Source: Candidatus Rokuibacteriota bacterium (lineage in GTDB: Bacteria; Methylomirabilota; Methylomirabilia; Rokubacteriales; CSP1-6). Taken from it: a DNA stretch of 64,000 nt. Position 1 is the first letter of the stretch. Every line of letters begins with the position of its first letter. The notes beneath the pieces are model-generated. The model made no database searches and was not told the DNA's origin. It was given only the letters and a program-made list of their open reading frames with translations. Positions 1 to 64,000 of this stretch are shown here, piece after piece. A program made the translations under genes and the position numbers. Location of the stretch: contig JACPIQ010000035.1 in assembly GCA_016188005.1 (NCBI GenBank), forward strand, positions 1 through 64,000, read 5' to 3'.

Positions 1-366
1 GGCCTCGGCCTCACCGGTGACGACCGCGTCGGCGTACTGCAGGGCTTCCTCGAGGCGCATGGTGGCGTGGATGCCCCCCATGACCACCGGCACGTTCAGC
101 TCTCTGAACGTGGACGCGATCTCGTAGGCTCGCGGGGCCTGGGACGTGAACGCGGTAATCCCCACCAGATCCGGGCGCGGATAGCGCTGATAGTCGACGG
201 GACCGAGATTCTCATCGATCAACTCGACCGACCATTCCGCTGGCGTCAGGCGTGCAAGGACCATGAGGCTGAGCGGTTTCCAGGTCCGGTACCTGTTCAA
301 ACGGCTGGACCTGATCTTGGTGATGCTGACGACCGGGTTGCCCGGGTTGATGAGGTAGAGCAGCAT
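1..366 (-). CDS. B12-binding domain of a radical SAM protein (C-terminus cut by window edge)
   Basis: The 122 visible residues run from an ATG at 366, preceded by a good GAAGGAG Shine-Dalgarno, to the window edge. They form a cobalamin-binding-type Rossmann domain: MLLYLINPGNP at the start, LIDENLGPVDY, then DLVGITAFTSQAPRAYEIA and VVMGGIHATM, ending in VVTGEAEA. This layout is typical of the N-terminal domain of BchE-like B12-dependent radical SAM enzymes, whose CxxxCxxC cluster motif would follow beyond the window. The radical SAM half is therefore inferred. Substrate is not predictable; family members act in methylation, ring formation and hopanoid or lipid modification. It is separated from the next gene by 140 bases and reads away from the carboxylase operon. 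Confidence 0.8.
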   Translation of the reverse strand, partial: MLLYLINPGNPVVSITKIRSSRLNRYRTWKPLSLMVLARLTPAEWSVELIDENLGPVDYQRYPRPDLVGITAFTSQAPRAYEIASTFRELNVPVVMGGIHATMRLEEALQYADAVVTGEAEA

Positions 367-506
367 AGACCGGCTCCTTCGTCGGTGAGGAGAGAACGGC
401 GAGTTTCGCTCGCGCTCGGCCTCAGTGTTCCCGAGTTCTGGGTCCCCTATGGGTTTGGATCATCCGGCCCTCGCGCCTCGGGCGGGCGCCCGGCCTCCGG
501 CGCCCC

Positions 507-1370
507 TCACTGAAGCCCGTGGCGGGCGGCGAGGGCCTGGATCCGCGGGAAGCCGATGAACTCGTCGAAGTCGGCCTCGGGGGTGAGGCGGGGCGCGAGA
601 GCGCCGCGGTCTCCGTGGGCGCGGAAGGCCGCGAGGGTCTCCTGCACGGCGTGGTGGGCGGCGAAGAGCAGGAGGGAGTAGTAGAGGACGAGCTTGACGC
701 CCGCGGCCTCGTCCCGGGACACCGTCGAGCCCGGGGAGTCCACGGCGCAGAGCAGATGGGGCACGCGGGCGGCTACCTCGGCGAGGGCTGGGGTTCGCAC
801 GCCGGCGGGAAAGACCATGTCGGCGCCCGCGGCGCCATAGGCCAGGCAGCGGTCCACGGCCTCGTCGAGCCCCCCGCCCCCGAGCCAGCCCGCGTCGGTG
901 CGGGCGATGATGACGAAGTCCGGGTTTCGCCGCGCCTCCACCGCCGCCTTCACCTTCTCCACCATCTCGGCCTTGGGCAGGACACGGCCCGTCACGGGCA
1001 GGTGCTTGCCGAACTCGTGGTCCTCGAGGTGGATGCCCGCCACCCCCGCGCGCTCGAACTCGCCCACCGTGCGCCACACGGTGACGGCGCTGCCGAAGCC
1101 GTTCTCGCCGTCGGCGATGACCGGGATGCGCTCCACGGCTCCCACGACGGCCGCCGCCTGGTCCACCATCTCCCGCATGCTCACGAGCCCGGCATCGGGC
1201 AGCCCGACCCGGCTCGCCGCTGTCGCGTAGGAGCCGATGTAGACGGCGGAAAACCCGGCGCGCTCCACCAGCCTGGCGCTCACGGCGTCGTAGGCCCCTG
1301 GCGCCACGATGATCCCGGGCGCCCCCAGCAGCGCCCGCAATGCCCTGGGTCCACCCCCGGGGTGTGCCAC
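507..1370 (-). CDS. Isocitrate lyase/PEP mutase family protein
   Basis: This 287-residue (beta/alpha)8 protein starts with GTG directly after the TAG of the biotin carboxylase gene, so it is the last gene of that operon. APGAYDAVSARL (about 23-34), YIGSYATAAS and the metal-binding DGENGFG (88-94) match the PEP mutase/2-methylisocitrate lyase superfamily. The gating loop reads EDHEFGKHLP (116-125), where isocitrate and methylisocitrate lyases carry KRCGH with a catalytic Cys. With no Cys there, lyase activity on isocitrate-type substrates is doubtful; oxaloacetate decarboxylase-like or other C-C or C-P chemistry is possible. Family call is firm, reaction unknown. Its place after a carboxylase suggests processing of a small organic acid. 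Confidence 0.85.
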   Translation of the reverse strand: MAHPGGGPRALRALLGAPGIIVAPGAYDAVSARLVERAGFSAVYIGSYATAASRVGLPDAGLVSMREMVDQAAAVVGAVERIPVIADGENGFGSAVTVWRTVGEFERAGVAGIHLEDHEFGKHLPVTGRVLPKAEMVEKVKAAVEARRNPDFVIIARTDAGWLGGGGLDEAVDRCLAYGAAGADMVFPAGVRTPALAEVAARVPHLLCAVDSPGSTVSRDEAAGVKLVLYYSLLLFAAHHAVQETLAAFRAHGDRGALAPRLTPEADFDEFIGFPRIQALAARHGLQ

Positions 1371-3404
1371 CTACGCCTCTCCATCTTCTGCCGGCGCGAC
1401 GACCACCAGGAGGGCCCCTCCATCCACCTGCGCGCCCGCCTCGACGCGGACCTCGAGGACGCGGCCGGCGGCGACGGCGGTGACGTGATGTTCCATCTTC
1501 ATGGCCTCCAGCGTGACGAGCGTCCAGCCGGGCTCGACGAGATCGCCGACCGCCACCGAGACGGTGACGACCTTCCCGGGCATGGGCGCGGTGTGGGCGC
1601 CCCGCACCTGCTCGTGGCGGGGCTGGGGGAAGCGCGAGCTCTCGGTGAGGCGCACCTCGCCGGCCGCCCCCTGCACCCACCAGTGGTCAGCATGGGCGAG
1701 GAGCCGGATGCGGCAGCGCAGGCCGTCCACTTCGAGGTCCACGAGGGCGTCGTGGAGGCCGGCGGCCACCGGCGGAGCGTCCGTGCCGCCGCTCGCCGTG
1801 CTCACCACCTCGAGCCGCGCCCGCCCGCGCTCGCCCAGGCACTCCCAGTCGAACTCGCCGGCGCGGCCGCGCCGATAGCGCACCGCCACCTCGTCCGGAC
1901 CGTGTTGGTAGGTGACCTCCTGCATCGCGCTGGGGTTGTTGCGCCAGCCCGAGGGCAGGCTCCGCAGCACGCGGGCACCCGCGCGGCGATGCGCCTGGCC
2001 GCCGAGCGCCGCGGCGAGCGCCGCCCAGCGCAGCTCGGCGGCGGCGGGCTCGCGGCGGCGCGCCGGCTGGTGTCGCTCGATGAAGTCGGTGGTGGTGTCG
2101 CCGGCGAGGAAGGCCTCGTGGCGGAGCAGGCCCACCAGGAAGTCGCGGTTGGTGGGGACGCCGTGAAGCCGCAGCCGCTCGAGCACGGTGGCGAGCCTGA
2201 GGGCCGCCTCCGTGCGCGTGGCGGCATGCACGATGACCTTGGCGAGCATCGGGTCGAAGTGCACGGACACCTCGCTGCCCGCCACCACGCCCGAGTCGAA
2301 GCGCGCGCCGAGCCCGGCGGGCTCTTCCCAGGCCAGGAGGCGCCCGGCCGCGGGCAGGAAGTCATGGGCCGGGTCCTCGGCGTAGAGCCGCGCCTCGATG
2401 GCGTGCCCCTCGGCCCCGATCTCCTCCTGGCTCCGCTCGAGCCGCTCGCCCTGAGCGATGCGGAGCTGCTCGCGGACGAGATCGAGCCCGGTGATGGCCT
2501 CGGTGACCGGGTGCTCGACCTGGAGCCGCGTGTTGACTTCCAGGAAGTGGAAACGGCCCTGGCCGTCGAGGATGAACTCCACGGTGCCGGCGCTCTCGTA
2601 GCCCATGGCGCGCCCGGCCGCCACCGCGGCCTCGCAGATCCGCGCCCGCACCGCCGGGGTGAGCGCGGGCGAGGGCGCCTCCTCGACGATCTTCTGGTGG
2701 CGCCGCTGGATGGAGCACTCGCGCTCGAAGCAGTGGATGACCTGGCCGTGGCGGTCGCCCAGGATCTGGACCTCCACGTGGCGGATGCCCTCGAGATACG
2801 GCTCGAGGAAGACGCGGTCGTCGCCGAAGGCTCCCTGCGCCTCGCGCCGCGCGCTCTCGACGGCGGCGACGAGCTCCTCGGGGCGCCTCACGATCCGCAT
2901 CCCGCGCCCGCCCCCGCCCGCGGCGGCCTTGACGAGGAGCGGGTACTCGAGGCCGGCCTCCGCCGCCCGGGCGGCCTGGGCCGCGCTCTCCACCGCCACG
3001 GCGGGCAGCACGGGCACGCCGGCCCTGGCCATGAGCGCCTTGGCCAGGAGCTTGTCGCCCATGGCGCGGATGGTCTCGGGGCGCGGCCCCACCCACACCA
3101 GGCCGGCCTTGATGACGGCCTCGGCGAAGGCCCCGTTCTCGGCGAGGAAGCCATAGCCCGGGTGGACGCAGTCGGCCCCCGCGCGCCGGGCGGCCGCGAT
3201 CAGCCGGTCCGCGTCGAGGTAGGTCTCCGCCGCGACCGTGCCCCCCAGCGCCACGGCCAGGTCGGCCTCGGCGACGAAGGGGGCGTGGACATCGGGATCG
3301 GCATAGACGGCAACCGTGGCCAGCCCCATGCGCCGGGCGCTCCGGATGATCCGCCGCGCGATCTCTCCGCGGTTGGCGATGAGGAGTCTCGTGAGTGGAG
3401 GCAT
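1371..3404 (-). CDS. Acyl-CoA carboxylase, biotin carboxylase/BCCP subunit
   Basis: This is the 677-residue alpha subunit of a biotin-dependent acyl-CoA carboxylase. The N-terminal biotin carboxylase domain begins LLIANRGEIARRI and has the glycine-rich ATP loop KAAAGGGGRGMRI (about 158-170) and the FLEVNTRLQVEHPVTE motif. The C-terminal biotinyl domain has EAMKMEH with the biotin-accepting Lys near residue 636. It charges biotin with bicarbonate and ATP for the carboxyltransferase encoded just upstream, 4 bases away. Length and layout fit methylcrotonyl-, propionyl- or geranyl-CoA carboxylase alpha subunits; the partner looks most MCC-like. Cytoplasmic. Confidence 0.93.
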   Translation of the reverse strand: MPPLTRLLIANRGEIARRIIRSARRMGLATVAVYADPDVHAPFVAEADLAVALGGTVAAETYLDADRLIAAARRAGADCVHPGYGFLAENGAFAEAVIKAGLVWVGPRPETIRAMGDKLLAKALMARAGVPVLPAVAVESAAQAARAAEAGLEYPLLVKAAAGGGGRGMRIVRRPEELVAAVESARREAQGAFGDDRVFLEPYLEGIRHVEVQILGDRHGQVIHCFERECSIQRRHQKIVEEAPSPALTPAVRARICEAAVAAGRAMGYESAGTVEFILDGQGRFHFLEVNTRLQVEHPVTEAITGLDLVREQLRIAQGERLERSQEEIGAEGHAIEARLYAEDPAHDFLPAAGRLLAWEEPAGLGARFDSGVVAGSEVSVHFDPMLAKVIVHAATRTEAALRLATVLERLRLHGVPTNRDFLVGLLRHEAFLAGDTTTDFIERHQPARRREPAAAELRWAALAAALGGQAHRRAGARVLRSLPSGWRNNPSAMQEVTYQHGPDEVAVRYRRGRAGEFDWECLGERGRARLEVVSTASGGTDAPPVAAGLHDALVDLEVDGLRCRIRLLAHADHWWVQGAAGEVRLTESSRFPQPRHEQVRGAHTAPMPGKVVTVSVAVGDLVEPGWTLVTLEAMKMEHHVTAVAAGRVLEVRVEAGAQVDGGALLVVVAPAEDGEA

Positions 3405-3408
3405 GCGC

Positions 3409-5004
3409 TCACATCCTGAAGACGCCGAAGCCCGCCGCGCCGCGGACCTCGGCGCTGTGGCAGGCGCTCAGCGCGATGCCGAGCACGGTGCGCGTGTCCC
3501 GCGGATCGATGATGCCATCGTCCCAGATGCGCGCGGTGGCGAAGAGCGCGCTCGACTCGCCCTCGATCCGCTCCTCGACGGCCCGGCGCACCATGGCGTC
3601 CTGGGCCTCGTCGTACGGGCGCCCCGCGGACTCGGCCGCCTGGCGCTGGACGATGGACATGACGCCCGCCAGCTGCGCCGGGCCCATGACGGCGATCTTG
3701 TGGCTCGGCCAGGTGAAGACGAAGCGCGGGTCGTAGGCCCGCCCGCTCATGCCGTAGTTGCCGGCGCCATAGGAGGCGCCGATCATCACGGTGAGGTGCG
3801 GCACCGTCGAGTTGGTCACGGCGTTGATCATCTTGGCGCCGTCCTTGATGATGCCGCCGCGCTCGTAGGCGCGCCCCACCATGTAGCCGGTGATGTTCTG
3901 CAGGAACAGGAGGGGCACGTCGTGCTGGTTGGCGAGCTGGATGAACTGCGCGGCCTTCTCGGCCTCCTCGGAGAAGAGGATGCCGTTGTTGGCGAGGATC
4001 CCCACCGGGTAGCCGTGGATGGAGGCCCAGGCCGTCACCAGCGTCCGGCCGTAGAGCGGCTTGAACTCCTCGACCCGCGAGCCGTCCGTCACGCGGGCGA
4101 TGATCTCGCGCATCTCGAAGGGCTCGCGGAGATCGGCCGAGGCGATCCCCAGCAGGTCCTCGGGGTCGTGGACGGGCGGGTCCGCCGGCCGGGACGGCCC
4201 GGGACCGTGCTTCCGCCAGTTGAGGTGGGCGACGATGTCTCGCGCGATGCGGATGGCATCCGGCTCGTCCTGGGCCAGGTAGTCGGCGAGCCCCGACTCC
4301 CGGGCGTGCATCTCGGCGCCGCCGAGCTCCTCGTCGGTGGACTCCTCGCCCGTGGCCATCTTGACCAGCGGGGGCCCGGCCAGGAACACCTTGGAGCGCT
4401 CCTTGATGAAGATGGTGTAGTCGGACATGCCGGGCACATAGGCGCCGCCCGCGGTGCAAGAGCCAAAGACCAGCGAGAGCGTCGGGACGCGCTCGGCCGA
4501 CAGCCGCGTGATCTCGAAGAAGGTACGGCCGCCGGGGACGAAGATCTCGGCCTGGGTCGGCAGGTCGGCGCCACCGGACTCGGTGAGCTGGATCACGGGG
4601 AGGCGGTTGGCGCGCGCGATGTCGAAGGCGCGGAGCGTCTTCTTCACGGTGTAAGGGTTGAGCGACCCGCCCCGCACCGTCGGGTCGTTGCCGATGACGA
4701 GGCACTCGACGTCCGACACCACGCCGATGCCGGTGACCACCGCGGCCCCGACGGTGAAGTCCGTCCCCCAGGCCGCCAGGGGCGACAGCTCGAGGAAAGG
4801 GCTGTCGCGGTCCACGAGGAGCTCGATGCGCTCCCTGACCTGGAGCTTGCCGCGCTGGCGGTGGCGCTCGACGTAGCGCGCCCCGCCGCCCCCCCGCGCC
4901 AGCGCCAGCTGGCGGTCGATCTCGGCGAGCCGCTCGAGCATGGCGGCCCGGTTCCGGCGGAAGCGCTCGCTCCCGCGGTCCAGCGTCGTCGCGTACACCT
5001 GCAT
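3409..5004 (-). CDS. Acyl-CoA carboxylase, carboxyltransferase subunit (MccB-like)
   Basis: This 531-residue carboxyltransferase has an AGAGGAGG ribosome site just before its ATG at 5004. The N-terminal half contains NDPTVRGGSLNPYTVKK and GSCTAGGAYVPGMSDYTI; the C-terminal half has NNGILFSEEAEKAAQFI, GASYGAGNYGMSGRAY and FTWPSHKIAVMGPAQLAGV, the oxyanion-forming and CoA-binding regions of the crotonase-fold pair. The GSCTAGGAYVP and GNYGM motifs favour the methylcrotonyl/geranyl-CoA carboxylase group over propionyl-CoA carboxylase, but the substrate is inferred. It transfers CO2 from the biotin of the adjacent alpha subunit. A 292-base gap separates it from the upstream DUF6285 gene, so it may have its own promoter. 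Confidence 0.93.
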   Translation of the reverse strand: MQVYATTLDRGSERFRRNRAAMLERLAEIDRQLALARGGGGARYVERHRQRGKLQVRERIELLVDRDSPFLELSPLAAWGTDFTVGAAVVTGIGVVSDVECLVIGNDPTVRGGSLNPYTVKKTLRAFDIARANRLPVIQLTESGGADLPTQAEIFVPGGRTFFEITRLSAERVPTLSLVFGSCTAGGAYVPGMSDYTIFIKERSKVFLAGPPLVKMATGEESTDEELGGAEMHARESGLADYLAQDEPDAIRIARDIVAHLNWRKHGPGPSRPADPPVHDPEDLLGIASADLREPFEMREIIARVTDGSRVEEFKPLYGRTLVTAWASIHGYPVGILANNGILFSEEAEKAAQFIQLANQHDVPLLFLQNITGYMVGRAYERGGIIKDGAKMINAVTNSTVPHLTVMIGASYGAGNYGMSGRAYDPRFVFTWPSHKIAVMGPAQLAGVMSIVQRQAAESAGRPYDEAQDAMVRRAVEERIEGESSALFATARIWDDGIIDPRDTRTVLGIALSACHSAEVRGAAGFGVFRM

Positions 5005-5296
5005 CCCTGCCTCCTCTACTGGATCGCGCGGAACTCGGCAACGCCGGGGTCCGGAGGGCGGGTCCCGCGGGGGCGCCCTGTGGCGAGCCGTGTCGCCGCG
5101 CGAAGCGCAGGGCGGGGCGAGCGCGCGATCGCGGGTCGGCAGCCCTCGCGCCGCCCCCTCCGGGGGATCCGGGGGATGGGGGGTCGCGCTCGGCCCGCCC
5201 GAGCGAGGTGCGGCGTCCAGGCGAGCCACCTGGAGCGCGCCCGGGGGATCCGCCCTTCGGGCCCCGGCGCCTCGCGGGCAAGGTATCCCGCGGGGC
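5005..5296. other. 292-base GC-rich gap with a direct repeat
   Basis: No gene is supported here. The stretch is extremely GC-rich and contains a 12-base direct repeat, ccgggggatccg, at 5160-5171 and 5241-5252, about 81 bases apart, each flanked by GC-rich potential stems. It lies between two same-strand genes and could hold the promoter of the carboxylase pair or a terminator, but I see no convincing -35/-10 pair. Confidence 0.4.
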
Positions 5297-5734
5297 TCAT
5301 TCGTCGCCTCGTGACGCGGCGGCGGCCTCGGCGCGGAAGGCGGCGAGGACGGCCGGGTTGTTGACGGCGAGCTTCTCCGCCACGCGGGCCTCCACGTGAG
5401 CGACCACGCGCTGCCGCCACGGACCTTCGTCGGCGTCGCCCCGACGGATGCGCGCGCAGAGGCTCCGGTTGGCCTCCAGCACCGCCTGGCGGAGCGCCAT
5501 CGCATCCTCGGGCGCCGCCGCCGGCGGCTGCCCGAGCAGCTCGCGGAGCGCGGCGTGCTCGGCGCGGAGCCGGGCATCCTCACCCTCGGCTTCGCGCTCC
5601 ACGATCCGGAGGACGTTGAGCGCGATCTGCAGATGATACCGGAGCCGCGGGTCGGAGAGGGTGGGCAGGAGCTCGCGGGCGAGGAAGTCCCGCACGGCCT
5701 CGAGCGCCTCGGGAACGGACGGGCGGTCCTGCAT
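5297..5734 (-). CDS. DUF6285 domain protein
   Basis: This is a 145-residue, mostly helical protein with no signal peptide or membrane segment. The core LRYHLQIALNVLRIVEREAE (about 30-49) is followed by an acidic helix and a C-terminal RVAEKLAVNNPAVLAAF. I recognise it as DUF6285, a family I recall next to aminoglycoside-phosphotransferase-like genes in acyl-CoA clusters, as here: the kinase gene ends 25 bases upstream. By position and size it resembles LvaB, the small partner needed by the kinase LvaA in levulinate catabolism of Pseudomonas putida; that comparison is from memory and is inference. No catalytic motif is visible. Confidence 0.75.
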   Translation of the reverse strand: MQDRPSVPEALEAVRDFLARELLPTLSDPRLRYHLQIALNVLRIVEREAEGEDARLRAEHAALRELLGQPPAAAPEDAMALRQAVLEANRSLCARIRRGDADEGPWRQRVVAHVEARVAEKLAVNNPAVLAAFRAEAAAASRGDE

Positions 5735-5759
5735 GGCGCTCAGCGAGCCTCCATCCCGC

Positions 5760-6806
5760 TCAGCCCTCGCGCAGCAGGCGCATCAGCTCGTACTCGACCT
5801 CCGCGCAGTGGCGGCCGATGCTCGCCAGCTCGAGGCTCTGCTCGCGCCCGGAGAGGTGGCGGAAGGCCTGCGCGAGCGTGATGACGGCCCAGCGCACATT
5901 GGCGAAGACGTCCCAGTAATGCGCGGCCTCGGGATCGAAGCGCCGGCCGCCCGCCGCCGCGTACGCGGCGAGGAAGTGCTCCCGCGAGCCCAGCGCGGGG
6001 GCCCCGGGACGGTCGATGCTCCGCCAGAAGCGCATGCAGGCCCAGCCCACGTCCTCACCGGGATCACCGAGGTGCGTGAGCTCCCAGTCCAGCACCGCGC
6101 GTAGCCCCTCCGCGGGATCCACGGCGACATTGCCGAGGCGGTAGTCGCCGTGGACGGGGGCCAGCCACTCGCGGGGGGGGATGCGGCGGCCGAGCCAGCG
6201 GACCCCCAGCTCGAGCGCCGGATGGGGCTCGCCCAGCGCACGGAGCACGGCCTCGATCTCCTGCAGCTGGAACTCCATGGGGGCCTGGCCTGCCGCGGTG
6301 CCGGGCAGCCCGTCGAGCGCCTCGGCGGGCACGGCGTGCATCCGCGCCAGGGCCTCGGCCATCTGCCGGAGGAGCCGCGGACGCACGGCCGCGTAGGCGG
6401 GATCGGCCAGGAGCCGGCGGGCCACGGTCTCCCCCTGGACGCGCTCCATCAGGAGGCCCGGCGGCAGCCCGTGGGGGCGCCCCTCGGGAATACACCAGTA
6501 CGGCCTGGGCGAGGGGACCCCCGCGGCGTGCATGGCCGCGATGACGCGCAGCTCGTCCTCGCGGGGGAGGCGCGAGTAGAGGATCCGGGCGCCCAAGTCC
6601 GCCATGAGAATGAGCCGGTGGGCTCCCGCCCAGGCCCCGCCCGCGATCTCGACGTCGAGCGCCCAGGCCTCCCGCATGGTGCCGCCGGGAAGCCGCCACA
6701 GCGCGCGGATCGCCGCGGGATGGCCGGCCTCGGCGGCGATGAAAGCCTCGAGCCCCGCACGGAGCGACTCCGCCGCGGTGGCGGGAGCGGCCGTCCCGGC
6801 ACTCAC
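5760..6806 (-). CDS. APH-family phosphotransferase, possible 4-hydroxyacyl-CoA kinase
   Basis: A 348-residue kinase of the aminoglycoside phosphotransferase/choline kinase fold. The catalytic loop HGDYRLGN (219-226) and the metal-binding DWE (240-242) are intact, so it should be active. I chose the GTG at 6806 because it gives the usual family length; the frame is open further upstream into the dehydrogenase gene and the ribosome site is weak, so the start is uncertain. In ACAD10/ACAD11 of animals and LvaA/LvaC of Pseudomonas, such a kinase phosphorylates the 4-hydroxyl of a 4-hydroxyacyl-CoA and a dedicated acyl-CoA dehydrogenase-like enzyme then removes the phosphate. The next gene upstream encodes exactly that dehydrogenase type. 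Antibiotic modification is unlikely in this context. Confidence 0.85.
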   Translation of the reverse strand: MSAGTAAPATAAESLRAGLEAFIAAEAGHPAAIRALWRLPGGTMREAWALDVEIAGGAWAGAHRLILMADLGARILYSRLPREDELRVIAAMHAAGVPSPRPYWCIPEGRPHGLPPGLLMERVQGETVARRLLADPAYAAVRPRLLRQMAEALARMHAVPAEALDGLPGTAAGQAPMEFQLQEIEAVLRALGEPHPALELGVRWLGRRIPPREWLAPVHGDYRLGNVAVDPAEGLRAVLDWELTHLGDPGEDVGWACMRFWRSIDRPGAPALGSREHFLAAYAAAGGRRFDPEAAHYWDVFANVRWAVITLAQAFRHLSGREQSLELASIGRHCAEVEYELMRLLREG

Positions 6807-6837
6807 CGCGGGGCTCGCGGCGCCGCGCGGCGGCCAG

Positions 6838-8034
6838 TCACGGGCAATGGCGGATCTCGTGCTCGGCGAGCTTGGCCTTGTGGACCTCGTCGGCCCCGTC
6901 GCCCAGGCGCAGGATGCGGGCGTAGCGCCACATCGCGGCCAGCGGCACATCGTCGGTGACGCCCAGCGCCCCGTGGATCTGGATCGCACGGTCCACCACG
7001 CGGCACGCCGTCTGGGCGCAGAGCACCTTGGCCATGGAGATGACGGGCCAGGCCTCCTTCTTCCCCATGGTGTCCATGGCCCAGGCGGCGTGGAGCATCA
7101 CGAGTCTCGCGGCGTGCACCTCGATCCGCGAGGTGGCGATCATGTCCTGGACCATCTGCTTCTCGGCGAGCGCGCCCCCCACGACCACGCGGGTCCTCGC
7201 GCGGCGGGCCATCATCTCCACGGCGCGGTCAGCCATGCCGACGGCGCGCATGCAGTGGTGGATGCGGCCGGGCCCGAGCCGCGCCTGGGCGACGGCGAAG
7301 CCCTCGCCCTCCCCGCCCAGGAGCGCGCTCTGCGGCACGCGCACGCCCTCGAAGGCCACCTCGCACTCGCCGGGACCGCTGACGTGGCCGAACACCGGCA
7401 GCGCCCGCACCACCCGCACGCCGGGCGTGTCGATGGGCACCACGAGGAGGCTCACCCGCTTGTGGCGCGAGGCCGCCGGATCGGTCACCGCCATGACGAG
7501 GAGGACGCGGGCGTGCATGGCGCCAGTGGTGAACCACTTCCGTCCGGTGATGACGTAGTGACCGCCGTCCCGCACGGCCCGCGTCTGGAGCTGCGTCGGG
7601 TCGGAGCCCGGCGTCATGGGCTCGGTCATGGAGAAGCCGCTCCGGATCTTCCCCGCCAGCAGCGGCTCGAGCCATTGCGCCTTCTGCTCGGGGGTGCCGT
7701 ACTGGGCGAGGATCTCCATGTTGCCGGTGTCCGGGGCCGAGCAGTTGAACACCTCCGAGGCCCAGACGACACGCCCCATGATGGCGGCCAGCGGCGCGTA
7801 CTCGAGATTCGTGAGCCCGGGGCCATGGGCCGGGTTCGGCAGGAAGAAGTTCCAGAGCTCCGCGCCGCGCGCCAGCTCCTTGAGCTCATCGAGGAGCGCG
7901 GGCTGGTGGTGCCGGTCCCCCGAGGCCTCGATGGCCTCGTAGTAGGCGCGCTCGTTCGGATAGACGAAGCGCTCCATGAACTCGGCGAGCTTCTTCGAGA
8001 GCTCCGTGACCCTGGCGCTGGGGGTGAAGTCCAT
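6838..8034 (-). CDS. Acyl-CoA dehydrogenase of the ACAD11/LvaC type
   Basis: This 398-residue flavoprotein starts at an ATG with an upstream GAGGAG. It has the FAD/substrate motifs GFSMTEPMTPGSDP and YVITGRKWFTTGAMH, and the C-terminal QIHGALGVTDDVPLA. Where ordinary acyl-CoA dehydrogenases have YEGT with the catalytic Glu, this protein reads RLGDGADEVH (376-385), placing Asp at that site. I recall almost the same string (RLADGPDEVH) in human ACAD11. With the kinase immediately downstream this suggests a phosphate-eliminating role on 4-phosphoacyl-CoA rather than simple alpha,beta-oxidation. The family assignment is seen in the sequence; the reaction is inference. Confidence 0.9.
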   Translation of the reverse strand: MDFTPSARVTELSKKLAEFMERFVYPNERAYYEAIEASGDRHHQPALLDELKELARGAELWNFFLPNPAHGPGLTNLEYAPLAAIMGRVVWASEVFNCSAPDTGNMEILAQYGTPEQKAQWLEPLLAGKIRSGFSMTEPMTPGSDPTQLQTRAVRDGGHYVITGRKWFTTGAMHARVLLVMAVTDPAASRHKRVSLLVVPIDTPGVRVVRALPVFGHVSGPGECEVAFEGVRVPQSALLGGEGEGFAVAQARLGPGRIHHCMRAVGMADRAVEMMARRARTRVVVGGALAEKQMVQDMIATSRIEVHAARLVMLHAAWAMDTMGKKEAWPVISMAKVLCAQTACRVVDRAIQIHGALGVTDDVPLAAMWRYARILRLGDGADEVHKAKLAEHEIRHCP

Positions 8035-8068
8035 GCCTGTCTCCTCGGTCGGTGTGGGACGCGGGCGC

Positions 8069-9211
8069 TCAGAGGAGCCCCAGGCTCCGCGCGATGACGC
8101 TCAGCTGGATCTCGTTGGTGCCCTCGCCGATCCAGGCCTCGGGGGCGTCCCGGTAGAGGCGCGCCACCTTCATCTCCTCCATGTAGCCGGCCCCGCCATG
8201 GAGCAGGAGCGCCTCGCTCGTGACGCGCACGGCCGTCTCGCTGGCCAGGTACTTGGCCATGGAGGCCTCGCGGATGCACTCGCGCCCCGCCATGTGGAGC
8301 CGGGCCGCACGGTAGATCATCAGGCGGGCGGCGTCCACCCGCGCCGCCATGTCGGCGATCTTGAAGGCCACCGCCTGGAAGCTCCCGATGGGCTTGCCGA
8401 ACGCCTGCCGCTCTCCCGCGTAGCGAAGGATCGCCTCGTAGGCCTCCTGGGCCAGGCCCAGCCCCCGGTTGGCGACGAGGATGCGCCCCTCGGTGAGCGT
8501 CGCCTTGAGCTGGCCGAGCCCCTGCCCCACCTGCCCCAGGACGCGGCGGGCGGGGACGCGCACGTCCTCGAGGCTCATGAAGGCCGTGGAGGAGGAGTGG
8601 TTGCCCACCTTCACGAGGTCGCGCGCGCTGACGCCGGGGTCTCTCGTCTCCACGAGAAAGAGCGAGAGCGCGTCGACCGAGCGTCCCTCCCCGGTGCGTG
8701 CCGCCAGCACCATGAAGTCGGCGATGGACCCGTTGGTGATGTAGAGCTTGCTGCCGTTCAGCACCCAGTCGCCGCCGTCGCGGCGCGCCCGGGTCTTGAT
8801 GCCGCGGATGTCGCTTCCGGCATCCGGCTCGGTGAGGCCGAAGGCACCGATCCGCTCGCCGCGCAGCGCCGGCACGAGGAACTCGCGCTGCTGCTCCTCC
8901 GTCCCGATGCGCAGGACGGGGCCGGCGGCCAGGTGCTGGTGGGCGAAGACGCCCGCGGAGACGCCGGCGGCGGAGCGCGTCAGCTCCTCGTAGAAGATGC
9001 AGGCCGTGAGCAGATCGGCCCCCCCGCCGCCGACGGCCTCGGGGAAGTTCACCGCGAGGAAGCCGCCGTCGCGGAGCACCCCGTAGACCTCCCGCGGGAA
9101 GCGGCGCTCACGCTCGCCCGCCTCGGCGAGCGGCGCGATCCTGGCGGTGACGAACCGCCGGAACGCGTCCCTGAACTCCCGGTGCTCCCGCTCGAGGCCG
9201 AAGTCTTCCAT
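8069..9211 (-). CDS. Acyl-CoA dehydrogenase
   Basis: A 380-residue acyl-CoA dehydrogenase of ordinary type. It shows GAFGLTEPDAGSDIRGIKT, WVLNGSKLYITNG, the arginine-containing RQAFGKPIGSFQAVAFKIAD, and a C-terminal IGEGTNEIQLSVIAR with the expected catalytic Glu. It would oxidise a short or branched acyl-CoA to the 2-enoyl-CoA and pass electrons to ETF. It sits 34 bases upstream of the ACAD11-like gene and 10 bases downstream of the SDR gene, so it is co-transcribed with both. Having both enzymes in one operon suggests that one does desaturation and the other phosphate elimination. Confidence 0.9.
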   Translation of the reverse strand: MEDFGLEREHREFRDAFRRFVTARIAPLAEAGERERRFPREVYGVLRDGGFLAVNFPEAVGGGGADLLTACIFYEELTRSAAGVSAGVFAHQHLAAGPVLRIGTEEQQREFLVPALRGERIGAFGLTEPDAGSDIRGIKTRARRDGGDWVLNGSKLYITNGSIADFMVLAARTGEGRSVDALSLFLVETRDPGVSARDLVKVGNHSSSTAFMSLEDVRVPARRVLGQVGQGLGQLKATLTEGRILVANRGLGLAQEAYEAILRYAGERQAFGKPIGSFQAVAFKIADMAARVDAARLMIYRAARLHMAGRECIREASMAKYLASETAVRVTSEALLLHGGAGYMEEMKVARLYRDAPEAWIGEGTNEIQLSVIARSLGLL

Positions 9212-9221
9212 GGGGTCGCCC

Positions 9222-9992
9222 CTACCAGGTGACGGTCTCGCCGCCGTCGATGTAGACGGTCTGGCCGGTCATGAAGTCGGAGCCCGAAGAGGCCAGGTAC
9301 ACCGCCAGCGGTCCCATCTCGTCGGGCTCCGCCAGCCGCCGCGCGGGGATCTTGGACAGGATGAGGTCGCGGACGCGCGGCTCCATCATCTTCTCCCGGG
9401 AGAAGTCGGTCCTGAGATAGCCGGGGGCCAGGCAGTTGACCTGGATGTTGTGGCGCGCCCACTCGATGGCCAAGCAGCGCGTGAGGGCGTCCACTCCGGC
9501 CTTGCTCACGCAGTAGGCGCTGTAGCGCGGCACGCCCAGCCGCCCCCACATGGAGCCGACGTTGATGATCTTTCCCCGCCCCCGCGCGATCATCGAGGGC
9601 GCCACGGCGCGGCAGCAGCGGAACATCGCGGTGAGGTTGGTCCCGAGGATCTCCTCCCAGTCCGCGTCGGTGAGCTCGACGAACCGCTTCTCCAGGTTGA
9701 TCCCCGCGTTGTTGACGAGGATGTCGAGCGACCCGAGCCCCTCCTCCACGGCGGCCACCGTGGCGGCGATCTGATCGCCCCGCGTCACGTCCAGCGGAAA
9801 GGCGCGCGCCTGCCCGCCCGCCTCGCGGATACAGGCCGCGGTGTCCTCGACCCCTTCCACCGAGCGCGCGGCGCAGGCCACCGCGGCGCCGGCGGCACCC
9901 AGCGCCAGCGCGAGGGCGCGGCCGAGCCCGCGGCTGGCCCCGGTCACCAGCGCCACCCGTCCCTGGAGTGACAGCGCCTCCTGCGGTTTCAC
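9222..9992 (-). CDS. Short-chain dehydrogenase/reductase
   Basis: A 256-residue classical SDR. The cofactor loop is TGASRGLG (about 17-24), followed by NNAGINLEKRFVELTD, the catalytic Ser in INVGSMWGRLGVPRYSAYC with the YxxxK Tyr (YCVSK), and the C-terminal GQTVYIDGGETVTW. The GTG at 9992 is chosen because GGAGGT lies just upstream and the protein then has normal length. It begins the minus-strand catabolic operon, divergent from the TetR gene. In the levulinate pathway the equivalent enzyme LvaD reduces the 4-oxo group; here a 3- or 4-keto/hydroxyacyl-CoA is a reasonable guess. Confidence 0.9.
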   Translation of the reverse strand: MKPQEALSLQGRVALVTGASRGLGRALALALGAAGAAVACAARSVEGVEDTAACIREAGGQARAFPLDVTRGDQIAATVAAVEEGLGSLDILVNNAGINLEKRFVELTDADWEEILGTNLTAMFRCCRAVAPSMIARGRGKIINVGSMWGRLGVPRYSAYCVSKAGVDALTRCLAIEWARHNIQVNCLAPGYLRTDFSREKMMEPRVRDLILSKIPARRLAEPDEMGPLAVYLASSGSDFMTGQTVYIDGGETVTW

Positions 9993-10039
9993 GCCCCCAC
10001 CTCCGCCATGTGGCCTCCCTCTCGCGCCCCACACCATCG

Positions 10040-10053
10040 ACTGACTGGTCAGT
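10040..10053. promoter_or_regulatory. Palindromic operator candidate (actgac-tg-gtcagt)
   Basis: The 14 bases form a perfect inverted repeat with 6-base arms and a 2-base centre, located 48 bases upstream of the SDR start in the divergent region shared with the TetR gene. TetR-family regulators of acyl-CoA catabolism commonly bind such GAC(N)GTC palindromes, so this is a likely site for the neighbouring regulator. Confidence 0.6.
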
Positions 10054-10061
10054 GACAATCC

Positions 10062-10079
10062 ATGAGGCGATTGCCTCAT
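10062..10079. promoter_or_regulatory. Inverted repeat atgaggc-gatt-gcctcat
   Basis: Perfect 7-base arms around a 4-base spacer lie 8 bases beyond the first palindrome, in the same divergent intergenic region. It may be a second operator or a cruciform/hairpin in a leader. Its arms differ from the first palindrome, so a different protein may bind it. Confidence 0.45.
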
Positions 10080-10160
10080 TTCGCTGGGCTGCCCCGAAGA
10101 GCGCCTTGATCTTAGTGCATTCGACCCCCTAGAATGAAGCCGCTCCTGATCGTGCAGTTT

Positions 10161-10174
10161 ACTGAACGATTAGT
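10161..10174. promoter_or_regulatory. Imperfect palindrome upstream of the TetR gene
   Basis: The sequence actgaacgattagt pairs at five of seven positions, 21 bases before the TetR start. It resembles degenerate TetR-family operators and shares ACTGA with the palindrome at 10040-10053. It could mediate autoregulation. Assignment is tentative. Confidence 0.35.
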
Positions 10175-10195
10175 AGATTCGCCCGAGAGGGCACC

Positions 10196-10864
10196 ATGCG
10201 CAAGCGCAAAGCGGCACAGCGGGGCGGCACGCACCTGACGCGCGAACGGATCCTGGCGGTGAGCGGGAGGGTGTTCAACCAGCGTGGCTATCACGGCACG
10301 ACGCTGGACGACATCGCCCGCGCCCTCGGCGTCACGAAGGCGGCGCTGTACTACCACGTCAAGAACAAGGAGGAGCTGCTCTTCCAGTGCCATCAGCTGG
10401 CGCTCGACATCGGCATGGAGGGCTTCCACCTGGCGCTGGCCCAGCCGGGGCCGCCGGACGAGCAGCTTCGCGCCGCGCTGGCCCACTACATCGAGGGGAT
10501 GGCCGACCAGCTCAAGGGCACGGTGGTGCTGCTCGAGCAGGGGGCCCTGTCGCCCCCCCATCACCGCCGCATCGTGCGCGGCCGCGACGAGTACGAGCAG
10601 GCGCTGCGCAGGATGATCGCCGCGGGCATCACCGCCGGCGTCTTCGTCCCCTGCGATCCCAAGCTCGTGGGCTTCGCCATCCTCGGCGCGGTGCACTGGA
10701 TCCCCAAGTGGTACCACCCCGCCGGGCCGAGCCCGGCGCGCGAGATCGCCGAGGCCTTCGCGACCTATCTCGTCCGCGGGCTGACCAAGCAACCGTCTCC
10801 CGAGCTGCCGGCTCCCCTGCGGGCCGGGGCGGAGAGCGCCCCTCTCGATGACCACTCCGCCTGA
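10196..10864 (+). CDS. TetR/AcrR family transcriptional regulator
   Basis: A 222-residue TetR-type repressor. The N-terminal helix-turn-helix covers RERILAVSGRVFNQRGYHGT, TLDDIARALGVTKAALYYHV and KNKEELL (about 16-62), the textbook HTH of this family. The C-terminal ligand domain includes an IEGMADQLKG helix typical of fatty-acid-responsive members. It is divergent from the SDR-led operon, overlaps the following mutase gene by 17 bases and has palindromic sites nearby, so it probably controls both operons in response to an acyl-CoA. That regulatory role is inference from position. Confidence 0.92.
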   Translation: MRKRKAAQRGGTHLTRERILAVSGRVFNQRGYHGTTLDDIARALGVTKAALYYHVKNKEELLFQCHQLALDIGMEGFHLALAQPGPPDEQLRAALAHYIEGMADQLKGTVVLLEQGALSPPHHRRIVRGRDEYEQALRRMIAAGITAGVFVPCDPKLVGFAILGAVHWIPKWYHPAGPSPAREIAEAFATYLVRGLTKQPSPELPAPLRAGAESAPLDDHSA

Positions 10865-12539
10865 CGCCTCCCGCCGGCCCGAGGGCCCCCGCAAGGGCCA
10901 CCTCGAGGCCTACTTCGAGAAGCCCGCGCGGCTCAGGACCTGGTCGGGCATCGAGGTGAAGCCCGTCTACCGGCCCGAGGACGTGGCCGGCACCTACCGG
11001 GACCGCCTGGGCGATCCGGGCCAGTTCCCGTACGCGCGCGGCATCCACGCCGACATGTACCGCGGGAAGTACTGGACCCGGCGCGAGGTGTGCGGCTACG
11101 GCGGCCCGGAGGAGACGAACCGGCGGATGAAGTTCCTGCTCGCCCAGGGCGCCTCGGGGCTCAACGTCATCTTCGACATCCCGACCATGACCGGGATGGA
11201 CGCCGACCACCCGATGGTGGAGGAAGAGGTGGGGGTCCAGGGCACCTCGCTGGCAACCGTCGAGGACATGGAAACGCTCATGGAGGGCCTGCCGCTGGAC
11301 GGCATCAGCATGTCCATCGTCGTGACCTCCCACGCGGCGCCGGTCGTGCTGGCCATGTACCTCGCGGTGGCGCGCAAGCGCGGCCTGCCGCTCGACCGGC
11401 TGCGCGGCACGATCCAGAACGACCCCCTGCACCACCGTTTCTGCGGCTACCCGCCCGCCTACTCGCCGCTGAATCTCGGGCTCAAGACGGCGGTGGACTG
11501 CCTCGAGTTCTGCGCCCGCCAGATGCCGTACTGGTACCCCATCAACGTCAACGCCTACGATCTCCGCGAGGAGGGGCTGGGCGCCGCGGAGGAGATCGGG
11601 TTCTCCTTCGCCATGGCCCGCACCTACATCGACCGCGCCCTCGAGCGGGGGCTTGCCATCGACGAGCTGGCCCCGCGCATGGTCTTCTACTGCTCGGCCC
11701 ACATCGACCTGCTCGAGGAGGTGGCGAAGTTCCGCGCCATGCGGCGGATGTGGGCCCGCATGCTCCGCGAGGAGTACGGCGCGCGGGACCCGCGCTCCTG
11801 GCAGTTCAAGTTCGGCGTCCACACCGCGGGCGTCTCACTGGTGCCCCAGCAGCCGCTCAACAACATCGTGCGCGTCGCCTACGAGGCGCTGGCCGCCGTG
11901 CTCGGGGGGGCCCAGTCGCTGCACTGCTGCTCCTACGACGAGCCCATCTCGCTGCCCACGGAGCAAGCCCATCAGATCGCCATCCGCACCCAGCAGATCC
12001 TGGCCTACGAGGTGGGCGCGGCGAACGCGGCCGACCCGCTGGGCGGCTCCTACCTCATCGAGGCCCTCACCGACCGGCTGGAGACGGACGCGCGCGCCAT
12101 CCTCGGCCGCATCGCCGAGCAGGGCGGCATGTACCGCGCCATCGAGACGGGCTGGGTGGACCAGGAGCTGGAGAACGCGGCCTACCGCTATCAGCAGGAG
12201 GTGGAGCGGCGCCAGCGCATCATCGTGGGCGCCAATGCCTTCAGCGTGCCGCCCGAGCAGGACCACGAGGTGCCGGCTCACCCGCGCCCGTCGGCCACCG
12301 AGGTCCGCGCGCGTCTCGACGGCCTCAAGCGCTTCCGCGAGCGCCGCGACGCGGCCGCGGTGACGGCCGCGCTGGAGAGGCTTCGAGGCGAGGCCGGCCG
12401 CGGCGAGCGCCACAACCTGATCCCCTGCCTGGTGGACGTGGTCGCTGCCGGCGCCACGCTGGGCGAGGCCGTGGGCGTGATGCGCGAAGCCTATGGGCAT
12501 GCGTACGATCCGGCCGGCATGGTCCGCTCCGTCCTCTGA
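10848..12539 (+). CDS. B12-dependent acyl-CoA mutase large subunit, atypical active site
   Basis: A 563-residue protein of the methylmalonyl-CoA mutase catalytic (TIM barrel) family without a B12 domain. Family landmarks are clear: GYGGPEETNRRMKFLL (83-98), GTIQND (187-192), PQQPLNNIVRVAYEALAAVL and DPLGGSYLIE. Key substrate positions are changed. Tyr89 of the Propionibacterium enzyme corresponds to Val81. The segment holding Arg207 is replaced by PLHHRFCGYPPAYSP (193-207), with no Arg at the aligned position. Tyr243-His244 becomes Tyr237-Asp238 (VNAYDLREEG). These residues bind the carboxylate or assist catalysis, so methylmalonyl-CoA is an unlikely substrate. It pairs with the B12 subunit 4 bases downstream and overlaps the TetR gene. 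The alignment was done by eye against the second mutase of this window and remembered family sequences. Confidence 0.88.
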   Translation: MTTPPDASRRPEGPRKGHLEAYFEKPARLRTWSGIEVKPVYRPEDVAGTYRDRLGDPGQFPYARGIHADMYRGKYWTRREVCGYGGPEETNRRMKFLLAQGASGLNVIFDIPTMTGMDADHPMVEEEVGVQGTSLATVEDMETLMEGLPLDGISMSIVVTSHAAPVVLAMYLAVARKRGLPLDRLRGTIQNDPLHHRFCGYPPAYSPLNLGLKTAVDCLEFCARQMPYWYPINVNAYDLREEGLGAAEEIGFSFAMARTYIDRALERGLAIDELAPRMVFYCSAHIDLLEEVAKFRAMRRMWARMLREEYGARDPRSWQFKFGVHTAGVSLVPQQPLNNIVRVAYEALAAVLGGAQSLHCCSYDEPISLPTEQAHQIAIRTQQILAYEVGAANAADPLGGSYLIEALTDRLETDARAILGRIAEQGGMYRAIETGWVDQELENAAYRYQQEVERRQRIIVGANAFSVPPEQDHEVPAHPRPSATEVRARLDGLKRFRERRDAAAVTAALERLRGEAGRGERHNLIPCLVDVVAAGATLGEAVGVMREAYGHAYDPAGMVRSVL

Positions 12540-12543
12540 GCCC

Positions 12544-12936
12544 GTGTCCGCCATCAAGGTGCTGCTCGGCAAGGTGAGCATGGACGGCCACGACCGCGGC
12601 GTGCGCGTGCTGGCGCGGCTCCTGCGTGATGCGGGGATGGAGGTCGTCTACCTCGGCAAGTTCCTCCCCCACGAGGCGGTGATCGAGGCCGCCATCCAGG
12701 AGAATGCCCAGGTGGTGGGGCTGTCCTTCCTCTCGGGCGAGCACGCCTCGCACACGCGGCGCTTCGCCCGGGCGCTCCGGAGCCGCGGCCTCACGGAGGT
12801 CCTCTTCCTGGTGGGCGGGGTCATCCCGCGGCAGGACATCGCCGAGCTCCTCGAGGCCGGCGCCGACGGCGTCTTCGTGGCGGGCACTCCCGTGGAGGAG
12901 GTCGTGGGCTTCATCCGCGAGCGGGTCGGCGCCTGA
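12544..12936 (+). CDS. Cobalamin-binding small subunit of acyl-CoA mutase
   Basis: A 130-residue stand-alone B12-binding domain. The GTG start at 12544 gives VSAIKVLLGKVSMDGHDRG, with the DxHxxG motif at 14-19 and His16 as the lower cobalt ligand. LSFLSGEH supplies the SxL motif and LVGGVIP the GG motif, all three signatures of base-off B12 binding. It follows the mutase large subunit by 4 bases, so the two are probably translationally coupled and form the holoenzyme, as in isobutyryl- and 2-hydroxyisobutyryl-CoA mutases. It may also serve the large subunit encoded at 55393, which has no B12 partner nearby. Confidence 0.93.
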   Translation: MSAIKVLLGKVSMDGHDRGVRVLARLLRDAGMEVVYLGKFLPHEAVIEAAIQENAQVVGLSFLSGEHASHTRRFARALRSRGLTEVLFLVGGVIPRQDIAELLEAGADGVFVAGTPVEEVVGFIRERVGA

Positions 12937-12949
12937 GGAGGCAGCGGGC

Positions 12950-14455
12950 ATGACGAGTCTCGGTGGCTTCGCGCAGCAGCAGGCCCGGCGGTACGGGGAC
13001 AGGACGCTCTTCATCTGCGGAGAGGAGCAGGTCAGCTACCGCGACTACGACGCCAGGACCGACCGGCTGGCGGGCGGGCTGGCCACCCTGGGCCTGGGCC
13101 CCGCCGACCGGATGGCCGTGCTCCTCCCCAACGGCCTCCCCATCCTCGAGGCCTATGTGGGGGCGGCCAAGCTCGGAGCCGTCTCGGTGCCGCTCAATCC
13201 GATGTTCACGCCGCGGGAGATCGAGTACGTCGTGAACAACTCGCGGTCGAAGGTCCTCGTGACCTCCCCCCGGGACGCCGAGCGGGTCCAGGCCGCCCGC
13301 GACCGGATGCCGTCCCTGGCCCACGTGGTGGTGGCGGGGGAGGCCGTGCCGGGCACGCGCCCCTACGCGGCCGTGGCGGCCGGCTCGCCGCCGGCCGCGC
13401 CCCCCCGCGTGGACGGTGACGACGTGGCGATGATCCTCTACACCTCGGGGACCACGGGGCACCCCAAGGGGGCCAGGCTCACGCACGCCGGGCTCCTCGA
13501 GAATGCGGCCGCGGTGGTCCGGGCGGTGGGCTTCCGCGACTCGGATCGGTCGCTCTGCATCCTGCCGCTCTTCCACGCCTTCGCCATCGCCTTCGACTAT
13601 CTCCAGATGATGACCGCGGGCGCCAGCAGCGTCATCGTCGAGCGCTTCGACGCGGGCGTGGCGCTCCGTCTGATCGAGCGCCACCGCGCCACGGTGCTCG
13701 TGGGGGTGCCCACCATGTTCATCTACATCCTCCGCCACCCCGACCGGCCGCGGCACGACCTCTCGTCGCTCCGGATCGGCGACACGGGCGGCGGCCCCGT
13801 GCCGACGGCGCTCAAGACCGAGTACGAGCGCGACATCGGCATGGTGCTCCTCGAGAGCTACGGCCTCACCGAGGCCTCGCCCGTGGTGACCATCGAGCGC
13901 CCCGGACTGCCGCGGCGCGAGGGGGCCTGCGGCCTCACCCTGCCCGGGATGGAGACGAAGGTGGTGGACGGGAGCGGCCAGGAGGTCCCCCCGGGGGAGC
14001 TGGGCGAGCTGCTGATGCGCGGCCCCAACGTCATGAAGGGCTACTTCGAGATGCCCGAGGCCACGGCGCGCGCCATCGTGGACGGGTGGCTCCACACCGG
14101 CGACCTCATGCGCAAGGATGCCGACGGGTACGTCTACATGGTGGACCGCCTCAAGCACATGATCATCTGCGGGGGCTACAATATCTACCCCAAGGAGATC
14201 GAGAACGTGCTCCACGACCACCCGGCCGTGCTCGAGTGCGCGGTGGTGGGCATGCCCGATGCCGACAAGGGCGAGATCCCCAAGGCCTGCATCGTGCTCC
14301 GCGAGGGCGCGCGCGCCACCGAGACCGAGATCCGGGAGTTCTGCCGCGAGTCCCTCGCGGCCTACAAGGTGCCGCGGCTCGTCGAGTTCATGGCGAGCCT
14401 GCCCAAGACCGCCACCGGCAAGATCCGCAAGGGGGAACTCAGCGGAGCCGGCTGA
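12950..14455 (+). CDS. AMP-binding acyl-CoA ligase
   Basis: A 501-residue ANL-superfamily ligase, with GAGGAGG upstream of the ATG at 12950. The phosphate loop YTSGTTGHPKGA, the A5 motif ESYGLTEASP, GWLHTGDLMRKDADGYVYMVDR and the C-terminal catalytic Lys in PKTATGKIRKGEL are intact. It activates a carboxylic acid to its CoA thioester with ATP. It is the last gene of the TetR-mutase operon and could be the entry step for this island, as LvaE is in levulinate use. Chain length and substrate cannot be read from sequence; the length and motifs resemble medium/long-chain ligases. Confidence 0.93.
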   Translation: MTSLGGFAQQQARRYGDRTLFICGEEQVSYRDYDARTDRLAGGLATLGLGPADRMAVLLPNGLPILEAYVGAAKLGAVSVPLNPMFTPREIEYVVNNSRSKVLVTSPRDAERVQAARDRMPSLAHVVVAGEAVPGTRPYAAVAAGSPPAAPPRVDGDDVAMILYTSGTTGHPKGARLTHAGLLENAAAVVRAVGFRDSDRSLCILPLFHAFAIAFDYLQMMTAGASSVIVERFDAGVALRLIERHRATVLVGVPTMFIYILRHPDRPRHDLSSLRIGDTGGGPVPTALKTEYERDIGMVLLESYGLTEASPVVTIERPGLPRREGACGLTLPGMETKVVDGSGQEVPPGELGELLMRGPNVMKGYFEMPEATARAIVDGWLHTGDLMRKDADGYVYMVDRLKHMIICGGYNIYPKEIENVLHDHPAVLECAVVGMPDADKGEIPKACIVLREGARATETEIREFCRESLAAYKVPRLVEFMASLPKTATGKIRKGELSGAG

Positions 14456-14479
14456 GCCCTGTCTGAAACATTGGACATT

Positions 14480-14501
14480 CCCGCGGCCCCGCCGCCGCGG
14501 G
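14480..14501. terminator. GC-rich hairpin after the ligase gene
   Basis: cccgcgg and ccgcggg (7-base arms, 8-base loop) begin 24 bases after the ligase stop. No T-run follows, so it is not a standard intrinsic terminator, but it could stop or pause transcription or protect the 3' end. Confidence 0.4.
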
Positions 14502-14504
14502 TAG

Positions 14505-14560
14505 GCTCGCTCCACGCCGGTCGCGATGCGCGACCGGCCACCACGGTGGAGGGAGCGAGC
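14505..14560 (+). promoter_or_regulatory. 5' leader hairpin covering the SD of the cold-shock-like gene
   Basis: Three stacked helices can form: gctcgct (14505-14511) with agcgagc (14554-14560); ccac (14512-14515) with gtgg (14546-14549); and ccggtcgcg (14517-14525) with cgcgaccgg (14529-14537) around a 3-base loop. The purine-rich ribosome site ggaggg (14548-14553) lies in the closing stem and bulge, and the stem ends one base before the ATG at 14562. This would hide the ribosome site, as in an RNA thermometer or other translational switch. Confidence 0.6.
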
Positions 14561-14561
14561 C

Positions 14562-14798
14562 ATGTTAGGCCGCATCGAGTTCTACGACGAGCCCACGGCC
14601 TGGGGCGTGATCCTCGGCGAGGACGGGCGGGTCTACGTCATCCGCGGCAGCCGGGCGCCGGGGGCGGGGCCGCGCGTGGGCGACACGGTGACCTTCGAGC
14701 CACGCGACACGACCACCGGCCTCCGGGCCGACGCCGTGCGCCGCGCGCCGCCGGCGCCACCGGCCGCCGCGCGCTCGCCCTTCAGGAAGCCGGCATGA
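14562..14798 (+). CDS. Cold-shock-domain-like small protein
   Basis: A 78-residue protein starting at ATG 14562, about 8 bases after GGAGGG. The fold pattern is that of a cold shock/S1-like OB domain: GRIEFYDEPTAWGVI (KGxVKFFN-GFGFI equivalent), EDGRVYVIRGS, then VGDTVTFEPRDTTTG and LRADAVRR. The two RNP motifs are degenerate, lacking most of the exposed aromatic residues, so nucleic acid binding is not assured. A short Ala/Pro-rich tail follows. It stands alone between the ligase and a convergent operon. The structured leader suggests control at translation. Confidence 0.7.
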   Translation: MLGRIEFYDEPTAWGVILGEDGRVYVIRGSRAPGAGPRVGDTVTFEPRDTTTGLRADAVRRAPPAPPAAARSPFRKPA

Positions 14799-14801
14799 GG
14801 A

Positions 14802-15536
14802 TCAAGGCGGGCCGGAAGCGGAGGGTGGCCGCTCGCGCGGTCGGCGCGCCAGCTCCTCGATCAGCTCGGTCTGGATCTGCTGGATCTCCAGCAGCCGCCG
14901 CCACTGATGCGTCAGGAGCTGGTCCAGCTTCCAGTGCAGGTGGCGGATCTCGAGCTCGGCCTTGAGGTCCACGCGGTAGTCGTGCCCGGCGCGAAGGCGG
15001 TCCTTCGCCGCCTGGCGGTTCTGGCTCATCATGATGATGGGGGCCTGGAGCGCGGCCAGAGAGGAGAGCACCAGGTTGAGCAGGATGAACGGGTACGGGT
15101 CGAAGGGCCGCCAGAGGAGCACTACCGAGTTCAGCGCGATCCACACGACCAGCACGGCCGCGAAGATGATGATGAAGCGCCAGGACCCGCCGAACTCGGC
15201 CACCCGGTCAGCGGTGCGCTCGCCCAGGGTGAGCTGGCGGTCGAACTCGACGTTGAGGTTCTCCGTGAGGAGCTCCTGCTCCTTGAGGCTTCGCACCACC
15301 GCCTGCTCGAGCGAGGACAGCTCCCCCTTCTCGTCCTCGAGGGCGTCCTCGACGTACTCGGCGCGGAGATGGGTGAGGCAGGGCAGGCAGATGACGTCCT
15401 GGGGGCCGAAGGACGGGTGCTTCCGTCTGAGCAGCTCGCCCACGGGACCGTGCACCATCTCGCCGCTCATGATCTCGCTGCGCCGCCGCGGGACCTGGCA
15501 GACGGGACAGACGATCGTGCGAGGCCCCTCCGTCAC
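14802..15536 (-). CDS. DUF1003 membrane protein with N-terminal zinc-ribbon-like Cys pairs
   Basis: A 244-residue protein, starting with GTG in a GTGA overlap with the upstream gene. Four N-terminal cysteines, CPVC (about 10-13) and CLPC (about 50-53), look like a zinc ribbon. The DUF1003 core follows: two hydrophobic helices, FIIIFAAVLVVWIALN and YPFILLNLVLSSLAALQAP, joined by RPFDPYP, then IIMMSQNRQAAKDRLRAGHDY and a charged coiled-coil tail. It should sit in the inner membrane as a hairpin. Function of the family is unknown; some members are linked by context to ion or metal transport. Confidence 0.85.
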   Translation of the reverse strand: MTEGPRTIVCPVCQVPRRRSEIMSGEMVHGPVGELLRRKHPSFGPQDVICLPCLTHLRAEYVEDALEDEKGELSSLEQAVVRSLKEQELLTENLNVEFDRQLTLGERTADRVAEFGGSWRFIIIFAAVLVVWIALNSVVLLWRPFDPYPFILLNLVLSSLAALQAPIIMMSQNRQAAKDRLRAGHDYRVDLKAELEIRHLHWKLDQLLTHQWRRLLEIQQIQTELIEELARRPRERPPSASGPP

Positions 15537-16876
15537 GGCGTCTCGTCCACCCCCAGCCGCGATCGCCGCACGTCCGCGGCCACGTCGCGCACCACGTCCT
15601 GCTCCAGCTCGATCCTCACCTCGTGGCGCTCCACCTCCAGGTGCTGCACGGTGGCGACCCAGCCGAAGATCCGGCCGGCCTGGGGGCGGATGCGTCGGCC
15701 GCGGTAGACCAGCGTGCGCCGGCCGGGCGCCTGGAGCCGCTCGTACTGCTCGGCATCGGCGCCGCAGAGAGCCAGCACCTCCTCATAGGTGGTCTCCCCC
15801 GGGGTGATCTTCGCGACGACCTCCCGCGGCAGGATGGTGCCGCTCTCACGCTCGCGCGGCGCCGTGTTCCAGGCACCGACTCGCACTCGCGCCGCCATGC
15901 GGCCGCCCACATGGGCTGCCACCCGCCCGAGCACGGGCCCCGCCGCATAGCCCAGCGCCAGGAACACCATCGGGATGACCACCAGCGCCATGGCCTGGAG
16001 CCGGGAGAAGTAGCCATACTGGACGGCGATCTGCTGGGGCGCCACCCCCTCGCTGGTGTCCAGGAACAGGGAGACGACCTCGGTGCTCTCAAGGGTCTCC
16101 GAGAGCCGGCGGATGGTGTTGCGCGGGTACACCTCGTCGATCTTGAGCCGGCTCGCGTCGGGGAAATGCGCCACCAGCTCGGCCGGGGCATCGGCCAGCC
16201 GCACCACGCGGTCGCGATGGGCGAAGTACATTGGGAAGAGCGGCCGGTCGCGCACCTCGTTGAAGCTCAGGGAGAGCAGGTGCTTCTGGCCCAGCACGAG
16301 CCGCTCGAGCCAGTTGGCGGCCTTGGGCTTGACCAGCGCCGGGCTCGTCAGGCGCAGATCCATGAGCCACGCCGGGTCCACCAGCTTCGGCGTCCAGGGG
16401 ATCCGGATCCACGTCGCCGGGGGACTCAGCCCGAGCGCGCCGCCGTACTGCACGAAGGTGACGAAGGGCGCCCCCTCGCCCACAGGCTCGGCGTGCGCCG
16501 CCCCGTCGGCCTGGCGGATGTTCTGGGCGTAGAGCGGCAGCCGGCCCTCGGCGACGACATCGAAGCCGAGCGCCTCCACGGCCTTCGCCAGCGCAGGTTC
16601 GCGGGCCCCGGTCGCGTTCCCGGCGCCGACCTCCCCCGGCCACAGGAGGTAGAGATCCTGGGGCGAGGCGCCCCGGCTCTGACCGGCCGGCGCCACGACG
16701 CTCCACAGGACATTCACGCGGGCGGGCGCCTCGTCGGGCGTCACGCTGGCGCGGACGATCAGCGGGCCGATGCGGAAGCCGGAGTCCGGCAGGGTGGAGA
16801 AGAACAGCTGTGCCCGGGCCGCGGAGGGCGCACCCGCGACAAGCGCCACGGCGAAGAGCCCGAGCACCCAGCGCAT
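15533..16876 (-). CDS. Exported/membrane-anchored protein of unknown function with BamE-like C-terminus
   Basis: 447 residues from the ATG at 16876. A signal peptide (MRWVLGLFAVALVAG, cleavage near ARAQ) is followed by a large beta-rich extracytoplasmic region, one strong membrane helix (AMALVVIPMVFLALGYAAG, about residue 310), and a cytoplasmic tail. The tail has ITPGETTYEEVLALCGADAE, the helix-helix start of a SmpA/BamE-type fold, ending in charged IELEQDVVRDVA. BamE-like domains are normally periplasmic, so this side is unexpected unless the topology differs. I do not recognise the N-terminal region. It overlaps the DUF1003 gene by 4 bases, so the two probably work together. Confidence 0.7.
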   Translation of the reverse strand: MRWVLGLFAVALVAGAPSAARAQLFFSTLPDSGFRIGPLIVRASVTPDEAPARVNVLWSVVAPAGQSRGASPQDLYLLWPGEVGAGNATGAREPALAKAVEALGFDVVAEGRLPLYAQNIRQADGAAHAEPVGEGAPFVTFVQYGGALGLSPPATWIRIPWTPKLVDPAWLMDLRLTSPALVKPKAANWLERLVLGQKHLLSLSFNEVRDRPLFPMYFAHRDRVVRLADAPAELVAHFPDASRLKIDEVYPRNTIRRLSETLESTEVVSLFLDTSEGVAPQQIAVQYGYFSRLQAMALVVIPMVFLALGYAAGPVLGRVAAHVGGRMAARVRVGAWNTAPRERESGTILPREVVAKITPGETTYEEVLALCGADAEQYERLQAPGRRTLVYRGRRIRPQAGRIFGWVATVQHLEVERHEVRIELEQDVVRDVAADVRRSRLGVDETP

Positions 16877-16932
16877 CACCTGCGCCCGATGATACCCCTT
16901 CCCGCGCGAGGGGCCAACCCTCCAACCCTGGG

Positions 16933-17442
16933 CTATGCGACCGCCGCGGCGATCGTCCTGAGCTGGGCGGCGTGGTCGAGGTCGTGCAGCCGCATGAAGA
17001 GGAAGGTCTCGCGCCAGTCGAGGGGGCCGAAGAACGGGTGCTCGATCTTCCTGTCGAGGTGCGCTCCCGGATCGGCCGAGCGCACCCGCTGGAACAGCGC
17101 CTCCCTCTCCTGCTGGAGGAGGCTCCACCATTCCCCTGCGGTGTGCCGCGGGACCTCAGCCGGGAGCGCCTCCCTGAGGCCAGGCCCCGCGGGCGCCCCA
17201 TCCAGCACACGCACGATGGCGCCGCCGAAGTAGGCGCCGGCCGACAGCACGTGGGCCATCACCTCGTTGGCGCTCCACTCGTCGGGGGCGGGCCGCTCGG
17301 CGAAGCGCGCCGCCGGCACCGCCGCCGCGGCGGCGCGGAGCTCCTCCATGGCAGCGCGCACCCGGTCCACCACCGTCGCAGGCGCCTGTTTCGCTCCCTG
17401 CGCCTGCAGGTAGTCCAGGATCCGTCGCTCCTCGTCGTTCAT
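16933..17442 (-). CDS. DinB/YfiT-like metal-binding protein
   Basis: A 169-residue four-helix-bundle protein of the DinB superfamily. The ATG at 17442 is preceded by GGGAGGTG. Metal-ligand candidates are the His in EVMAHVLSAGAYF and the two His in MRLHDLDHAAQL near the C-terminus, the usual three-His arrangement. Members include bacillithiol and mycothiol S-transferases and many of unknown role. The conserved DEWSANEVMAH pattern is typical of the mycothiol-maleylpyruvate-isomerase-like branch. It is divergent from the MmgE/PrpD gene and alone in its transcription unit. Confidence 0.85.
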   Translation of the reverse strand: MNDEERRILDYLQAQGAKQAPATVVDRVRAAMEELRAAAAAVPAARFAERPAPDEWSANEVMAHVLSAGAYFGGAIVRVLDGAPAGPGLREALPAEVPRHTAGEWWSLLQQEREALFQRVRSADPGAHLDRKIEHPFFGPLDWRETFLFMRLHDLDHAAQLRTIAAAVA

Positions 17443-17514
17443 CGCCCACCTCCCGTGCCGCCACAGTGTACCTTCGCCGCCCGGCTCGGGTCCACGCGGA
17501 GTCCCCGCCGGCCA

Positions 17515-17544
17515 TTGACGCCTGCCCCCCGCGCCGGCTACCCT
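17515..17544 (+). promoter_or_regulatory. Sigma70-like promoter for the MmgE/PrpD gene
   Basis: TTGACG (17515-17520), an 18-base spacer and TACCCT (17539-17544) lie about 73 bases ahead of the ATG at 17618. The -35 is 5/6, the -10 is 4/6. Confidence 0.45.
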
Positions 17545-17617
17545 CATCCCACGAGCCCGAGACCCCGCCCGCGACGCCGCGAGCTTCAGCCTCGAGGGCC
17601 GAGAGGAGAACCTGTCC

Positions 17618-18976
17618 ATGCGCGCCACCACCGCGATCGCCGAGTTCCTCGTCAAGAGCCGCTGGGAAGAGTGCCCCGAGCCTGCGGTGGAGGCTGCGCG
17701 GCGGGCCATCCTCGACTGCCTGGGCGTCATGCTGGCGGGCTCCGCCGACCCTGCCGCGCGCATCGTGCAATCGGTGGCCCAGGCCGAGGGCGGCGCCCCG
17801 CTGGCCACCGTGGTCGGGACGGGGCAGCGCACCGGCGCCGTCTGGGCCGCGCTCTGCAACGGCACGGCGGCGCATGCGCTCGACTTCGACGACACCAACT
17901 TCGCCCTGCTGGGCCATCCCTCGGCGCCCGTTCTCGCCGCGGCGCTGGCGGCGGGGGAGCTGGCGCTGGCCGATGGCCGGGCGGTGCTCCACGCCTTCTT
18001 GCTGGGCTTCGAGGTGGAGACGACGTTGGCCGAGGTGGTGAACCCCCAGCACTACGAGCACGGCTGGCACGCCACCTGTACCCTCGGCACCCTCGGCGCC
18101 GCGGCGGCCGCCAGCCGCCTCCTGGGGCTCGACGCCGCGCAGGCGCGCATGGCACTGGCCACTGCCGCCAGCCAGTCCTCGGGCCTCAAGGAGAACTTCG
18201 GCACCATGACCAAGCCCTTCCACGTCGGGCACGCGGCCCGGAGCGGCGTGCTCGCGGCGCTCCTGGCGCGGGAGGGGTGGACAGCCTCCGAGCAGGCGCT
18301 CGAAGGTCCGCAGGGCTGGGTGAGCGTGCTGGGCGCCGGCGCCCCCCGGCTCGAGGCGCTCGCCACGCTGGGCGCGCCATGGAAGATCCTCACGACGGGC
18401 ATTGCGGTGAAGCCCTACCCCTCCTGCGCCGGCACCCACTCCATCATCGACGGCGTCCTCGACCTCAAGCGCACCCACGGCTTGCGTCCAGACCAGGTGG
18501 CGGAGATCACGGTGGGGGTCAACGCGATGGTGCCGAGGGTCCTCATCCACCACGACCCGCACACGGGGCTCGAGGCGAAGTTCTCGGCCGAGTTCGCCGC
18601 CGCCGCCGCCCTCTGCGAGGAACGGGTGGGGATTGGCACCTTCCAGGACGACAAGGCCCGGAGCGGCGCCATCCGGGCGCTCATGGCGCGGGTTCGGGTC
18701 GAGGTAGATCCCGAGATTCCCAGCGACCTGGAGCGCCACATGTGGTCGAGGGTGACGATCCGGCTCACCGATGGCCGCACGCTCCGGGTGGGGCCGCGCC
18801 AGGTACCGGGGCATCCCGGCAACCCGCTCACGCGGGAGGCGCTCCGCGACAAGTTCACCGAATGCGCGGGGCTGGTGCTCCCGGAGGATCGCGTGGCCGC
18901 GGTCCGGGAGATGGTGGAGGGGCTCGACGGCTGCCCCGACCTGCGGAGCCTCACCGCGATCCTGTCGTCCGCCTGA
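17618..18976 (+). CDS. MmgE/PrpD family protein
   Basis: 452 residues starting at an ATG with GAGAGGAG upstream. The all-helical N-terminal domain carries the family strings ILDCLGVMLAG, NGTAAHALDFDDT and GHPSAPVLAAALA; the smaller C-terminal domain has KPYPSCAGTHSIIDGVLDL. The family includes 2-methylcitrate dehydratase PrpD, cis-aconitate decarboxylase and iminodisuccinate epimerase. No methylcitrate synthase or other prp gene is nearby, so the substrate is open; a di- or tricarboxylate is likely. It is monocistronic, between a divergent DinB gene and a convergent cytochrome gene. Confidence 0.9.
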   Translation: MRATTAIAEFLVKSRWEECPEPAVEAARRAILDCLGVMLAGSADPAARIVQSVAQAEGGAPLATVVGTGQRTGAVWAALCNGTAAHALDFDDTNFALLGHPSAPVLAAALAAGELALADGRAVLHAFLLGFEVETTLAEVVNPQHYEHGWHATCTLGTLGAAAAASRLLGLDAAQARMALATAASQSSGLKENFGTMTKPFHVGHAARSGVLAALLAREGWTASEQALEGPQGWVSVLGAGAPRLEALATLGAPWKILTTGIAVKPYPSCAGTHSIIDGVLDLKRTHGLRPDQVAEITVGVNAMVPRVLIHHDPHTGLEAKFSAEFAAAAALCEERVGIGTFQDDKARSGAIRALMARVRVEVDPEIPSDLERHMWSRVTIRLTDGRTLRVGPRQVPGHPGNPLTREALRDKFTECAGLVLPEDRVAAVREMVEGLDGCPDLRSLTAILSSA

Positions 18977-19007
18977 GTCACTCCGGCGGATCAGCCCTGG
19001 TCGGCAG

Positions 19008-19178
19008 CAGCTCAGATCGCCTGACGAAAGTCGCGCAGCGCGCCCATCCGGCGGGCGCGGGCGGGCGACAGCCCGGGTGCCCGCGCCTGGATTGACACCA
19101 GCTCAGATCGCCCGAAGAAAGCCGCGCGACGCGACATTCCGGCGGGCGCGGGCGGGCGACAGCCCGGGTGCCCGCGCC
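19008..19178. repeat. Two tandem 80-base repeats with internal hairpin
   Basis: Copies at 19008-19087 and 19099-19178 (91-base period) share about 70 of 80 bases. Each begins cagctcagatcgcc and ends with a GC-rich hairpin in which gcgcgggc pairs with gcccgcgc around an inner gggc-gaca-gccc stem. They fill the gap between the convergent MmgE/PrpD and cytochrome genes and probably act as a two-sided terminator. Confidence 0.8.
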
Positions 19179-19181
19179 AGG

Positions 19182-20180
19182 TCAATGATGACAGTTCACG
19201 CACTCGAGCGGAGCCTTGGGCTCGGCGCGGGTGAGGGTGGGCGTCGGCGAGCCGATCCACGCCAGGCTGGCCAGGGCCTTCGCGTTCGCCGCGCGGTGGC
19301 ATTCCACGCACCAGCCCATGGTGAGCCGGTTCGGCACGGGGGTCATGCCGGCGAGGTTCATGATGTCGTTGACGAACCCCTGGCCCGTCGGGCCGGCGGC
19401 AACCTGCTCCATGGCCTCGACGATCCCGTGGCATGTCTGGCAGGGGAGCCCGGCCTGCACGTGGTTCTTGTGGGTGAACTTCACGTACTCGGGCACCCGG
19501 AAGACCCGGACCCACGGGATCGGCTCCTTCCGCTCCCAGTAGTCAAGGAGCTTCTGGACCTCCGGGTTCCCCTGCGCGGCGATGACCCTGTGGCAGCCCA
19601 TGCAGCGCTCCACGGACGGCAACCCCGCCGGGCTGCTTCTCCGGGCTTCCGCATGGCAGTACTGGCAGTCGATCCTGTACGAGCCCGCGTGGATCGCGTG
19701 GCTGAAGAAGATGGGCTGCACCGGCCCCTCCCGCTTCACGGGGATCGGCAGCACCCCCCTGGGGTCGAAGGCGGGCTGGGCCAGCGTCCGCACGTAGGCG
19801 ATCACGTCGTTGACCTGGGTATCAGAGAGCTGGGGCTTGAACGGGGGCATGAGGGGCGAGAGCCCGACGGCCTGGCCGCCCCGGGTGATGAGGGAGAAGA
19901 GGAAGTGATCGGGCAGCGGGTTGAGCACAGCCCCCTGGGTCAGGTCCTGCGGCTTGATCGGCAGGCTCTGGCCGGAGAGGCCGTCGCCCTTCCCGCTCTG
20001 ACCGTGGCAGTTGGCGCAGTACGTGGCGAACACCTGCTGGCCGCGCTGCACCTTGACGTCGGTGGCCACCCGCGCCGAGGAGGCGGGGGACCAGGCGAGC
20101 ACGCCAGCGGCCAGGGCGGCGGCCAGGACCACGGTGGCGATGAGGGGGCCGGCCAGACGCATGACGGCGATTCTACTCAT
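19182..20180 (-). CDS. Hexaheme cytochrome c: class I domain fused to ActA-like pentaheme domain
   Basis: A 332-residue exported protein with a membrane anchor or signal (LAGPLIATVVLAAALAAGVLA) and six CxxCH sites, at about Cys55, 172, 193, 247, 291 and 327. The first heme lies in a class I monoheme domain with Met ligand candidates (PLMPPFK). The other five match the pentaheme subunit ActA of alternative complex III: QPIFFSHAIHAG, CQYCH, ERCMGCH, PIPWVRVFRVPEYVKFTHKNH, MGWCVECHR. No other alternative complex III gene is nearby. It begins 1 base after the livF stop, in the same direction, so may be read through from the transporter operon. It should transfer electrons in the periplasm. Confidence 0.9.
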   Translation of the reverse strand: MSRIAVMRLAGPLIATVVLAAALAAGVLAWSPASSARVATDVKVQRGQQVFATYCANCHGQSGKGDGLSGQSLPIKPQDLTQGAVLNPLPDHFLFSLITRGGQAVGLSPLMPPFKPQLSDTQVNDVIAYVRTLAQPAFDPRGVLPIPVKREGPVQPIFFSHAIHAGSYRIDCQYCHAEARRSSPAGLPSVERCMGCHRVIAAQGNPEVQKLLDYWERKEPIPWVRVFRVPEYVKFTHKNHVQAGLPCQTCHGIVEAMEQVAAGPTGQGFVNDIMNLAGMTPVPNRLTMGWCVECHRAANAKALASLAWIGSPTPTLTRAEPKAPLECVNCHH

Positions 20181-20181
20181 C

Positions 20182-20898
20182 TCACCCCCCGAGGTAAAGT
20201 CGCTTTACCTCGGGGTCAGCCAGCAGCGACGGCCCGGTCCCCTCGAACCGGTTCCGCCCCAGCTCGAGCACGTATCCCCGGTCAGCCACGGCCAGGGCAC
20301 GCGCGGCGTTCTGCTCCACCACCATGAGGGTGTAGCCCGAGCCCTTCATCTCCAGGAGCTTGTCAAAGATGAGCCCCACGAACTTGGGCGACAGCCCCAG
20401 CGAGGGCTCGTCGAGGAGGACGAGCTTGGGGGTGGTCATGAGGGCGCGCGCGATGGCCACCATCTGCTGCTCCCCGCCCGACATGGTCCCCGCCTTCTGG
20501 CGGCGCCGCTCCGCCAGGATGGGGAAGAGCGCGTACACCCGGTCGAGGGCCTCGCGGATCCGCGCCTCGCTGCGCTCGATGTAGGCCCCCATCTCGAGGT
20601 TCTCGAGCACCGTCATCTGCGGGAGCACGATGCGCCCCTGGGGCACGTAGGCGAGCCCACGGGGGAGAACCTGGTCGGGACGGAGCCCCGTGATGTCGTG
20701 GCCGTCGAAGATCACTCGACCGCTGGTCGGGCGCAGGAAGCCCACGATCACCTTGAAGGCCGTGGACTTGCCCGCGCCGTTGGGACCGATGACGGTGACC
20801 ATCTCCCCGGGCGAGACGACGAAGCTCACCTCGTGGATGATCGCCATCTTGCCGTAGCCGGCCGTGATGGCCTCGGCGCGGAGGAGCGTCGAGATCAC
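20182..20898 (-). CDS. livF: Branched-chain-amino-acid-type ABC transporter ATPase LivF
   Basis: A 238-residue ABC ATPase starting with GTG at 20898 in a GTGA overlap with the methyltransferase gene. Walker A is GPNGAGKST, signature MSGGEQQMVAIARAL, Walker B LVLLDEPSLGLSP, followed by the switch His equivalent in VVEQNAARAL (Gln-Asn, as usual in LivF). The C-terminus LLADPEVKRLYLGG is typical of LivF. It pairs with LivG at 23009 to energise uptake through LivH/LivM. The substrate could be an amino acid, amide, carboxylate or aromatic acid. Confidence 0.93.
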   Translation of the reverse strand: MISTLLRAEAITAGYGKMAIIHEVSFVVSPGEMVTVIGPNGAGKSTAFKVIVGFLRPTSGRVIFDGHDITGLRPDQVLPRGLAYVPQGRIVLPQMTVLENLEMGAYIERSEARIREALDRVYALFPILAERRRQKAGTMSGGEQQMVAIARALMTTPKLVLLDEPSLGLSPKFVGLIFDKLLEMKGSGYTLMVVEQNAARALAVADRGYVLELGRNRFEGTGPSLLADPEVKRLYLGG

Positions 20899-21542
20899 GG
20901 CAGCCGCTCGCAGATGTAGAGCACGTGCGGGTAGGGCAGGATGTCCACCATCAGGTGCCGGTGAACGCGGAAGCCCAGGTGCTCGAGCAGATCCTGGAGC
21001 TCCTCGGCCGCCCAGTAGCGCACCGGGCTCCTCGGGTCCATGACCCGATCCAGCGCGTGGGTGAACCAGCGCTTGTAAGCGGGTCGGCGGTCCACGTCCT
21101 TGATCAGGAGCCGCCCGCCGGGCGGCAGCGCCTTCGCCAGCTGCTCGAGGAGCGGGCGCACGGCCTCTTCCGGGACATGGTGCACGATGTCCAGCATGTA
21201 GGCCGCGTCGAAGATCTCCCCGCCCCGGAACTCGGTGGCGTCTCCGACCTCGTAGCGCACGTTGGCGAGGCCCAGGCGCCGGGCCGCCGCGCGGGCCATG
21301 GCGATCCGCCGCGCGTTGCGGTCGAGCCCCGCGATGCGCAGGTCCGGTCGGATCGAGGCGTAGTAGAGCGAGAAGAGGCCGAAGCCACACCCCACGTCCA
21401 GCACGCGGCCCCGCTCGGGCAGGTACTGCCCGATCTCGTCGAGGAAGCGCTGGCGCAGGATCCAGAAGCGCCCCCAGCAGTAGCCGCGGACGATCCAGTC
21501 GTCGTAGGCCCGGATGACGCTAAGAACCGGCTCGCTTCGCAT
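20895..21542 (-). CDS. Class I SAM-dependent methyltransferase
   Basis: 215 residues from the ATG at 21542, which overlaps the upstream GT39-like gene by 23 bases. Motif I is VLDVGCGFGLFSLYYAS, with the acidic motif in IAGLDRNARRI, DATEF for adenine binding and YMLDIVHHVPEE as motif IV. A membrane-facing hydrophobic C-terminus (VDILPYPHVLYICERLP) is seen. The substrate is not predictable; the FSLYYA-type enzymes often act on lipids or small molecules. Its position inside a liv-type transporter operon, after a GT39-like protein, is unusual and suggests a common physiological context. Confidence 0.85.
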   Translation of the reverse strand: MRSEPVLSVIRAYDDWIVRGYCWGRFWILRQRFLDEIGQYLPERGRVLDVGCGFGLFSLYYASIRPDLRIAGLDRNARRIAMARAAARRLGLANVRYEVGDATEFRGGEIFDAAYMLDIVHHVPEEAVRPLLEQLAKALPPGGRLLIKDVDRRPAYKRWFTHALDRVMDPRSPVRYWAAEELQDLLEHLGFRVHRHLMVDILPYPHVLYICERLP

Positions 21543-23031
21543 AGATCCGGTAGCCGTCCCCCTCGACCGCCAGCGTGTAGGCGCGCTCCAGGAGTGCGCG
21601 GATCTCGGGCAGCGCCGCCAGGCGCTCGTAGCCCGTCGTGATCCAGGCATACGGGAAGACGACGATGGCGGCCGGCGGGGCCGTCTCGAGCCCGGTGACG
21701 AACTCCGCGCGCAGCGCCAGGATGCGCGGGTCGGTCACGTCGTGGGAGAAGTGGAAGTCGTAGATGAAGCGGGTCGGCTGACGCACCCCGAGCCGCAGGA
21801 GGGCATGAACACCGCCCTCGGTCAGATCCATCACCTGGACGGTGACGGCGCGCCCCGCCGAGGCGCCGCCGCGCGGATCACGCAGGATCGGCCCGAGGTC
21901 GCGCACCACGGCCGACACTCGCCGCTCCTTCTCGCCGATCCACCGCGCGTCCATGGCGTCGAGCCCCTTGGCGTCCAGCACCACCACGAGGGCGGCGAGG
22001 AGCCCGAGAGCGGCGGCCCGGCCGAGCGCGGGCAAGGCCAGGGGCCAGCGCCACGCCGCGAGGGCCTCGGGCGCCAGCGCCATCGCCGCGAGGACGCAGA
22101 GAAAGAACACGAGCGGGTACTGATGGTACTCCCACCCCTTCCCCTGGACGGCCAGGTGGGCGACGCCGTAGAGCACTCCCATCGCCGCCAGGGTGCTCCT
22201 GATCTCGAAGCCGGGCCGGAGCCGGGCGGCGAGCCCCACGGCGCCCAGCGCCGCGAGGAGCCCCAGGACGGCCCAGCCGTACCGGTACCAGGACATAGCC
22301 TGCCAGACCGAGACCCGGCCCACCTGACTGTAGAGCGGCAGGACATAGCCGGTGAGGACCGAGAGGAAAGGCCCGAGGCCGCCGCGCCAGCCGAGCCATC
22401 CCAGCAGGGCCGCCGGCACGACGAGACCCGAGGCGAGGACGGCGCCCGCGCCCGCCAGGGGCGACCGCCCGGCCCGGCGCGCTCCCAGCGCCCCGGCCAG
22501 CGCGCAGCCGAGCCAGAAGAGCCCCGCGAGAGGCTTGATCATCATGCCCGCGCCGAGGGCCAGCCCGCTCCACCAGAGCGGCTGGAGCGCGCCACGGCCC
22601 TCCCAGGCCCGGGCCACGCCCCAGGCCCCCGACAGCAGCAAGAGGCAGAGCAGGAAGTCCCGCTGCCCCGCCCGCCAGGCCCCGCCCGCCAGGTGGTGGA
22701 GGGCGAAGAGGAGAGCGCCCGCCGCGGCCGCCGGCCGGCCCGCCACCGGGGCGGCGTAGCCGACCACCACCGCGCAGGTGCCGGCGAGCCAGGCCAGGTC
22801 GAAGAGCCGCCACACCACGTCGCTCATCCCCACCGTGGCGACGAGCGCCCAGTGCAGGAGATAGACGCCGGGCATGTTCACATCGAAGATGTCGCGGTAC
22901 GGCACCGCCCCCTGGGTCAGGAGCCAGCCGATGTAGTGGAACAGCGGGGCATCGTGGATCAGCGGCCAGCCCAGCGACCGCCAGCCCAGGTAGGCCACGC
23001 TCAGCCCGCTAGCGGCCAAAATAGGCTTCAA
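21520..23031 (-). CDS. Polytopic GT-C (GT39/ArnT-like) membrane protein
   Basis: About 503 residues with some ten hydrophobic helices. The N-terminal pattern HDAPLFHYIGWLLTQGAVPYRDIFDVNMPG is typical of GT39/PMT-type glycosyltransferases, with the Asp after the first helix and the PYRD motif; GKGWEYHQYPLVFFL is similar to polyprenyl-phosphate-sugar-dependent enzymes. The longest frame starts with TTG at 23031, overlapping livG by 23 bases; a GTG at 22998 is an alternative. The last third is a soluble extracytoplasmic domain. It would transfer a sugar from a lipid carrier to an unknown acceptor. A glycosyltransferase within a liv operon is odd. Confidence 0.75.
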   Translation of the reverse strand: MKPILAASGLSVAYLGWRSLGWPLIHDAPLFHYIGWLLTQGAVPYRDIFDVNMPGVYLLHWALVATVGMSDVVWRLFDLAWLAGTCAVVVGYAAPVAGRPAAAAGALLFALHHLAGGAWRAGQRDFLLCLLLLSGAWGVARAWEGRGALQPLWWSGLALGAGMMIKPLAGLFWLGCALAGALGARRAGRSPLAGAGAVLASGLVVPAALLGWLGWRGGLGPFLSVLTGYVLPLYSQVGRVSVWQAMSWYRYGWAVLGLLAALGAVGLAARLRPGFEIRSTLAAMGVLYGVAHLAVQGKGWEYHQYPLVFFLCVLAAMALAPEALAAWRWPLALPALGRAAALGLLAALVVVLDAKGLDAMDARWIGEKERRVSAVVRDLGPILRDPRGGASAGRAVTVQVMDLTEGGVHALLRLGVRQPTRFIYDFHFSHDVTDPRILALRAEFVTGLETAPPAAIVVFPYAWITTGYERLAALPEIRALLERAYTLAVEGDGYRIYAKRAGS

Positions 23032-23713
23032 TCACCCGCTCGTCGGACTGGATCACGCCCGGGGGGCCCTCGGCCAGCTTCTCGCCGTGATCGAGGACGA
23101 ACACCGTCTCGCACAGTCCCATGACGACCTTCATGTCGTGCTCGACCAGGAAGATGGTCTTCCCGCGGTCCCGGAGCGCCCGGACGGCGTCCAGCAGCTC
23201 GTTGAGCAGGGTGCGGTTGACCCCCGCCGCGGGCTCGTCCAGCAGGATCAGCTCCGGGTCCGTCATGAGCACGCGGACGAACTCCACGAGCTTCTGCTGG
23301 CCGTAGGAGAGGTTGCCCGCGTACTCGCCGGCGAGGGCCTCGATCTTCACCAGCCGCAAGAGCTCCTCCGCGCGCCGACGCGCCCGCCGGTAGTCCCCGG
23401 TGGTGACCACCATGAGGTTCTCGAGCGCGGTCAGCTCGGGGAAGACCCGGATCACCTGGAAGGTGCGGCCGAGACCGTGGTGGAAGACCTGGTGGGGTTT
23501 GAGGCCGTCGATCCGCCTCCCCTTGAACCGGATCTCCCCGCTGTCCCGCGGCTCGACGCCGGTGATGCAGTTGAACAGCGTCGTCTTGCCGGAGCCGTTG
23601 GGGCCGATGAGCCCGTAGATCCTGCCCGCGTCGAGGGAGAGCGAGACGCGGTTCACGGCGGTCACGCCGCCGAAGCGCTTGGTGACGTTCTTGATCTCGA
23701 GGATGGGCGGCAT
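23009..23713 (-). CDS. livG: ABC transporter ATPase LivG
   Basis: A 234-residue ATPase of the LivG type. Walker A GPNGSGKTT, signature LSYGQQKLVEFVRVL (a Tyr-Gly variant of LSGGQ common in LivG), Walker B LILLDEPAAGVN and the switch His in FLVEHDMKVVMG are present. It opens MPPILEIKNVTKRFGG. It partners LivF (20182) and the LivH/LivM permeases. The 232-base gap to LivM and the two foreign genes between LivG and LivF break the usual compact liv order. Confidence 0.93.
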   Translation of the reverse strand: MPPILEIKNVTKRFGGVTAVNRVSLSLDAGRIYGLIGPNGSGKTTLFNCITGVEPRDSGEIRFKGRRIDGLKPHQVFHHGLGRTFQVIRVFPELTALENLMVVTTGDYRRARRRAEELLRLVKIEALAGEYAGNLSYGQQKLVEFVRVLMTDPELILLDEPAAGVNRTLLNELLDAVRALRDRGKTIFLVEHDMKVVMGLCETVFVLDHGEKLAEGPPGVIQSDERVIEAYFGR

Positions 23714-23945
23714 CAGTGCGCCTCCAACGAGTCTCGCCTATTCCACGCGCGCGCCCGCACCGTGCCGGGCCAAGGAACGAGCCAGACGAGGCCCCGCAGT
23801 GCGAGCCGCAGCCGCAGGCCAGGCGAGCGGAGACGGGCACGCGGGCGAGCGGAGCGAGCCAGCGCGGGCGCGAGGCGTACGTGGGTGTACGTTGAGCGCC
23901 CGCGCCGACCGAGAACGACGTATGGCGAAGTTCATTGGGCCGGCA
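23714..23945 (-). repeat. Intergenic repeat-like region with strong hairpin inside the liv operon
   Basis: No gene is supported. At 23862-23871 and 23896-23905, gcgcgggcgc and gcgcccgcgc form perfect 10-base arms; inside, gtac repeats can pair again around gtgggt. I recall similar AACGTAC...GTACG elements between genes in other high-GC bacteria, suggesting a dispersed palindromic (REP-like) element. Placed between livM and livG, it may set their relative expression. Confidence 0.55.
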
Positions 23946-24869
23946 CTAGATCGTGCGAGGCAGGTTGTACTTCTGCTGCAACACGCCCAGGATCCCGCGC
24001 GGCATCACGAGCACGACGGCGACGATGATGGCGCCGAAGAGGAGCTGGTGGAGGTAGATGAAGCGCGCCCAGACCACCTCCTGGAAGGCGAAGAGCAGGA
24101 CGGCGCCGAGCACCGGCCCCCAGATCGTCCCCTTGCCCCCGAAGAGCGCCATCACGATCATGGTGATGGTCATGAGGAGGGGGAAGACGCTGATGGGCTC
24201 GATGTAGCCCTGGTCCCGGGCCGACAGCCCGCCGACGACGCCCGGCCCCACCGCCGAGAGCAGGAAGGCGTAGAGCTTGTAGCGGAAGGTGTCGATCCCC
24301 ATGGCCTCGGCCGCCACCTCGTCCTCGCGGATCGTCATGAGGCGCAGGCCGAAGCGCGAGGTGAGGATCACGTAGGCCAGCAGCGTCACCCCCGCGGCGG
24401 TGAGCCCCATGGCGTAGTAGATCGGCACGCTGGCGTGCAGCGTCGGCAGTGAGAGCCCGAGCCCCCCGCCCGTGAGCCCCTCGAAGTACGAGGCGGCCAC
24501 GCGCAGGACCTCGTTGAGGCCGAGCATGGCGATGGCGAAGTACGGGCCCTTGAGCCGGAGGCACGGCCAGCCGATCACCAGCGCCAGCACGGCGGCCACG
24601 AGCCCGCCCATGAGCGCGGCCGCGAGCCACGGCCAGTGGAGCTTCGTGATGACGATGCCCGTGGCGTAGGCTCCCGTGCCGTAGAAGGCCACATGCCCGA
24701 AGGAGACGTAGCCGGTGAGCCCCGAGATGAGGTTCCAGGACTGCGCCAGGGCGATCCACATGAAGAGCTGGAGCATGAGGCGGACGCCGTAGCCGCTCCC
24801 CTCGAGCGGGTAGAGCAGGAGCCCGAGGAGCAACGCCGCGGCGAGCCCGGTGAGGCCCGCACGCCTCAC
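23946..24869 (-). CDS. livM: ABC transporter permease LivM
   Basis: 307 residues, GTG start at 24869 in a GTGA overlap with LivH. The LivM signature is clear: SWNLISGLTGYVSFGHVAFYGTGAYATG near the N-terminus, GPYFAIAMLGLNEVLR, FGLRLMTIREDEVAAEAMGID as the cytoplasmic EAA-like coupling loop, and GKGTIWGPVLGAVLLFAFQE. About nine membrane helices are visible. It forms the translocation path with LivH. Confidence 0.94.
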   Translation of the reverse strand: MRRAGLTGLAAALLLGLLLYPLEGSGYGVRLMLQLFMWIALAQSWNLISGLTGYVSFGHVAFYGTGAYATGIVITKLHWPWLAAALMGGLVAAVLALVIGWPCLRLKGPYFAIAMLGLNEVLRVAASYFEGLTGGGLGLSLPTLHASVPIYYAMGLTAAGVTLLAYVILTSRFGLRLMTIREDEVAAEAMGIDTFRYKLYAFLLSAVGPGVVGGLSARDQGYIEPISVFPLLMTITMIVMALFGGKGTIWGPVLGAVLLFAFQEVVWARFIYLHQLLFGAIIVAVVLVMPRGILGVLQQKYNLPRTI

Positions 24870-25744
24870 GACGCCCGCCCCCCGAGGAGCCCCGTGGGGC
24901 GCACGAGGAGCACGACGACGAGCAGCACGTAGGCCACCGCCTCGTTGACCTGGGTCGTGAGGAACAGGGAGGAGAGCTGCTCGATCAGCCCCAGCAGGAG
25001 CCCGCCCAGGAGGGCGCCCGGGTAGTTCCCGGCCCCACCCAGCACGATCACGAGGAAGGACTTGAAGGTGTAGACCTGTCCCATCTCCGGCTGGATCGCC
25101 ACCATCACTGCCACGAGCGAGCCGCCCGCCGCGGCCAGGGCCGAGGCCAGGCCGAAGGCGATGGCGTGGACGCGCCCGACGTTGATGCCGCAGACCTGGG
25201 CCACCTCCCGGCTCTGGGAGACGGCGCGGATCGCCTTGCCGAGCCGCGTCTTCTGCAGGAACAGGAAGGCTGCGGCGGTGATCGCCACCGCGATGGCGCA
25301 GGCGATGACGCGCGACTTGGAGAAGGCGATGGGGCCGAGCACGAAGGCGCCCGTCAGGTACTCCACGGCCCGGAGGTCGGAGGTGAAGGCGAGCTGCGCC
25401 AGGTTCACGATCGCGATGGACACCCCGAAGGTCACGAGCAGCGAGGACAGCTCGGGGGCGTCCACCACGCGGTACACGAGGAAGCGCTGGAGGAGCACCC
25501 CGAGAAGGTAGAGGAGCGGCATGGAGACGAGCAGCGACAGATAGGGGTTGAGCCCCACCGTGCTGAAGAGCCAGAAGGTCACGTAGGCCCCGAGCATGAG
25601 GAGGGGGCCGTGGGCGACGTTGAGCACGCGCATGACGCCGAAGATGAGCCCGAGCCCGAGAGCCACCATGGCGTAGAGGGACCCCGCCAGGAGGCCGGAG
25701 ACGATCACCTGGCCCAGCATGGCGGGCGTGATGACGAGGCTCAT
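24866..25744 (-). CDS. livH: ABC transporter permease LivH
   Basis: 292 residues from the ATG at 25744. Typical LivH features are GLLAGSLYAMVALGLGLIFGVMRVLNVAHG at the N-terminus, the coupling loop FLQKTRLGKAIRAVSQSREVAQVCGINVGRVHAIAF, and VLGGAGNYPGALLGGLLLGL. Around eight membrane helices. It is translated from the operon led by the binding protein gene, from which it is separated by a strong hairpin. Companion to LivM. Confidence 0.94.
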   Translation of the reverse strand: MSLVITPAMLGQVIVSGLLAGSLYAMVALGLGLIFGVMRVLNVAHGPLLMLGAYVTFWLFSTVGLNPYLSLLVSMPLLYLLGVLLQRFLVYRVVDAPELSSLLVTFGVSIAIVNLAQLAFTSDLRAVEYLTGAFVLGPIAFSKSRVIACAIAVAITAAAFLFLQKTRLGKAIRAVSQSREVAQVCGINVGRVHAIAFGLASALAAAGGSLVAVMVAIQPEMGQVYTFKSFLVIVLGGAGNYPGALLGGLLLGLIEQLSSLFLTTQVNEAVAYVLLVVVLLVRPTGLLGGRAS

Positions 25745-25764
25745 GGGCGCTCCGGAACGCGCGA

Positions 25765-25790
25765 GCGCCCGCCGGGGAGCCGGCGGGCGC
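25765..25790 (-). terminator. Perfect 11-bp hairpin between livK-type and livH genes
   Basis: gcgcccgccgg (25765-25775) and ccggcgggcgc (25780-25790) are perfect arms around a 4-base loop, with no T-run on the minus strand. It probably attenuates or protects the 3' end, giving more binding protein than permease. Confidence 0.6.
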
Positions 25791-25821
25791 CCGCTGCCTT
25801 GGACCTCAGCGGCTCACCCGG

Positions 25822-27003
25822 CTACCGCTGGTTCCACGGCGGGGTGGGGAATCGCGCCTTGCCCCTGGCCACCTCGTCGGGCCAGACGGTGACCTTCTTG
25901 CCGTCCTGCCACTGGAGGATGACCATCTTGTGGGCGATCTGGAAGCCGTCCGGATCCACCTTGAAGTCGCCGAAGGCCGTCTTCGTCTCCAGCTTGAGCA
26001 GTTGCTCCCGCACCTTGTCGGCCTCCAGCGTCCCCGCCCGCTTCACCCCCTCGGCATAGATCAGGCAGCCCGCGTAGCCCGACGCCGAGTGGTACACCGG
26101 CTCCCGGTTGAACTTGCGCTTGTACCCCTCCAGGAACTCCCGCTGGCCCGGGTACGGCAGGGCCCCCTCCCACTGGGTGGCGCCGTAGACGTACTCGGCG
26201 TTCTGCTTGAGCAGGTCGTAGAACTCGGGCAGATCCCCACCGACGGTGACGCCGAACATCTTCGGGTTGACGTTCAGCTCCTTCATCTGCCGGGTGATGG
26301 CGACTGCGTCGTCGAAGTAGGTGGCGGCCGCGATCACATCTGGGTTCACCGCCTTGATCTTGGTGAGGAGCGCCGCGAAGTCGGTATGCCCCTTCGGGTA
26401 GGCCTCCTGGAGCACCACCCGCATGCCCAGCTTCTTGGCCAGCTCGGCCGTCCCGATGGCCGCGGACTTCGTGAAGAGGGTGTCCTCGTTGACGATGGCC
26501 AGGGTCTTGAGTCCGCGCTTGGCCGCCATGTCCACGAGCCCCTCCAGGTACACCTCGGCGGGGGAGATCACCATGAAGATGTACTTCCGTCCCTTCTTGA
26601 AGATGGAGGTGGTGGCGGCCAGCGGCGAGACCATGACCTTCTTGTACTTCTCCGTGACGTTGGCCACGGCCTCCGTGATGGGCGAGGAGTAGGGCCCCAT
26701 CACCGCATCCACCTTGTCCTCGGTGATGAGCTTCTCGTAGAGGCGCACCCCGGTCGCCGGCGTGGACTGGTCGTCGTAGACCACGAACTCGATCTTCCGC
26801 CCCAGGAGCCCGCCCTTCTTGTTGAGGTCCTCGGCGCAGAGCTCGTACCCTTCCTTCTGGTAGCTGCCGATCTTGCCGTAGGTCCCCGTCAGCGACAGGG
26901 ACGCGCCGACCCTGATGGGCGCCTGGGCCTGGGCCGGAAGGGCGCCGCACAGGACCGCCGCGACGGCGAGGGCGGCCGGGAGTTTCCAGGACGTGATCGC
27001 CAT
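25822..27003 (-). CDS. ABC transporter substrate-binding protein (LivJ/LivK type)
   Basis: 393 residues from an ATG at 27003 with a near-perfect AAGGAGG. A Sec signal peptide (LPAALAVAAVLCGALPAQAQA) precedes the periplasmic-binding fold: PIRVGASLSLTGTYGKIGSYQKEG, YDDQSTPATGVRLYEKLI, VDAVMGPYSSPITEAVANV and ATYFDDAVAITRQMKEL. This type I fold binds leucine-type amino acids, amides, short carboxylates or aromatic acids; the sequence does not settle which. It is first in the transporter operon and has its own promoter. Confidence 0.93.
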   Translation of the reverse strand: MAITSWKLPAALAVAAVLCGALPAQAQAPIRVGASLSLTGTYGKIGSYQKEGYELCAEDLNKKGGLLGRKIEFVVYDDQSTPATGVRLYEKLITEDKVDAVMGPYSSPITEAVANVTEKYKKVMVSPLAATTSIFKKGRKYIFMVISPAEVYLEGLVDMAAKRGLKTLAIVNEDTLFTKSAAIGTAELAKKLGMRVVLQEAYPKGHTDFAALLTKIKAVNPDVIAAATYFDDAVAITRQMKELNVNPKMFGVTVGGDLPEFYDLLKQNAEYVYGATQWEGALPYPGQREFLEGYKRKFNREPVYHSASGYAGCLIYAEGVKRAGTLEADKVREQLLKLETKTAFGDFKVDPDGFQIAHKMVILQWQDGKKVTVWPDEVARGKARFPTPPWNQR

Positions 27004-27061
27004 GATCGTCCTCCTTGAGGGCGGACCGCTGCGGGCGGCGGCCCGCGGGAAGTGGGCCTTG

Positions 27062-27090
27062 TTTCTACCAAACCGGGCCGGGGCTGTCAA
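27062..27090 (-). promoter_or_regulatory. Sigma70-like promoter of the minus-strand liv operon
   Basis: Read on the minus strand, TTGACA (27090-27085), a 17-base spacer and TAGAAA (27067-27062) lie about 59 bases before the binding-protein ATG. The -35 is consensus and the -10 is 4/6, separating this operon from the CitE gene upstream. Confidence 0.65.
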
Positions 27091-27110
27091 GGTTTCGCGG
27101 GCGCGTGCGC

Positions 27111-27995
27111 TCACAGGACACCGGCGCGGCGGGCGCGCTCGGCGATCTTCCGGGCCCGGGTGAGATGGGGCATGTCCATCATCTGCCCCTTCCAGGCGAA
27201 GGCCCCCGCGCCCCGGCGGGCCTCGGCCTCGAAGGCCGCGATGAGGGCCACCGCCTCCTCGGCCTCCTCCCGGGAGGGCGTGAAGACCTCGTTGATCACC
27301 GCCAGCTGCCCGGGATGGATGGAGATCTTCCCGGAGAAGCCCATCCACACCGCCTCCTCGCACTCGCGGCGCAACCCCTCGAGGTCGTGGATGTCGGTGT
27401 ACACCGTGTCGATGGCCTCCACCCCTGCCGCCGAGGCGGCCACGGCGCACATGACACGGGCATGCCGCGGGATGTCCAGGAACCGGCCCTCGGCGTCCCG
27501 GGTGCGGGGCAGCCCCATGGCGGCCGACAGGTCCTCGATGCCCCAGGAGATGGCGCAGACGCGTGGGCTGGCGGCGGCGGTCTCCTTGATGTTCAGCAGC
27601 CCCTCGGGCGTCTCCGTGGCGATGAGGAGGAGCCGGGTGGACCCGAACGGGATCCCGTGACGCTCCTCGAGGCGGTCGAGGATCGCCGCGACCTGGCGGA
27701 CATCGGCGGCGGTGCGAGGCTTCGGCATCATGTAGCCGTGGGGCCGCCCGACGATGGTCTCCTCGAGGTCTCCCTCCGCGTACTCGGAGAAGACCGGGTT
27801 CATCCGGACCCAGCGCTCGCGGCCGCCGAAGTCGAGGCTCTCGAGCCAGCCCCGCACGATGGGGCGCGTGGCGGTCTTCCGCTCAGGGGGCACGGAGTCC
27901 TCCAGATCGAGGATGAGCCCGTCGGCCGGCAGCGTGAGGGCCTTCTGCATCATCTTCTCGTTGCCGCCGGGAACGAAGTGGACCGAGCGACGCAT
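27111..27995 (-). CDS. HpcH/HpaI-fold CitE-like lyase (malyl-CoA lyase family)
   Basis: 294 residues of the CitE/malyl-CoA lyase (beta/alpha)8 family. RRSVHFVPGGNEKMMQKAL, LILDLEDSVPPERK (metal-site region), the catalytic Arg in WVRMNP, IATETPEGLLNIKE with the metal-binding Glu, WGIEDLSAAMG with the metal-binding Asp, and GKISIHPGQLAVIN at the lid are all present. It would cleave or form a malyl-, citramalyl- or beta-methylmalyl-CoA-type bond. The MaoC gene directly upstream (3-base gap) is the usual partner for interconversion of mesaconyl-CoA and beta-methylmalyl-CoA, so a C5 CoA pathway or glyoxylate/propionyl-CoA recovery is likely. Confidence 0.9.
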   Translation of the reverse strand: MRRSVHFVPGGNEKMMQKALTLPADGLILDLEDSVPPERKTATRPIVRGWLESLDFGGRERWVRMNPVFSEYAEGDLEETIVGRPHGYMMPKPRTAADVRQVAAILDRLEERHGIPFGSTRLLLIATETPEGLLNIKETAAASPRVCAISWGIEDLSAAMGLPRTRDAEGRFLDIPRHARVMCAVAASAAGVEAIDTVYTDIHDLEGLRRECEEAVWMGFSGKISIHPGQLAVINEVFTPSREEAEEAVALIAAFEAEARRGAGAFAWKGQMMDMPHLTRARKIAERARRAGVL

Positions 27996-27998
27996 GCC

Positions 27999-28451
27999 CT
28001 AGCCCGCCCGGCGCCGCATCATGGCCGCGCGCCGGCACCGCATGACGAGGTCCCCGTGCTGGTTCTTCGCCCGGTGCTCGAAGATCACGATGCCCCACTG
28101 GGGTCGTGACTTCGACTCCCGCTTCTCGACGACCTCGGTCTCCGCGTAGATCGTGTCGCCGTGGAAGACCGGCTTCGGGAACTCCACCTTCTCGAAGCCG
28201 AGGTTGCCCACCGTGGTCCCGAGCGTCGTCTCCCCGACGCTCAGGCCCACCGCGATGCCGAGCGTGAGCAGGCTATTGACCAGCGGCTTGCCGAACTCCG
28301 CCCGCTGGGCCGCGTGGAAGTCCACGTGGAGCGGCTGCGGGTTCATGGTCATGCAGGAGAACCAGACATTGTCGGCCTCGGTGATGGTGCGCCCGGGCTG
28401 GTGCTGGAACACCAGGCCCGGCACGAGCTCCTCGAACAGCTTCCCGGCCAT
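27999..28451 (-). CDS. MaoC-like hot-dog dehydratase (mesaconyl-CoA hydratase type)
   Basis: 150 residues from the ATG at 28451, with GAGGAG upstream. This single hot-dog protein contains [40 protein letters not shown] and [20 protein letters not shown]. The [10 protein letters not shown] variant of the hydratase-2 motif is what I recall for beta-methylmalyl-CoA dehydratases rather than fatty-acid R-hydratases, and the neighbour is a CitE-like lyase. It would add water to a branched enoyl-CoA. The two genes form a short operon ahead of the liv cluster. Confidence 0.88.
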
Positions 28452-28560
28452 TGGGGGCTCCTCTCTCTCGGGGGCCGTGGCGGCCCGCTCGCGCGCGTGA
28501 CGCCCCATGCTACCATGCGCCCCGCCGGGGCCGGCGGGCGGGACGGTGGGCCTGGGGCTA

Positions 28561-28590
28561 TTGACAGAGCCGCCTGAAGCGTCCTAACTA
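28561..28590 (+). promoter_or_regulatory. Candidate promoter of the plus-strand ABC/hydantoinase operon
   Basis: A consensus TTGACA at 28561-28566 is followed after 18 bases by a weak TAACTA (28585-28590). It lies about 55 bases before the ATG at 28646, in the divergent gap with the MaoC gene. The -10 is poor, so this is tentative. Confidence 0.35.
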
Positions 28591-28645
28591 GCGGACAGGC
28601 GCGGCCCGATCCTCCGTCAACACCACCAGCAAGGAGAGCACGGCC

Positions 28646-29875
28646 ATGACGACTCGCAGGAGATTCCTCAGGACGGTGGCCGGGGCCGGAGCGGCAGCCG
28701 GCGCGCTGGGATTCCCGCGCGTGCTGCGGGCGCAGGCGCGGGAGATCCTCGTCGGCGAGACCCACCCGCTCACGGGTGGGCTCGCGCGAGAAGGCAATCT
28801 CGGGAAGCAGGGCATCGAGCTGGCCGTCAACGAGATCAACGCGGCGGGCGGCATCAAGGCCCTGGGCGGCGCCCGGCTCAAGCTCATGGTCCTCGACAAC
28901 GAGTCGAAGCCCCCGGTGGCCATCTCCACGATGGAGCGCTTCAAGGACGCCGGGGCGGTGGCCGTCCTGGGGCCCTACGCCTCGGGGCTGGCCTTCGTGA
29001 CGACGCAGGAAGCGGAGAAGTACCGCATCCCCCACGTGCTCGACGTCGCTGTCGCCGACGGCATCACCGAGCGCGGCTTCAAGTACACCTTCCGCCTCGG
29101 CCCGAGCGCCGGCATGGGCGCCCGGACCACCGTGGAATACCTGGGTGGGCTCACCCGCGAGATGCGTCTCGGGCTCAAGCGCGTGGTGCTGATCCACGAG
29201 GATGGCCTCTTCGGCAAGTCCACCGCGGACACGCTGGAGAAGCTCCTGCCGGGCATCGGCATGCAGGTGATCGAGCGCATCCCCCACAGTGCCGCGGCCC
29301 CCTCGCTCAACAACGAGGTGCTGAAGATCAAGGCGGCCAAGGCGGACATCGTGATCCCGTCCACCTACTACCCGGCGCACTCGCTCATCATCCGCACCAT
29401 GGCCGAGCAGCGGGTGGACGTGGGCGCCATCCTCTCGGTGTACGGCGGGGCAGGCAGCCAGTACCGCTTCATCAAGGACGTGGGCAAGCTCGCCGACTAC
29501 ATGCTCGACGGCAACCACTGGTACAACCCGAAGCATCCGCGCATCACGGGCATCATCGCGGCCTTCGAGCGGGCCTACAGCCAGCCGTTCGCCTACGAGT
29601 GGATGCTCGCCTACCAGTCGGCCTGGGTGCTCAAGGACGCCCTCGAGCGGGCCGGCGCCACAGACCGCGACAAGGTCCGCGAGGCCCTGGCCCGGACGCG
29701 CCTCACGAACCAGATCGTTCCCTATCCGATCTCCTTCGACGAGAAGGGCCAGAACCCCGGGGCCCGCCCGCTCCTGATGCAGGTGCAGCAGGGGCGCATC
29801 GCCGTCGTGTACCCCGGCGAGTTCGCGGAGACCAAGCCGGTGATCCCCGTCCCCGCCTGGGACAAGCGGATGTGA
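28646..29875 (+). CDS. ABC transporter substrate-binding protein with Tat-type signal
   Basis: 409 residues starting at an ATG with AAGGAGA. The signal MTTRRRFLRTVAGAGAAAGA has a twin-arginine motif (RRRFLR), so export by Tat of a folded protein is likely. The mature part is a Leu/Ile/Val-type binding protein: EILVGETHPLTGGLAREG, GIELAVNEINAAGGI, VAVLGPYASGLAFVTTQEAE, VLIHEDGLFGKSTADTLEK. It opens an operon of LivH, LivM, LivG, hydantoinase, hydrolase and LivF genes. The enzymes point to a cyclic ureide, hydantoin or pyrimidine-derived ligand, which is inference. Confidence 0.93.
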   Translation: MTTRRRFLRTVAGAGAAAGALGFPRVLRAQAREILVGETHPLTGGLAREGNLGKQGIELAVNEINAAGGIKALGGARLKLMVLDNESKPPVAISTMERFKDAGAVAVLGPYASGLAFVTTQEAEKYRIPHVLDVAVADGITERGFKYTFRLGPSAGMGARTTVEYLGGLTREMRLGLKRVVLIHEDGLFGKSTADTLEKLLPGIGMQVIERIPHSAAAPSLNNEVLKIKAAKADIVIPSTYYPAHSLIIRTMAEQRVDVGAILSVYGGAGSQYRFIKDVGKLADYMLDGNHWYNPKHPRITGIIAAFERAYSQPFAYEWMLAYQSAWVLKDALERAGATDRDKVREALARTRLTNQIVPYPISFDEKGQNPGARPLLMQVQQGRIAVVYPGEFAETKPVIPVPAWDKRM

Positions 29876-29912
29876 CTGAGGGCCGCCGGCCCCCGCCGCC
29901 CCGCGCTCCCGC

Positions 29913-30785
29913 ATGAGCGCTGAGGTCATCCTGTCGAGCCTCGCCAATGGCGTCATGCTCGGCGGCCTCTACGCGCTCGTGGCGCTCGGGCTGACCCTCA
30001 TCTTCGGCGTCATGAAGGTGATCAACTTCGCCCACGGCTCGCTCATGATGCTCTCGATGTACGCGAGCTTCTGGCTGGCCACGCGCGCGGGTCTGGACCC
30101 CTATCTCTCGCTCCTGGTGACCCTCCCCGCCGCCTTCGGCGTCGGCTACGCCATCCAGCGGGCCGTCATCGCGCCGGTGCTGCGGGCCCCCGAGCACAAC
30201 CAGCTCCTGATGACGCTGGGGCTGGCGCTCTTCCTCGACAACCTCGCGCTGGTGGTATTCAGGGCCGACCCGCGCACGCTGCTCGTCGCCTATTCCCAGA
30301 CGACGGTGCCGCTGGGGTCAATCCGCCTCAACCTCCCCCGCCTGCTGGCCTTCGCCGGCGCGCTCGTGATCTCGGGGCTCCTCTGGCTCTTCCTCAAGCG
30401 GACGGCTCTCGGCCGGGCGCTCCGGGCATCCGCCGAGGAGCGCGATGGGGCGGCGCTCTGCGGCATCCCCGTGGGGCGCGTCCACGCCACGGCCTTCGGC
30501 ATCGGGACGGCCTGCGTGGCCGCGGCGGGCGCCATGGCCCTGCCCTTCTTCTACGTGTCGCCGGAGGTGGGGAACACCTTCGTCATCACCGCCTTCGTCG
30601 TGGTGGTGCTGGGGGGACTGGGCTCCTTCCCCGGTGCCCTGGTGGGCGGGCTCCTGGTGGGCGTGGTGGAGTCCCTCGGCGGGCTCTACGTCCACGGCTC
30701 GCTGGCCCAGATCGGGATCTTCGGCCTCTTCGTCGCCGTGCTGCTGATCCGGCCGGCGGGGCTCCTGGGGGCGCGCCATGCGTAG
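29913..30785 (+). CDS. livH: ABC transporter permease LivH (second system)
   Basis: 290 residues. VILSSLANGVMLGGLYALVA, LGLTLIFGVMKVINFAHGSL, the coupling loop FLKRTALGRALRASAEERDG and VVLGGLGSFPGALVGGLLVG are standard for LivH. Eight or so membrane helices. It overlaps the LivM gene by 8 bases and forms the membrane channel with it. Confidence 0.94.
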   Translation: MSAEVILSSLANGVMLGGLYALVALGLTLIFGVMKVINFAHGSLMMLSMYASFWLATRAGLDPYLSLLVTLPAAFGVGYAIQRAVIAPVLRAPEHNQLLMTLGLALFLDNLALVVFRADPRTLLVAYSQTTVPLGSIRLNLPRLLAFAGALVISGLLWLFLKRTALGRALRASAEERDGAALCGIPVGRVHATAFGIGTACVAAAGAMALPFFYVSPEVGNTFVITAFVVVVLGGLGSFPGALVGGLLVGVVESLGGLYVHGSLAQIGIFGLFVAVLLIRPAGLLGARHA

Positions 30786-31743
30786 GACGGCCGCGGGGCT
30801 CGGGCTCCTGGTGGCCGCCGCGGCCGCCCCGCTCCTCGTCCGCTCCGAGTACGTCATCGGGACGCTCACCCTCATGTGCTTCTTCGCCTTCGTCGGTCAG
30901 GGCTGGAACATCCTCGGCGGCTACGCCGGCCAGTTCTCCTTCGGGCATGCCCTCTTCTTCGGGATCGGGGCCTACACCTCGAGCCTCTGCTTCCTCAAGG
31001 CGGGACTCACCCCGTGGGTCGGCATGTGGCTGGGCGCCGCCGCCGCCGTCCTGGTGGGCCTCGTCACGGGACACCTGTCGTTCCGCTACGGGCTCCGCGG
31101 CGCCTACTTCGCCCTCGTCATGCTGGCCGTCGCCGAGATCTTCCGCGTGGCCGCCACCAACTGGGATTATGTCGGTGGCTCCTTCGGCATCCTCGTGCCG
31201 CTCCAGGGACATGCGCCCCGGCTCTTCCAGTTCGGGGACAAGCGGCATTTCTACTACGTGATCCTCGCGATGCTGCTCGCGGTCACCTGGGGGGTGGCGC
31301 GACTCGAGCGCTCGCGCCTGGGCTACCAGATGATCGCCATCCGCGAGAACGAGGCCGCTGCCGATGCCCTCGGCATCGACCCCTACCGGGTGAAGCTCGC
31401 CGCCATGGCGCTGTCAGCCGCGATCACCGCGCTCGGCGGGGCATTCTACGCGCAGTACTTCTCCTATGTGGACCCCACCATCGGCTTCGGCCCGGGCAAC
31501 TCCATCGAGATCCTCCTCCGGCCCATCATCGGCGGCGCCGGGACCCTCTGGGGCCCGCTCCTCGGCGCCGTGCTGCTGGGGCTCCTGGGTGAGTCCACGC
31601 GCGGCCTCGTCAGGAGCTACGCGGGCCTCCACCTCATGCTCTACGGCGTGATCCTCATGGGCGCGGTGGTGTTCCTCCCGCGCGGGGTGATGGGGGCGCT
31701 CCGGAGCCTGGGCGGGGGTGCCGGGGAGCGCGCCCGGGCATGA
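30778..31743 (+). CDS. livM: ABC transporter permease LivM (second system)
   Basis: 321 residues. The LivM pattern GQGWNILGGYAGQFSFGHAL, FFGIGAYTSS, RGAYFALVMLAVAEIFRVAA, the coupling loop SRLGYQMIAIRENEAAADAL and GGAGTLWGPLLGAVLLG are all found. Starts within the livH end and overlaps livG by 4 bases (ATGA), showing tight translational coupling. The C-terminal tail is Gly/Arg-rich. Confidence 0.94.
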   Translation: MRRTAAGLGLLVAAAAAPLLVRSEYVIGTLTLMCFFAFVGQGWNILGGYAGQFSFGHALFFGIGAYTSSLCFLKAGLTPWVGMWLGAAAAVLVGLVTGHLSFRYGLRGAYFALVMLAVAEIFRVAATNWDYVGGSFGILVPLQGHAPRLFQFGDKRHFYYVILAMLLAVTWGVARLERSRLGYQMIAIRENEAAADALGIDPYRVKLAAMALSAAITALGGAFYAQYFSYVDPTIGFGPGNSIEILLRPIIGGAGTLWGPLLGAVLLGLLGESTRGLVRSYAGLHLMLYGVILMGAVVFLPRGVMGALRSLGGGAGERARA

Positions 31744-32471
31744 TGCTCATCGACGTCCGCGCGCTGTCCCGACGCTTCGGCGGACTCCAGGCGCTCTCGG
31801 AGGTGAGCCTGTCGCTGGCGCGGGGGGAGATCCTCGGGCTCATCGGCCCCAACGGAGCCGGGAAGACGACCCTCTTCTCCGCGGTCACCGGCTTCCTGCG
31901 CCCGGACACCGGGAGCGTGTGGCTGGACGGGCAGGAGATCACGGGACTGCCGCCTCACGCGATCTGCCGGCGCGGGCTGGCTCGGACCTTCCAGCTCGTC
32001 CAGCCCTTCCCCGAGTTGACCGTGGCGGACAACGTCATGGTCGGCGCCTTCAACCGGACCCGTTCGGCTGCGGCGGCGCGGCGGCGGGCCCTCGAGGTGC
32101 TGGAGCTGACCGGCCTCGGCCCTCTGGCCCGGAGGCCCGCCCACGCGCTGTCGATCGGGCTCCGCAAGCGCCTCGAGCTGGCGCGGGCGCTGGCCACGGG
32201 GCCGCGCGCGCTGCTCCTGGACGAGGTGATGTCGGGGCTCACGCCCACCGAGGTCCGGGAGACCGCGGAGGTGATCCGCGGCATCCGGGACGGGGGCGTG
32301 GCCATCATCGTCATCGAGCACGTCATGGCGGCGGTGATGGAGCTGTCCGACCGGATCGCCGTCCTCCATCACGGCGAGCTGATCGCCACCGGGTCCCCCG
32401 CCGAGATCGCGCAGGACCGCCGCGTGATCGACGCCTATCTCGGCGAGCCCCTGACAGACTGGAACGCGTGA
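31740..32471 (+). CDS. livG: ABC transporter ATPase LivG (second system)
   Basis: 243 residues. Walker A GPNGAGKTT, the Q-loop region RTFQLVQPFPELTV, a degenerate signature LSIGLRKRLELARAL, Walker B LLLDEVMSGLTP (Val for the usual Pro after Glu) and the switch His in VIEHVMAAVMEL are visible. The LSIGLRK signature departs from LSGGQ but retains the key Ser and Gly seen in other LivG proteins. It ends 1 base before the hydantoinase gene. Confidence 0.93.
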   Translation: MMLIDVRALSRRFGGLQALSEVSLSLARGEILGLIGPNGAGKTTLFSAVTGFLRPDTGSVWLDGQEITGLPPHAICRRGLARTFQLVQPFPELTVADNVMVGAFNRTRSAAAARRRALEVLELTGLGPLARRPAHALSIGLRKRLELARALATGPRALLLDEVMSGLTPTEVRETAEVIRGIRDGGVAIIVIEHVMAAVMELSDRIAVLHHGELIATGSPAEIAQDRRVIDAYLGEPLTDWNA

Positions 32472-32472
32472 C

Positions 32473-33975
32473 ATGGCCGACCGCCCTCCCCTCGATCTCC
32501 TCATCAAGCGGGTGCGGGTCGTGCGCCCCCACCGACCCACGGTGGATCTCATGGACCTCGGGGTCCGCGACGGCCGCTTCGTCCGCATCGCGCCGGAGCT
32601 CCCGGCGTCCGAGGCGCAGCGGGTCTACGACGCCGACCACCTCCTCGGCTTCCCGGGCGTGGTGGATGCTCACACCCACGTGGGGATCTACGCGCCGCTC
32701 GGGGAGGACGCGGTGACCGAGAGCCGGGCGGCCGCTACTGGCGGCGTCACGACCATGCTCACCTATTTCCGCAGCGGCCAGTACTATCTCAACCGCGGTG
32801 GCCCGTACGCGGAGCTCTTCCCCGAGGTGCTCCGCCTGTCGCGGGACCGCTACTGGGCGGACTACGGCTACCACCTGGCGCCCATCGACGGCCGGCAGAT
32901 CGGGGAGATGGAGGACCTCGCCACCGGGCACGGCGTGCCATCCTTCAAGATCTTCATGTTCTACGGCGGCCACGGGCTGCACGGCGCGGCAGACCGGGAC
33001 GCCCAGCGGCGGTTCCTCATGATCGGCGAAGAGGACAGCTACGATCTCGCGCACTTCGAGTTCGTCATGCGCGCGGCGGCACGCGTGCAGCAGGCGCACC
33101 CGCACCTGGCCGAGCACGTGAGCGTGAGTCTGCACTGCGAGGTCGCCGACATCCTCAACGCCTATACGCGCCTGGCGCAGCGGGACGCCTCGCTCTCCGG
33201 GCTCAGGGCCTACAGTGCCGCCAGGCCGCCGCATGCCGAGGGGCTCGCGGTGTGGATCGCCGCCTACCTGGCGCACGAGACCGGGTGCCGGAACATCAAT
33301 CTCCTGCACCTCTCCTCGCGCAAGGCGCTGGAAGCCGCGCTCCTGGTCCCGCAGGCCTTCCCGCAGGTCGAGGTCCGGCGCGAGGTCACGGTGGGGCACC
33401 TCCTGCTCGATACGGAGGCCCCCACGGGCGTGCGGGCCAAGGTCAACCCGCCGATCCGGGCCCGCGAGGACGTCGAGTTCCTGTGGGAGATGCTCCTCGC
33501 AGGCAAGGTGGACTGGATCGTGAGCGACCACGCCTGCTGCGCGACCGAGGCCAAGGTTGCCGCCGAGCGCCCCGACGACATCTGGCTGGCGAAGTCGGGC
33601 TTCGGCGGCACCGAGTACCTGCTCTCCGGCGTCTTCAGCGAGGGGAGCCGGCGCGGCATGGCCTACCACCACATGGCGGAGGTGCTCTCGTGGAACCCGG
33701 CCCGCCGCTTCGGGCTCGGCGGCAAGGGCGACATCGCCCCCGGCTACGATGCCGACCTGGCGCTCCTCGATCCGGCGCGGACCTTCACGGTGCGGGCCGC
33801 CGAGTCCGAGTCGGCGCAGGGCTACACGCCCTTCGAGGGTCAGGAGCTCAGGGGCCGGGTCCGCGCCACCTTCCTGCGCGGGCATCTGGTGTACGACAGG
33901 GGGACGATCGTGAGCCCGCCGGTGGGCCAGTACATCCCGCGCCCCTCGCCGGCGCCGGGCGGTGGCGCGCCGTGA
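32473..33975 (+). CDS. Dihydropyrimidinase/hydantoinase family amidohydrolase
   Basis: A 500-residue cyclic amidohydrolase with a full binuclear metal site: HTH (67-69), the carbamylated Lys159 in SFKIFMFYGG, His221 in SLHCEVADI, His279 in NLLHLSS and Asp352 in VSDHACC. The C-terminal beta-sandwich ends GQELRGRVRATFLRGHLVYD. It would open a hydantoin, dihydropyrimidine or related cyclic amide or imide. Lying between the transporter ATPase genes, it is likely to act on the imported compound. Substrate specificity loops cannot be assigned by eye; allantoinase or phenylhydantoinase activity is possible. Confidence 0.93.
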   Translation: MADRPPLDLLIKRVRVVRPHRPTVDLMDLGVRDGRFVRIAPELPASEAQRVYDADHLLGFPGVVDAHTHVGIYAPLGEDAVTESRAAATGGVTTMLTYFRSGQYYLNRGGPYAELFPEVLRLSRDRYWADYGYHLAPIDGRQIGEMEDLATGHGVPSFKIFMFYGGHGLHGAADRDAQRRFLMIGEEDSYDLAHFEFVMRAAARVQQAHPHLAEHVSVSLHCEVADILNAYTRLAQRDASLSGLRAYSAARPPHAEGLAVWIAAYLAHETGCRNINLLHLSSRKALEAALLVPQAFPQVEVRREVTVGHLLLDTEAPTGVRAKVNPPIRAREDVEFLWEMLLAGKVDWIVSDHACCATEAKVAAERPDDIWLAKSGFGGTEYLLSGVFSEGSRRGMAYHHMAEVLSWNPARRFGLGGKGDIAPGYDADLALLDPARTFTVRAAESESAQGYTPFEGQELRGRVRATFLRGHLVYDRGTIVSPPVGQYIPRPSPAPGGGAP

Positions 33976-34591
33976 CCATCACGCGCGGCTCGACGGCGCT
34001 GCTCCTGCTGGATCTCCAGCGGGACTTCCTGGATCCGGGCGGCGTCTACGCGCGCCACGGCCTGCCCGTGGAGCGGCTGCGCGGGATCATCCCCGTCGTG
34101 GAGCGGGTGGCGCACGCGAGCCGCGCCGCGCATGTGCCGGTCTTCGCCTCCAGGTTCACCATCTACACCTCGCCCGGAGGCGCGCCGCTGGGGCTCGACC
34201 ACATCGTCAAGGCGCGCCCGTTCCTCCTGCACGAGGGCTTTCGCCTGCGCGATCCGGGGCGCGAGCTCATCCCGGAGCTGCCGCCGCCGGACTACGAGCT
34301 GGACAAGCCCCGCTTCTCCGCCTTCCACGGCACGCCCCTGGAGGTGCTGCTGCGATCGCTGGGCATCGACACGGTCGTGCTGACGGGAATCGTGACCCAC
34401 GGCGGCGTGGAGGCCACGGCGCGCGACGCCATGATCCGCGACTTCTCCGTGGTGATCCTCGAGGACTGCGTGGCGGCCTTCGACGAGGAGCTGCACCTGG
34501 CCTCGCTGCGCGGCCTGGGGATGTACCTCACCGTGATGGACTCTGCCGCGTACCTCCGCGCCCTCACGCCGCTCTCCCCTCACGACTCCTG

Positions 34592-34592
<1 letters not shown>
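33972..34592 (+). CDS. Isochorismatase-fold hydrolase lacking the nucleophilic Cys
   Basis: A 206-residue protein of the isochorismatase/cysteine hydrolase fold, GTG start in a GTGA overlap with the hydantoinase gene. The catalytic Asp14 (LLLDLQRDF) and Lys112 (DKPRFSAF) are present. The nucleophile position in the THxCVExT motif reads GIVTHGGVEATARDAM, with Gly145 instead of Cys. Gly at this place is what I recall for true isochorismatases (PhzD, EntB), which cleave a vinyl ether without a Cys. An N-carbamoyl amidase, the expected partner of a hydantoinase, would need the Cys. Its reaction is therefore open. Confidence 0.88.
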
Positions 34593-35296
<704 letters not shown>

Positions 35297-35313
35297 GGTC
35301 CTTGTCGGGGGAG

Positions 35314-35883
35314 ATGGCGCTGGTCTCGATCCTGTGGAGCTCGTTCGCGATGGTGGCGCTCGGGGAGATGGGCGACAAGACCCAGCTCGTCGCGCTGTCC
35401 CTCGCCGCTCGTTACCGACGCCCGTGGACCGTCATGCTCGGCATCCTGCTCGCCACGCTGGCCAACCACGCCCTGGCCTCCTCGGTCGGGGTGTGGGTGG
35501 CCGCGATGATTCCCGCAACGACGCTGGGATGGATCGTGGGCCTCGGCTTCATCGCCTTCGGGATCTGGGCCCTCTTCCCCGACTCGGCCCAGGAGCCCGG
35601 GGAGCGGGAGGGCTGGGGGCCGCTGATCACGACGACCGTGGTGTTCTTCATCGTCGAGATGGGCGACAAGACTCAGCTCGCCACGGTGGCGCTGGGTGCG
35701 CGCTTCCACTCGGTGCTGGCCGTCACGGCAGGGACCACCGCCGGCATGCTCGGAGCCGATGGCCTCGCGGTCTGGGCCGGCAGCCGGCTTGGCTCGCTCC
35801 TGCCCATGCGGCGCCTGCGATGGGCCGCCGCTGCCCTGTTCATCGCCTTCGGCCTCGCCGCCCTGGCGGGTGTCCTCGTCTGA
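35314..35883 (+). CDS. TMEM165/GDT1 family cation exporter
   Basis: A 189-residue membrane protein with the twofold GDT1 architecture. Each half has three helices and one copy of the signature EMGDKTQL (about residues 18-25 and 114-121), whose acidic residues form the cation site. Bacterial members such as MneA export Mn2+; others move Ca2+. ATG at 35314 follows a GGGGGAG. It lies 17 bases after livF, so it may be co-transcribed, but no functional link is evident. I see no manganese riboswitch (yybP-ykoY) in the short leader. Confidence 0.92.
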   Translation: MALVSILWSSFAMVALGEMGDKTQLVALSLAARYRRPWTVMLGILLATLANHALASSVGVWVAAMIPATTLGWIVGLGFIAFGIWALFPDSAQEPGEREGWGPLITTTVVFFIVEMGDKTQLATVALGARFHSVLAVTAGTTAGMLGADGLAVWAGSRLGSLLPMRRLRWAAAALFIAFGLAALAGVLV

Positions 35884-35978
35884 GCGCTTATCCCCTGGCT
35901 ACCCACATGTCGTGGATAACTTTCGAGACTGCCACCTCATGTGGTGCCCATCCAGCAGGGCAGCGAGAAAGTCACATG

Positions 35979-36007
35979 TTGACAAGGGTTTAAGTATGGT
36001 CTAGAGT
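35979..36007 (+). promoter_or_regulatory. Strong sigma70-like promoter of the DGQHR gene
   Basis: TTGACA (35979-35984), a 17-base spacer and TAGAGT (36002-36007) precede the ATG at 36065 by 57 bases, with GGAGGGG as ribosome site. The region is richer in A+T than its surroundings. Sequences cccacatgtcg, ctcatgtggtg and gtcacatgttgac (the last spanning the -35) repeat an ACATGT-like core and may be operators. Confidence 0.65.
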
Positions 36008-36064
36008 ATCAACGGCCGAAAAACCCCAATCCGACACGCTGGCCCCACAGAGCTGGAGGGGTGG

Positions 36065-37192
36065 ATGATCACGGTTCCCGCGCACCGGGTGAAGCAGTTC
36101 GGGGTGGAGTTCTTCCAGGCGTCCTTCTCCGCCAAGGACATCGACCGCCTCGTGAAGTTCGAGGTCCTCGGCTACGCCGGCGCCGAGGCGCCGAAGCCCT
36201 CGAAGCGCGTGAACCGGGCCCGCGTGAACTGGGAGATGCTCGAGAAGCGGATCGGGGAGAGCGAGAGCGCCTACCAGCGCCCGGTGATCCGCCGCAAGAT
36301 CGACGAGCTGGTCGCCTACTACCGCGACTGCAAGGAAGCGGGCACGCTGCCGGCCATTCCCGGCGCCGTCATCATCACCTCCGAGAAGCGCTTCACGTTC
36401 ACCCCCATGGCCAGCCAGCACGATCTGGGGCTGCTCCAGATCCCCGAGGAGCATGGCGTGCTCCGCGTGCTCGACGGCCAGCACCGGCTCCTGGCGCTGC
36501 ACGCCCTCACCCAGGCGGGGGAGAACCTGGGTATCGAGGTCCCCGCGGTGCTCTTCGACCGGCTGGACGCGCGCCAGATCGTCGAGCTGTTCGTGACGAT
36601 CAACGCCAAGCACACGCGCCTCAACCCGTCCCACATCGTGAGCCTGGCGGGGCGCAAGCTCTACCCCGACCCGAACCAGGCGCTGGCCCACGACGTGATC
36701 CGTTCCCTGAACGAGGATGACACCTCCCCGCTGGCCGGCGAGATCAAGATGCTCGGCACGGGGCGTGGCCGGGTCTCGCAGGCGCCGCTGGCCGAGGAGA
36801 TCGTGGAGTTCCTCGAGACGGTGGAGAAGATCGGCGGCGCGGGCCGCATGAACGAGCTGCGCCAGGGCGCCAAGCGCTTCTTCCTCAACTACGTGAAGGC
36901 CGTGGCGGGCATCTTCCCCGCCGCCTGGGCGGGGCGGAAGTACTCCATCAAGACGGGCGCCGCGCTGCGGGCCTTCATCCGCGTGGCCCCCGACGTGATG
37001 GCGCGGGCCCGCGAGCTCAAGAAGGACGCCTTCGACTTCAACGCCATCCGGGAGGCGGTGAGGCCGTGGGGCGACCGTCTCAAGGACCGGCGCTTCGAGA
37101 CCGAGGGGGAATGGAAGAGCAAGCTGGCCGGCGGCACGCGCGGCACCGTCGAAGCGCTCACCCGCGAGCTGCGCGAGGCGCTCCGGTCCTAG
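36065..37192 (+). CDS. DGQHR domain protein (DndB-related)
   Basis: A 375-residue protein with the DGQHR motif exactly at 137-141 (LRVLDGQHRLLAL) and the downstream VTINAKHTRLNPSH, which together define the DGQHR/DndB superfamily. The N-terminal third (AKDIDRLVKFEVLGYAG) resembles the DndB start. DndB proteins regulate phosphorothioate DNA modification operons; DGQHR proteins also occur singly in mobile or defence islands. No dndA, C, D or E gene is in this window. It has its own strong promoter and sits convergent to greA with a 7-base gap. Function unknown; defence or regulatory roles are inference. Confidence 0.85.
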   Translation: MITVPAHRVKQFGVEFFQASFSAKDIDRLVKFEVLGYAGAEAPKPSKRVNRARVNWEMLEKRIGESESAYQRPVIRRKIDELVAYYRDCKEAGTLPAIPGAVIITSEKRFTFTPMASQHDLGLLQIPEEHGVLRVLDGQHRLLALHALTQAGENLGIEVPAVLFDRLDARQIVELFVTINAKHTRLNPSHIVSLAGRKLYPDPNQALAHDVIRSLNEDDTSPLAGEIKMLGTGRGRVSQAPLAEEIVEFLETVEKIGGAGRMNELRQGAKRFFLNYVKAVAGIFPAAWAGRKYSIKTGAALRAFIRVAPDVMARARELKKDAFDFNAIREAVRPWGDRLKDRRFETEGEWKSKLAGGTRGTVEALTRELREALRS

Positions 37193-37199
37193 CCCGCCC

Positions 37200-37697
37200 C
37201 TAGCCTGCTCCCCCGGGCTCGGGCCAGGGGAAGTTCGCCTCGAGGATCTCGAACTCCTTCCTGCCGCCCGGCAGCTGGGCCACGACGCGGGCCCCGACGC
37301 TCTTACCGATGAGCGTGCGGGCCAGCGGGGCCAGGACCGAGATGCGGCCGCGGATCGGGTCGGCCTCGTCGGAGCCGACGATCTGGTAGCAGACCTCCTT
37401 ACCGTCCCCATCCTCGAGCCGCACCGTCGAGCCGAAGGTGACGCGGTCGCCGGACGTGGGCGGCTCGATCACCTCGGCGGCGCCGAGCTTGCCCTCCAGA
37501 TCGTTGATCCGCGCCTCGACGAAGCTCTGCCGCTCCCGCGCGGCGTGGTACTCGGCGTTCTCCGACAGGTCGCCGTGGGCGCGGGCCTCGGCGATGGCCC
37601 GCGTGATGGCGGGGCGCTCGAGCCGCTTGAGCCGCTCGAGCTCGTCCTTCATCCGCTCGTGGCCCGCCCGGGTCATGGGAGTGCGCTGGACAGCCAT
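37200..37697 (-). CDS. greA: Transcription elongation factor GreA
   Basis: 165 residues. The N-terminal coiled coil carries the acidic tip in [20 protein letters not shown], which reaches the RNA polymerase active site to stimulate cleavage of backtracked RNA. The C-terminal FKBP-like domain has [25 protein letters not shown] and [16 protein letters not shown]. The ATG at 37697 gives [16 protein letters not shown]; the second Met is an alternative. A -10-like TAAGAT ends 8 bases before the ATG, so the mRNA may be leaderless. Confidence 0.96.
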
Positions 37698-37705
37698 GGC
37701 CCGAT

Positions 37706-37734
37706 ATCTTACGACAGCCTCGCGGGCGGGTCGA
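37706..37734 (-). promoter_or_regulatory. greA promoter, apparently leaderless
   Basis: Read on the minus strand: TCGACC (37734-37729), 17 bases, TAAGAT (37711-37706), then only 8 bases to the ATG. Transcription would start at or next to the start codon. There is no Shine-Dalgarno in those 8 bases. Confidence 0.5.
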
Positions 37735-37762
37735 GCGCTCGCACGCGTGCATCTCGCTGCGG

Positions 37763-37768
37763 TACACT
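37763..37768 (+). promoter_or_regulatory. -10-like TACACT before the RND adaptor gene
   Basis: TACACT ends 8 bases before the ATG at 37777, with no recognisable ribosome site between and no clear -35. It suggests a leaderless transcript, as for greA on the other side. Confidence 0.35.
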
Positions 37769-37776
37769 GACGGCCT

Positions 37777-39099
37777 ATGACTCGACTCGGCGCGCCGCTC
37801 CTGTGCTGCGGGCTTCTCCTCGCCGCGCTCACCGGAGCAGGCCGATCGGGCGCCCAGCCCCCGGTGCGGCCCCAGGGAGCGCCCGGGGCCGCCAAGCCGC
37901 TCCCCGTCACCGTGGCGCGCGCGGAGGCGCGCCCCGTCCAGCGCTCGGTGGAGACCGTCGGCAGCCTGTTGCCGTGGCAGGACGTGGTGGTCAAGACGGA
38001 GCAGCCGGGGACCGTCGCCCGCCTCTTCGCCGACCTCGGGGATGCGGTGGGGCGCGGCAAGGTGCTCGCCGAATACGACGCGCGCGAGTTCCAGTTCGCC
38101 GTCGAGCAGGCCGAGGCCGATCTGCTCTCCGCGCGCCAGTCGTTCGCCCGCGCGCGCACGACGGTCGGGGCCAGTGAGGCGGCGCTCCGGCGGGTCAAGG
38201 ACAATCTCTCCGCCCTCGAGGCCGAGGTGGCGCGCAACCAGTCGCAGCTGGAGTGGGCCAAGTCGGAGCTCGCGCGAAGCCAGGAGCTCTTCGCCAAGCA
38301 GCTCATCGCGGCGCGCGACGTGGACAACGCCCGCAACCAGCACAACGTGGCCGCCGCCCAGCTGGCGCTGGCCGTCAACGCGCGCAGCCAGCATCCGGAC
38401 CAGGTGAGGATCGCCGAAGCCCAGCTCGAGGCCGACCACGCCGGCCTCCGGGTGGCCGAGGCCGAGGTGGCGCGCCGCGAGGCGAGCCTCGGCATCGCGA
38501 AGAAGCGTCTCGGCGACACGACGATCCGCGCGCCCATCGCCGGCGTCATCGCCAAGCGCCACCTCAATGCCGGCGAGTACGTGAAGGAGAACACGGCGGT
38601 CTTCACCGTGGTGGCGCTCGACCCGCTCAAGTACACGGGCACGGTGTCGGAGCGCTTCGCCCCCGACCTGCGCGTGGGCCAGCGGATCGCGCTCTCGGTG
38701 GAGGCCTACCCCGGGAAGACCTTTCCCGGCCAGGTGACGCGGCTGTCGCCCGCCGTGGAAGTGCAGACGCGCAGCCTCGCCCTCGAGGGGCGCGTCGCGA
38801 ACGCCGACGGCCGGCTCCGTCCGGGCTTCTTCGCGAAGGGCGTCGTCCTCACCCGGACGGACGCCGCGGTGGCCTTCGTCCCCGCCGAGGCGGTGGTCTA
38901 CTTCGTCGGCATCAGCAAGGTCTTCGTGGTCGTCGGCAGCAAGGTGGAGGAGCGCCTGGTCAAGACCGGGGCCCGCCAGGGTGCGCTCGTCGAGATCGTG
39001 GAGGGCGTGCGGGTGGGGGACACCGTCGCGACGACCAATCTCGCCCAGCTCTTCAACGGCGCCCCGGTGACGCTCGTGGACGACAGGATCCGCCGGTAG
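37777..39099 (+). CDS. RND efflux periplasmic adaptor (membrane fusion protein)
   Basis: 440 residues with an N-terminal signal peptide containing [11 protein letters not shown] (possible lipobox region). The lipoyl half-motifs [20 protein letters not shown] and [20 protein letters not shown] flank a long alpha-hairpin (about 95-225), rich in Ala, Glu and Gln, as in HlyD/AcrA adaptors. Beta-barrel and membrane-proximal domains follow ([20 protein letters not shown]). It links the inner-membrane pump encoded next to an outer-membrane channel not found in this window. Its TAG shares the G with the GTG start of the pump gene. Confidence 0.93.
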
Positions 39100-42000
39100 T
39101 GGGCTTCCTCGAGGTCTTCGTCCGCCGGCCCGTCCTGACGACCATGGTCATCGCCACCATGGTCGTCCTCGGGCTCGCCTCCTTCGCCCAGCTCGGCGTG
39201 GACATCTTTCCCAAGATTGATCTGCCCACCATCACGATCACGACGCGGCTGCCAGGCGCCTCCCCCGAGGAGATCGAGAGCCAGATCACCAAGCCGATCG
39301 AGGAGGTCATCAACACGATCAGCGGGCTCGACGAGCTCCGCTCCTCCACCATCGAGGGACAGTCCCAGGTCTTCGCGACCTTCGTGCTCGAGCGGAGCGT
39401 CCAGGAGGCTGCCAACGACGTCCGCGAGAAGGTGGGCACGATCCTGGGGCGCCTGCCGGCCGGGACCGAGTCGCCCATCGTCGAGAAGGTGGACCCGGAC
39501 TCCGCGCCGGTGCTGGCGCTCGTGGTCTCCGGGCAGCGCTCGGCGCGCGAGATCACCGAGATCGCCGACAAGCGCGTCAAGCGCGCGCTCGAGACGGTGA
39601 AGGACGTGGGCGCCATCACGCTCGTTGGCGACCGCAAGCGGGAGATCCAGATCCGCGTGGATCCGGACAAGCTCACAGCCTTCACCCTGTCGATCCAGCA
39701 GATCAGGGAGGGCCTCCTCCGCCAGAACGTGGAGATCCCGGGCGGCCGGCTGACGGCCGGGACGAGCGAGGAAGGGCTGCGCACGCTCGGGCGCATCGAG
39801 TCCGTGGAGGCCTTCAACGACCTCATCGTCGCCGACTTCAAGGGCAGCCCGGTCCGGGTCCGGGACGTGGCCAGCGTGGTGGACGGCGAGGAGGAGCCGC
39901 GGACCCTGTCGCGGCTGAACGGGGAAAACGCCGTCTCCCTGCTCATCCGGAAGCAGTCGGGGACCAACACGGTGGCGGTGGTCGAGGCCGTCAAGCGGCG
40001 GCTCCAGGAGGTCCAGAAGGGGCTCCCCCAGGACATCAAGTTCGAGGTGGTCCGGGATCTGTCGAAGTTCATCAAGCGCTCCTTCGAGGAGGTCCAGGAC
40101 CACCTCCTGCTGGGCGGGCTCCTCGCGAGCCTCATCGTGGCCGCCTTCATCGGCAGGCTCACGTGGTGGGAGCGCACGGTGCTCGCCGCCATCGTCGCCG
40201 CCGTGGCCACGGCATTCCTCCAGGGCACCCCCGGGCTGCTCATCACGGTGACGGGCCTGGCCATCGTGGCCACCATGATCTTCTTCCTGTCGGTGCGGAA
40301 GCTCCGCCCGGCCTTCGTGGCCGCGGTGGCCATCCCCACCTCGATCATCGCCACCTTCACCGCCATGCGCGTGGCCGGCTTCACGCTCAACAACCTCACG
40401 ATGCTCGGCCTGTCGCTCTCCACCGGCATCGTGATCGACGACGCGATCATCGTGCTCGAGAACATCTTCCGGCACACGGAGGAGGAGCGGCGGCCGCCCT
40501 TCGAGGCGGCCATCACGGGGACCCGGGAGATCTCCCTCGCCGTCACGACCACCACGATCTCCCTCGTGGTGATCTTCCTGCCCGTGGCCTTCATGGGCGG
40601 GCTCGTCGGGAAGTTCTGGAATTCCTTCGGGCTCACCACCACCTTCGCCATCCTGACGTCGCTGGTGGTCGCCTTCACGCTCACGCCCATGCTCGCCGCC
40701 CGCGTGCTGGCGGCGGGCGCGAGCCACGACGGCCACGGGCCCGCGCACGCGCAGCCGCCCGGGGCCGGCCCGGCCTCGAAGGCGGCCGGCTTCTACCGCG
40801 CCATGGAGACGGCCTACGAGACCGCGCTGGGCTGGTGTCTCGGCCACCGCGCCCTCTGCCTGCTCGCCGGCGGGACGATCCTCGTGGGCGGTTACTTCCT
40901 CCTCATTCACTCGAAACTCGATTTCGTCGTGGACGACGACATGAGCGAGTTCGAGGTGGTGGCCGAGGCCCCGTCGGGTTCGTCCATCGCCCGGAGCGCC
41001 GAGGTCAGCCGGGCCATGGAGGCGGAGATCCGGAAGGTGCCCGAGGTCGTCACGCTGTTCACCACCATCGGCGTGCGGGGGCAGCACCAGTCCAACGTCA
41101 CCGACATCTCGATCTACGTGGGGCTCCAGCACCTGTCGGAGCGCCGCCGCTCGCAGATCGACCTCATGCAGGACGTGCGGCGACGCCTGGCCGCCTTCCC
41201 CGGTCTGCGGATCAGCGTCCAGAACATCAGCCTGATCGGCGGCGGCGGCTTCCGCCAGACCCCCTTCAACCTGATCCTCCGCGGGCCCGACCTGGCCGGG
41301 CTCGAGCGGCAGGCGGCGGGGGTGATCGCCGCCCTCAAGACCAGGCCCGGCTTCGTGGACCTCGACACCGCGCAGGCCCTCCGCCAGCCCGAGGTGCAGG
41401 TGACGATCGACCGGCAGAAGGCCTCCGACCTCGGCGTGCGGGTGGACACCGTGGCGGCGACGCTGCGCACGCTGGTCGGCGGTGAGAAGGTGGGCTTCTA
41501 CCGGGAGGCCGGCGAGCAGTACGACATCCGCCTGCGCCTGGCCGAGGACTACCGCAAGGACGCCGCCGGACTGCCGACCCTCATGGTCCCCGGCAGCGCG
41601 GGGTCACTCGTGAAGCTGTCGAACGTCACCACCCTGGGCGCGGGGATGAGCCCGGGGCAGATCGAGCGCTACGCCCAGGAGCGCTCGATCACCATCATCT
41701 CCAACCTGTACGACAAGCCTCTGGCCGACGCCTACAAGGACGCCTACGCCGCCGTGGCCGCCCAGCGGATGCCCTCCGAGTACGGCATCCAGACCTCCGG
41801 GCGCGGCAAGCTCCTGCAGGAATCCATCCAGAATTTCTTCATCGCCTTCGTGCTGTCGCTGGCGTTCATCTACATCGTGCTGGCTGCCCAGTTCGAGTCC
41901 TTCGTGCACCCGCTGACGATCATGGTGTCCATGTTCCTCGCGATCCCCTTCGGGGTCCTGACCCTCATGATCGTCGGCAAGACGCTCAACATCTACTCGA

Positions 42001-42422
42001 TCATGGGGCTGTTTCTCCTGATGGGCGTGGTGAAGAAGAACGCGATCCTGCAGGTGGACTACACCAACGTGCTGCGCGAGCGCGGGCTCCCGCGCGCCGA
42101 GGCGCAGCTGCAGGCCGACCGCGCGCGGCTCCGCCCCATCCTCATGACGACGCTCGCGATCATGGCCGGCATGCTGCCCGTGGCGCTCGGCCGGGGCGAC
42201 GGCGCGGCTTCCCGCGCCTCGCTGGCCACGGTCGTGGTGGGCGGCCAGGCGCTCTGCCTGATCGTGACGCTCCTGATGACCCCGGTGATCTACTCGACCT
42301 TCGACGACCTGCGCGGAAAGCGGGCCTTCTCGTGGGTGCGCTTCCCGCGGTGGAAGGCGTTGCTGGCCGGGCGTCTGGCGTGGGGATCGAGCCGAACTTC
42401 GCCGGGCACGGTCAGGCGGTGA
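39099..42422 (+). CDS. RND efflux pump, HAE1-like, with an extra hydrophobic insertion
   Basis: 1107 residues starting with GTG at 39099. HAE1 features are seen: FVRRPVLTTMVIATMVVLGL, GVDIFPKIDLPTITITTRLP, the proton-relay Asp pair in STGIVIDDAIIVLENI and the Lys in GVVKKNAILQVDY. After the first helix of the second membrane bundle (LLLGGLLASLIVAAF, about 338) there is an insertion of some 50 residues (nt about 40140-40300), including WWERTVLAAIVAAVATAFLQ and LLITVTGLAIVATMIFFL, before the usual AVAIPTSIIATF. AcrB-type pumps lack this. Exports drugs or lipids with the upstream adaptor; substrate unknown. Confidence 0.93.
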   Translation: MGFLEVFVRRPVLTTMVIATMVVLGLASFAQLGVDIFPKIDLPTITITTRLPGASPEEIESQITKPIEEVINTISGLDELRSSTIEGQSQVFATFVLERSVQEAANDVREKVGTILGRLPAGTESPIVEKVDPDSAPVLALVVSGQRSAREITEIADKRVKRALETVKDVGAITLVGDRKREIQIRVDPDKLTAFTLSIQQIREGLLRQNVEIPGGRLTAGTSEEGLRTLGRIESVEAFNDLIVADFKGSPVRVRDVASVVDGEEEPRTLSRLNGENAVSLLIRKQSGTNTVAVVEAVKRRLQEVQKGLPQDIKFEVVRDLSKFIKRSFEEVQDHLLLGGLLASLIVAAFIGRLTWWERTVLAAIVAAVATAFLQGTPGLLITVTGLAIVATMIFFLSVRKLRPAFVAAVAIPTSIIATFTAMRVAGFTLNNLTMLGLSLSTGIVIDDAIIVLENIFRHTEEERRPPFEAAITGTREISLAVTTTTISLVVIFLPVAFMGGLVGKFWNSFGLTTTFAILTSLVVAFTLTPMLAARVLAAGASHDGHGPAHAQPPGAGPASKAAGFYRAMETAYETALGWCLGHRALCLLAGGTILVGGYFLLIHSKLDFVVDDDMSEFEVVAEAPSGSSIARSAEVSRAMEAEIRKVPEVVTLFTTIGVRGQHQSNVTDISIYVGLQHLSERRRSQIDLMQDVRRRLAAFPGLRISVQNISLIGGGGFRQTPFNLILRGPDLAGLERQAAGVIAALKTRPGFVDLDTAQALRQPEVQVTIDRQKASDLGVRVDTVAATLRTLVGGEKVGFYREAGEQYDIRLRLAEDYRKDAAGLPTLMVPGSAGSLVKLSNVTTLGAGMSPGQIERYAQERSITIISNLYDKPLADAYKDAYAAVAAQRMPSEYGIQTSGRGKLLQESIQNFFIAFVLSLAFIYIVLAAQFESFVHPLTIMVSMFLAIPFGVLTLMIVGKTLNIYSIMGLFLLMGVVKKNAILQVDYTNVLRERGLPRAEAQLQADRARLRPILMTTLAIMAGMLPVALGRGDGAASRASLATVVVGGQALCLIVTLLMTPVIYSTFDDLRGKRAFSWVRFPRWKALLAGRLAWGSSRTSPGTVRR

Positions 42423-42963
42423 TCTCGTCGCTCCGCCTGACCTCGGCCAGGAAGCCGCTGAGGCTGCCGAGATGGGTCCGGTGGACCACGTCGTGCGGGA
42501 TCATGACCCCGTCGGGCCCCCGGACCGCCATGGCCGCCGTGGCGTCCGACAGGATCGTGGCCTTGAAGCCCCGATGCGCCGCCTGGCGCGTGGTGGTGTC
42601 GCAGCACATCTGGGTCATGAAGCCCGACACGATGACGTGCTCGACGCCGCGCTGCCGGAGCTCCTGCTCCAGCGGCGTGCCCGTGAAGGCGCCGGGCAAG
42701 TGCTTCTGGATCACGGGCTCCCCCGGCCCGGGCGTCACGGACGGGTGGATCGCCAGTCCGGGGCTGCCGGGCGCGAAGATGGCGGCGCCGGGCTTGCGGC
42801 TCTCGTGGACGATGTGGAAGACAGGGACGCCGCGGCCCCGGGCCCAGCGGAGCAGCTGCGCGATGCGCTGGACCGCCGCGGGCCCGTCGGGCAGCGGGAG
42901 CTTGCCGAGCGGGAAGAAGTATTCCTGCTGCGCGTCGATCACGAGGAGAGCACTCCGCTCCAT
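42412..42963 (-). CDS. Cysteine hydrolase (isochorismatase fold)
   Basis: 183 residues from an ATG at 42963 with TAGGAGGGA. The triad is complete: Asp in LLVIDAQQEYF, Lys in EPVIQKHLPGAF and Cys in SGFMTQMCCDTTTRQA. This is a nicotinamidase-like amidase of unknown substrate. Its last 11 bases overlap the end of the convergent RND pump gene. It contrasts with the hydrolase at 33972, where the Cys is replaced. It starts 12 bases after the ppiD stop, so the two minus-strand genes are likely co-transcribed. Confidence 0.9.
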   Translation of the reverse strand: MERSALLVIDAQQEYFFPLGKLPLPDGPAAVQRIAQLLRWARGRGVPVFHIVHESRKPGAAIFAPGSPGLAIHPSVTPGPGEPVIQKHLPGAFTGTPLEQELRQRGVEHVIVSGFMTQMCCDTTTRQAAHRGFKATILSDATAAMAVRGPDGVMIPHDVVHRTHLGSLSGFLAEVRRSDEITA

Positions 42964-42974
42964 CGAGATCCCTC

Positions 42975-44888
42975 CTAGCGCCGCGGGCTCGCCACCTGGC
43001 CGCTGACCTGGATGTTCGCCGCGGCCTGGAGCCCCTTGACCCAGCTCTCCCACGCCTGCGTCCGCTTCTGCTCGAGCACCTGTCGGCCGAGCTCGGGGCG
43101 CTCGGCCTCGAAGCCCTGGGGGTCCGGCGCCGCCCGCTCGAGGGTCTTCACGACATACACGGCCGTCGGCGTCCGCACAGGCTCGGCCAGCTGCCCCGCG
43201 GGGGTCTGGAGCGTCGCCAGCAACACCGGCGGGGGCAGCCCCGCGCCGCCCTTGGGCGGCTCGGTGCGAGAGAAGAGCGGCGTCTCGCCGGTGGAGAAGC
43301 CGTCACGCCTGGCCAGGGGCGCCAGGTCGCCGGCCTTGGCCGCCGTCGCCAGCGCCCGGGCGCGCTCCAGGGCGAGGGCCTCGGCCCGCTCGCGCTTGAT
43401 GGCCTCCACGATCTGCAGCCGGATGTCGCCGAGGGGGGGCACCCCCGCGGCGAGCGACTCCACCACCTTCACGATGGCAAAGCCGCCGGCAGTCTTCATG
43501 GGGGTGGACACGCCGCCGGGGGCCAGGGAGAAGATCGCCTCCTCCAGCGTCTCGTCTCGCCCGATGCCCTCGAGCCCGTCCCCCCGCGCGATGGTCGCCT
43601 CGCGGGCCTCGAAGCCCAGCCGGCGCGCCTCGGCGGTGAAGTCCTTCGTGCTGGCAAGCGGAGTCCGGCTGTCCTCGGCCCGGGCTTGGGCGCCCTTCTC
43701 GCTCCGCTCGGCGAGGAGCTTCTCCTTGATCCGCGCCGCGGCCTCCGCGAAGGGCTGGCGGCCGCCCTCCTGGATGTCCATCACCTTGATGGCGTGGTAG
43801 CCGAACGGGGTGCGCACGGGCTCGGGAGAGACCTCGCCCTTCTTCAGCGCGAAGACCGCCTGCTCGAACTGGGGCACCACCTCGCCCGGCCCGACCAGGC
43901 CGAGGTCGCCGCCCCGGGCGGCCGTCGCCGGGTCCTCGGAGGTCTCACGGGCGAGCTTGGCGAAGTCCTCGCCGGCACGAGCCCGCCGGATCACCTCGGC
44001 GACCTTCGCCCGCGACTTGCCCTCAGCCTCGCTGCCGCCCGTGGGCGGCACGCGGACCAGGACATGGGAGGCCTGCGCGCGGCGGGGTGTGTCGAACTCC
44101 GCCCCGTGCTCCTTGTAGTACGCCTCGGCGTCGGCGTCGGTGACGGGCTGGGCGAAGGCCTTGGTGCTCAGCACCGCGTACTGGATCCGCCGACGCTCCG
44201 GCCGGGTGAACTGCGCCTGGTGGCTCTTGAGGTACGGCTCGACGTCGGCGTCCGGCACCGTCACCTGGGCCATGAGGGGCGGAACCTCGAGGGCGGCCCA
44301 CGCGGCGCGCACCTTCTCGCGCCGGAAGCCGTAGGCCTGCCGCAGCTCGTCGTCCGAGACGCGGATGCCGTCCTTGACGAGGACCTCCATCTTGCGCCGC
44401 TGGACCGCCCGTTTCTGGCCGGCGTAGAACTCGTTGGGGTCGATCCGGTTCCGCTTGAGGACCTCCTGGTAGCGCTGCTGGGAGAAGCGGCCGTCCTCCT
44501 GGAACTCGGGGACCTTCCACAGGTGGGCGCTGACTTCCTCGTGGGTGACGCCCAGGCCCTCGCGCTCGGCCTGCTGCACGATGAGCGCGTCCTGCACCAG
44601 GGCGTCGATCACCTGCTGCGAGATGCCCAGCCGCTCCGCCAGCTCCGGCGTGAGCCGCTCCTTGTACATCTGGCGGTAGAACTCCAGGTAGCCCTGGTAG
44701 GCCCGCCGGTAGCGCTCGGCCGGGATCTCCTCGCCGTTGACGGTGGCGACGGCGGTGCCGCCGGGCCCGCTCGGGCCGGAGAAGGAGCTGGCCCCGAAGT
44801 ACACGACGGAGGTGGCGACGAAGGCCACGATGACGAACAGGAGGACGAACTTCAGCCCCCTGAAGTAATCCCGCATGGTGCTGATCAC
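42975..44888 (-). CDS. ppiD: PpiD-like periplasmic peptidyl-prolyl isomerase/chaperone
   Basis: 637 residues. A short cytoplasmic N-terminus (MRDYFRGLK) and a signal anchor (FVLLFVIVAFVATSVVYFG) fix it in the inner membrane. The SurA-like N-terminal chaperone region follows (VATVNGEEIPAERYRRAYQG, FQEDGRFSQQRYQEVL), then a parvulin domain (ASHVLVRVPP, FAKLARETSEDPATAARGGD, GPGEVVPQFEQAVFALKKGEVS) and a second degenerate one. GTG at 44888 is preferred because GGAGGT is correctly spaced; ATG 44877 would be too far. It assists folding of outer-membrane proteins near Sec. Confidence 0.92.
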   Translation of the reverse strand: MISTMRDYFRGLKFVLLFVIVAFVATSVVYFGASSFSGPSGPGGTAVATVNGEEIPAERYRRAYQGYLEFYRQMYKERLTPELAERLGISQQVIDALVQDALIVQQAEREGLGVTHEEVSAHLWKVPEFQEDGRFSQQRYQEVLKRNRIDPNEFYAGQKRAVQRRKMEVLVKDGIRVSDDELRQAYGFRREKVRAAWAALEVPPLMAQVTVPDADVEPYLKSHQAQFTRPERRRIQYAVLSTKAFAQPVTDADAEAYYKEHGAEFDTPRRAQASHVLVRVPPTGGSEAEGKSRAKVAEVIRRARAGEDFAKLARETSEDPATAARGGDLGLVGPGEVVPQFEQAVFALKKGEVSPEPVRTPFGYHAIKVMDIQEGGRQPFAEAAARIKEKLLAERSEKGAQARAEDSRTPLASTKDFTAEARRLGFEAREATIARGDGLEGIGRDETLEEAIFSLAPGGVSTPMKTAGGFAIVKVVESLAAGVPPLGDIRLQIVEAIKRERAEALALERARALATAAKAGDLAPLARRDGFSTGETPLFSRTEPPKGGAGLPPPVLLATLQTPAGQLAEPVRTPTAVYVVKTLERAAPDPQGFEAERPELGRQVLEQKRTQAWESWVKGLQAAANIQVSGQVASPRR

Positions 44889-44990
44889 TGACGCGACCTC
44901 CCGGAGAAGCTCGGAGTGATTGGGTCCCGTCCTCCTAGCCTACCACAGCGGTTCGCGGCCACTCGCCTTCAGGTCCGGAGACAGCGCGCC

Positions 44991-45132
44991 GGGCGGGACG
45001 GGGGGGCCTCCCCGCGGAACACGCTGAGTCGCGACCCGCGCCCCGTCTCGGAAGGGGCCACGAGAGCGAGGTCTGCGGCTTCGGCATCACGCAGAAGCCA
45101 CGGTTCCACGGGGAGACCCCCCCGCCCCGCCC
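44991..45132 (-). ncRNA. Structured RNA candidate with 30-bp stem upstream of ppiD
   Basis: Bases 44991-45020 and 45103-45132 form a 30-base inverted repeat with three differences. All three become G-U pairs in a minus-strand transcript, so the RNA stem is unbroken. The 82-base loop can form small stems, including gcccc/ggggc and ggcttc/gaagcc. It lies between the purine permease stop and ppiD start, both minus strand, so it would be in the ppiD leader or be an independent small RNA or repeat element. No promoter or known RNA family is recognised. Confidence 0.45.
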
Positions 45133-45165
45133 TCCCCGGACGCCCCCGCTCGCGAAGAGTCCGGG

Positions 45166-45924
45166 TCAGCGCGCGAGGGCGAAGTAGACGACGAACGCGG
45201 CCGAGGCGACGTACATCATGGGATGCACCTGCCGGCCCCGCCCCCGGCAGAGCTTGATGAAGCAGTAGGCGACGAAGCCGGCGCCGATCCCGTTGGTGAT
45301 GGAGTAGGTGAAGGGCATCACGGTGAGCGCCCCGCGCGCCTGCAGCCACAGCGTGAGGAGCAGCCCCGCGACGGCCACGGCCACGGGCGCCGCGGTCAGC
45401 TGGCCCAGCGTCACCGGCACGCCCGGCGGTCCCGGCTTGACGATCCCGGCCGAGACGAGCCCGATGAAGAGGATGAACAGGCCGATGCCAGCGCCGATGG
45501 CCTGCTTGAGCGCCAGCGGGATGGCGTTCATGATCGCCTCGCGGAAGCCCGTGAGCACCAGCACGGTGATGACGAGCCCCTCGAGGAAGACCACGCCCAT
45601 GGCCCCCTGCCAGGAGAGCTTCATCCCCGCCATGAGCTGGAAAGCCACCACCGCGTTGAGCCCCATGCCGGAGGCCAGCGCCAGCGGGTAGTGGCTCCAG
45701 AGCCCCATGGCGATGGTGAGCACCCCGGCCACGAGACAGGTGGCCGCCTGGGTCGCAGCGAAGGGCGCGCCCTTGCCCTCGAGCCCCGGCACGCCGGCGA
45801 AGGAGAGGATGGCCGGGTTCACGAAGATGATGTAGGCCATGACCATGAACGTGGTGAGCCCCGCCCGCGTCTCCCGACCGGCCGTCGTCCCTCGCGCCGA
45901 CAGCCCGAAGTAGTCGTCGAGCAC
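45166..45924 (-). CDS. NCS2/AzgA-type purine permease with central region missing
   Basis: 252 residues where family members have about 430-450. The N-terminus is normal: LDDYFGLSARGTTAGRETRAGLTTFMVMAYIIFVNPAIL, followed by ASGMGLNAVVAFQL and NAIPLALKQAIGAGIGLF. At about residues 196-203 the text jumps from LTLWLQARGAL to TVMPFTYSITNGIGAGFVAY, which normally lies near the C-terminus, and ends normally. Some 180 residues, several helices and part of the second half are absent, in frame. Transport is unlikely, though the gene remains open. It may be a genuine internal deletion or an assembly collapse. Start ATG at 45924 abuts trmI. Confidence 0.85.
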   Translation of the reverse strand: MLDDYFGLSARGTTAGRETRAGLTTFMVMAYIIFVNPAILSFAGVPGLEGKGAPFAATQAATCLVAGVLTIAMGLWSHYPLALASGMGLNAVVAFQLMAGMKLSWQGAMGVVFLEGLVITVLVLTGFREAIMNAIPLALKQAIGAGIGLFILFIGLVSAGIVKPGPPGVPVTLGQLTAAPVAVAVAGLLLTLWLQARGALTVMPFTYSITNGIGAGFVAYCFIKLCRGRGRQVHPMMYVASAAFVVYFALAR

Positions 45925-45927
45925 GTC

Positions 45928-46773
45928 TCAGTCCCCCTCGGCTGATGGCTCCCGTTCCCGGATCTGCGGGGGCGTCACGCCCTCCTCCGGGACAACCCGG
46001 CGGCCCACCGTGATGAAGCCGGTGTGGGCGACCATGCGGTGAAAGGGGCGCACGGACATGTTCTCGATGTTCCACGGGCGGAACAGCGTCTCGAAGGTCT
46101 CCACGAGGGCGTAGCCCGGGTGCCGCCGGAGCGCCTCGCTCGTCTCCCGGGCCTGGATGATGGTCGGCACGTACGAGAGAAAGATTCCGCCGGAACGGAG
46201 CCGCTGCGCCACCGGCTCCACGAGTCGCCACGGCTCGGGCAGGTCGAAGACCACGCGGTCCACCGGCTCCTCCTCGGCGAGCCCCTCCTCGACCGGCTGG
46301 AGCCGCACGGTCAGGGTGGTGACCTCCCCCGCGCGCATGTGGATGTTGGCCAGCGCTCGCCGCGCGAAGTCCTCGCGCTGCTCGTAGCTGATCACGCGCC
46401 CCCCGGGCCCCACCGCCCGGAGCAGCGCCAGTGTGAGCGCGCCCGAGCCCATCCCCGCCTCCAGCACGCGCGCGCCGGGAAAGATGTCGGCCCAGAAGAT
46501 CACCATGGCCAGGTCCTTGGGGTAGATGACCTGGGCTCCGCGGGGCATGTCGAGCACGTACTCCGCCAGCGTCGGCCGCAGCGCGAGGTAGCGCGTCCCC
46601 CGGGAGGTGCGGACCCAGGAGCCGTCGGGGTGGCCGATGATGGTGTCGTGCGGGATGAAGCCGCGATCGGAGTGGAAGGTGTCGCCCTTGCGCAGGAGAA
46701 AGAGGTGGCGGCGCCCGCGCTGGTCGATCAGGAGCGCCTGCTCGCCGTCCTCGAAGTCGGGAAGTTCGGGCAT
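45928..46773 (-). CDS. trmI: tRNA (adenine-N1)-methyltransferase TrmI
   Basis: 281 residues from ATG 46773. The N-terminal small domain (FLLRKGDTFHSDRGFIPHDTIIG) and RGTRYLALRPTLAEYVLDMPRG, with IYPKDLAMVIFWADIFPGARVLEAGMGSGALTLAL as SAM motif I, and VFDLPEPWRLVEP as motif IV, are diagnostic of the TrmI/Trm61 family. It methylates A58 in the T-loop of tRNAs, forming a tetramer. It follows the MFS gene by 4 bases. The acidic tail (REREPSAEGD) is not conserved. Confidence 0.94.
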   Translation of the reverse strand: MPELPDFEDGEQALLIDQRGRRHLFLLRKGDTFHSDRGFIPHDTIIGHPDGSWVRTSRGTRYLALRPTLAEYVLDMPRGAQVIYPKDLAMVIFWADIFPGARVLEAGMGSGALTLALLRAVGPGGRVISYEQREDFARRALANIHMRAGEVTTLTVRLQPVEEGLAEEEPVDRVVFDLPEPWRLVEPVAQRLRSGGIFLSYVPTIIQARETSEALRRHPGYALVETFETLFRPWNIENMSVRPFHRMVAHTGFITVGRRVVPEEGVTPPQIREREPSAEGD

Positions 46774-46777
46774 GGAG

Positions 46778-47998
46778 CTAGCGGCGGCCCGGCTCGGGCA
46801 GGGCCAGGGCCACGAAGAAGCCCGCCAGTGGCAAGAGGGCCGAGATCCACAGCGCCGCCGCAAGCCCCCACTGGTCCGCCACCCAGCCCAGGGCGCTCGC
46901 CCCGAGGCCTCCCGCCCCGATGGCAAAGCCCACGACGAGCCCCGAGGCCATGCCGGGACTGCGCGGGAGGTAGGCCTGCCCCAGCACAACCGAGACGGTG
47001 AAGGTCGAGACCAGGACGAAGCCCAGCGCCCCGAGCAGGACGAAGACGAGGACCCCCTCGACGAAGAGCACCCCGGCCCCGAGGGGCGCGGCCATCAGGA
47101 AGACGCTCACGACGTAGCGCCGCACGCCCACCCGGTCGGCGACGGGCCCGGCGCAGAGCGTGCCCAGCGCGCCGGCCCCCAGGAAGATGGCGAGCATGGT
47201 GCCCACCATCCGCGGATCGCCGTGGAGCACGTCGAGATAGTAGAAGGGCATGAACGTCGTGAAGCCGAGCTGCGTCCACGAGCGGATCGCGACCATCAGG
47301 ATCAGCAGGCTCATGGCTCCCAGCATGGTCCGCGTCCCGGCGGCGGCCGCGCCGGGTGCGCTGGCGGCCGGCGCCGGAACCGACAGCATCGGCAGCACGG
47401 CCACGAGCAGGGCTGCCACGAGGAAGCCCGGGATCAGCATCCCGAGCGTGCCGGGCATCCCGAAGCCCGTCAGCAGCGCCGTCACCAGCGGCGGCCCGGC
47501 GGCGATCCCGATGTTCCCACCCGTGGAGAAGATCGACACGCCGGTGGCCTTGCGGTCTCCGGCCACGACCGTCGCCGTGCGGTAACCCTCGGGATGGTAG
47601 GCTGCCACGCCGAAGCCGGTGATGATCACGAGGCCGACCACGACGCCGTAGGAGGGCGCCAGTCCGGTCAGCCCGAGCCCCACGGCCGAGAGGAGCACCG
47701 ACACGGGCAGAAGCCAGCGTCGCCGGCTCCGGTCGGCGAGGTGCCCGAAGAGGGGCTGGATCAGTGACGAGGTGATGTTGGCCGCGAGCACGATGACCCC
47801 CGTGGCCGTGTACGAGAGGTCGAGCGCCGACCTGAGGAAGGGCAGGATGGCCGGCAGCGATCCCTGGTTGACGTCGATCACCATGTGGCCGAGACCGAGC
47901 AGCCCCAGCAGACGCATGTTCGGCCGGACCCGCTCGCCGGCGGCCGTGACGACAGAGGCAGTCAGAGGCACGGCCGGAGCGGCCGGGTCCGGGGTCAT
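46778..47998 (-). CDS. MFS transporter (fosmidomycin-resistance-like)
   Basis: 406 residues with twelve hydrophobic helices. The N-terminal GHMVIDVNQGSLPAILPFLRSALDLSYTATG and FGHLADRSRRRWLLPVSV (the MFS A-motif loop) match the Fsr branch, proton-coupled drug exporters; VAAYHPEGYRTATVVAGDRKATGVSIFSTGGNIG is also typical of Fsr. The central linker is Ala/Gly-rich. It is divergent from the VOC gene, their start codons overlapping; a TAGCAT hexamer 6 bases before the ATG may be its -10. Confidence 0.92.
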   Translation of the reverse strand: MTPDPAAPAVPLTASVVTAAGERVRPNMRLLGLLGLGHMVIDVNQGSLPAILPFLRSALDLSYTATGVIVLAANITSSLIQPLFGHLADRSRRRWLLPVSVLLSAVGLGLTGLAPSYGVVVGLVIITGFGVAAYHPEGYRTATVVAGDRKATGVSIFSTGGNIGIAAGPPLVTALLTGFGMPGTLGMLIPGFLVAALLVAVLPMLSVPAPAASAPGAAAAGTRTMLGAMSLLILMVAIRSWTQLGFTTFMPFYYLDVLHGDPRMVGTMLAIFLGAGALGTLCAGPVADRVGVRRYVVSVFLMAAPLGAGVLFVEGVLVFVLLGALGFVLVSTFTVSVVLGQAYLPRSPGMASGLVVGFAIGAGGLGASALGWVADQWGLAAALWISALLPLAGFFVALALPEPGRR

Positions 47999-48004
47999 GG
48001 CCCT

Positions 48005-48014
48005 ATGCTACACT
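48005..48014. promoter_or_regulatory. Overlapping divergent -10 elements
   Basis: On the plus strand TACACT (48009-48014) ends 9 bases before the GTG of the VOC gene. On the minus strand TAGCAT (48010-48005) ends 6 bases before the ATG of the MFS gene. Both genes may be transcribed without leaders from one shared element. Confidence 0.35.
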
Positions 48015-48023
48015 ACCCGCGCG

Positions 48024-48410
48024 GTGAAGGTCACCGAGCTCGGCCACGTCGCCCTCTTCGTTCGCGATCTCGAGGCGGCGCTCCACTTCTACCGCGACCT
48101 CCTCGGCCTGCGCGAGACCGGACGCGGCAAGGGCGGGCGCATCGCCTTCCTGTCCGCCGGCGCGCGCCCTCATGACATCGCCCTCGAGGTCGCCCGCGGC
48201 GCGGGGGCGCCGCTCCCTCGGGGCGCGCCCGGTCTCTACCACATCGCCTTCCGGGTGGGCCGGAGCCCGGACGACCTCGCGGCGGCGCGGCGCGAGGTGG
48301 AGAGGCAGGGCCTGGTGCCATTCGGCGAGATGGCGGGGGCCGCGCCATCCTTCTGCGTGAAGGACCCGGACGGCAACGACATCGAGCTCTACGTGGACCC
48401 CGCCGGCTGA
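48024..48410 (+). CDS. VOC/glyoxalase-fold protein
   Basis: 128 residues with two beta-alpha-beta-beta-beta modules of the vicinal oxygen chelate fold. Metal-ligand candidates are His in ELGHVALFVRDL, His in LYHIAFRVG and Glu in GNDIELYVDP, the pattern of extradiol dioxygenases and glyoxalase-like enzymes. GTG at 48024 is used; an in-frame ATG at 47997 would add nine residues but lies inside the likely promoter. Substrate unknown: dioxygenase, glyoxalase or thiol-transferase are possible. Its last 22 bases overlap the convergent MFS gene. Confidence 0.85.
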   Translation: MKVTELGHVALFVRDLEAALHFYRDLLGLRETGRGKGGRIAFLSAGARPHDIALEVARGAGAPLPRGAPGLYHIAFRVGRSPDDLAAARREVERQGLVPFGEMAGAAPSFCVKDPDGNDIELYVDPAG

Positions 48411-49588
48411 CGCACGCGCCACATCGTCGCGGCCCCCAGCACGAGCGCCAGCGCCACGAAGCCGAAGCCCCCGAGGTAGCTGCCCGTGGCGTCGTAGATG
48501 GCGCCACCGGCCCACGCTCCGATCGCCTCGCCCGGTCCCACCGCGAGAGACATCCACCCGTAGATGGTCGCAAAGGTGGGCCCCGCGAAGATGTCCGCCG
48601 TCCGCGCCGAGGCGACGATGCCCGAGGAGCCCTGGGCGACGCCGTAGAGGAGGACATAGCCGAGGAGCCACCCCCGCCAGCCCTGCCAGCCCAGCGCGGC
48701 GAGGCAGGCGATCCCGCCCACCGCGCTCGCATAGGTGATCGAGAGCGTCTGGGCGCGGCCGATCCGGTCCGCGAGCCACCCGGTGCAGAGCCGCCCGCCG
48801 AGGCTCACGAGGCTCACGCTGCCCAGGGCGGCGGCTGCCTGCGCCGGCTCCACGCCGGCCCCGATGGCGAAGGCCACCATGTGGACGTTCATGAGCGGGA
48901 AGGCCATGGCCGAGAGCCCGCGTGAGGCCACGAGGTTCCAGAAGGCGGCCGTCCGCGCCGCTCGTGCGAGTGTCCAGCCGGCCGGCTCCGTCGGGACTGC
49001 CGCGGCAGGAGCCGCGGCGGCCGGCGCGGGCCCGGGGAGCCGCTGGAGGAGGTTGGCAGGGGCGATCACCGCGAGGAGGAGGGCCGCCCAGACCAGCAGC
49101 ACGCCGCGCCAGTCCACCAGCGCCACGAGGGTTTGGGCCAGCGGGATGAAGGCGAAGGCGCCGAGCCCCGTGCCGAGATCCACGAGCGCGATGGCCTGGC
49201 CGCGCGCCCGCGGATACCACAGGGCCGCGACCGTCATGTTGGCCTGGCTGCCGAGGCCCGACAGGCCGAGGCCGCCCAGCACGCCGTAGGTGAGCGTCAG
49301 CGCGCCGAGGCTGCCGGCCCGGCTGGCCAGGACAAGCCCGCAGGCCGCGACCACCGCGCAGGCCGGGAAGAAGCGCCGCGGGCCGAGCCGGTCGAGCCCC
49401 CAGCCGACCAGGGGCCCCGTGAAGCCCCCGAGCAGGAGCGCCACGGACTGCACGCCGGCGACATCGCGGCGCGGGGCGGCGAACTCGGTGACCAGGGGCA
49501 GGTAGAGGACCGCGAAGGCCATGACGATGCCGTTCTGCACCGCCAGGGTGAGCGCGGCGATGCCGAGCGCCCGTCGCCCGCCGGTCAC
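48389..49588 (-). CDS. MFS transporter (monocarboxylate/oxalate-formate type)
   Basis: 399 residues, twelve hydrophobic helices. FAVLYLPLVTEFAAPRRDVAGVQSVALLLGGFTGPLVGWGLDRLGPRR, QANMTVAALWYPRARGQAIAL with the conserved WYPRARG, and the second-half loop TGWLADRIGRAQTL match the OFA/monocarboxylate group. A long Ala/Pro-rich cytoplasmic loop joins the halves. It may import or export a carboxylate, perhaps related to the adjacent CoA-pathway genes, but no specificity is evident. It stands upstream of trmI but is separated from it by the convergent VOC gene. Confidence 0.9.
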   Translation of the reverse strand: MTGGRRALGIAALTLAVQNGIVMAFAVLYLPLVTEFAAPRRDVAGVQSVALLLGGFTGPLVGWGLDRLGPRRFFPACAVVAACGLVLASRAGSLGALTLTYGVLGGLGLSGLGSQANMTVAALWYPRARGQAIALVDLGTGLGAFAFIPLAQTLVALVDWRGVLLVWAALLLAVIAPANLLQRLPGPAPAAAAPAAAVPTEPAGWTLARAARTAAFWNLVASRGLSAMAFPLMNVHMVAFAIGAGVEPAQAAAALGSVSLVSLGGRLCTGWLADRIGRAQTLSITYASAVGGIACLAALGWQGWRGWLLGYVLLYGVAQGSSGIVASARTADIFAGPTFATIYGWMSLAVGPGEAIGAWAGGAIYDATGSYLGGFGFVALALVLGAATMWRVRQPAGST

Positions 49589-49666
49589 GCCGTCGTCAAC
49601 GGACCTCGCGGAATGTCGGGATCGCGTGGCGGCGGGGGCCGGCGGTGGTGGGTTCCACGAGCTTCA

Positions 49667-50803
49667 TCACGCGAAGAACGGAACCAGCGCGAGCGCCGCG
49701 CCCCCGGCCACCACCGAGGCGATCTGGCCGGCCGTGTTGGCGCCGGCCGCGTGCATGATCAGGTGGTTCCTCGGGTTGGCCTCGAGGCCCACCTTCTGGA
49801 CGACCCGCGCGCACATGGGAAACGCCGAGATCCCGGCCGCCCCGATCAGGGGATTGATCCGCTTGCCGGAGGCCACGTACATCAGCTTGCCCAGGAGCAG
49901 CCCGGCGGCGGTGCCGACGGCGAAGGCCACGACCCCCATGGCGTAGATCATGATCGTTTCCGGCCGCAGGAAGTCCCGGGCCGCCATCATGCCTCCCACC
50001 GTGAGCCCGAGCAGAATCGTCACGATGTTGGCCATCTCGTTCTGCGCCGCCTGGGAGAGCCGCTCGAGCACGCCCGCCTCCCGCAGGAGGTTGCCGAACA
50101 TGAGGGTGCCGATGAGCGGAGTGGCCTTCGGCGCGACGAGACCCACCACGAGGATGGTCGCGATGGGGAACACGACGCGAGCGCGCCGGGACACTGTCCG
50201 GGCCCGGGCGGGCATCGCGAGCCGCCGCTCGGTCTCCGTGGTGAGCGCCCGCATGATGGGGGGCTGGATGATGGGCACCAGGGCCATGTAGGAGTAGGCC
50301 GCCACCACGATGGAGGCCGTGTACTTGGAGCCGAGGATGGTGGCCACGTAGATGGACGTCGGGCCATCCGCCGAGCCGATGATGCCGATGGACACCGCGT
50401 CCTTGAAGCTGAAGTCGAACAGGCGCAGGCCCCCGTCGCCCAGGAAGTACGCCAGGAAGAAGGTGCCGAAGATCCCGAACTGGGCGGCCGCGCCCAGGAA
50501 GACCGTGTACGGCCGCTCCAGCAGGGAGCCGAAATCGATCATGGCGCCCACCCCGATGAAGATCAGGAGCGGGAACAGCTCGGTGTCGATCCCGGCGGTC
50601 TTCAGCACGGCGAGGAAGCCGCCGGCCTCCGCGACGCCGCCCAGGGGGATGTTCGCCAGGATGACGCCGGTCCCGATGGGAACGAGGAGCACCGGCTCGA
50701 CCTGCCTGGCGATGCCCAGATAGACGAGGAGGCCGCCGAGCCCGAGCATGATGGCGGCCTGCCAGGTCAGGGCGAAGACACCCAGCAACTCTCCCTCAGG
50801 CAT
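49667..50803 (-). CDS. gcdB: Na+-transporting decarboxylase beta subunit (GcdB/OadB/MmdB)
   Basis: 378 residues, about nine membrane helices plus a re-entrant region. The diagnostic segment SIGIIGSADGPTSIYVATIL holds the Asp146 equivalent of the Na+-binding Asp in Klebsiella OadB; MFGNLLREAGVLERLSQAAQNE and SAFPMCARVVQ are also conserved, as is NHLIMHAAGANTAGQIAS at the C-terminus. It accepts the carboxyl group from biotin, releases CO2 and exports Na+. Its ATG overlaps the gamma subunit gene by 8 bases. The carboxyltransferase at 52655 is the probable alpha subunit. Confidence 0.95.
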   Translation of the reverse strand: MPEGELLGVFALTWQAAIMLGLGGLLVYLGIARQVEPVLLVPIGTGVILANIPLGGVAEAGGFLAVLKTAGIDTELFPLLIFIGVGAMIDFGSLLERPYTVFLGAAAQFGIFGTFFLAYFLGDGGLRLFDFSFKDAVSIGIIGSADGPTSIYVATILGSKYTASIVVAAYSYMALVPIIQPPIMRALTTETERRLAMPARARTVSRRARVVFPIATILVVGLVAPKATPLIGTLMFGNLLREAGVLERLSQAAQNEMANIVTILLGLTVGGMMAARDFLRPETIMIYAMGVVAFAVGTAAGLLLGKLMYVASGKRINPLIGAAGISAFPMCARVVQKVGLEANPRNHLIMHAAGANTAGQIASVVAGGAALALVPFFA

Positions 50804-50975
50804 TCCTCGCCCCGGTCGGGCGGGCGCTCCGAGGTGCCGGCCGTCCTTCGTCGCGGGCGCCGGCCGGCTCCGGCCCGAACCAGCGGTTGAGGGCGCTCAT
50901 CGCCAGCACGAGGAGGCCCAGCGTGGCGAAGACGATCCCCATGCCAGCCAGGACGAACCAGGTGGCATTGCGCAC
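50796..50975 (-). CDS. Na+-transporting decarboxylase gamma (OadG-like) subunit
   Basis: A 59-residue protein from GTG 50975, easily missed by gene finders. One membrane helix, WFVLAGMGIVFATLGLLVLA (about 6-25), is followed by MSALNRWF and a basic, Pro/Ala-rich tail, the architecture of OadG and related small subunits that hold the pump together. It lies between the biotin carrier and beta genes, overlapping beta by 8 bases. The position makes the call reliable despite the short length. Confidence 0.82.
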   Translation of the reverse strand: MRNATWFVLAGMGIVFATLGLLVLAMSALNRWFGPEPAGARDEGRPAPRSARPTGARNA

Positions 50976-50990
50976 GAGGCGTTCCCGGGA

Positions 50991-51212
50991 CTACCCCTCG
51001 ATGACGGCCAGCGGATCCCCGGCCTCGACGGTCTGGCCGGGAGACACGTGGACCGCCGTGACCGTGCCGGCCACGGGGGCCACGATCGGCAGCTCCATCT
51101 TCAAGGCCTCCATGATGCAGATGCGGTCGCCCTCGGCGAGCGGCTTGCCCGCCTCGGCGTACACCCGAAGGATCTTGCCCGGCGCAGGTGCCTCCACGAT
51201 CTCCTCAGCCAC
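50991..51212 (-). CDS. Biotin carrier protein of the Na+ pump
   Basis: A 73-residue free biotinyl domain, starting with GTG. EALKME (35-40) supplies the biotinyl Lys38, an Ala-Leu variant of the usual AMKM. The rest, APAPGKILRVYAEAGKPLAEGD and PVAGTVTAVHVSPGQTVEAGD, gives the complete flattened beta-barrel. It shuttles CO2 from the alpha subunit to the beta subunit. The usual Pro/Ala-rich N-terminal linker is absent, so this is a minimal carrier. It begins the three-gene minus-strand operon divergent from the dehydrogenase. Confidence 0.93.
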   Translation of the reverse strand: MAEEIVEAPAPGKILRVYAEAGKPLAEGDRICIMEALKMELPIVAPVAGTVTAVHVSPGQTVEAGDPLAVIEG

Positions 51213-51473
51213 TCCGTCGTCGCTCCTCTGTCTGGTGTTCGGCGTTGACCCCGGCCCGCCTTTTCAGGCGCGCCACGTTACCACGCGCCGGCCGAGCCAG
51301 TCAAACTCGACGCCGTCGCCCTCGGCGCCGTCGCCATGGTATTCTGGCCCAGCCCCGGGCCGGCGCCGCGCGTGAGCGGGCCTGCGAGCGGGGACGCGAC
51401 GGCAATCCTTCCGCCTCGGGCTCACCCCCCCGGACCCGGATGGCAGCCGCTCTTCAAGAGGAGGGGCGACGAC
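51213..51473. promoter_or_regulatory. Divergent region between the two halves of the decarboxylase system
   Basis: 261 bases separate the biotin carrier and dehydrogenase starts. No gene is supported. A TATTCT hexamer at 51340-51345 could be a -10 for the plus-strand operon, but no good -35 is present. Joint control from here would coordinate all pump subunits. Confidence 0.35.
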
Positions 51474-52637
51474 ATGCACTTCGAGCTGTCCGACGAGCTC
51501 AGAGCCCTCGCGCAGGTGGCCCGGGAGTTCGCCGCCGAGAGGATCACACCCTTCGTCCAGCAGTGGGACGCCGAGCACTACTTCCCCTACCGGGAAGTCG
51601 TCAAGCCCATGGCGGAGCTCGGCTTCCTGGGGACGGTGATCCCCGAGGAGTACGGCGGCAACAGCATGGGCTGGCTCGCGACCATGATCGTCACCGAGGA
51701 GATCGCGCGGGCCTGCAGCTCCCTCCGGGTCCAGATCAACATGGAGACGGTGGGCTGCGCCTTTCCCATCCTCCGGTACGGCGCCGAGGAGCTCAAGCGG
51801 AAGTACATCCCCAGGCTGGTCAGCGCGGAGTACCTGGGGGGCTTCGCCATCACCGAGCCCACCGCGGGCTCCGACGTCATGGGCATGAAGTCCACCGCCG
51901 AGGACCGCGGAGACCACTGGCTCCTGAACGGATCGAAGACGTGGATCTCCAACGCGACGCTCGCCGACGTGGTCATCTACTACGCCCACACCGACCGGGG
52001 CGCGGGGGGCCGGTCGCTCTCCGCCTTCGTCGTCGAGCTCAAGGGCGTGGACGGGGTCACGACCTCGGACCTCGACAAGCTGGGATCGTATCTCTCGCCC
52101 ACGGGGGAGCTGACGCTGACGAACGTGCGGATCCCCAAGGAGAACACCCTGGGCCGGCCGGGGGACGGCGCCGGCATCGTCTTCAGCTCCCTCAACCAGA
52201 CGCGCCTCCAGGCGGCCGCGGGGGCGGTGGGTCTGGCCCAGGCGTGTCTGGATCAGGTGACGCGGTACTGCACCGAGCGGGAGCAGTTCGGGCAACCGAT
52301 CGGCCAGTTCCAGATGAACCAGGACATGGTGGCGCAGATGGTCACGGAGATCGAGGCGGCGCGGCTCTTGGTCTACCGGGCCGCCTGGCAGAAGGATCAG
52401 GGCACCCTCGGCAACGCGCTGGAAGTGGCCCAGGCCAAGTACCTGGCCGGCGAGGTGGTGGCGAAGGCCGCCAGCTACGCCATGCGCATCCTCGGCGCCT
52501 ACGGCTACTCGACCGAGTACCCCGTCGCCCGCTATTACCGGGACGCCCCCACGTACTTCATGGTCGAGGGCTCGGCCAACATCTGCAAGATGATCATCGC
52601 GCTCGATCAGCTCGGCTATCGCAAGGCCAACAGGTAA
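51474..52637 (+). CDS. Glutaryl-CoA dehydrogenase, probably non-decarboxylating
   Basis: 387 residues from ATG 51474, with GAGGAGGGG upstream. It matches the anaerobic glutaryl-CoA dehydrogenase group: FGTVIPEEY-like LGTVIPEEYGGNSMGW, FAITEPTAGSDVMGMKST, WLLNGSKTWISNATLADV, FGQPIGQFQMNQDM and the C-terminal MVEGSANICKMIIALDQLG. The substrate-binding Arg is Arg85 and the catalytic base Glu365. Two residues which, as I recall, mark decarboxylating enzymes (Glu87 and Tyr369, human numbering) are Ala78 and Val364 here; the non-decarboxylating Desulfococcus enzyme has Ser and Val. It would thus make glutaconyl-CoA, passed to the GcdA encoded 17 bases downstream. Confidence 0.87.
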   Translation: MHFELSDELRALAQVAREFAAERITPFVQQWDAEHYFPYREVVKPMAELGFLGTVIPEEYGGNSMGWLATMIVTEEIARACSSLRVQINMETVGCAFPILRYGAEELKRKYIPRLVSAEYLGGFAITEPTAGSDVMGMKSTAEDRGDHWLLNGSKTWISNATLADVVIYYAHTDRGAGGRSLSAFVVELKGVDGVTTSDLDKLGSYLSPTGELTLTNVRIPKENTLGRPGDGAGIVFSSLNQTRLQAAAGAVGLAQACLDQVTRYCTEREQFGQPIGQFQMNQDMVAQMVTEIEAARLLVYRAAWQKDQGTLGNALEVAQAKYLAGEVVAKAASYAMRILGAYGYSTEYPVARYYRDAPTYFMVEGSANICKMIIALDQLGYRKANR

Positions 52638-52654
52638 GCGGAGGGAGATCGCGC

Positions 52655-54394
52655 ATGCGCCCGTACTTCGAGAAGATGGATGCGCTCGGCAAGCCGCTCA
52701 AGCCGGCCGACGTCGCGGAGATGGCCGAGAACCGCGACCAGATCGCGGCGATGCTCGGGGAGCTCGGCGCCGAGGTGGACCGCGTGAAGGGCGCGGGGCT
52801 GCCGGCCGGGAAGATCCGGGAGCGGGGCGAGATGACGGTCTGGGACCGTATCGAGTACCTCGTGGATCCCGGGATGTTCTGTCCTCTGCACACGCTCTAC
52901 AACCCTCGCCAAACCGAGGAGGGCGTGACCGGCGTCGTCGATGGGCTGGCCCGGATCGGCGGCAGGTCCGGGGCGTGGATCGCCGGCCAGGCCGAGAACC
53001 AGCTGCGCGTCGCCGACCTCGCCAAGCGGCTCCGCCTGCCCCTGGTCTGGCTGGTCAACTGCTCCGGTGTGAAGCTGACCCAGCAGGACGAGGTGTACCC
53101 CGGCCGCCGGGGCGGCGGCACCATGTTCTTCCGCCACGCCGAGCTCGAGCAGGACGGCATCCCGGTGGTGGCCGGCATCTACGGGACGAACCCGGCCGGC
53201 GGGGGCTATCAGAGCATCAGCCCCACCCTCCTCTTCGCCCACAAGAACGCCAACATGGCGGTCGGGGGCGGCGGGATCGTCAGCGGGATGAGCCCCAAGG
53301 GCTCCTTCGACGAGGCCGGGGCGGAGCAGATCATCGCCGCCGCCCGCCGCTTCAAGGAGGTTCCCCCGGGCAGCGTCCGCATCCACCACGACTCCACCGG
53401 CTTCTTCCGGGCCGTGTTCGACACGGAGGCCGAGGTCCTGGACGCGCTCAAGGCGTGCGTGGCGCAGATGCCCGCGTATGACCCGAAGTTCTTCCGGGTC
53501 GCCGAGCCCGCAGAACCCAGGTATCCGCTCTCCGACCTCGCCTCGATCGTCCCCCTCAACCCGAAGGCCGTCTACAGCTTCGAGGACGCGCTGGCCCGCC
53601 TCGTCGACGGCAGCGAGCACCTTGAGTTCCGGCCGGGATTCGGCCCCGAGGTCTACACCGGCCTGGTCAAGGTCGACGGCCTCCTGGTCGGCGTGATCGG
53701 CAACCGCCAGGGCCTGCTGGGGATGCACTACCCGGAGTACACCACCGAGTACATCGGCATCGGCGGCAAGCTCTACCGCCAGGGCCTGATCAAGATGAGC
53801 GAGTTCGTCACGCAGTGCGGGCGGGACCGGGTGCCGATCATCTGGTTCCAGGACACGACCGGGATCGACGTCGGCGACACGGCCGAGAAGGCCGAGCTGC
53901 TGGGCCTGGGCCAGTCGCTCATCTATTCCATCGAGCACACGGAGCTGCCCATGATGCTCGTCGTGCTCCGGAAGGGCACGGCCGCGGCGCACTACATCAT
54001 GGGCGGCCCCACGGCCAACAACCACAACGCCTTCACGCTCGGCACGCCCGCCACCGAGCTCAACGTGATGCACGGGGAGACGGCCGCCGTGGCGTCGTTC
54101 TCGCGGCGCCTCGTCAAGGAGAAGGAGGCCGGGCGGCCGCTCGGGCCCGTGATCGAGCAGATGAACGCGCTGGCCCGGCAGTACCAGGAGCAGTCGCGGC
54201 CGATCTACTGCGCCATCCGGGGATTCGTGGACGAGGTCGTGCCCTTCGAGGACCTCCGCCGCTACATGGTCACCTTCGCCGGCGCCGCCTACCAGAATCC
54301 CCCGTCCATCTGCCCCCAGCACCAGATGCTCTTGCCCCGGCTGATCCGGTCCCAGGTCGTCCGTGGCCAGGAGCGCCCGAAGAAGGCGCGCTGA
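52655..54394 (+). CDS. gcdA: Glutaconyl-CoA decarboxylase alpha subunit (carboxyltransferase)
   Basis: 579 residues from ATG 52655 with GGAGGGAG. It agrees along its length with my memory of GcdA of Acidaminococcus (587 residues): LVNCSGVKLTQQDEVYPGRRGGG, GIYGTNPAGGGYQSISPT, AVGGGGIVSGMSPKG, YRQGLIKMSEFVT, WFQDTTGIDVGDTAEKAELL, LRKGTAAAHYIMGGP and AYQNPPSICPQHQMLLP. It transfers the gamma-carboxyl of glutaconyl-CoA to biotin, giving crotonyl-CoA. The free biotin carrier and the beta and gamma subunits are encoded divergently at 49667-51212. Methylmalonyl-CoA decarboxylase alpha subunits are shorter and differ, supporting glutaconyl-CoA. Confidence 0.9.
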   Translation: MRPYFEKMDALGKPLKPADVAEMAENRDQIAAMLGELGAEVDRVKGAGLPAGKIRERGEMTVWDRIEYLVDPGMFCPLHTLYNPRQTEEGVTGVVDGLARIGGRSGAWIAGQAENQLRVADLAKRLRLPLVWLVNCSGVKLTQQDEVYPGRRGGGTMFFRHAELEQDGIPVVAGIYGTNPAGGGYQSISPTLLFAHKNANMAVGGGGIVSGMSPKGSFDEAGAEQIIAAARRFKEVPPGSVRIHHDSTGFFRAVFDTEAEVLDALKACVAQMPAYDPKFFRVAEPAEPRYPLSDLASIVPLNPKAVYSFEDALARLVDGSEHLEFRPGFGPEVYTGLVKVDGLLVGVIGNRQGLLGMHYPEYTTEYIGIGGKLYRQGLIKMSEFVTQCGRDRVPIIWFQDTTGIDVGDTAEKAELLGLGQSLIYSIEHTELPMMLVVLRKGTAAAHYIMGGPTANNHNAFTLGTPATELNVMHGETAAVASFSRRLVKEKEAGRPLGPVIEQMNALARQYQEQSRPIYCAIRGFVDEVVPFEDLRRYMVTFAGAAYQNPPSICPQHQMLLPRLIRSQVVRGQERPKKAR

Positions 54395-54403
54395 GGGGCC
54401 CGC

Positions 54404-55396
54404 ATGTCGACGATGGCGATGAAGATCGGCGTTCACGTCGGGTCCATGACCCACTCCATGGAGGATCTGCTCCGCATCTACCGCATGGCCGATGAGGCCG
54501 GGCTCTACTGGGTGTCCGTCTCCGACCACCTGTACGCCAACCCGCTCACCACCCCCTCGACGCGGCAGGTCCCATGCTTCGAGGGCATCTCCACCATGGC
54601 GGCGGTCGCCGCGGCGACCCGGCGCGTCCGGGTGGGCTCGATGATGATCTGCGTGCCGTTCCGCCATCCCGCGCTGCTGGCCAAGGCGGTGGTGAGCATC
54701 GACCACCTCTCGGGCGGGCGGGTGGAGCTGGGCGTGGGCGCGGGGTGGTTCGCCGAGGAGTTCGAGGAGTTCGGCTTCCCCTTCCCGCCCGTCGGGCAGC
54801 GCTTCGACATGCTGGAGGAGGCGCTGCAGATCCTCCGCTCCATGTTCAGCGACCCCGTCACGAACTTCCAGGGCCGGCACTACCAGGTCCGGGGCGCCAT
54901 CTGCGCGCCCAAGCCGCTCCAGGAGCACCTGCCCATCTGGGTCGGCGGGCACGGCCCCAGGCGCACGCCGCGCGTGGCCGCCCGGTACGCCGACGGCTTC
55001 AACACGCCGTACCTGGATCCGCCCGACTGCAGGGCGCGTCTGGAGGAGCTGGACCGCGCCTGCGAGCAGATCGGGCGCGACCCGAGGACGCTCCAGCGTA
55101 CCGTCAACGTGCACTTCCTGATGGGCGCCGATGCCGACGCCATCGCGCGCGGTCGCGAGCGCTACGCCGCGATGCCCGACTCGCACCGGCGCGGGGCGCT
55201 GCTCGGGGGCACGCAGGAGGCCATCGACCGCATCGGCCAGTACCGCGCGGTGGGCGCCCAGGGCCTGAACATCGCGTTCCGGCCCCCGGTCGACTGGGAC
55301 GCCTACCAGTGCTTCCTGGAGGACGTGGCGCCCGTGTTTGCCGGGGAGCGCCGGGCGGCGCGACCGGCGAGCGCGACGGAGGAGGAGAAGCCATGA
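54404..55396 (+). CDS. LLM-class (luciferase-like) flavin- or F420-dependent oxidoreductase
   Basis: 330 residues, ATG 54404 after GAGGGG. A TIM-barrel bacterial-luciferase-like enzyme: YWVSVSDHLYANPL, FEGISTMAAVAAATRRVRVGSMM, FRHPALLAKAVVSIDHLSGGRVELGVGAGWFAEEF and LPIWVGGHGPRRTPRVAARYADGFN. The SGGRVELGVGAGW motif binds the cofactor phosphate; whether FMN or F420 cannot be told. It is 9 bases after gcdA and overlaps the mutase gene by 4 bases (ATGA), so it belongs to this operon. Substrate unknown. Confidence 0.9.
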   Translation: MSTMAMKIGVHVGSMTHSMEDLLRIYRMADEAGLYWVSVSDHLYANPLTTPSTRQVPCFEGISTMAAVAAATRRVRVGSMMICVPFRHPALLAKAVVSIDHLSGGRVELGVGAGWFAEEFEEFGFPFPPVGQRFDMLEEALQILRSMFSDPVTNFQGRHYQVRGAICAPKPLQEHLPIWVGGHGPRRTPRVAARYADGFNTPYLDPPDCRARLEELDRACEQIGRDPRTLQRTVNVHFLMGADADAIARGRERYAAMPDSHRRGALLGGTQEAIDRIGQYRAVGAQGLNIAFRPPVDWDAYQCFLEDVAPVFAGERRAARPASATEEEKP

Positions 55397-57027
55397 CGAC
55401 ACCGGAGGACGACGCCCGCACCCGCTGGCTCGCCGACCTTGGCGAGGTGAGCCCCGCCGCCACCCACGCGGGACTGCCGCTCGACCCGTGCTACTTCCCC
55501 GCGGCCCTCACGCCGGAGTACGGGGAGCGCCTCGGCGTCCCGGGCGCCTTCCCGCTCACGCGCGGCATCTATCCCGGGATGTTCCGGAACCGGCTCTGGA
55601 CCATCCGGCAGTACTCGGGCTTCGGCACCCCGGAGGAGACGAACGCGCGCTACCGCTTCCTCCTGGAGCACGGGCAGACGGGCCTGTCGGTGGCCTTCGA
55701 CCTGCCGACCCAGATGGGGCTCGACTCCGACGACCCGCGCGCGCAGGGCGAGGTGGGCAGGGTGGGCGTCGCCATCGACACGGTGGACGACCTGGCCGCG
55801 GTCTTCGAGAGCATCCCGCTGGACCGCATCAGCGTGTCCTTCACCATCAACGCCACCGCGGCCATCCTGCTGGCCATGTACGTCGTCGTGGCGCAGGAAC
55901 GGGGGCTCGCCCCGCGCCGCCTCACGGGCACCGTCCAGAACGACATCCTCAAGGAGTACGTCGCCCGCGGCACCTGGAACTTCCCCGTGCGGCCGGCCCT
56001 CCGGATGATCGCCGACAGCATCGAGTTCGCCTCGCGCGAGCTGCCCCGCTTCAACCCCATCTCCATCGCGGGCGCCCACTTCAGGGACGCGGGGGGGACG
56101 GCGGTGCAGGAGGCGGCCTTCACGCTGGCCGATGCCATCGCCTACGTCGAGCACGTCACCCGTCGCGGCCTCGCGGTGGATGCCTTCGCGCCGCGGCTCT
56201 CCTTCTACTTCTACACGCACTCGGACCTCTTCGAGGAGGTCGCCAAGTACCGCGCCATGCGCCGGCTCTGGGCCCGCCTCATGCGCGACCGCTTCGGCGC
56301 GCGCGACCCGCGCGCGTGGCACTTCCGCTTCGGCGTCGTGTGCGGGGGCAGCACGCTCACGCAGCAGGAGCCCCTCAACAACGTGGTGCGCGTCGCCTAC
56401 CAGGCGCTGGCCTCCGTGCTGGGCGGCGCCCAGACCATCTTCACCTGCGCGTGGGACGAGGCCATCGCCATCCCGACGGAGGCCTCGGCGCTCCTGGCGC
56501 TTCGCACGCAGCAGATCCTCGCGCAGGAGACGAACGTGCCGGCGGTGGTGGACCCGCTCGGCGGGGCCTACTTCCTGGAGGATCTCACGGACCGGATGGA
56601 GGCCGCCGTGGCCGCCAAGCTCGAGGCCATCGAGCGGGAAGGCGGGATGGTCGCCGCCGTCGAGGCCGGCCGGGTGCAGCAGGAGATCGCCGACAGCGCC
56701 TATCGCTGGCAGCGGGCCGTCGAGGCCGGGGACCGCCGCATCGTCGGCGTCAACTGGGACCGCACGGAGGAGGCCCCGGGGGGCGAGTTCTTCCGCGAGA
56801 GCCCGGAGACCATGAGCCACCAGCTGGCGCGGCTCGACCGCAGCCGGCGCGCGCGCGACCCACGGCGCGTCGACAAGGCGCTGGAGGCCCTCCGCCAGGC
56901 AGCCGCGGGAGGGGAGAGCCTGATGCCTCACTTCCTCGAGGCCGCCGCCGCGCGCGCGACGATCGGTGAGATGGTGACGCGGCTCCGGGAGGTGTTCGGG
57001 GAATTCCGCGAGCCGGTCGTCTTCTGA
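55393..57027 (+). CDS. Acyl-CoA mutase large subunit (methylmalonyl-CoA mutase family)
   Basis: 544 residues without a B12 domain. The catalytic barrel is clear: RQYSGFGTPEETNARYRFLL with Tyr74 (Tyr89 equivalent), AFDLPTQMGLDSDDP, GTVQNDILKEYVARGTWNFP with Arg192 (Arg207 equivalent) and His229 (His244 equivalent). Tyr243 is Ala228 (SIAGAHFRDAGG). Tyr74 and Arg192 favour a substrate with a free carboxylate, such as methylmalonyl- or ethylmalonyl-CoA. The Tyr to Ala change may widen the pocket. The nearest B12 subunit gene is 42 kb away at 12544. It is last in the gdh-gcdA operon, so may act on a product of crotonyl-CoA. Confidence 0.9.
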   Translation: MTTPEDDARTRWLADLGEVSPAATHAGLPLDPCYFPAALTPEYGERLGVPGAFPLTRGIYPGMFRNRLWTIRQYSGFGTPEETNARYRFLLEHGQTGLSVAFDLPTQMGLDSDDPRAQGEVGRVGVAIDTVDDLAAVFESIPLDRISVSFTINATAAILLAMYVVVAQERGLAPRRLTGTVQNDILKEYVARGTWNFPVRPALRMIADSIEFASRELPRFNPISIAGAHFRDAGGTAVQEAAFTLADAIAYVEHVTRRGLAVDAFAPRLSFYFYTHSDLFEEVAKYRAMRRLWARLMRDRFGARDPRAWHFRFGVVCGGSTLTQQEPLNNVVRVAYQALASVLGGAQTIFTCAWDEAIAIPTEASALLALRTQQILAQETNVPAVVDPLGGAYFLEDLTDRMEAAVAAKLEAIEREGGMVAAVEAGRVQQEIADSAYRWQRAVEAGDRRIVGVNWDRTEEAPGGEFFRESPETMSHQLARLDRSRRARDPRRVDKALEALRQAAAGGESLMPHFLEAAAARATIGEMVTRLREVFGEFREPVVF

Positions 57028-57034
57028 GCCCGGA

Positions 57035-58411
57035 TCACGCCCCCGCCGCCGCCGTCCGCGCGGCGATGCGGCCGAAGATGGCGGCCTTGCCGAGTGCCGA
57101 ACCGGTCATGTAGGCGCTGCCGTGCAGGCCGCCGACGATCTCCCCGGCGGCGAGGAGGCCCGCGATGGGCTCGCCGAAGACGTCGAGGACCCGCATGGCC
57201 GGGTCGACGCAGAGACCGCAGTAGGTGCCGAAGATCGCCGTCGCCGAGGGGTAGGCGTAGAAGGGCGGCCGCTCGATGCGGCGCAGCGCTCCGTGCCTGT
57301 GGACGAGGTGCCTGCGACCGAAGTCCGGGTCGTGCCCGGCCGCGACGCCGCGGTTGTAGTCGGCCACCGTGCGGCAGAGGGCGTCCGGCGGCACCTCGAT
57401 CATCGCCGCCAGCTCCTCCAGGCGCTCGGCCCTGAGCATCAGGCCCGCCGCGAGCCGCCGCTCGAAGTCGAAGAGGCGCATGGCGTTCTCGCCCTGCTCG
57501 AAGATGCCCTCGTCGAGGATCTGGTAGGCGCAGCCGCCGGGCTGCCGGAGGCAGGCATCGCCGAGCAGCTTGTAGGAGATCGACTCGTCGACGAAGCGCC
57601 GGCCCTCCTGGCTGACCGCGATGGCCCCCTTGTAGACGGCCAGGCACGCATGCACGGTGGTGGTGTCGACGGGGTGCTTGCCGAACGTGCCCTTGATGTA
57701 GGCCATGTCGCGGACGTCGGCGCCGAGCGCCCACGCCATCTTCAGCCCATCCCCGACATTCCCCTCGCCACCGATGAGGATCGCCCGCTCGTACCCCGGC
57801 GCGAAGCGGTGGATCAGCTCCGCGTTCCGGCCGAACCCGCCGCAGGTCAAGATGACTCCGCGCCGGCTCGTGATGGCGAGGCCCTCGCCCCCACGCTCGG
57901 CGATCACCCCGTCGACTCGCCCGTCGGGCGCGCCCCGCCGCAGCCGGCGCGCCGCAACGCCCGTGAGGACCTCCACACGCCCGGTCTCCCGGCCCAGCCG
58001 CTCCAGGAGGCGCACGAGCCCGGCGGGATCGGTCGTGTGCACGCGCGGCACCGACTGGCCCGAAGAGGCCTCGATGACCGGGCTGAACTCCGCCCCTTTT
58101 CGCCGCAGCCACTCGTAGGTGTCGCGCTGGTGGACAACGTAGGCGCCGACGATGCGCTCGTCGTTCTCGAAGCCTCCGACCTCGCGGAGGTCCCGGAAGA
58201 GAAGCTCGTCGGAATCCTCGATGCCCTGCGCCCGCTGCAGGTCGGTTCCCGCGAACGCCAGACAGGCCGAGCTCATGGCCGATGAGCCGCCGGTCTCGTC
58301 CATCTTCTCGAGCAGGAGCACGCGGATCCCCGCCTCCGCCGCCTCGAGCGCGGCGGCGATACCGGCCAGGCCTCCGCCCACCACGACCAGCTCTGCGTCG
58401 CGCTCTCGCAT
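57035..58411 (-). CDS. FAD-dependent oxidoreductase (fumarate reductase/KstD-like flavoprotein)
   Basis: 458 residues. The FAD-binding Rossmann start DAELVVVGGGLAGIAAALEAAEAG and EKMDETGGSSAMSSACLAF, an RGVILTCGGFGRN motif in the middle, and the C-terminal GLLAAGEIVGGLHGSAYMTGSALGKAAIFG are typical of the FRD/SDH flavoprotein-like family, which includes fumarate reductases, urocanate reductase and 3-ketosteroid dehydrogenases. No signal peptide or heme motif, so cytoplasmic. Convergent with the mutase gene (7-base gap). It would reduce or introduce a C-C double bond; substrate unknown. Confidence 0.88.
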   Translation of the reverse strand: MRERDAELVVVGGGLAGIAAALEAAEAGIRVLLLEKMDETGGSSAMSSACLAFAGTDLQRAQGIEDSDELLFRDLREVGGFENDERIVGAYVVHQRDTYEWLRRKGAEFSPVIEASSGQSVPRVHTTDPAGLVRLLERLGRETGRVEVLTGVAARRLRRGAPDGRVDGVIAERGGEGLAITSRRGVILTCGGFGRNAELIHRFAPGYERAILIGGEGNVGDGLKMAWALGADVRDMAYIKGTFGKHPVDTTTVHACLAVYKGAIAVSQEGRRFVDESISYKLLGDACLRQPGGCAYQILDEGIFEQGENAMRLFDFERRLAAGLMLRAERLEELAAMIEVPPDALCRTVADYNRGVAAGHDPDFGRRHLVHRHGALRRIERPPFYAYPSATAIFGTYCGLCVDPAMRVLDVFGEPIAGLLAAGEIVGGLHGSAYMTGSALGKAAIFGRIAARTAAAGA

Positions 58412-58644
58412 CGCACCCCCCGAAGGGCCTGATCGAACCGGAACCGGCGGTAGACGACGGGCAGGCGCCCGCGGCTCGAGCCGGGTCGAGGCGCCGGCGG
58501 GGCTGCGTCCTGCCAGCCCCACCGGCTGCGATCTTGCCCCCGTGGCCCCTGGGCCGTCAACAGGCCCTCGAGCCGAGCGCACCTTCGAGCTGCCGCCTGC
58601 CAGCTTCCGCGCGGCATCCTGTGCGCGCTATGCTGAGGCAGACG
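58412..58644. promoter_or_regulatory. Divergent intergenic region, flavoprotein/patatin
   Basis: 233 bases without a supported gene. TATGCT (58629-58634) is a -10-like element ending 10 bases before the chosen patatin start; GAGG within those bases could be a ribosome site. No strong -35 is seen. Nothing recognisable is present for the minus-strand flavoprotein. Confidence 0.35.
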
Positions 58645-60630
58645 ATGAAGATCAGGCGCCGTTCCGAGAGCCAGCCCGGGGTCACGGACCGGCCGAAGGC
58701 CCCGGAGCCCTCGCCCGTCGAGACCCTGAACACGTCGACGCTGATGAAGTCAGCCGGGACGCGCCCCCCCGGCCCGCCTGGCCTGCCCCTCCCTCTGCCG
58801 CCAACCGACCCGTTGGCGGAGCTCGCACCGCTGGTCCTTCTGGGCAGGGTGATCGGCTGGATCTGGACACTGGGATGGGCGACGGTGATCGGCTTGATCC
58901 TGCTCCTCGGGCTTCTCGGCATGGTGGTCGCGTCCGATCAAGCGAGCGCGTGGGTCACCGCCGCGCTGGTGGTGGCCGCGGCTCTGGTGCTCGTCGGCGG
59001 GAGCGCACTGCACACGATGCCCGCGCTCAGGGTTCCGCTGGCCATCGTCGGGGGCGCGCTCCTGGCGGTACTCGTGGGCGGCCTCGTGCTCGCGGTCTAC
59101 TGGCGGACCACGGGGCCGGGTTTCCTGGGGGCGGCCCTGAGCGCTCTCGGCATGGTGCTGCTGGGGGCGCTTCGCCTCCTGCTCGCGGAGCGGGTGACGC
59201 TCTTTCAGTGGCTCCCCGCGCGACTCGAGCGCGGACTCGCGGGGCTCTCCCGGCCACCCACGCCGTCGCCTCCGCCGGCCCGCGATCCAGCGCGTGGGGG
59301 AGTCCTGTCCGGCGCCGGGCTGGTCCTGGGGGCCATCCTCGTGGCGTGGCTCGCGCTATCGGTCGCGCGCGAGGTGGCCTTGCCCTGGACCCGCCGGTCG
59401 CTCGAGCCGTCCGCCGGCGAGCTCGGCGCCGAGCTCGAGCGCCGGCGGCAGCTCGCCGGCGCGTCCGACCGTGTCGTCGCCGTCACGCTGTCCGGCGGAG
59501 GGTATCGCGCCGCGGCCACACACGCCGGCGTGCTCTGGATGCTCGACGAGGCGGGCATCCCGATTCATGCGCTCTCCACGGTGTCGGGGGGCTCCATCGT
59601 TGGCGCGGCCTACGCCACCGGCTGGGCTCCGGAGCGGTTCAAGGCCCACCTGAGCGCGGCCAGACCTGGCCTGGCGGACGACTTGCTCGATCTGTTCGCG
59701 ATGGCACGACGACTGGCCTTCCCGACGTCGGGAAGCGGCGATACCTACGCCCGGCACTTCGACGACGTCTACTTCCGCGGCCGGACGCTGGCGCAGACGG
59801 GGCCGCCCACGCTGATCGTCAACACGACCGCGTACCGGGACGGGGCGCGCGTGGCCTTCTGGACGGAGGGGGTGCACGATATCTGCGACGCGGTGGGCAT
59901 CCCGAGCAGCCGCACGGCCCCCGCGGGGCCGCTCGCGCTCGGCCGGCTCGTGGCCGCCTCCGGGGCCTTCCCCGTCGCCTTCGAGCCGGTATCCATCGGC
60001 GGGGGTCGGTACGTGGACGGAGGACTCGTCGACAACCTCGGCGTGGAAGGGCTGAGGGAGTACCTCGCGCGCGCCACGCCGGCGCGGTATCCCGACCTCC
60101 TGATCATGTCGGACCTGGGTGCCGAACCCAAGCCGCCAGCGGCCCGCTACAAGCCCTCGGCGCTGCAGATGACCGCGCACGGGTGGGACCTGTCGTCACG
60201 GGCCATCCAGGAATGGATCTTCCGCACCTACACGGGGGGCCAGTTCCGACGCGACGAGCCGCGGCGCCAGGTCCAGCCGTATGTGCTGGAGCGCCGCCGG
60301 GCCTGGGTTCAGGCTCCGGCGGGCGAGACCCGCGTCTTCGTTCTGAGCCCGACGTCGTGCGCGGAGCGCTGCTCGCTCTCGGCCCCGGAGGACGTCGCCC
60401 TCGTCGACAAGGTCGCGAGTCTCGACACCCTGCGCGAGCTCGACAGCGACGAGGTCGAGGCGGCGTTCTGGGCCGGGGCGCGCCTGACCTGGCACCACTT
60501 GCCCGAGATCTGCCGGGCAGCCGGCAAACCCCGATGCCGGGAGTCGCTCGCCGAGCCCCCGCGGCCCGCGGCGGCGGTTTCGCCTCCTTCCGTGCCAGCC
60601 GGCGCCAGCCGATGCCGCCCGTGCTCCTGA
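58645..60630 (+). CDS. Membrane-bound patatin-like phospholipase
   Basis: 661 residues. ATG 58645 (MKIRRRSE) is chosen for its upstream GAGG; ATG 58630 is possible. A Pro-rich cytoplasmic start is followed by five or six hydrophobic helices (about 62-240, for example VIGLILLLGLLGMVVA, AALVVAAALVLVGG, LVLGAILVAWLALSVA), then a patatin domain: oxyanion loop LSGGGYRAAATHAGVLWMLD (282-301), nucleophile Ser314 in STVSGGSIVGAAY, and the catalytic Asp in YVDGGLVDN. The catalytic dyad is intact. The C-terminus has several Cys (SCAERCSL, EICRAAGKPRC). It should cleave acyl groups at the membrane; target unknown. Confidence 0.88.
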   Translation: MKIRRRSESQPGVTDRPKAPEPSPVETLNTSTLMKSAGTRPPGPPGLPLPLPPTDPLAELAPLVLLGRVIGWIWTLGWATVIGLILLLGLLGMVVASDQASAWVTAALVVAAALVLVGGSALHTMPALRVPLAIVGGALLAVLVGGLVLAVYWRTTGPGFLGAALSALGMVLLGALRLLLAERVTLFQWLPARLERGLAGLSRPPTPSPPPARDPARGGVLSGAGLVLGAILVAWLALSVAREVALPWTRRSLEPSAGELGAELERRRQLAGASDRVVAVTLSGGGYRAAATHAGVLWMLDEAGIPIHALSTVSGGSIVGAAYATGWAPERFKAHLSAARPGLADDLLDLFAMARRLAFPTSGSGDTYARHFDDVYFRGRTLAQTGPPTLIVNTTAYRDGARVAFWTEGVHDICDAVGIPSSRTAPAGPLALGRLVAASGAFPVAFEPVSIGGGRYVDGGLVDNLGVEGLREYLARATPARYPDLLIMSDLGAEPKPPAARYKPSALQMTAHGWDLSSRAIQEWIFRTYTGGQFRRDEPRRQVQPYVLERRRAWVQAPAGETRVFVLSPTSCAERCSLSAPEDVALVDKVASLDTLRELDSDEVEAAFWAGARLTWHHLPEICRAAGKPRCRESLAEPPRPAAAVSPPSVPAGASRCRPCS

Positions 60631-60671
60631 GCGGGCGGACAGCCCGCACGACGAGCCGGACCCCTCCCCGC

Positions 60672-61160
60672 TCACGGGCTCGACAGCAGCGCGAAGATGC
60701 GGCGGATCAGCTGCTCGTGATCCGTCACGTTGTGCGGAAAGATGCCCATCTCCTCCACGCGGGCGAGGTCCGTCGTCCGGCACCGGGCCCCCGGCGCCCA
60801 GGCGGACAGCGCGAAGGCCTGGAAGCAGGAGCGCCCGCTCTCGGGCCGGTCGCTCACCAGGACGAAGTGGAGATCCGGCCACTGCCGCCGCGCCATCTGG
60901 AACAGCGACCGCTCCCCGCGCTGCTCCTCCACCGACAGGAACTGGTCGATGGACGGGTGATAGCGCACCTCGATGAGGAAGTCCCGGTCGCCGCTGGCAC
61001 CGGCCGGCCGGACGTGGAAGTCCGGCGAGAAGTCCTCGCGGCCGACGCGGAGCCCGGCGGTCCCCTCCCGGCGGTACGGCACGACTTCGTAGCGCGCCCG
61101 ACGGAAGATGGACTCCACCAGGGCCTCGGCCACACGGTTCTTGGCTTCCATGAGGTCCAT
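60672..61160 (-). CDS. Hypothetical protein, possible PD-(D/E)XK-like fold
   Basis: 162 residues, start ATG 61160 with a poor ribosome site; MEAKNR one turn later is an alternative. The pattern AKNRVAEALVESIFRRARYEVVPYR, DFSPDFHVRP and DFLIEVRYH resembles the alpha-beta core of PD-(D/E)XK nucleases, with Asp, then Glu-x-Arg where the motif normally has Lys. Activity is therefore uncertain. Its start is 25 bases after the stop of the HD gene, in the same direction. I do not recognise the family. Confidence 0.65.
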   Translation of the reverse strand: MDLMEAKNRVAEALVESIFRRARYEVVPYRREGTAGLRVGREDFSPDFHVRPAGASGDRDFLIEVRYHPSIDQFLSVEEQRGERSLFQMARRQWPDLHFVLVSDRPESGRSCFQAFALSAWAPGARCRTTDLARVEEMGIFPHNVTDHEQLIRRIFALLSSP

Positions 61161-61185
61161 GGCGGGGGGCGCGATCCCGGTCTCG

Positions 61186-62589
61186 CTACAGGTTGGTGGG
61201 GTGGGCGGGGCGGTCTTCGGTGAGCGCCCGCTCCAGCGCGACGGCCAGGTGCCGATCGTGCTCGTGGGTGGCGGCGAAGATCCGGCACTGCGCGACCTTC
61301 CCCGGCAGGTACTTCAGGAGCTCCTTCAGCGGCTCGGCCGAGACGCTCCGGGCCGCCGAGTCGTAGACGTAGATCTGCCGGTCCTGCATCCCGATCGGGT
61401 TGAGCGGGCGCGGGTCCTGCTGCGCCATGTCGATCTTGAACGGGAAGGCCCGGAGGGCCGGCGGCAGGTACTCGCGCACCAGGCCCTCCAGCTCCTCGGC
61501 CTTCATGAACCCCTGACCGCGGCGCGGCTCGAAGATATCGAGCACGACCTCGTGGGACATGCGCCACTTGAGCCGCCGCTCCAGCACCCGTCGCCACTCG
61601 AGCCCCAGCGCCCGTCGCTCGGGGTCCTCGGCGTCGGGCCAGCGCGCCACCTCCTCGAGGAGGGTCCACTCCGTCATGCGCAGGTAGGGGGCGAGATCCT
61701 TGTGGATGTCGTGGGGAAACGCCAGCCGCATGGTGTCCCGGAAGATCTCCTTCAGGTGCAGGTCGATGCCGCGGGTCGTGCGGTGGTAGTAGACGTTGCT
61801 GTACATGTAGAACCGCGCGTTGAGGAACATGACGAAGGCCTGGATGCCGCCGCGGTCGAGCGTGAGCCCCTTGTCGCTGCAGAACGAGTAGTAGATGATC
61901 CGGTCCACGTCGATGGGGCCCACGGCGACCCCGCACATGTACGAGTCGCGGAGGACGTAGTCCATGTTGTCGGCGGTGTAGATCCCGGAGAGCAGCGGCT
62001 TGAGGTGGCCAAGCCAGCGGGGGTGCTCGGCCTCGGGCAGGGAGAAGGTCTTGCCCATCAGGTAGCAGATCCAGGCGGGGTCGATGACCTCGCCCGGCTC
62101 GAAGCGGCCCGAGGGGCTGCGCGTGAGCGCCCGCAGCAGGTCGCCCAGCTCCTCGCGGATGATGCGCTGCCCGACCTTCTCGTGGGTCAGGCCGAAGTCG
62201 GCGAGGAAGTTGTCGTCGAAAAAGTGGCCGAAGGGCCCGTGCCCCACGTCGTGCAGGAGCCCGGCCATGCGCAGGAGCTCCTCCAGCAGGGCCGCCGAGG
62301 GGGCGTCGGGGAACTCGGCCTTCAGCGAGGGGTGCAGCTGCTGCGCGAAGCGACCGGCCAGGTGCATGGCGCCCAGGGAATGCTGGAAGCGGCTGTGCTC
62401 GGCCGCCGGGTAGACCCAGCGCGCCGACTGCAGCTGCGGCACGCGCCGGAGGCGCTGCATCCACGGCGAGTCGATGAGGTCCTGCTCCGTGCTCTCCCCG
62501 GGGATCCCGTCCGGACGCGTGTAGAGGATGTAGCGGTGGATGGGGTCGGCGATGAGCCCGCGCCCCTGGTAGGTATCGATGCCCTGCAT
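61186..62589 (-). CDS. HD-domain phosphohydrolase (SAMHD1/dGTPase-like)
   Basis: 467 residues. The HD-domain metal site is complete: His65 (AEHSRFQHSLGAMHLA), His113-Asp114 (LLHDVGHGPFGH) and Asp in TADNMDYVLRDS. The DSPWMQRLRRVPQLQSARWVYP preamble is characteristic of the SAMHD1/YdhJ-type family of nucleotide phosphohydrolases. A C-terminal region (PFKIDMAQQDPRPLNPIGM) with a conserved tail follows. It may hydrolyse dNTPs or other nucleotides; allosteric sites were not evaluated. It is in a minus-strand run with the HtrA-like and nuclease-like genes. Confidence 0.92.
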   Translation of the reverse strand: MQGIDTYQGRGLIADPIHRYILYTRPDGIPGESTEQDLIDSPWMQRLRRVPQLQSARWVYPAAEHSRFQHSLGAMHLAGRFAQQLHPSLKAEFPDAPSAALLEELLRMAGLLHDVGHGPFGHFFDDNFLADFGLTHEKVGQRIIREELGDLLRALTRSPSGRFEPGEVIDPAWICYLMGKTFSLPEAEHPRWLGHLKPLLSGIYTADNMDYVLRDSYMCGVAVGPIDVDRIIYYSFCSDKGLTLDRGGIQAFVMFLNARFYMYSNVYYHRTTRGIDLHLKEIFRDTMRLAFPHDIHKDLAPYLRMTEWTLLEEVARWPDAEDPERRALGLEWRRVLERRLKWRMSHEVVLDIFEPRRGQGFMKAEELEGLVREYLPPALRAFPFKIDMAQQDPRPLNPIGMQDRQIYVYDSAARSVSAEPLKELLKYLPGKVAQCRIFAATHEHDRHLAVALERALTEDRPAHPTNL

Positions 62590-62603
62590 GCCCTGAGGCC
62601 CGC

Positions 62604-63620
62604 CTACTTCTCCGTGGTCCGGTAGACGCGGTACCGGTCCGCCGGGCGCACCGTGATCGTCTGGCGCCGCCCGGCGCGCTCGATCACGATGTCGACCGGC
62701 TCGCCCACGCGGTGCTCCCACAGCCGCGCGTAGAACTCCTCCTGGCTGGACACGCGCCGGCCCCCCACCGTCACGAGCAGGTCGCCGGGACGGAAGCCCG
62801 CCGGCGCGGCGGGGCCGACCGGGGAGACGCCCTGCACCACCACGCCGCCGCCCTCCCGGGTCTCGGTCACCAGCCCGAGCCAGGGCCGCGGCCGGCGGCT
62901 CTCCACCCGGCCGCGCGCCAGGAGCTCGTCCTTGCTGGCCAGGAACTTCTCGATCGGGATCGCCAGGTTCACGAGCGCGCCCTCGCCCAGCCGGAGCGAG
63001 GTGACCCCCACGATCCGGCCAGAGGACCCGACCAGCGCGGCGCCGCCGAAGGCCGGGTTGGCCGGCGAGACGATGAAGGCGCGGTCGAGCAGGTACTCCC
63101 ACGGCGCCGAGTAGCGCCGGATCTCGACCACCCGCCCATGGGTGGCCACCAGCTCGTCCCCGCCGGTGATGCCCAGGGTCACCGTGCGGTCCCCGGCGGC
63201 CATGGCGGTGGAGTCGCCGAGGGGCGCCGCCGGCCACGGGCCGGGCCAGGCGAGCTTGATCACGCCCAGCCCCGCCTCGAGATCGAGCCCCACGAGGCGC
63301 CCCGGGACCCTGCGGCCATCCTGGAGCGCCACGGTGATGTGCTCGGCGTCGAGGAGCAGATAGCTCACCGTGATGGCGAGGCCGGCCGGGTCGAAGATCA
63401 CCGCGCTGCCGGAGCGGTGGACTCCGAGCGTGGCCGCCGACGGGCGGTCGCCGGGCACCTGCACGCGCAGGCCCACCACGGCGGGTGCCGCGGCGCGGGC
63501 GAAGGCGGGCAACCCCGGCACGGCCGAGGGCTCGGGGCGGCGCTCGGAGCCCGTGGGGGCGGCCATGAGCACCGCGGGCAGTCCGAGCAGCGCGAGGAGG
63601 AATGCGACGGGGCGTCGCAT
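62604..63620 (-). CDS. HtrA-like pseudoprotease with PDZ domain
   Basis: 338 residues: signal peptide (FLLALLGLPAVLMAAPTG), trypsin-like double barrel, and a C-terminal PDZ (VVVQGVSPVGPAAPAGFRPGDLLVTVGGRRVSS). The fold is clear, with GSAVIFDPAGLAIT, DGRRVPGRLVGLDLEAGLGVIKL and ALVGSSGRIVGV. All catalytic residues of HtrA/DegP are lost: the His of TNNHVV is Tyr87 (TVSYLLL), the Asp of the second motif is Gly117, and the Ser of GNSGG is Gly192 (NPAFGGAAL). It cannot be a serine protease by that mechanism. A periplasmic chaperone or PDZ-binding scaffold role is inference. Confidence 0.87.
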   Translation of the reverse strand: MRRPVAFLLALLGLPAVLMAAPTGSERRPEPSAVPGLPAFARAAAPAVVGLRVQVPGDRPSAATLGVHRSGSAVIFDPAGLAITVSYLLLDAEHITVALQDGRRVPGRLVGLDLEAGLGVIKLAWPGPWPAAPLGDSTAMAAGDRTVTLGITGGDELVATHGRVVEIRRYSAPWEYLLDRAFIVSPANPAFGGAALVGSSGRIVGVTSLRLGEGALVNLAIPIEKFLASKDELLARGRVESRRPRPWLGLVTETREGGGVVVQGVSPVGPAAPAGFRPGDLLVTVGGRRVSSQEEFYARLWEHRVGEPVDIVIERAGRRQTITVRPADRYRVYRTTEK

Positions 63621-63625
63621 GCGGC

Positions 63626-64000
63626 TTATCCCGGCGCGTACTGCCGGTCGTAGTAGGCCTTGAACTCGCCTGACTTGATGGGCCGCCACCACGCGGCGTG
63701 GTGGCGGTACCACTCGACGGTAGCGGCCAGCGCGACGGGGAAGGCATGGGCCGGCGTCCAGCCGAGCCCGCGCACCTTCGCGCTGTCGAGGGCATAGCGG
63801 CGATCATGCCCGGGACGGTCGGTGACGGGGGTGATGAGCGACTCGGGCTTGCCCAGGAGCCGCAGGATCTGCCGCGTGAGCACGATGTTCTCGACCTCGT
63901 TGACGCCGCCGATGTTGTAGATCTCCCCGTCCCTGCCGCGCCGCAGGACGAGGTCGATGGCAGCGCAGTTGTCGAGGACGTAGAGCCAGTCGCGCACGTT
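63626..64000 (-). CDS. rfbB: dTDP-glucose 4,6-dehydratase, C-terminal part
   Basis: The last 124 residues of an extended SDR sugar dehydratase whose 5' part lies beyond the window. NVRDWLYVLDNCAAIDLVLRRG, GEIYNIGGVNEVENIVLTRQIL, ITPVTDRPGHDRRYALDSAK and LGWTPAHAFPVALAATVEWYR are the RfbB C-terminal signatures. It forms dTDP-4-keto-6-deoxyglucose in rhamnose or other deoxysugar synthesis. Its TAA lies 5 bases before the HtrA-like start. Confidence 0.93.
   Translation of the reverse strand, partial: NVRDWLYVLDNCAAIDLVLRRGRDGEIYNIGGVNEVENIVLTRQILRLLGKPESLITPVTDRPGHDRRYALDSAKVRGLGWTPAHAFPVALAATVEWYRHHAAWWRPIKSGEFKAYYDRQYAPG

Follow-up and report, generated by a model that had tools for sequence, protein, structure and literature searches.

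The five genes that lie together on the minus strand at positions 5297-9992 of the window (64,000 nucleotides of contig JACPIQ010000035.1, from a soil-type bacterium of the Rokubacteria) most likely encode a set of enzymes by which a 4-hydroxy acid loses its hydroxyl group: the group is phosphorylated and the phosphate is then expelled. We give a probability of about 0.8 to the reading that these genes constitute a variant of the Lva/ACAD10-ACAD11 route equipped with an LvaAB-type kinase pair. The 4-hydroxyacyl-CoA would be supplied by the short-chain dehydrogenase/reductase (SDR) or by earlier steps, and its 4-hydroxyl would be phosphorylated by a two-part kinase of the LvaA-LvaB type, made up of the APH-fold protein and the DUF6285 protein. 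The Asp-type acyl-CoA dehydrogenase (ACAD) would then expel the phosphate, a step without net oxidation, and the resulting 2-enoyl-CoA would enter beta-oxidation. We infer that the kinase and the DUF6285 protein form a complex in the Rokubacterial organism, that the reaction itself takes place there and that 4-hydroxyacyl-CoA is its substrate.

Organization and Conservation of the Locus

The initial annotation had described an SDR, an ordinary ACAD, an ACAD with the motif RLGDGADEVH, an APH kinase and a small DUF6285 protein, and all five genes were found in that order and on that strand (Table 1), separated by gaps of only ~10-35 bp. The cluster is kept in two related Rokubacteria, with dN/dS values of 0.11-0.32 across the five genes. 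The carboxylase pair expected downstream and the mutase and ligase expected to diverge from the module are likewise present, the latter two on the plus strand, and between them lies a gene for a B12-binding subunit that had not been listed. The longest open reading frame of the ligase runs into this B12 gene, and its true start is probably near 12950. A PADLOC search returned zero matches.

Table 1. Predicted features in and around the five-gene module
Feature	Position	Strand	Evidence
Biotin carboxylase/BCCP subunit with MCC-alpha BT domain	1371..3404	-	Pfam
Carboxyltransferase (CT) subunit, methylcrotonyl/geranyl-CoA-type carboxylase	3409..5007	-	PDB sequence search
DUF6285 protein (LvaB family), predicted kinase partner subunit	5297..5734	-	PF19802 E 9.3e-20; BLASTP; AlphaFold2
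APH-fold kinase of the LvaA/DUF6285-linked clade, predicted 4-hydroxyacyl-CoA kinase	5760..6806	-	PF01636 1.4e-29; tree; residue table
Asp-type ACAD, ACAD10/11-type acyl-CoA dehydrogenase	6838..8034	-	mouse ACAD11 E 1.7e-105; aligned residues; tree
Acyl-CoA dehydrogenase, Glu at catalytic position	8069..9211	-	Pfam; active-site column T-R-V-R-E
Short-chain dehydrogenase/reductase (SDR)	9222..9992	-	Pfam 2.7e-64; BLASTP 39.7% to LvaD
Putative TetR operator ACTGACTGGTCAGT	10040..10053	+	alignment, pattern search; same in two relatives bar one base
Putative second TetR operator ACTGAACGATTAGT	10161..10174	+	alignment, pattern search
TetR-family regulator (TetR_C_24)	10196..10864	+	Pfam
B12-dependent acyl-CoA mutase large subunit, nearest 2-hydroxyisobutyryl-CoA mutase	10848..12539	+	PDB entry 4r3u, 415 bits
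B12-binding small subunit of mutase	12493..12936	+	PF02310 3e-26; TIGR00640 above cut-off
Acyl-CoA ligase	12704..14455	+	PF00501 1.3e-98, match from residue 91 onward

DUF6285 Is the LvaB Family of Predicted Kinase Partners

Sequence comparison and gene neighbourhood identify DUF6285 as the LvaB family, the predicted partner subunit of LvaA-type 4-hydroxyacyl-CoA kinases, because its members are homologous to LvaB, are linked to a kinase gene in every judgeable case, are in places fused to the kinase and accompany a single kinase clade. As the reference LvaB we used the RefSeq-named protein WP_015270461.1, which comes from an intact, annotated lvaR-ABCDEFG operon on a Pseudomonas plasmid. This protein is itself a member of PF19802 (E 4.8e-24, 85.3 bits against a cut-off of 28.1), as is the window protein (71.6 bits, same cut-off), and the two align directly with 30.5% identity over 131 residues (BLASTP, E 1.3e-7). 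A profile built from 34 DUF6285 sequences from outside the Pseudomonadaceae also recovers the reference LvaB, with 84 bits. Pfam had left DUF6285 and LvaB unconnected. The AlphaFold2 model of the DUF6285 protein (mean pLDDT 87.6) is all helical with six helices, and a Foldseek search of the PDB with this model gave no match at E < 1.

The DUF6285 gene of the window starts 25 bp downstream of the APH kinase gene, and a survey of DUF6285 neighbourhoods, one of the checks proposed in the initial annotation, revealed the same arrangement in several phyla: each of the 44 judgeable DUF6285 genes has an APH kinase gene directly upstream, in 42 cases within 120 bp. At three loci (L049, L050 and L059) kinase and DUF6285 are fused in a single intact open frame. 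An ACAD with the R-HxMR motif is close by in 29 DUF6285 loci, and in five (L049, L050, L057, L063 and L197) the ACAD paired with the kinase comes from a different clade, with Glu and without the phosphate-binding residues; hence, the kinase-DUF6285 linkage alone leaves the substrate unfixed.

Given that the window protein is related to LvaB, a known kinase helper, its role can be named. In P. putida, growth on levulinate needs each of lvaA, lvaB and lvaC, and LvaA is bound by LvaB, according to PMC6692424, in which the role of LvaB is traced to a publication of 2017. The initial annotation had expected that partnership with the kinase would give DUF6285 a function. The partnership is supported, the RefSeq lvaB product being a DUF6285 protein, but the expected gain of a new function is only half right because the role of LvaB had been published. 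What is new is the breadth of the DUF6285/LvaB family, the partner role being already known for LvaB in Pseudomonas putida.

The Kinase Belongs to the Clade of lva-operon Kinases

The catalytic motifs of the window kinase are intact, as had been noted, with H219-D221-N226 supplying the HGD motif and the Asn, and D240-W-E the DWE motif. One branch of the kinase tree, with a support of 100, parts the 43 DUF6285-linked kinases from the 31 others, and the DUF6285-linked clade is separate from the ACAD10/11-like kinases. The window kinase sits with the lva-operon kinases in the DUF6285-linked clade, of which one member (L200) is 88% identical to the kinase of an annotated lva operon. Two of the grounds on which the initial annotation could have been rejected thus fall away, since DUF6285 is homologous to LvaB and the kinase groups with lva kinases. 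Its identity is 38.7% to LvaA (BLASTP) and ~26% to the ACAD11 kinase.

The arginine of strand beta-3 (VLR) is replaced by Met68 in the window kinase, and this position is Leu or Met in 9 of 9 Rokubacterial kinase rows, so that activity or phosphate donor could differ in these proteins. Arg is found in the other 35 of the 44 DUF6285-clade kinases and, without exception, in the 30 comparison kinases whose aligned sequence covers this position; it is a common rather than a defining trait of LvaA-type kinases. The AlphaFold2 model of the window kinase, built from only five sequences, is poor (mean pLDDT 54).

Active-site Residues of the Dehydrogenases

The Asp-type ACAD holds all four diagnostic residues, Arg-252, His-260 and Arg-263 (the last of HCMR) from the R-HCMR helix and the catalytic Asp-379, which align with Arg-626, His-634, Arg-637 and Asp-753 of mouse ACAD11. 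The last of these is the first Asp of RLGDGADEVH, so the likeness to ACAD11 noted in the initial annotation, with Asp in place of the catalytic Glu, proved correct; the Asp-753 position is Asn in the 8v3v chain. Mutation of the R/H/R/Asp residues in ACAD11 abolished phosphate removal (PMC12440821). The enzyme is 44% identical to mouse ACAD11 and 34.9% to LvaC, and in the ACAD tree it falls within a signature-bearing clade (support 99) as sister to the ACAD10/11 branch (support 100). Together, this signature and the placement of the kinase support, at the level of predicted function, the original proposal of an LvaA/ACAD11-like kinase with a phosphate-eliminating ACAD.

Compared with mammalian ACAD10 and ACAD11, and with the bacterial kinase-ACAD pairs that resemble them, the Rokubacterial module has its kinase from the other, DUF6285-linked clade, and its kinase and ACAD are separate polypeptides, unlike the mammalian enzymes. 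Among the loci examined, DUF6285 was not found beside ACAD10/11-like kinases, whereas the Rokubacterial module has it. Another similar system is the TTHB023 (PfmR) operon of Thermus thermophilus, where SDR, ACAD (HCMR), kinase and DUF6285 genes are also consecutive and also under a TetR repressor, and where the SDR, ACAD and kinase genes belong to a PfmR-repressed fatty-acid operon (PMC7022988). This operon differs in having an extra histidine phosphatase and no adjoining carboxylase or mutase.

The Neighboring Carboxylase and Mutase

The initial annotation had considered a propionyl-CoA role for the carboxylase. In a PDB sequence search the carboxyltransferase is closest to methylcrotonyl-CoA carboxylase (MCC beta, 579 bits; GCC beta, 496), and the best-scoring propionyl-CoA carboxylase from the PCC branch reaches 273 bits, so the propionyl-CoA idea was rejected. 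The mutase large subunit scores higher against 4r3u than against methylmalonyl-CoA mutase (323 bits), and, as in the HcmAB loci for 2-hydroxyisobutyryl-CoA mutase, split large and B12 subunits adjoin a CoA ligase. The diagnostic active-site residues are not the same, with Val at Ile90 and Ile at Asp117, which we take to be key residues of 2-hydroxyisobutyryl-CoA mutase. With an MCC-type carboxylase and a B12 mutase next to the module, the natural acid is possibly branched.

These neighbors also bear on a different, rather unlikely reading in which the kinase-DUF6285 pair acts on another hydroxyacyl-CoA, either a 5-hydroxy compound or a branched or tertiary-alcohol product of the B12 mutase, with an analogous elimination by the Asp-type ACAD feeding the MCC-type carboxylase. 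The affinities of the mutase (though without the presumed key residues) and the carboxylase fit it, as does the conservation of both enzymes in the two nearest Rokubacteria. However, in the further Rokubacterial genera sampled neither was found next to the module, which makes a role in a side pathway possible, and for ACAD10, assayed on 4-, 5- and 6-hydroxyhexanoate, the phospho-intermediate was described for 4-hydroxy acids (PMC11342911). Slightly more doubtful is a new branched-acid catabolic route combining the B12 mutase, CoA ligase, MCC-type carboxylase, LvaAB-type kinase and ACAD10/11-sister enzyme. In that route a branched acyl-CoA would lose its hydroxyl through phosphorylation followed by elimination, either ahead of carboxylation or after it, and the kinase, without its beta-3 Arg, would depend on DUF6285 to bind nucleotide or substrate.

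Lost Activity, Transfer and Resistance as Explanations

The uniform loss of the beta-3 Arg in Rokubacteria could mean that their kinase lacks ordinary activity and that the module does other work, for example CoA-ester sensing. We consider this improbable, since His-x-Asp, Asn and DWE are retained and dN/dS values of 0.22-0.24 show purifying selection on the window kinase gene.

Hardly more credible, and if anything a shade less so, is the transfer of a plain levulinate operon into Rokubacteria. The Pseudomonas lva operon, whose traits we took from locus L275, encodes the 4-hydroxyacyl-CoA kinase LvaA-LvaB with LvaC and LvaD, and the Rokubacterial locus has the same kinds of protein at the identities given above: a kinase of the same clade with DUF6285/LvaB directly downstream, an ACAD bearing the R-HCMR-Asp signature and an SDR. 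Against transfer, gene order differs, a second ACAD, the MCC-type carboxylase and the B12 mutase are additional, and the signature-bearing ACAD comes from another branch, nearer ACAD10/11 (44%) than the lva-operon ACAD (35%). The locus is a variant and not a levulinate operon because its regulator is TetR rather than PrpR/sigma54, the levulinate transporter genes DUF485/ActP (acetate symporter) are missing among the Rokubacterial proteins examined, and the ligase diverges on the other strand where LvaE is adjacent in the lva operon. The initial description of the locus as a mirror of the levulinate operon does not hold as such.

A kinase for aminoglycosides or other antibiotics, present by chance, can be dismissed as the identity of the APH protein. 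Resistance enzymes do occur in the Pfam family APH, but with the NCBIfam resistance models the protein reaches 23-25 bits where 205-650 are required. Its nearest solved relatives are 9o56 ('aminoglycoside phosphotransferase'), 3dxp (a kinase labelled acyl-CoA dehydrogenase) and ACAD11, and the DUF6285-linked clade takes in kinases of the type found in annotated lva operons.

Implications

On the preferred reading, a variant Lva/ACAD10-ACAD11 route with an LvaAB-type kinase pair, 4-hydroxy-acid catabolism would extend to Rokubacteria. Pfam DUF6285, until now a family of unknown function, can receive a new name, LvaB-type partner of 4-hydroxyacyl-CoA kinases, in several phyla, and a kinase-DUF6285 pair together with an HCMR/Asp ACAD can serve as an annotation marker for genes now called aminoglycoside phosphotransferases. 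It also becomes testable why the DUF6285-linked kinase clade needs a partner and the ACAD10/11-like clade, the human enzymes included, does not.

Organization and Conservation of the Module

The window belongs to a Methylomirabilota genome; among named genomes, the closest to it are Candidatus Rokubacteria MAGs. The five genes of the module are separated by only ∼10–35 bp and show dN/dS values of 0.11–0.32, and the set, including the neighboring genes, is retained in two related Rokubacteria (L002 and L003); the module is real and conserved. The divergent side encodes a TetR regulator, the large subunit of a B12 mutase, a B12-binding subunit that was absent from the initial annotation, and an acyl-CoA ligase. 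Two conserved palindrome-like sites of 14 bp (10040–10053 and 10161–10174) lie in the divergent promoter region between the SDR and TetR genes, and their consensus, ACTGAMYGRTYAGT, has 3 matches in the window against 0.09 expected (both strands, one mismatch allowed); these sites are likely TetR operators.

Features of the module and its surroundings
Feature	Position	Strand	Remark
B12-binding domain protein fragment (a further one)	1-366		left end of window
PEP mutase/methylisocitrate-lyase-like protein	507-1370	-	after biotin carboxylase
Biotin carboxylase	1371-3404	-	after carboxyltransferase
Carboxyltransferase	3409-5007	-	downstream of DUF6285
DUF6285	5297-5734	-	module
APH kinase	5760-6806	-	module
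Asp-type ACAD	6838-8034	-	module
Glu-type ACAD	8069-9211	-	module; usual Glu at catalytic place
SDR	9222-9992	-	module
Split B12 acyl-CoA mutase (large and B12-binding subunits)	10848-12936		divergent from module

Relationship of DUF6285 to LvaB

With a DUF6285 protein of Pseudomonadaceae as query, tblastn retrieved a Pseudomonas aeruginosa plasmid gene that RefSeq names lvaB, with the product "4-hydroxypentanoyl-CoA kinase subunit LvaB." Its surroundings (PrpR-type regulator, kinase, lvaB, ACAD, SDR, acyl-CoA synthetase, DUF485, and acetate symporter) correspond to the published lvaR-ABCDEFG set (PMC6692424); the same paper is cited for the reports that growth on levulinate needs LvaB and that LvaB binds LvaA. 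The plasmid LvaB, whose 118 residues agree with the published 12 kDa, scores 85.3 bits against PF19802 (cut-off 28.1) and 84 bits with a DUF6285 profile built without Pseudomonadaceae, and is 30.5% identical to the window protein (E 1.3e-7). The homology on which the initial annotation depended is thus borne out, and by sequence comparison DUF6285 is the LvaB family. Because no paper in the limited collection searched mentions DUF6285, this link seems to be unwritten, at least within that collection. The protein is confidently predicted to be a six-helix structure (pLDDT 87.6), for which no structural match was found in the PDB; a non-catalytic helical partner of this kind could serve in assembly or help to bind the substrate.

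The P. citronellolis LA18T cluster is described as lacking lvaB (PMC6692424). L204 and L278, two lva-like clusters that match it in gene order, carry DUF6285 between the kinase and a histidine phosphatase, so that the LA18T gene may have been overlooked.

Linkage of DUF6285 to the Kinase

DUF6285 is present in 10/95 genomes of the phylum, 9/369 of a Gammaproteobacterial class sample, 5/201 of a Chloroflexota sample, and 14/148 Pseudomonadaceae, and also in Thermus. The neighborhoods of 45 distinct DUF6285 genes were read. Apart from one gene at the end of its contig, all (44) have an APH kinase directly upstream on the same strand, at ≤120 bp in 42; the gap is wider in L055 and in L005, whose kinase frame is broken. 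In three loci kinase and DUF6285 form one open frame (L049, 5914–7338; L050, 5849–7279; L059, 5839–7323). An ACAD with the R....R..H.MR motif occurs in the stretch of 29 DUF6285 loci. In five (L049, L050, L057, L063, and L197) the ACAD belongs instead to a distinct clade that has Glu and lacks the phosphate-binding residues, and part of the family may therefore have another partner reaction. A different context is seen on a Cupriavidus pinatubonensis plasmid (L279:4039–10751), where the kinase-DUF6285 pair lies beside a dapA-like lyase, an indolepyruvate ferredoxin oxidoreductase, and an SDR, with no ACAD annotated in that stretch.

In a tree of 74 kinases one branch (support 100) separates 43 with DUF6285 from 31 without, a split that can be sharpened by the gathering of the two sets with different queries (DUF6285 hits versus ACAD hits). 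The latter include mouse ACAD11 and kinases of Burkholderia, Cupriavidus, and Deinococcus paired with LvaC-like ACADs; median identity to the ACAD11 kinase is 42% for these versus 25% for the DUF6285-linked kinases. LvaA of the lva operon shares 38.7% identity with the window kinase, which retains the catalytic His, Asp, Arg, Asn, and DWE, as first noted for its HGD and DWE motifs. Unlike in the other kinases aligned, the β3 Arg is Leu or Met in 9/9 Rokubacterial DUF6285-linked kinases (Met in the window, codon 6603–6605).

The Asp-type ACAD

The Asp-type ACAD matches mouse ACAD11 with 44% identity (E 1.7e-105), and its Arg-252, His-260, Arg-263, and Asp-379 align with Arg-626, His-634, Arg-637, and Asp-753 (PDB chain numbering is one lower), upholding the reading that Asp replaces the catalytic Glu as in ACAD11. 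The ACAD11 residues were modelled as holders of the 4-phospho group and base, and their mutation stopped phosphate removal (PMC12440821). All ACADs with the R-H-R-Asp signature form a single clade (support 99), in which the Rokubacterial members are sister to the ACAD10/11-like branch (support 100). LvaC is reported to be 62% identical to ACAD10 and 56% to ACAD11 (PMC11342911), whereas the annotated P. aeruginosa plasmid lva-operon ACAD, which is not the KT2440 LvaC, is 34% identical and 50% similar to mouse ACAD11.

Substrate and Proposed Mechanism

A levulinate operon, which the module had been thought to mirror, was rejected: the regulator is TetR rather than the PrpR type of Pseudomonas, the ligase is on the opposite strand, and no DUF485/ActP was found among the neighbors examined. 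Nor does the carboxylase resemble one for propionyl-CoA, one of the two substrate types that had been suggested; its β subunit scores best with methylcrotonyl-CoA carboxylase (579 bits), versus 496 for geranyl-CoA carboxylase and about 270 for the PCC branch. The mutase is nearest to 2-hydroxyisobutyryl-CoA mutase (415 bits versus 323 for methylmalonyl-CoA mutase), but Val and Ile align with Ile-90 and Asp-117, the diagnostic pocket residues of that enzyme, and its specificity is perhaps a different one. Together these neighbors hint at a branched acid, but neither adjoins the module in the other Rokubacterial genera that were retrieved. Two Gammaproteobacterial genomes (L052:7565–11077 and L053:2672–6172) provide a second case of a mutase beside the kinase-DUF6285 module, with a long open frame, 31% identical to the mutase, adjoining it on the opposite strand.

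Homology, linkage, fusion, and active-site residues are the observed part of the mechanism, in which a complex of kinase and DUF6285 would phosphorylate the 4-hydroxyl of an acyl-CoA, the Asp-type ACAD would expel the phosphate to give a 2-enoyl-CoA, and the SDR might interconvert 4-keto and 4-hydroxy forms or act elsewhere. By homology, a domain without an assigned function can now be tied to the known role of LvaB across many lineages.
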